From positions 1 to 15,445 of the forward strand of contig MGSU01000064.1 of the NCBI GenBank assembly GCA_001799195.1: a DNA stretch of 15,445 nt, written 5' to 3'. Position numbers and translations under genes: made by a program. The DNA comes from Deltaproteobacteria bacterium RIFOXYA12_FULL_61_11 (GTDB taxonomy: Bacteria; Bdellovibrionota_F; JAHFAK01; YA12-FULL-61-11). The notes beneath the pieces were generated by a model. It worked only from the letters and a program-made list of their open reading frames with translations, ran no database searches and was not told where the DNA came from. Below are positions 1-15,445 of this stretch, piece by piece (positions within the stretch are counted from its first letter, which is position 1; every line of letters starts with the position of its first letter).

Positions 1-990
1 GTAATGGAAGGGGTGATAGGCGTCGCTGAAGAGACCCAGCAGGGGCGTCCCTCTTGTCGAAATGGTACCGAGCACCGTCAGAGCGAGCTCTCGAGCAGCC
101 TCCTCGTCCTCGGCTCCGGCTTCCAGAGCTGCCCTGGTCGCCAGTTCCCACACGGTGTCCATGGAAGCAGACACGTCATGCTTCCCTGAAGCCACGGCCG
201 AGACAACAGCATCGATGTTGTTCTCCAAGAGCAGAATCGCCCTGCGATACAAGGCAGAGGTAAAGATTTTCTGCCAGTATGGTTGGAGCGCAACATAGAC
301 TGCATGGTCCCCGGCTTTGGGGCGAGCCGACATCAACGTGACCAGTGCCCGCAGCGTGTTCATGCACCCGAGGTCCTTGCCGCAATGCAGGGATCCGACC
401 AAGGTCTGAACGGCCCTGGCGTTGGAGAGCGTGCGCAGGATGTCTTGATTGTAGACGAGGAACCCGTACGGGTTCCTATTGCGGGCATCCGGCTTCTGCA
501 CCCGCACGCGCATCGTTGCTTGCTGCCAGGGATTCTTCCAGAAAGCGGCATAGACCCGTCGTTCCTCGGGCGTGGCCTGATCATACCCGCTCTCGCTCGG
601 CTGCCCTCCTGCTCCGTCTCGTTCGAAGTCACGCTGGAAGGCCGCCATGGCTTCCTGCAAGCGGTGCGCGAAGAGGCGCATGGCGCTGCAATGAAGCGAC
701 GAGAGATAGAAGACCGAGTAGTAGAGGAAGGCGCGGTGCTCGGCCGAACTGAGGTCGAGGTTTTCGAGCGAGCTGAATACCGTGGGGTAGTTGAGGAACG
801 CGGTCTTCTGGGTGTCAACGACGGCAAAATCGAGACGCTGGAAGGCCGGACCACAGGAAGACAACACCTCCTGTTTCAACGCGTGGTAGGCGGGAAACCA
901 CGGGAACACCTCGGAAGCTCTGACCTCGATCGGTGCGAGGAAGACGAGCCCGAACAGACAGAGGGGGGCGATCGCACGTACCTTCGACAT
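1..990 (-). CDS. Unrecognised secreted protein, 3' end beyond window
   Basis: An open minus-strand frame runs from ATG at 990 off the left edge and gives 330 residues with no stop. Residues 1-25 look like a Sec signal peptide: a basic start (MSKVR), a hydrophobic core (LCLFGLVFLAP) and an AxA-like end (VRA before SEVFPW). The mature part is mixed alpha-type sequence with scattered Cys (C46, C101, C203, C209) and aromatic-rich helices such as FLYYSVFYLSSLH. I recognise no family and assign no function; export to the periplasm or outside is inferred from the signal peptide. No good Shine-Dalgarno precedes the ATG. A GTG three codons upstream (999) is an alternative and would also keep the signal peptide. 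A sigma-54-like promoter lies 39-54 bases upstream of the start codon. The coding strand reads cleanly, and the plus-strand open frame at 283-1026 is its antisense shadow. Confidence 0.8.
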   Translation of the reverse strand, partial: MSKVRAIAPLCLFGLVFLAPIEVRASEVFPWFPAYHALKQEVLSSCGPAFQRLDFAVVDTQKTAFLNYPTVFSSLENLDLSSAEHRAFLYYSVFYLSSLHCSAMRLFAHRLQEAMAAFQRDFERDGAGGQPSESGYDQATPEERRVYAAFWKNPWQQATMRVRVQKPDARNRNPYGFLVYNQDILRTLSNARAVQTLVGSLHCGKDLGCMNTLRALVTLMSARPKAGDHAVYVALQPYWQKIFTSALYRRAILLLENNIDAVVSAVASGKHDVSASMDTVWELATRAALEAGAEDEEAARELALTVLGTISTRGTPLLGLFSDAYHPFHY

Positions 991-1028
991 GGGCAGCACC
1001 AGGATAAACCCTTCGAGGGAGGTTGAAA

Positions 1029-1044
1029 TGCAAGCCCTCTGCCA
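1029..1044 (-). promoter_or_regulatory. Sigma-54-like promoter for the left-edge secreted protein gene
   Basis: On the minus strand the sequence reads TGGCAG-AGGGC-TTGCA, matching the -24/-12 consensus TGGCAC-N5-TTGCW at all positions but one, with exact GG-to-GC spacing. The predicted start of transcription is near 1018, which leaves a 5' leader of about 28 bases before the ATG at 990. The match is by eye. Its placement just upstream of a gene in the right orientation supports it, as does the presence of a sigma-54 activator gene nearby. Confidence 0.5.
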
Positions 1045-1046
1045 CT

Positions 1047-1074
1047 GCAATATGCCGATATTGCTGGATATTGC
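1047..1074. repeat. Dyad GCAATAT-N4-ATATTGC plus extra half-site
   Basis: GCAATAT (1047-1053) and ATATTGC (1058-1064) form a perfect 7-base inverted repeat around GCCG. A second ATATTGC follows at 1068-1074 after TGG, in phase by about 10 bases. The element directly abuts the -24 side of the sigma-54-like promoter (about -29 to -56 from its predicted start). It looks like an operator with three half-sites; the binding protein is unknown. The rest of the 991-1276 gap shows no clear gene. Confidence 0.5.
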
Positions 1075-1276
1075 GAAACCGTATCCCCCTGCCTTTGTCC
1101 ACATTTCTGAACGGTGTATCCAGGATCGACAGCATGGCCGTAGAGGCGAGCCGAACGCACCGTCAGCCGTTAGGCCTTGGTACCCCAGCTTCCCGGTACC
1201 CTACTTCCACGCTTGCCCCTCAACCCAGCCGATGGTAGCGTGGCCGACCTGAAGATGGTGGTCGCGGGGGCAGAGC

Positions 1277-2491
1277 GTGGGATTCGAAGCCGACCCGGAA
1301 GGCCGTTCGCGGAGCGCAGGTCTACGGTCCTTGGCAACCCACTACCTCGGGTTCCCCTTGGTGACGCTCCTCGCTTGTCTCCTCGCACTGGAGGGGATTT
1401 CTCGGGTCGTATTCCAGGTCCACCCACGGCAACCCTCGTCAGTCAGAGGTACGACAGCGGGGGTCCCCTCCCAGCAGCGTGACCAGATCCGCGAAGCGTT
1501 GCGCCGGGAGGTAGGTGAGCGCTTGTATGCCCAGCTCACCGTACGACCTCCGGACGAACTTCTCGATCCGTCGAATCCTCACCACCCTCTGTATCATCTG
1601 AAAGGCGACCAGGCCGCCTGGCGTCCTTGGGCGATGCGCAAGGTACTCGACCAGTCATCCCAGACGGCCGCTCGCCGCGATCCCGCTTCGCTCCGCATCC
1701 TGGTATTCGGAGATTCCTGCAGCCAATACACCCCTCATGGACCCCACTATCCCGACATGGTGCAAACGCTCCTGCAACACACGGGGCTTTGGACAAGGGT
1801 GGAGGTCATCAATGCCGGAGGTGGCGGAGGCCGTGCAACCGATGCGATTTTTTTCACTCGGAGCCAGGAACTGTCGCGCCTCGAGCCCGATCTGGTCACG
1901 GTATACTATGGCTGGAATGATCATTGGAGGTTCCTGCAGGATGCCGAAATCAATACTATGAATCATGTCCGGTCGATACTCCGTTTCCTGTACTCCCATT
2001 CTCGACTCATGGCTGTTCTCCATGAACGGACTCTCCCGGCGAGGCAGCTCCTCCACCGCTGGAAAGCCAGGCGCGAAAAGGAGAAGTACGATTACTGTCG
2101 GCTGCATCCCGAGCTTTGCCTCGAGGGGGGGGCATCCGAGCTCCTGCGTTTCGAGAAGGAACTCGAGGAACTCGTTGCCCTGTTCCCGTCCAACACCACG
2201 TTCCTGTTCATTACCGCCGCTGCTGCTCCGGCGCTGCTCGCCTCGTGGATGCAGAGCGAGGCCATGATCGAGCACCGCTCTGCGTTCCGACATCCCGCCT
2301 TCGTAGAGGCAGTCAGACGATGTGCTCTGCGCCGCAAGGCCCTCCTCTTGGATTGGGAAGCAGCGATGCAGCAAGCACCCTCTGAAGCCTATTTCTCGGA
2401 TTTCGTGCATCCCAACGAAGTGGGACACGTTCTCCTGGCCCAGAAATTGCGCGATGTGATCGTTTCGGCACGCCCTCTTCGACAGCCCTGA
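1277..2491 (+). CDS. Membrane-anchored SGNH/GDSL-family hydrolase
   Basis: The 404-residue protein has one likely N-terminal transmembrane or signal-anchor segment (about 24-46, FPLVTLLACLLALEG), followed by an SGNH fold. Block I is GDS at 145-147 (catalytic Ser147). Block II is the glycine-rich NAGGGGG near 179-185. Block III is GWND at 212-215 (Asn214). Block V is DFVH at 375-378 (Asp375/His378). All four catalytic blocks are present, so it is probably active as an esterase or acyl hydrolase on an envelope or exported substrate; the substrate cannot be read from sequence. The start is GTG at 1277, because an in-frame stop at 1250-1252 excludes longer forms and no in-frame ATG precedes the anchor; ribosome binding is weak (a G-rich run). 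A TTG near 1331 is possible. It is convergent with the activator gene across a gap of about 100 bases that shows no convincing terminator. Confidence 0.85.
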   Translation: MGFEADPEGRSRSAGLRSLATHYLGFPLVTLLACLLALEGISRVVFQVHPRQPSSVRGTTAGVPSQQRDQIREALRREVGERLYAQLTVRPPDELLDPSNPHHPLYHLKGDQAAWRPWAMRKVLDQSSQTAARRDPASLRILVFGDSCSQYTPHGPHYPDMVQTLLQHTGLWTRVEVINAGGGGGRATDAIFFTRSQELSRLEPDLVTVYYGWNDHWRFLQDAEINTMNHVRSILRFLYSHSRLMAVLHERTLPARQLLHRWKARREKEKYDYCRLHPELCLEGGASELLRFEKELEELVALFPSNTTFLFITAAAAPALLASWMQSEAMIEHRSAFRHPAFVEAVRRCALRRKALLLDWEAAMQQAPSEAYFSDFVHPNEVGHVLLAQKLRDVIVSARPLRQP

Positions 2492-2592
2492 GCACGACCA
2501 GTCGGGGCTGGGGTGAACGGTCGAACAAGGCCGAGTTTTCTGGCGATGGCCCCGGTTCGGGGGGCGGGGTGAGGGGATCTCCGCGACCAGGG

Positions 2593-3960
2593 TTACCCTC
2601 GGGTCGGGCGGGGGGCGACCGGGAGGTCGATCCCGAGCATTTTCATTTTGCGCCACAGTGTGTTGCGTGAGATGCCCAGGGCCTGGGCCGTTTTATTCCT
2701 GTTGTATCCCTGCCGGACCAACTCCTGGCGAATGGTCTCGGCTTGCGCTCCGGTGAGCGGCGACACCGAGGATCTCGAGGGGAGGGTTTCGACCTGGATA
2801 TTCGCGACGATATGGGGAGGCAGGTCTTCGAGTTGAATGACGCTTGCGATGCAGGTGACGAAGGCGTGCTCGATGGCGTTCTCGAGCTCGCGGATGTTGC
2901 CCGGGAAATCGTAGCGCATCAGGGCGGACAGTACGCGCTCGGAACAGGCAACGATCCTCCTGCCCTGGAGGGCGTTGAAGCGGTTCACGAAGTGCTGCAC
3001 CAGGAGCGGGATGTCCTCCTTGCGTTCGGCCAGGGGGGGGAGTTCGACGGCGAAGACGTTGATACGGTAGAACAAGTCGTTGCGGAAGCGGCGGTGCCGG
3101 ACTTCGCGCTGGAGGTCGCAATTGGTGGCCGCGATGACGCGCACGTCGGTCTTCTGGGTCTCGGTGGAACCCAGGGGCTCGAATTCCCGCTGTTGCAGGA
3201 CGCGTAGCAGCTTGGCCTGCACCTGGAGGGGCAGTTCGCTGATCTCGTCCAGGAGGAGGGTTCCCCCATTGGCCAAGGCGAAGCGTCCGGGTTTATCGGT
3301 TTTAGCGTCCGTGAAGGCGCCTCTGACAAAGCCGAAGAGCTCGGATTCGAGGAGATTCTCCGGTACCGCGGCGCAGTTGAGCGCCACGAAGGGCTGGGAA
3401 CGTCGTGGGCTGAGATTGTGGATCGCACGCGCGACCAGTTCTTTCCCGGTACCCGAAGGACCCTGGATCAGCACGGTGCTGTGACTGTTGGCGACGAGGG
3501 GCAACACCTCGAACAAGCGTTGCATCTTCGGACTCTTGGACACGATGTCCTCGAAGACGAAGCTGCGCGCGAGCTGCTTCCGTAATTCCTTGATGGTGCG
3601 GAGGTCCCGGAACATCTCCACCCCGCCGAGAATCTTCCCCGTGCCGTCGATGAGAGCCGTGGTCGAGATCGCCAACGGCAGCGCCTCACCGTTCTTGGTC
3701 AAGACCGTGACTTCGGTGTCCTCGCAGCGTTCTCCTAAGCGGATGCTCCGTTTGAGCGGACAGGAGGTCGCACAATGATCTCCTCGGAACACCAACTCGC
3801 AGCGTCGGCCGATGACCTCGTCGCGCTGATAGCCGGTCAAGGCTTCCGCGGTCCGATTGAAGGCCGTGATCTGCCCGGTCGAGTCAATGGTGAAGATGCC
3901 ACACGCGATGGAGTCGAAGATCAGCGGGAGAAAACGGGGATCAGGGGAAAGCGTCGTCAT
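2593..3960 (-). CDS. PAS-domain sigma-54-dependent transcriptional activator
   Basis: The 455-residue protein is a bacterial enhancer-binding protein. Residues about 8-120 form a PAS domain with a Cys motif (C54-x8-C63-x3-C67). Residues about 140-375 form the AAA+ domain: Walker A GPSGTGKE (167-174), Walker B GGTLLLDEI (232-240), an R-finger region around RFRNDLFYR (291-299) and DFPGNIRELEN (351-361). Residues about 405-442 form a Fis-type helix-turn-helix. No receiver domain is present, so the PAS domain is the likely input. The sigma-54-contacting GAFTGA loop reads GAFTDA (214-219). I chose ATG 3960 because GGA sits 6 bases upstream; ATG 3996 and GTG 4014 are in frame but lack ribosome-binding sequence and would translate the repeat cluster. 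It is divergent from the redox operon, whose sigma-54 promoter it probably activates. Family certain; target inferred. Confidence 0.93.
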   Translation of the reverse strand: MTTLSPDPRFLPLIFDSIACGIFTIDSTGQITAFNRTAEALTGYQRDEVIGRRCELVFRGDHCATSCPLKRSIRLGERCEDTEVTVLTKNGEALPLAISTTALIDGTGKILGGVEMFRDLRTIKELRKQLARSFVFEDIVSKSPKMQRLFEVLPLVANSHSTVLIQGPSGTGKELVARAIHNLSPRRSQPFVALNCAAVPENLLESELFGFVRGAFTDAKTDKPGRFALANGGTLLLDEISELPLQVQAKLLRVLQQREFEPLGSTETQKTDVRVIAATNCDLQREVRHRRFRNDLFYRINVFAVELPPLAERKEDIPLLVQHFVNRFNALQGRRIVACSERVLSALMRYDFPGNIRELENAIEHAFVTCIASVIQLEDLPPHIVANIQVETLPSRSSVSPLTGAQAETIRQELVRQGYNRNKTAQALGISRNTLWRKMKMLGIDLPVAPRPTRG

Positions 3961-3962
3961 AG

Positions 3963-4001
3963 ATGTTCCATTCTTGAGACATGTTCCGTGAGACATGTTC
4001 G
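3963..4001. promoter_or_regulatory. Repeat cluster, candidate enhancer site for the divergent activator
   Basis: GAGACATGTTC occurs twice as an exact 11-base direct repeat (3976-3986 and 3990-4000, 14 bases apart). A third partial copy, ATGTTCC, lies at 3963-3969. Each full copy centres on the palindrome ACATGT. The cluster lies about 134-172 bases upstream of the predicted sigma-54 transcription start at 4135, which is typical enhancer distance. It also lies immediately upstream of the activator's start codon, so the same sites could give autoregulation. Confidence 0.5.
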
Positions 4002-4044
4002 ATTTCTGTGACACACACTGCAGATGCCCGCAAGTAATATTTCA

Positions 4045-4072
4045 CTAATAAGTTGTAATACATAACAAACAA
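4045..4072 (-). promoter_or_regulatory. Weak sigma-70-like promoter candidate for the activator gene
   Basis: On the minus strand TTGTTT (4072-4067) and TATTAG (4050-4045) are separated by 16 bases inside an AT-rich island (about 4034-4076) that stands out in this GC-rich window. Matches to consensus are only partial (3/6 and 4/6). The AT-rich stretch could alternatively be a bend or an IHF-type site between the enhancer repeats and the sigma-54 promoter. Confidence 0.25.
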
Positions 4073-4108
4073 TGTCGCTCCAGCAAGCCGCACAATCCCA
4101 ATTCAATG

Positions 4109-4124
4109 TGGCACACATCGTGCT
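4109..4124 (+). promoter_or_regulatory. Sigma-54 promoter of the redox operon
   Basis: The sequence TGGCAC-ACATC-GTGCT matches TGGCAC-N5-TTGCW except for one base at the first T of the -12 element, with exact spacing. The predicted start is near 4135, giving a leader of about 131 bases before the ATG at 4266. It faces the eight-gene operon, and the gene for a sigma-54 activator is transcribed divergently with a repeat cluster at enhancer distance. Together these make it the best-supported promoter in the window. Confidence 0.7.
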
Positions 4125-4152
4125 AGTGGCGGCCGGCAGTGACATCCGACGT

Positions 4153-4165
4153 CGTGCCGAGCACG
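4153..4165 (+). repeat. Small inverted repeat in the operon leader
   Basis: CGTGC-CGA-GCACG forms a perfect 5-base stem with a 3-base loop, 18 bases after the predicted transcription start. It could be a minor leader hairpin. No T-run follows, so it is not an intrinsic terminator. The remainder of the leader to 4265 shows nothing else clear. Confidence 0.25.
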
Positions 4166-4265
4166 GATCGGACCGTTGCCACGTGCGGCGAAGGACCCCC
4201 GGGAGTTGCTGCGATCGCCCCTCTGCCCGCGCGGGTGAAACCTGGATTGCAGGGGATGAAGGACT

Positions 4266-5681
4266 ATGGCCACGCAAGCGAAGTACAGCTTCCACACCGA
4301 ACCGTTTCCCCAGGAAGAGCGGCCGAGGCGCTTCCTCGAGGCCTTTGCCGCGGTCTTGCAACACAGCAACTACGGTCCGGTCCTCGACTACTATACCCGG
4401 GTGAGCGCGAAATGCTCTCGCTGCACCGCGACCTGTCCGGTCTACCAAGCCTCCGGGGACCCACGGGACATCCCTTGTCACCGCACCGAGTTGCTGCTCG
4501 CCGTGTATCGCCGCTATTTCACCTTCTCGGGGCAACTCAAGGCGCGGCTCTACGACTCGTCGAGGCTCACCGATGCGGCGATCGACGAGATGGCCGAGGA
4601 ATTCTGGCGTTGTACGGCCTGCAAGCGCTGTAAATCCTCCTGCCCGATGGGGCTCGACCACGCGATGATCACCCATCTCGCTCGCTGGATCATGGCAGAG
4701 ATCGGTATTGTGCCCAAGGCCTTGCTTGTATCGGTGCGGGAACAACTCGAGGGTAGGACCCACAATACCTCGGCCATCCCGGTCAGCGCGATGACGGACA
4801 CCTGCGAATTCCTGGAGGAAGAATTACAAGAACTCTTCCCCGGGCATCCCATCACGTTCCCGATCGACGTCCCTGAGGCCGACTACGTCTTCTTCCCCGC
4901 GGTCTCCGATTACCTCCTCGAGGCCGACACCCTGATGGGCAATGCCGCGGTCCTGTATGCCATCGGCGCGAAGTGGACCATCGGCACCGGTAATTTCGAC
5001 GGCATCAACTACGGACTGTTCTACTCGGACAGGATGTGGGAGCGCATCATCCGGGCCCAGGTTGCCGAGATCAAACGGTTGGGCGGCAAGGTGATGCTGA
5101 TAGGGGAGTGCGGGCATGCCTCGCGTTCGGCCAAGGAAGGCATGCAGTGTTTCATCCCGCCGGAGGAACGCGTGCCGGTCCTGAACATCATGGAACTGAC
5201 CCACGCCGCGTTCAAGGCCGGGACCCTGCGTCTCAACCCTGGGGTTATTGCCGAGCGAACCACCTATCACGACCCCTGCAATATCGCCAGCAACGGTTGG
5301 ATCGTCGACCAGCCGCGGGAACTCCTGCGGCACATCTGCGCCGACTTCGTCGAAATGACTCCCCGAGGGACCGACAATTATTGCTGCGGGGGGGGCGGAG
5401 GTTCCGTGTCCATCGACGAGATCAAACGCTTCAGGATGTACATCGGGGGCAAGACCAAGGCCGAGCAGGTCCGGGCCACGGGCGCGAAGTACGTGGTCAC
5501 CCCGTGTGCCAACTGCAAGAAACAGATGGGTGAATTGCTCGACGAGCACAAAGTCGACTGTACCCGTATCGGTCTGCACGACCTCTTGTTGAAGGCCATC
5601 GAACTGGGGCCGCTGCCGGCCGGCGAGGGGACGACCGACAAGGGCCCGGCGGAACAGAGACCCGAGGTGGAGGGAGCGTGA
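4266..5681 (+). CDS. HdrD/TmcB/HmcF-like Fe-S protein with CCG domain
   Basis: The 471-residue soluble protein is probably the cytoplasmic catalytic or electron-accepting subunit of the membrane redox complex encoded downstream. Residues about 45-130 carry a ferredoxin-type double-cluster domain. The second motif is complete (C116-x2-C119-x2-C122-x3-C126-P). The first reads C50-x2-C53-x3-C57-P and has Ser47 where the leading Cys is expected. A C-terminal CCG (noncubane cluster) domain is intact: C338, C373-C374 and C414-x2-C417. An upstream CCG-like half is degenerate, keeping only ECG at 281-283. This layout matches HmcF, TmcB and DsrK of Hmc/Tmc/Dsr complexes, relatives of heterodisulfide reductase HdrD. 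The ATG at 4266 has AAGGA very close and GGGG further upstream. Its stop shares one base with the next start. Family sure; physiological partner unknown. Confidence 0.9.
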   Translation: MATQAKYSFHTEPFPQEERPRRFLEAFAAVLQHSNYGPVLDYYTRVSAKCSRCTATCPVYQASGDPRDIPCHRTELLLAVYRRYFTFSGQLKARLYDSSRLTDAAIDEMAEEFWRCTACKRCKSSCPMGLDHAMITHLARWIMAEIGIVPKALLVSVREQLEGRTHNTSAIPVSAMTDTCEFLEEELQELFPGHPITFPIDVPEADYVFFPAVSDYLLEADTLMGNAAVLYAIGAKWTIGTGNFDGINYGLFYSDRMWERIIRAQVAEIKRLGGKVMLIGECGHASRSAKEGMQCFIPPEERVPVLNIMELTHAAFKAGTLRLNPGVIAERTTYHDPCNIASNGWIVDQPRELLRHICADFVEMTPRGTDNYCCGGGGGSVSIDEIKRFRMYIGGKTKAEQVRATGAKYVVTPCANCKKQMGELLDEHKVDCTRIGLHDLLLKAIELGPLPAGEGTTDKGPAEQRPEVEGA

Positions 5682-6391
5682 TGGAACACTGGTTGCATTT
5701 TGCGCGCGGACCGATGTTCGTCGCGGCATTGGCTGTACTGGGTTTGGGAATGGCGCGGCTCGTCCTCCTCAATGGGGCCTCGCTGGCGGTGATGCTCCAT
5801 CGGACCCGTAGCCATGGCCGTACCGTGGCCTGGAAGCGGGTGTTGCACAATACCTTCCTCGCCTTACGCCCCTTCCCGGCGAGCGGTGGAGCGAGGCCGT
5901 GGTATTCGCTGCTCTCTCTTGTCTTCCACCTCGGTTTGCTCCTCACGCCCCTCTTTCTCGCCGCCCATATCGTGCTCCTCGAACGGGGCTTTGGGGTGGG
6001 GTGGTGGGCTCTGGACCCGGTCGTCGCCGACTGGCTGACCCTCGGGACCATCGTTTCCGCCTTAGGGTTGCTGTTCCTGCGCGTCGGTTCTCCTTTGTCA
6101 CGAGCCATCAGCAGGCCTCAGGACTACTTCCTGCTGCTGCTCATCCTCACTCCCTTCGTGACCGGGTACCTGGCCATGCACCCGCTGCTCAATCCCTGGG
6201 ATTACGACGCGACCATGCTGGTCCATGTCCTCTCGGGAAACCTCATCCTCGGGTTGCTTCCGTTCACCAAGCTCAGTCATGTTGCGCTGCTGCCGGTCGC
6301 CCAGGTCTTCGGCGAGATAGGTTGGCACCTGCGACCCAAGGCAGGTGAATTCGTGGCTCAGGTGTTAGGGAAGGAGAATCAGCCGATATGA
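5681..6391 (+). CDS. NarI/HmcE/TmcC-like b-heme membrane subunit
   Basis: The 236-residue protein has about five transmembrane helices (near 12-38, 76-100, 115-135, 147-166 and 178-208). Paired intramembrane histidines, H83 with H96 and H182 with H200, are likely ligands for two b-type hemes, as in NarI, DsrM and HmcE. Its likely role is quinol/quinone exchange with electron transfer to the cytoplasmic HdrD-like partner encoded just upstream. ATG 5681 is preferred over GTG 5678 because GGAGG lies 7 bases upstream; the start overlaps the upstream stop by one base (TGATG). The next gene overlaps its stop by four bases, so translational coupling is likely. Family assignment rests on position, helix pattern and histidines; I did not align it. 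Confidence 0.8.
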   Translation: MEHWLHFARGPMFVAALAVLGLGMARLVLLNGASLAVMLHRTRSHGRTVAWKRVLHNTFLALRPFPASGGARPWYSLLSLVFHLGLLLTPLFLAAHIVLLERGFGVGWWALDPVVADWLTLGTIVSALGLLFLRVGSPLSRAISRPQDYFLLLLILTPFVTGYLAMHPLLNPWDYDATMLVHVLSGNLILGLLPFTKLSHVALLPVAQVFGEIGWHLRPKAGEFVAQVLGKENQPI

Positions 6392-7209
6392 CCATCAATC
6401 ACATGGCGATACTCAACGACGTGACCAAATGTACCGGCTGCGAGCAGTGCGTGAGCGCGTGTCGGGACTACAATGCGTTACCGAAGGAGCAGAATTGGCG
6501 TTGGCTGAAAGATCCCCACGAGCTCTCGAGCGCGCGCTGGACGACGATCCGCGAAGAAAAGACCGCCCGAGGACGTCGTTTCGTGCGGAGGCAATGCCGG
6601 CATTGTCTCGAGCCTGCCTGTGTCGAGGCCTGCATTGTCGGGGCTCTGAAGAAGTCACCCAGCGGCGCGGTGACCTATGATCCCGAACTCTGTATCGGGT
6701 GCAGGTACTGTATGGTTGCATGTCCCTGGGAGATCCCGAAGTACAGTTGGGAAGACCGGATCCCGCTCATTCAGAAATGTTCCCTCTGTCACGACCGGGT
6801 GACGGCCGAGGGCAAGGTCCCAGCGTGCGTGGAGGCGTGTCCGCACGGTGCTACCGTCTTCGGCGAGCGTACCGAGCTGCTGGCCGAAGCCCACCGGCGC
6901 CTGGCGGCAGAGCCCGAGCGCTATGTCCAGAAAGTCTGGGGGGAGCACGAGGTGGGTGGAACCTCGGTGCTCTACATCGCCGATTTCGACCTGGCGCTCG
7001 ACGACTTCGCCACGCACGTCGACGATACCACCCCGGTACCCAACCGCACCTTCAGGGTGCTCCGCCACATGCCCTCGGTCTTCGTCGGTATGAGCGCCGT
7101 CATGGGTGGTACCTATTGGATCATCGAACGCCGGCAACGGTTGCAAAAGGAAGGAGCCTCGACCGGGGCCAAGGACGAGGACGGTACGGGAGGAGGGTCG
7201 GAAGCATGA
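6388..7209 (+). CDS. HmcB/DsrO-like ferredoxin subunit, four [4Fe-4S] motifs, no export signal
   Basis: The 273-residue protein has four cluster motifs. Motif 1 is C15-x2-C18-x2-C21-x3-C25. Motif 2 is C70-x2-C73-x4-C78-x3-C82. Motif 3 is C102-x2-C105-x2-C108-x3-C112. Motif 4 is C131-x2-C134-x12-C147-x3-C151. This is the usual subunit that wires NrfD-type membrane proteins to other redox partners. A hydrophobic stretch near 228-246 may anchor it. The N-terminus begins almost directly with the first cluster and has no twin-arginine or Sec signal, so the clusters probably face the cytoplasm, unlike HybA-type relatives. It overlaps both neighbours by four bases. An AAGGAG lies 11 bases before the ATG; ATG 6403 is a possible later start. 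Confidence 0.9.
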   Translation: MTINHMAILNDVTKCTGCEQCVSACRDYNALPKEQNWRWLKDPHELSSARWTTIREEKTARGRRFVRRQCRHCLEPACVEACIVGALKKSPSGAVTYDPELCIGCRYCMVACPWEIPKYSWEDRIPLIQKCSLCHDRVTAEGKVPACVEACPHGATVFGERTELLAEAHRRLAAEPERYVQKVWGEHEVGGTSVLYIADFDLALDDFATHVDDTTPVPNRTFRVLRHMPSVFVGMSAVMGGTYWIIERRQRLQKEGASTGAKDEDGTGGGSEA

Positions 7210-9164
7210 GGCTGTTGACGGTCAAGAGCATTCTCTGGTTCTTCGCGGGCTTCGGGTTCGTCGTCATCCTACTGCGTATGCTCCACGGCGTGGGATCGGT
7301 CGTCGCCTTGAACGACTTGTTGCCCTGGGGGTTGTGGAAAGGGGGCGGGGTCGTGGCCCTGGTTCCCATCGGCGGAGCGGGTTTCACGCTCGCCGCGTTC
7401 GTCTATGTCTTCCACTGGCGTAGATACGAACCCCTCGCCCGCGCCGCGGTCCTCCTCGGCCTGATGTGCTACAGTTCCGTGGCCATCGGTCTGACCTTTG
7501 ACATCGGCATCTGGTGGCGCATCGTCTTCCCGGTCTTCTTCTGGCAATTCCATTCGACCTTGTTCGAGATTGCCTGGTGCATCATGCTCTATCTCGGCGT
7601 GCTCGCCTTCGAGTTCAGTCATGCCATCCTGGAGCGGTTGCGCTGGACCACCATCCTCCACCTCGTCGAGAAGGTTTCCATCGTCTTCATCATCCTCGGG
7701 ATCGCGCTGTCCACCTTGCATCAGTCCTCGCTGGGGACCTTGTTCCTGGCAACCCCGTATCGGCTGCATCCGCTGTGGTACTCTCCTCTGCTGCCGCTGC
7801 TGTTCTTCATCACCGCCATCGGCCTCGGTTGCTTGACGATCACCTGGGTGACCCTGGTGACCCACTGGTTGTATGGGGTGAAGCAACCGTTGGCTCCGCT
7901 AACCGGCTTAGCGCGCATTGCCTCCATCGTGCTGGGCGCGTACCTGGTGCTTCGCCTGGGCGACCTGCTCGTCGCTGGGAAGGCGGGTTACTTCTTCACG
8001 CCGGATTGGAACGTCCTCAATTTCTGGGTAGAGCTGTTGCTCAGCGCGATCCTGCCGATCGTCTTCCTTTCCCGGCGGTCCTACCGCGAGAGCCCCACGG
8101 CTCTGTTCTGGATTGCGACGGCCGCCATCGTGGGGATGTCCCTGAACCGGGTCAACGTCGCCGGGCTGGCCACGCTCTCGGCCACCCAGGCCACCTATAT
8201 CCCGAGCTGGGCGGAATGGTTTGTCACCCTGGGCATTCTCTCGGCCGCCGGGCTGGTGTACCTGTTGTGCGTGGAACATCTCCGAGTCTTCCCGACCATC
8301 GGCGGCGCTCAGGTCGAGGGAGCCCACGATCTTGGAACGATAGACCCGGCCGGCTGGCACACCACCTTCTTCCGGGCGCCCTTTGCCGGAGCCCGCTTCT
8401 TCTCGGCGGTGTTCGTCGCCGCGGTGGGCCTCGTCCTCGTGCTCTTGCCGGACAGCGCGGTCTTTGGGGCTCGCCCCGAGCCGACCCCGACCCGCGGCCC
8501 GCGTTCGGTCGAACTGCAACGCCTTGAAGATGCCAGTGCGGACCTGGTACAGTACGTCTTCCCGATCGAGCCTGATCGCGGGCTCGAGACGCAGAGGACG
8601 AGGGCGCTCCTCCTCGATGCCGATGCCAATGGCCGCTACGTCCTCTTCGAACATGAACGGCACGGCGACCGTCTGGAAGAGCAAGGCCGAACCTGTGCCG
8701 CTTGTCATCACCAGAGTTTGCCCTTCGCGCAGGCCAGTTCGTGCCGGACTTGTCATCGGGACATGTACCAACCTACCCAGATCTTCGACCACGGGGCCCA
8801 TGAGCGTTCTTACGGTGGGAATGCCGACTGTCCTACCTGCCATACGGATCCGACCTTGCCCAAGACGAAGGCCACGACTGTGCAGTGCAAAGAATGTCAC
8901 CCCGCGATGGTCGAGACCGAGACGCTCGTCCGAACGGGTGCTGGCCAGGAGCAATCGACCCTGGCCTCGGGCTACAAGGACGCGATGCACGGCTTGTGCG
9001 TCACCTGTCACCAGCGAGAGGTCGAGCGGGGGAGCAAACGGCCCGGCTTCGGAGAATGCTCGGCCTGTCACCGCGACGTGCCCACGATAACGGGCACCTT
9101 GCAACGGCTGCGAGAGGTTGCTCCCCGCAGTACGCCTATGCAATCCGAGGGCGGGAGGCCATGA
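7206..9164 (+). CDS. NrfD/HmcC-like membrane protein fused to six-heme cytochrome c domain
   Basis: The 652-residue protein has two parts. Residues 1-360 hold about ten transmembrane helices of the NrfD/PsrC/HmcC/HybB type (LPWGLWKGGG at 39-48), the quinone-interacting, heme-free membrane subunit that pairs with four-cluster ferredoxins. An eleventh helix (about 397-415) then leads to a soluble region with six CxxCH motifs starting at C497, C513, C542, C561, C598 and C618. Extra His (FEHERH, FDHGAH, DAMHG) could be sixth ligands, as in class III cytochromes. With the N-terminus inside, eleven helices place the heme domain in the periplasm, where c-type maturation occurs. The frame is continuous, so this is a true fusion, not two genes. 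GGGAGGAGGG lies 8 bases before the ATG. It stands in for both HmcC and the separate cytochrome HmcA. Confidence 0.9.
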   Translation: MRLLTVKSILWFFAGFGFVVILLRMLHGVGSVVALNDLLPWGLWKGGGVVALVPIGGAGFTLAAFVYVFHWRRYEPLARAAVLLGLMCYSSVAIGLTFDIGIWWRIVFPVFFWQFHSTLFEIAWCIMLYLGVLAFEFSHAILERLRWTTILHLVEKVSIVFIILGIALSTLHQSSLGTLFLATPYRLHPLWYSPLLPLLFFITAIGLGCLTITWVTLVTHWLYGVKQPLAPLTGLARIASIVLGAYLVLRLGDLLVAGKAGYFFTPDWNVLNFWVELLLSAILPIVFLSRRSYRESPTALFWIATAAIVGMSLNRVNVAGLATLSATQATYIPSWAEWFVTLGILSAAGLVYLLCVEHLRVFPTIGGAQVEGAHDLGTIDPAGWHTTFFRAPFAGARFFSAVFVAAVGLVLVLLPDSAVFGARPEPTPTRGPRSVELQRLEDASADLVQYVFPIEPDRGLETQRTRALLLDADANGRYVLFEHERHGDRLEEQGRTCAACHHQSLPFAQASSCRTCHRDMYQPTQIFDHGAHERSYGGNADCPTCHTDPTLPKTKATTVQCKECHPAMVETETLVRTGAGQEQSTLASGYKDAMHGLCVTCHQREVERGSKRPGFGECSACHRDVPTITGTLQRLREVAPRSTPMQSEGGRP

Positions 9165-9556
9165 CCGCGAAGCGCATCCTACTCGTGGACGATGAACCCG
9201 ACGCCCTGGAATTCCTCCAAGACGTCTTGGAGGATCATGGGTATCAGACCGTGACCGCGACCAGCGCGACCCAAGGGTTGAGCTTGGCCCGGGAGCATTG
9301 TCCCGATCTGGTGTGTCTCGATGTCCTGATGCCCGAAGAAACGGGTATGTCGCTCTTCCAGAAATTGCGCCTCGACCCGGTCTTGCAGCACGTACCGATC
9401 ATCATCACCAGCGGCCTCAGCTTGACCCGGGACCTCGAGCAGATCCAGTACCGCAACCTCCCCGACGGGACCATCCTCGACGGGCCCGAGGGCGTGGTCG
9501 AAAAACCCATCGAGGTAGAGACCCTGTTGCGGACCATTGCTCGGGTGCTGCCATGA
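9161..9556 (+). CDS. Receiver-only response regulator (first of three)
   Basis: The 131-residue protein is a single CheY-like receiver domain. It has the acidic pair D10/D11, phosphoacceptor D54 (LVCLDVLMPEETG), S84 in ITSG and K115 in VEKP. No DNA-binding or enzymatic output domain follows, so it must act through protein contacts or as a phosphate relay or sink. The start overlaps the fusion-gene stop by four bases and its own stop overlaps the kinase start, so it is made with both. Receiver genes next to Hmc (rrf1) and Tmc operons in Desulfovibrio are, from memory, a similar arrangement. The loop 88-112 is longer than usual, with RNLPDGTILDGPEG before the conserved Lys. Confidence 0.92.
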   Translation: MTAKRILLVDDEPDALEFLQDVLEDHGYQTVTATSATQGLSLAREHCPDLVCLDVLMPEETGMSLFQKLRLDPVLQHVPIIITSGLSLTRDLEQIQYRNLPDGTILDGPEGVVEKPIEVETLLRTIARVLP

Positions 9557-11415
9557 CGACCGGGTCCATCCCCCCCGAGGTACCACCGGAGGTACGCCGT
9601 TGGCTCGGGGAGCAACTATTCCTCCAGGTGCCGAGCAACATCGTGGTGGTCGATAGGCAGTACAGAGTGGTGCTCGCCAATCATCAGTTCACCGAGGTCT
9701 TCGGCGAGGCGATCGGCCGGCGGTGTTATCAGGTGTACAAGCGCCGCGAAGAGCCTTGCCAGGATTGTCTTGCAGCCAAGACCTTCCTCGACGGCGCGGT
9801 GCATGTGAACGACGAGGTCGGCAGGGATCTCAACGGCAAGGCCGCTCATTACGTGGTCTATACCTCGCCGGTCTTCGACGAGGCCGGAGAGATCAGCCAC
9901 GTCATTGAAATGTCGCACGATGTCACCGAGACGAAGAACCTCCAGCGAGCCTACAACCTGCTCTTCGAACGCGCGCCCTGTTACATCTCGGTAATCAACC
10001 GGGACCTCCGCGTCGTGCGCGCCAATGAGCAGGTACGCGAGAAGTTCGGCGAGCGCATCGGCGAGCATTGCTACGAAGTCTACAAGCACCGCGGCGAGCG
10101 TTGCCCGGACTGCCCAACGCTCGGCACCTTCGCCGACGGAAAGATCCACTGCGCCGAACAGATCGGGACGGACAAGCACGGCAAGCGGACGCACTTCATC
10201 GTCTCCACCGCGCCCCTCGCCCACGGCGAAGAACCATGCAACCACGTCATCGAGCTGTCGACCGACGTGACCGCGGTCCGCCAACTCAACGACCAGCTCC
10301 GAGAAGAAGCCTCCTTCCAACGTATCCTCATCGAGAGCACGCTCGACGCTCTCGTGGCCATGGATCGAGAGGGGAAGGTGCGCGTCTTCAATCCCGCGGC
10401 CGAAGAGCTGTTCGGCATCTCGGCCGACGAGGTCATCGGCAAGGTGGCCGGTGACCGTTTCATGCCTGCGAGATTCCTGCAGGTGGTAGAACATGGCGAG
10501 GACAACCTCTCCCTCGAGGAGGCCGTGGTCGAGGATGGCCACGGAGAGAAGCTCCCAGTGCGGTTCTGCGGCTCGGTTTTGCGCGATGGCCCGCACATTC
10601 TCGGTGGTGCGGCATTCTTCCAGGACTTGCGCGAGCGGAAACGTCTCGAGAAAGAGAACCTGGACAACGAGCGTCTCGCGGCCGTGGGCCAGACCGTGGC
10701 CCAGCTCGCACACGGCATCAAGAACATACTCAACGGGTTGCAAGGCGGCATGTACATCTTGCGCTCGGGTATGCGTTCCAATTCTCAGGAGAGGACGACC
10801 AGGGGCTGGAGCATGCTCGAGCGCAATGTCGAGCATATCACCACCTTGGTGAAAGGTTTCCTCACCTTCGCCAAAGGGCGCACTCCCAAGGTGAGTCTCC
10901 TGGATACGAATGCCGTGGGCCGAGAGGTGTACGAGCTGTATCACGCTACCGCGGCCGCCAAGGGCATCACCTTGCACTGGACTCCCGCACCGGGGGTGCA
11001 GCTCGCCGCGATGGATGCTGAGGGCTTGCACACCTGCCTGGCCAATCTGGTCTCCAATGCCCTCGACGCGTGCCAGACCTCTCCCCCCGATAGGCGGAAG
11101 GTCACCTTGAGCTCGAGCGAAACCGAGGGTACACTCATCTTCGCGGTGACCGATACCGGCTGCGGCATGGAGTACGAGATCAAGAACAAGGTGTTCACGA
11201 CCTTCTTCACCACCAAAGGTACCGAGGGGACGGGCCTCGGACTGCTGGTGACCCGCAAGATCACCCAGGAACACGGGGGTCACATCGAGGTCCATTCAGA
11301 ACCGGGCAGCGGTTCGACCTTCAAGCTCCTGTTCCCCCGGCACCGGTTGCCGCGGCCGAGCGAGACGGAGCCCCATCCATCATCCAGCGGAGGAGACGTT
11401 CATGGCGAAACCTGA
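9553..11415 (+). CDS. Soluble triple-PAS sensor histidine kinase
   Basis: The 620-residue protein has no transmembrane segment. PAS1 (about 25-130) and PAS2 (about 138-245) each carry an identical Cys pattern, C-x10-C-x2-C (C58/C69/C72 and C173/C184/C187), in the frame CYxVYKxRxExCxDC. PAS3 (about 254-365) is a conventional PAS without these Cys. A short helical linker (ERKRLEKENLDNERL) leads to the phosphorylated His387 in QLAHGIKN. The ATPase domain has an N box (N498, N502), DTGCGM (534-539), a FFTTK lid and GTGLGL (559-564). It is NtrB-like in the H region. The start overlaps the upstream receiver stop by four bases and depends on coupling, as no ribosome-binding site is seen. It probably senses cytoplasmic redox or a metal and phosphorylates the adjacent receivers. 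Function of the Cys is inferred. Confidence 0.92.
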   Translation: MTTGSIPPEVPPEVRRWLGEQLFLQVPSNIVVVDRQYRVVLANHQFTEVFGEAIGRRCYQVYKRREEPCQDCLAAKTFLDGAVHVNDEVGRDLNGKAAHYVVYTSPVFDEAGEISHVIEMSHDVTETKNLQRAYNLLFERAPCYISVINRDLRVVRANEQVREKFGERIGEHCYEVYKHRGERCPDCPTLGTFADGKIHCAEQIGTDKHGKRTHFIVSTAPLAHGEEPCNHVIELSTDVTAVRQLNDQLREEASFQRILIESTLDALVAMDREGKVRVFNPAAEELFGISADEVIGKVAGDRFMPARFLQVVEHGEDNLSLEEAVVEDGHGEKLPVRFCGSVLRDGPHILGGAAFFQDLRERKRLEKENLDNERLAAVGQTVAQLAHGIKNILNGLQGGMYILRSGMRSNSQERTTRGWSMLERNVEHITTLVKGFLTFAKGRTPKVSLLDTNAVGREVYELYHATAAAKGITLHWTPAPGVQLAAMDAEGLHTCLANLVSNALDACQTSPPDRRKVTLSSSETEGTLIFAVTDTGCGMEYEIKNKVFTTFFTTKGTEGTGLGLLVTRKITQEHGGHIEVHSEPGSGSTFKLLFPRHRLPRPSETEPHPSSSGGDVHGET

Positions 11416-11941
11416 GGACAAGACCATTCTGGTCGTCGACGACGAGGCCGACGCGCGGGAGTACATGGCTGCCATGCTCGAAGACGCAGGGTTCAAGGTC
11501 GTCCTGGCGGCGAACGGCGAAGAAGCCTTGGAACACGTGCGCGCCGCGGCGCCGGACTTCATCTCCCTCGACCTGGTCATGCCCCTGAAATCGGGCATTC
11601 GGTTCCTCCACGAGCTGAGGCGGAACAAGCAATGGGCCAAGATCCCCTTCGTCATCGTGACCGCGCACGCCGGGGACGATGAAGGCCGGGATGACTTGGC
11701 CAACATCCTGGACGGAAAGACTTTTTCAGGACCAGGCTTCTATCTCGAGAAGCCGGTCAAGGCCGAGGTCTACGTTCGCTACGTTTGTGAGCAAGTCGGC
11801 CTTGCCTATGACACCCTTGCTCCAGCCCTTCCGAGCAGCGGCCTCGAGAGGGCCAGACAAGAGTTGCAAGACCTGCTCGAGCATGCCGACGAGAGCAGTG
11901 TACAAGAAGCGCTCCGCGTTCTCCGCGGGGGGCGGCGTTGA
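11402..11941 (+). CDS. Receiver-domain response regulator with helical C-terminal tail (second of three)
   Basis: The 179-residue protein has a receiver domain at about 6-130: D13/D14, phosphoacceptor D57 (FISLDLVMPLKSG), T87 (VTAH) and K117 (LEKP). The last 45 or so residues (from LAPALPSSGLERAR) are charged and helix-prone and resemble no DNA-binding domain I know; they may be a partner-binding or dimer helix. It overlaps the kinase gene by 14 bases, with a strong GGAGGAG 6 bases before the ATG. An insert between the Thr and Lys strands (GDDEGRDDLANILDGKTFSGPG) is longer than usual. Likely substrate of the adjacent kinase. Confidence 0.9.
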   Translation: MAKPEDKTILVVDDEADAREYMAAMLEDAGFKVVLAANGEEALEHVRAAAPDFISLDLVMPLKSGIRFLHELRRNKQWAKIPFVIVTAHAGDDEGRDDLANILDGKTFSGPGFYLEKPVKAEVYVRYVCEQVGLAYDTLAPALPSSGLERARQELQDLLEHADESSVQEALRVLRGGRR

Positions 11942-11989
11942 GCCGTGGCCTCGAGAGCGCAGGTTCGTAAACAGGAGAAGGAGCCCTCT

Positions 11990-12346
11990 ATGAAGAAAGA
12001 CATCCTCGTGGTTGATGACGAACTCGATCAGCGAGACTACCTCAAGGCTCTGCTCGAGGACCACGGGTATTCCGTGCGTACCGCCGCGGATGGCCTCGAG
12101 GCGATGCAGCGGGTCAAGGAGGCCACGCCCGACCTCGTCCTCCTCGACCTGCAGATGCCCGAGGAAACCGGCACCGGGTTCTACCGCAAGTTGCACCAGC
12201 ACAGCGAGCTGCGCACTATTCCGGTCATCGTTATCAGCGGGCTCGCCGGGCGTGACGTGGCGGTGAGCAAGTCGGTCGTGGTGCTGGACAAACCCCTCGA
12301 CGAGGCTCGCGTACTCGAGGAGGTGCGGCGGGTTTTCCCGGATTGA
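11990..12346 (+). CDS. Receiver-only response regulator (third of three)
   Basis: The 118-residue single receiver domain has D9/D10, phosphoacceptor D53 (LVLLDLQMPEETG), S83 (VISG) and K101 (LDKP). It resembles the first receiver of the operon more than the second, sharing MPEETG and an SGL after the fourth strand, so these two may be duplicates. There is no output domain. ATG 11990 is chosen because AAGGAG sits 6 bases upstream; an in-frame GTG at 11945 would add 15 residues that look like leader sequence. It lies 48 bases after the second receiver and appears to be the last gene of the operon, although no clear terminator follows. Confidence 0.9.
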   Translation: MKKDILVVDDELDQRDYLKALLEDHGYSVRTAADGLEAMQRVKEATPDLVLLDLQMPEETGTGFYRKLHQHSELRTIPVIVISGLAGRDVAVSKSVVVLDKPLDEARVLEEVRRVFPD

Positions 12347-12402
12347 GGGGGATCAACGCACGAAGAACTGGTATTTGGCGCAGTCGCTCTGACTGTAAGC
12401 AT

Positions 12403-12430
12403 TTGACGGGTGGGTTCCTGGTGCTACACT
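12403..12430 (+). promoter_or_regulatory. Sigma-70-like promoter for the lipoprotein gene
   Basis: TTGACG (12403-12408) and TACACT (12425-12430) are separated by 16 bases. Each matches its consensus at four or five of six positions. Transcription would start near 12437, about 60 bases before the ATG at 12497. This suggests that the lipoprotein gene is separate from the upstream redox operon. Confidence 0.5.
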
Positions 12431-12496
12431 GCCACCTCGGTCGGCCGGCCCCGTGGTTCGGCTCGATCCGACGAGGTCACCTTCCAGGAGCTTGCC

Positions 12497-13585
12497 ATGC
12501 GACGTTGTTCTCTGCTGTGCTGGAGTTGGATAGTGCTCCTCGGAGCCTGCGAGGGCGACGAGAAGACCCCGGATCTGGCCGCCTTGTCAGCCGGGGCGGT
12601 GGTCGAGGAAGGTGTTGGGGGAACGGTCGAACTTGAGGTGGCGACGCTCAACCTCGCCGTGGGTTTCGGTCTGGAACGCTTGTCCAAGTATATCCTCATG
12701 CCGGCGACCGTCGAGGACCTCAGCGCCGACACCGCCTCCTTGGTCGACGAGATGAGCGAAGCCAAGCCCGCTGAACGCCTCGCGGCCCTGGCGAAGGCCC
12801 TAGCCGAGGATGCGCCCGAGGTCATCGCCTTGCAGGAGGTGATGAGGGTGCGTTTCGGTGAAGAGGTCGTCCATGACTTCCTTGCAGCATTGCTCGAAGG
12901 CCTCGCGGCCGAAGGTCTCACCTACGAAGCCGCGTATCAGGAAACCGAACCCCTGACCTTGCCGTTCTGGAGGGAAGGGGTCGCCACGGAGCTCAGCTTC
13001 AACGAAGGCAATGCCATCCTGGTGCGCGACGAGGTGGAACTCGTGGATGAAGAAGGGCGCATCTTCGAGGCCGCGGTCGGGCCGATCCCGATCCTCGAGG
13101 CTTCTTTCAAGGCCGAGAGAGGGGTCCAACGGGTACGGATTCGCAAACAGGGTCTCGACGTCGAGCTCTACAACACCCACCTCGAGATCGGCGCTTTCGC
13201 GGGCGTGCATGCCTCGCAAGCCGAGGAATTGGTCGAGTACCTCGGGTCCTTCCAGATAGGCACTCCGAGGGTCCTACTCGGGGACCTCAACGCGGTGCTC
13301 GGGAGTAAAACGTACCTCGACCTCGCTTCCTTGCCCATGGCCGATGTCGCACTCCTCGTAGAAACCCCACCTGCGCCGACCTGCTGTCAGGTCCTGTTCG
13401 AGGGAGAGCAGGTGACCGTGCCGCTGCAACGCATTGACTACATCTTTGCCTCGGGACTCACCTCCGCGAGCGAGGTGCGGACCGGGCTGAGCGACGGTGC
13501 CGTGCCGGGAGCCTCCGAACTCCTCCACCCCAGCGATCACCTCGGCGTCCTGGCGACCCTCCGTTTCCCGAAAGCGGTCGAGTGA
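12497..13585 (+). CDS. Endonuclease/exonuclease/phosphatase-fold lipoprotein
   Basis: The 362-residue protein begins with a lipoprotein signal: a basic MRR, a hydrophobic core and the lipobox LGAC with lipidated Cys18, followed by Glu, so outer-membrane sorting is likely. The mature part has the metal-dependent EEP (DNase I-like) fold motifs: Asn52 (ATLNLAVG), Glu114 (IALQEV), His228 (YNTHLE), Asp263/Asn265 (LLGDLNA), Asp314 (RIDYIF) and Asp347-His348 (PSDHLG). All expected catalytic positions are present, so a phosphodiesterase or phosphatase acting at the cell surface or in the periplasm is likely. The substrate (nucleic acid, phospholipid or phosphoinositide-like) cannot be decided. ATG 12497 has AGGAG 6 bases upstream and gives the signal peptide; longer in-frame starts do not. 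It converges on the LamG gene with a 34-base gap. Confidence 0.88.
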   Translation: MRRCSLLCWSWIVLLGACEGDEKTPDLAALSAGAVVEEGVGGTVELEVATLNLAVGFGLERLSKYILMPATVEDLSADTASLVDEMSEAKPAERLAALAKALAEDAPEVIALQEVMRVRFGEEVVHDFLAALLEGLAAEGLTYEAAYQETEPLTLPFWREGVATELSFNEGNAILVRDEVELVDEEGRIFEAAVGPIPILEASFKAERGVQRVRIRKQGLDVELYNTHLEIGAFAGVHASQAEELVEYLGSFQIGTPRVLLGDLNAVLGSKTYLDLASLPMADVALLVETPPAPTCCQVLFEGEQVTVPLQRIDYIFASGLTSASEVRTGLSDGAVPGASELLHPSDHLGVLATLRFPKAVE

Positions 13586-13619
13586 GGGTGTTCTCGAACA
13601 GAGGGGAGCGCGTTAGAGG

Positions 13620-14795
13620 TCAATCGTTCTTGGGATCATCGAAGCGGCCGTACATCAGGAACCGCGAGAGCTTGCGGCCGAACTCGCGCAGCGGCCCCTT
13701 GACGAACTGCTGGATAGGGGTGGGTTGCTCGTACTCGATCCCGGCCAGGGCTGCCAGACGTGCGGGGATGCGATAGATCCGGACCTCGTCGAGGTCGACC
13801 TCGGTTGCGGCGCTGTGGGAGGTCGGTCCGAGCACGAGGTTCCCGGTACACTTGACCGTGGTCATACGCGGGTCGATCGGGAAGCTCCCGTAGCGTTCGC
13901 CGTCGAGGAGTACGGTCAGTTCCTTCCCACTGTGCACGACGACGAGGTGGTGCCACGCGCGGGCCGAAACCTCGGGCAGATCGGCGTGGCGGCTGCCGTA
14001 GCCCACGGCAGGTCCGGTGGTCAACTCTTGCCGGAAGTTCATGGTTTCCATACCGAGGGTTCGCCAGGTCTCGTGGAAGCCGAGCGCCAAGCGGTATTTG
14101 TAGACAAAGCTCCCGGTGCCGGCATCCACGGTCAGAATCTCGAAGTAGTTGTTCTTGACCTGGGGCAGGCGGAACCACAGATCGACCGCATGGGCGCCAT
14201 CGAAGAAGCGCGCGGTCTTGCCCTCGCGCAGGTCGAGGACCAACCCATAGCCGTTGCCCTCAGCGGTTTTCGTCAAGCGCAGGGCCGAGCCCCGATGCCC
14301 CTGCACTGCTTCTCCGCGGACTCGGACGCGTTCGAAGAGCTTCCCGTCGTGGAACCCGTGCTCGTCGGCGACGAAACGGCCGTTATGGTCGTCGGCCAGC
14401 TCGACCGGGTCGAAGGGCAGGTAGACGAGCTCGTCGGAGGAGGGTACGACCGCTTCTCCGGCGCAGGCTTCGACGTCCTCTGGCCCCAGTTCCTTCCCCA
14501 AGCGTTCGACCGCACGGTCGAGGCAGAAGAGGTGGTGCAGGTCGGTGTAACGCGGACAGGCCTGGGCCATGGCCAGGATGGCCTCTTCTTGCTGGAGATA
14601 GAGAGCGACGAGGGCGGCACAGGCGAGGGCGTGGGCCGACGAGGTGGCGCAGAGGGCTTCTTCGAGTTGCGGGTTGATACCGGGGAGCTCGCCGAGCTGT
14701 TCGGCGCAGGCTTGACGGTCGAGGCGTTCCTGCCAGACAGCGCGCAGTTGGAAGGGGAAGATCAAGCTGGCGAGGAGGACGAGCCGTAGGGTCAT
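13620..14795 (-). CDS. Secreted LamG/concanavalin A-like domain protein with Cys-rich N-terminal region
   Basis: The 391-residue protein has a Sec signal peptide (MTLRLVLLASLIFPFQLRA, probable cleavage after A19). Residues 20-115 form a helical region with six Cys (C30, C49, C59, C80, C91, C111), possibly disulfide-bonded. Residues about 123-345 look like a LamG/pentraxin-type jelly roll: LVYLPFD, GSALRL, VDLWFRL, WHHLVVVHSGKELTVLLDGER and DLDEVRIYR are typical of the fold. The tail (355-391) is basic and may contain an amphipathic helix. A carbohydrate- or surface-binding role is plausible; no enzyme motif is seen. ATG 14795 has GGGAG 6 bases upstream; a longer frame from 14846 would begin upstream of the predicted promoter and hide the signal peptide. 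The plus-strand open frame at 13725-14789 is its shadow. Confidence 0.8.
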   Translation of the reverse strand: MTLRLVLLASLIFPFQLRAVWQERLDRQACAEQLGELPGINPQLEEALCATSSAHALACAALVALYLQQEEAILAMAQACPRYTDLHHLFCLDRAVERLGKELGPEDVEACAGEAVVPSSDELVYLPFDPVELADDHNGRFVADEHGFHDGKLFERVRVRGEAVQGHRGSALRLTKTAEGNGYGLVLDLREGKTARFFDGAHAVDLWFRLPQVKNNYFEILTVDAGTGSFVYKYRLALGFHETWRTLGMETMNFRQELTTGPAVGYGSRHADLPEVSARAWHHLVVVHSGKELTVLLDGERYGSFPIDPRMTTVKCTGNLVLGPTSHSAATEVDLDEVRIYRIPARLAALAGIEYEQPTPIQQFVKGPLREFGRKLSRFLMYGRFDDPKND

Positions 14796-14829
14796 GGGAC
14801 GCTCCCGAGCTGTGGCCGCAGCGACCAAC

Positions 14830-14845
14830 CGCAAGAAGTGGGCCA
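14830..14845 (-). promoter_or_regulatory. Sigma-54-like promoter for the LamG protein gene
   Basis: On the minus strand TGGCCC-ACTTC-TTGCG matches TGGCAC-N5-TTGCW with correct GG-to-GC spacing, deviating at the A of the -24 block and at the last W. The predicted start is near 14819, 24 bases before the ATG at 14795. This leader length resembles that of the left-edge secreted gene. Confidence 0.45.
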
Positions 14846-14863
14846 TGCAGGAAGGCCATGCCT

Positions 14864-14876
14864 ATTTGTAACAAAT
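14864..14876. repeat. Perfect inverted repeat ATTTGT-A-ACAAAT in AT-rich spacer
   Basis: A 13-base perfect dyad lies 19 bases upstream of the sigma-54-like promoter, at the edge of an AT-rich stretch (14863-14895). A direct repeat GGCCATGC occurs at 14841-14848 and 14854-14861. Either could be a protein-binding site; no regulator can be named. Confidence 0.4.
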
Positions 14877-14995
14877 TGAAAACGATAAATAAAAACCCTG
14901 CATCGCAGCCCCTGCGACTCCCCTGTCCCAGCCAAAGCAACCCTTAACACGCATGCACCATGATCCTGCAGCACCTCAGGACTGCGACCCCGGAC

Positions 14996-15024
14996 TTGAC
15001 AGATCCCCGTGGTCTGCCTAGGTG
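14996..15024 (+). promoter_or_regulatory. Partial sigma-70-like promoter for the SDR gene
   Basis: A perfect -35 TTGACA (14996-15001) is followed after 17 bases by TAGGTG, a poor -10. The palindrome GTGATCAC (15022-15029) overlaps the -10 and could bind a regulator. Placement 25 bases before the GTG start is sensible, but the -10 mismatch keeps confidence low. Confidence 0.3.
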
Positions 15025-15048
15025 ATCACGATTTCGCGGAGGTTGTTC

Positions 15049-15445
15049 GTGCGCTACTTCGTCACCGGTTTCAGTGGGTCGGTCGTGCCCGGCATCGTCG
15101 TGGCCTTGCTCGAACGCGACAGCGAAGCGAGCTTTGCCATGGCCATGCGTGGCAGCAAGGATCAACCTGACCCCGAGGCGCGTTTCCGCACGATCGTGAC
15201 GAAGCTCGAGCTGTTACCGGGGAACCGGGAGCGGTTGCTCGGCCGCACGAGGGTCGTTCCGATCGAACTCGGGACCGAGAAGCTGGGGCTCTCACCGGAA
15301 GCGTGGGAGGAGTTGGCGGCCTGGACCGATTGCATTCTGCACGGAGCGGCGGACGTGCGCTTCGATCGGCCGTACGAAGAGATCCGCGTGGTCAATGTGG
15401 ACTTCACCACGACGATACTCGCCTTGCACGATGCCATCGGCGGCC
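15049..15445 (+). CDS. Extended SDR / thioester-reductase-like oxidoreductase, N-terminal part
   Basis: The frame is open from GTG 15049 to the right edge (132 codons seen). GGAGG lies 6 bases before the GTG. The N-terminus is a Rossmann beta-alpha unit, YFVTGFSGSVVPGIVVALLERD. A later ILHGAADVRFDRPYEEIRVVNVD block is characteristic of extended short-chain dehydrogenases of the NAD_binding_4 / thioester-reductase / fatty acyl-CoA reductase group. The nucleotide-binding motif deviates from TGxxGxxG: the third Gly is Val at that position, with a Gly two residues later. It probably uses NAD(P)H for an acyl or sugar-type substrate. The catalytic YxxxK region lies outside the window, so specificity and activity cannot be judged. 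Confidence 0.75.
   Translation, partial: MRYFVTGFSGSVVPGIVVALLERDSEASFAMAMRGSKDQPDPEARFRTIVTKLELLPGNRERLLGRTRVVPIELGTEKLGLSPEAWEELAAWTDCILHGAADVRFDRPYEEIRVVNVDFTTTILALHDAIGG

Follow-up and report, generated by a model that had tools for sequence, protein, structure and literature searches.

Can a quinone-interacting membrane protein be tied covalently to a chain of c-type hemes, and what would such a protein do in the cell? As NrfD itself lacks a redox cofactor, an iron-sulfur subunit brings the electrons to the quinone in the known members of its family. The question is raised by one gene in a 15,445-nt stretch of DNA (hereafter the window) from Deltaproteobacteria bacterium RIFOXYA12_FULL_61_11, in which a first-pass annotation had recognized an NrfD-type protein running on into a multiheme cytochrome. 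Its premise that cytochrome and NrfD are otherwise separate subunits agrees with the literature, where this is the rule for the described Hmc, Qrc, Nrf and ACIII systems (PMC8076601, Table 1; PMC6303296; PMC10924467).

The fusion gene (7206–9164, + strand) starts with ATG, overlaps the preceding HmcB-type gene by 4 bases and translates without a stop into 652 residues. Residues 1–364 (7206–8297) form an NrfD/HybB/HmcC-type domain with ten transmembrane helices, recognized by hydrophobicity, structure alignment and nearly full-length matches of the HybB (NF008133, E = 7e-71) and HmcC (NF045714, E = 5e-61) models to residues 8–364. An eleventh hydrophobic segment at residues ~400–422 (8403–8471), also seen in the structure model, precedes a class III/HmcA-like cytochrome domain (residues ~478–625; 8637–9080), which is matched over residues 477–623 by Pfam Cytochrom_CIII (2e-10) and Cytochrome_C7 (4e-8). 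Its six CxxCH motifs lie at residues 497, 513, 542, 561, 598 and 618 (motif starts 8694, 8742, 8829, 8886, 8997 and 9057). Translation, profiles and hydrophobic segments thus bear out the layout first read from the sequence, with ten NrfD/HmcC helices, an extra helix and six heme motifs in one frame. The profile check proposed with it came out divided: the cytochrome c3-type profile (Cytochrom_CIII) matched, but the NrfD profile PF03916 was reached by relatives and not by the window's protein, so that a PF03916 test would have missed the fusion. In an AlphaFold2 model (pLDDT 77 for the whole chain), the NrfD part aligned with ActC of alternative complex III (Z 28–30) and PsrC (Z 17), which, with D99, S117 and E121 retained, assigns it to the NrfD/PsrC superfamily fold of two four-helix bundles with a P-side quinone site. 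The cytochrome domain, modelled on its own, came out poorly (pLDDT 57) and was left out of the fold search.

The fusion is one conserved clade found in at least five phyla, not a singular protein. After removal of duplicates, we counted 19 fused proteins with five or six hemes, including the window's, in 15 genomes. The 18 full-length homologues share domain order and junction and lie on independent contigs of different phyla. The same architecture occurs in Myxococcota and Gemmatimonadota (loci L001–L004) and in further genomes outside the window's phylum; the phyla of the window and of genomes G025 and G007, each tiny in the genome set examined, are distinct from one another, which gives the count of at least five. 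A maximum-likelihood tree built from 83 NrfD domains groups the 19 fusions in one clade (support 100/99), whose sole unfused member (L029) has a sequence that stops at a contig edge. That two genes were joined by a lost stop codon, a frameshift or a misassembly (an error at 8390–8500 had been named beforehand as what would refute the fusion) is excluded, even though separate genes for NrfD and a small cytochrome stand side by side in other loci (L132), because full-length homologues from several phyla share the junction and fall into one clade.

A lost-stop origin from such an adjacent small cytochrome was likewise considered and is rejected for now; the separate cytochrome of L132 is of the c554 type, not HmcA-like. 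Of the unfused relatives found for the cytochrome domain, the nearest is a separate hexaheme cytochrome in L138 (5007–6011; genome G264), which has its own N-terminal membrane segments and stands beside HmcF and HmcE, without HmcB or NrfD. At L137 (5185–6685; G301), apparent decay is seen: the NrfD is cut after ~110 residues, and the frame that comes next encodes the cytochrome domain.

Five heme sites are present in all 19 proteins and heme 3 in 16, which therefore carry all six hemes, while the other three carry five. Exactly six histidines outside the CxxCH motifs are conserved, namely H483, H486, H502, H532 and H595 in 19/19 and H529 in 16/19. Heme 3 and H529 are missing from the same three proteins, which have lost no other candidate ligand and form one subclade, so that they count as a single event. 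This pattern fits bis-His ligation of all hemes, with H529 as the predicted sixth ligand of heme 3. When a profile of the cytochrome domain was searched against the PDB, the best matches were HmcA structures (2e84, E = 4e-18; 1z1n; 1gws). Pairwise BLAST with the HmcA of the window's own genome returned only a low-complexity-like alignment of CxxCH motifs; the relation to HmcA therefore rests on the profile search.

The position of the hemes relative to the membrane follows from the charge distribution. Even-numbered loops hold more Lys and Arg than odd-numbered ones in 19/19 fused proteins (mean 15.0 vs 6.7), which favours an N-terminus on the inside. With ten NrfD helices plus one, the hemes would then lie outside, where heme c attachment takes place; the counts support a predicted topology of N-in, C-out with periplasmic hemes. 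The suggestion that the extra helix is what places the hemes in the periplasm was thus sound.

For the quinone site, we aligned the fusion with E. coli HybB and used the residue list of PMC8076601. The HybB quinone-site residues D109, S129 and E133 (fusion D99, S117 and E121) are present in all 19 proteins, as are the N-side path residues Y99, Y141, E148, E155, H184 and S187 (fusion Y89, Y129, E136, E143, H172 and S175). Residues R89, Y99, E148 and H184, which were tested in HybB (PMC8076601), correspond to fusion R79, Y89, E136 and H172, position 79 being either R or K. The quinone-site residue D58 of HybB corresponds to fusion residue 48. In five proteins, the window's included, this residue is Gly, and six further ones have Asn; such replacements could alter quinone binding. 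A putative hard-wiring of the periplasmic hemes to the quinone site by the fusion is plausible.

The fusion gene closes a four-gene operon on the + strand. It is preceded by genes for an HmcF/DsrK-type cytoplasmic Fe-S protein with a CCG domain (4266–5681), an HmcE/TmcC-type, NarI-like cytochrome b (5678–6391), and an HmcB-type Fe-S subunit with a C-terminal hydrophobic tail (6388–7209), assigned by profiles and, for the last, motifs; neighbouring genes overlap by 4 bases. This order is retained in L001–L004, L120–L128 and L130. The cofactor-binding residues are equally constant, with 16 invariant Cys in HmcB (four [4Fe-4S] clusters; 17/17), five invariant His in HmcE (18/18) and invariant ferredoxin and CCG cysteines in HmcF (16/16). 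In most members, the operon is flanked by a sigma-54 activator and, at its opposite end, by a kinase or response regulators. In the window, these are a divergent PAS-AAA-HTH_8 activator (2593–4014, − strand), identified by profiles and by locus comparison as usually kept beside the operon, and a partly conserved downstream set on the + strand comprising a response regulator (9158–9556), a PAS histidine kinase (9553–11415) and two further response regulators (11402–11941 and 11945–12346). Genes for a GDSL hydrolase (1277–2491), an endonuclease/exonuclease/phosphatase protein (12410–13585) and a laminin-G-like protein (13620–14846, − strand) have no evident link to the operon.

Among known systems, the operon resembles Hmc of Desulfovibrio vulgaris (HmcABCDEF) in uniting HmcB, HmcC, HmcE and HmcF homologues, in the four [4Fe-4S] clusters and C-terminal tail of HmcB, in a class III-type multiheme cytochrome nearest to HmcA, and in its co-occurrence with dissimilatory sulfite reductase. 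It differs in that the cytochrome is carried on HmcC, with six hemes instead of 16, in the gene order F-E-B-C, and in an HmcB without the Tat signal of the canonical one. The window has no separate gene for a 16-heme HmcA, and HmcD is absent from the operon, where the 4-base overlaps leave no room for it. All NCBIfam equivalog cut-offs are missed (HmcC 207/550 bits, HmcB 246/420, HmcE 121/275, HmcF 186/750); HmcF is closer to DsrK (250/400), likewise below cut-off. A conventional Hmc operon lies on another contig of the window's genome; it encodes a 16-heme protein, an HmcB with a Tat signal and a free-standing HmcC that exceeds the equivalog cut-off. In the variant L119, a separate 16-heme cytochrome is kept upstream of HmcB and the fusion, and together with L138 it informs on the modularity of the complex.

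DsrMKJOP covers the same five functions with a CCG Fe-S protein (K), cytochrome b (M), multiheme cytochrome c (J), ferredoxin (O) and NrfD protein (P), and the operon's HmcF scores best against DsrK. Here, however, cytochrome and NrfD are fused, at least one of the fusion genomes also encodes true DsrMKJOP subunits, and the matches listed for the fusion include neither the DsrP equivalog for its NrfD part nor the DsrJ equivalog for its cytochrome (NF045798 and NF038038). HybAB of E. coli hydrogenase 2, QrcCD and ActBC share the ten-helix NrfD fold and the quinone-site and proton-path residues, but their NrfD subunits are not described with a C-terminal cytochrome, and no hydrogenase, QrcB or molybdoenzyme-like ActB partner is encoded in the fusion operon. 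CbcL is a single b/c fusion chain, whose membrane part is a heme-b protein, in contrast to the cofactor-free NrfD of the fusion.

We then asked in which genomes the fusion occurs. Of the 15 fusion genomes, 12 have a full dsrA match above cut-off; the exceptions are G049, G025 and G041, the last two with fragments that may sit at contig ends. In a domain-wide survey, dsrA was present in 6/8 fusion genomes compared to 25/378 others (p = 4e-6), and in a second survey, of the phylum of the Gemmatimonadales locus, in 3/4 compared to 2/294 (p = 9e-6); both values ignore relatedness, and the genomes are not phylogenetically independent. Comparison with genomes having only unfused NrfD matches (dsrA in 5/49) gave p = 3e-4. 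Further genes of the pathway are dsrB and an adjacent DsrL-like oxidoreductase in the window's genome, aprA and DsrC in G047, and DsrK, DsrJ and DsrP in G587; the reductive-type marker DsrD, found in 2/15 fusion genomes, is uninformative. This association suggests that the fusion complex, like Hmc, takes part in the metabolism of sulfite or sulfate. The link may be indirect, as the genomes also encode conventional Hmc (the window's) or DsrMKJOP subunits (G587). Since it extends to Myxococcota, Gemmatimonadota and other lineages, the operon is a candidate electron-transfer complex where sulfur metabolism is poorly known. A protein of ~80 residues is encoded directly after dsrB at L158 (8108–8359), with equivalents in L160, L162, L163 and L165; those of L158 and L160 were searched and have no NCBIfam match.

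Taken together, we consider it likely, with a probability of about 0.7, that the fusion provides the membrane subunit of a compact complex of the Hmc type, linking a cytoplasmic partner, menaquinone and periplasmic cytochromes; through the four gene products, electron flow in the cytoplasm would probably be coupled to electron carriers beyond the inner membrane. In such a complex, the DsrK-like HmcF would swap electrons with a cytoplasmic thiol-disulfide partner, for example DsrC, and HmcE would move them across the membrane via two b hemes. Close to the periplasmic face, menaquinone would give electrons to the HmcB/NrfD pair or take them from it, the pair possibly drawing protons from the cytoplasm by analogy with QrcABCD, for which proton uptake from the inside was measured (PMC6303296). 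The eleventh helix would keep the HmcA-like hexaheme domain in the periplasm, where this domain would exchange electrons with c-type cytochromes. We infer the DsrC partner, the direction of flow, the assembly of the complex and its proton coupling; for Hmc itself, role and direction are still uncertain (PMC6303296).

A rival view concerns the side of the membrane on which the Fe-S subunit sits. HmcB starts directly before the first cluster motif in the window, as does each fused-clade partner with a covered N-terminus, and none of those whose start is covered carries a signal peptide (window 6388–7209; L001–L004 and L118–L130). An in-frame stop lies 18 codons upstream of the window's HmcB start, no operon product bears a Tat signal, and no Tat-bearing co-export partner is seen in the operon. 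Judged by these N-termini, the export signal is lost throughout the fusion clade. HmcB might accordingly stay in the cytoplasm, docked on the inner face of NrfD, with quinone site and hemes outside. We regard this as rather unlikely, since the hydrophobic tail is followed by more Lys and Arg on its C-terminal side in most fused-clade proteins, as in Tat-exported ones, which favours N-out/C-in. Moreover, in described P-side NrfD complexes the Fe-S subunit adjoins the periplasmic quinone site (PMC6303296), and co-export has been put forward to account for a tail-anchored ferredoxin that lacks a leader and is found next to a Tat-exported FeFe hydrogenase (PMC10924467). The fuller version, in which the cytoplasm holds the four-cluster Fe-S subunit of the NrfD complex, the quinone site and covalent hemes face the periplasm, and the complex is dedicated to sulfite-reducing lineages, appears less probable still. 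If true, NrfD would stand between a redox chain inside the membrane and one outside it, where otherwise it joins two that lie on one side. GcvH-like proteins (PF01597) flank a leaderless HmcB and an unfused NrfD, together with sigma-54 regulators, in L132, L134 and L135.

Setting the side of HmcB apart, the complex could also serve extracellular or interspecies electron transfer, with NrfD oxidizing menaquinol, the fused hemes passing electrons via periplasmic cytochromes to the outside, and sulfite metabolism not directly involved. Related NrfD loci lie among many multiheme proteins, and in metal reducers inner-membrane bc-type menaquinol oxidases feed such a route, as CbcL does in Geobacter (PMC12307469). 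However, the constant partners HmcE and the DsrK-like HmcF should face the cytoplasm, the association with dsrA is strong, and no outer-membrane conduit was recognized in the operon; we therefore think this improbable and retain the Hmc-type complex as the preferred reading.

In profile searches, no NCBIfam or Pfam family covers the whole chain, which speaks against the concern that the fusion might already be a standard annotated family, and it is undescribed in the open-access literature searched. Two published candidate precedents were checked: Mco of ANME archaea uses a VhtC-type cytochrome b, and for the DsrOP-tetraheme locus of cable bacteria, the passages found present the tetraheme protein as a member of the locus and make no mention of a fusion. 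Because cytochrome and NrfD are fixed at 1:1 and the topology is fixed by covalent heme, this natural fusion is a good target for structural and liposome work on NrfD proton coupling. According to the tree, NrfD–cytochrome fusions arose at least four times, this 5/6-heme clade included. Independent examples carry three hemes (L147 and L148; G114 and G248) or 12–13 hemes, including PF11783 (L143 and L144; G048 and G046). In yet another clade, L142 (3–3194; G677) encodes a single chain of 1064 residues that combines a Tat signal, a four-cluster Fe-S domain, NrfD and 11 hemes, which places both Fe-S clusters and hemes outside in that relative.
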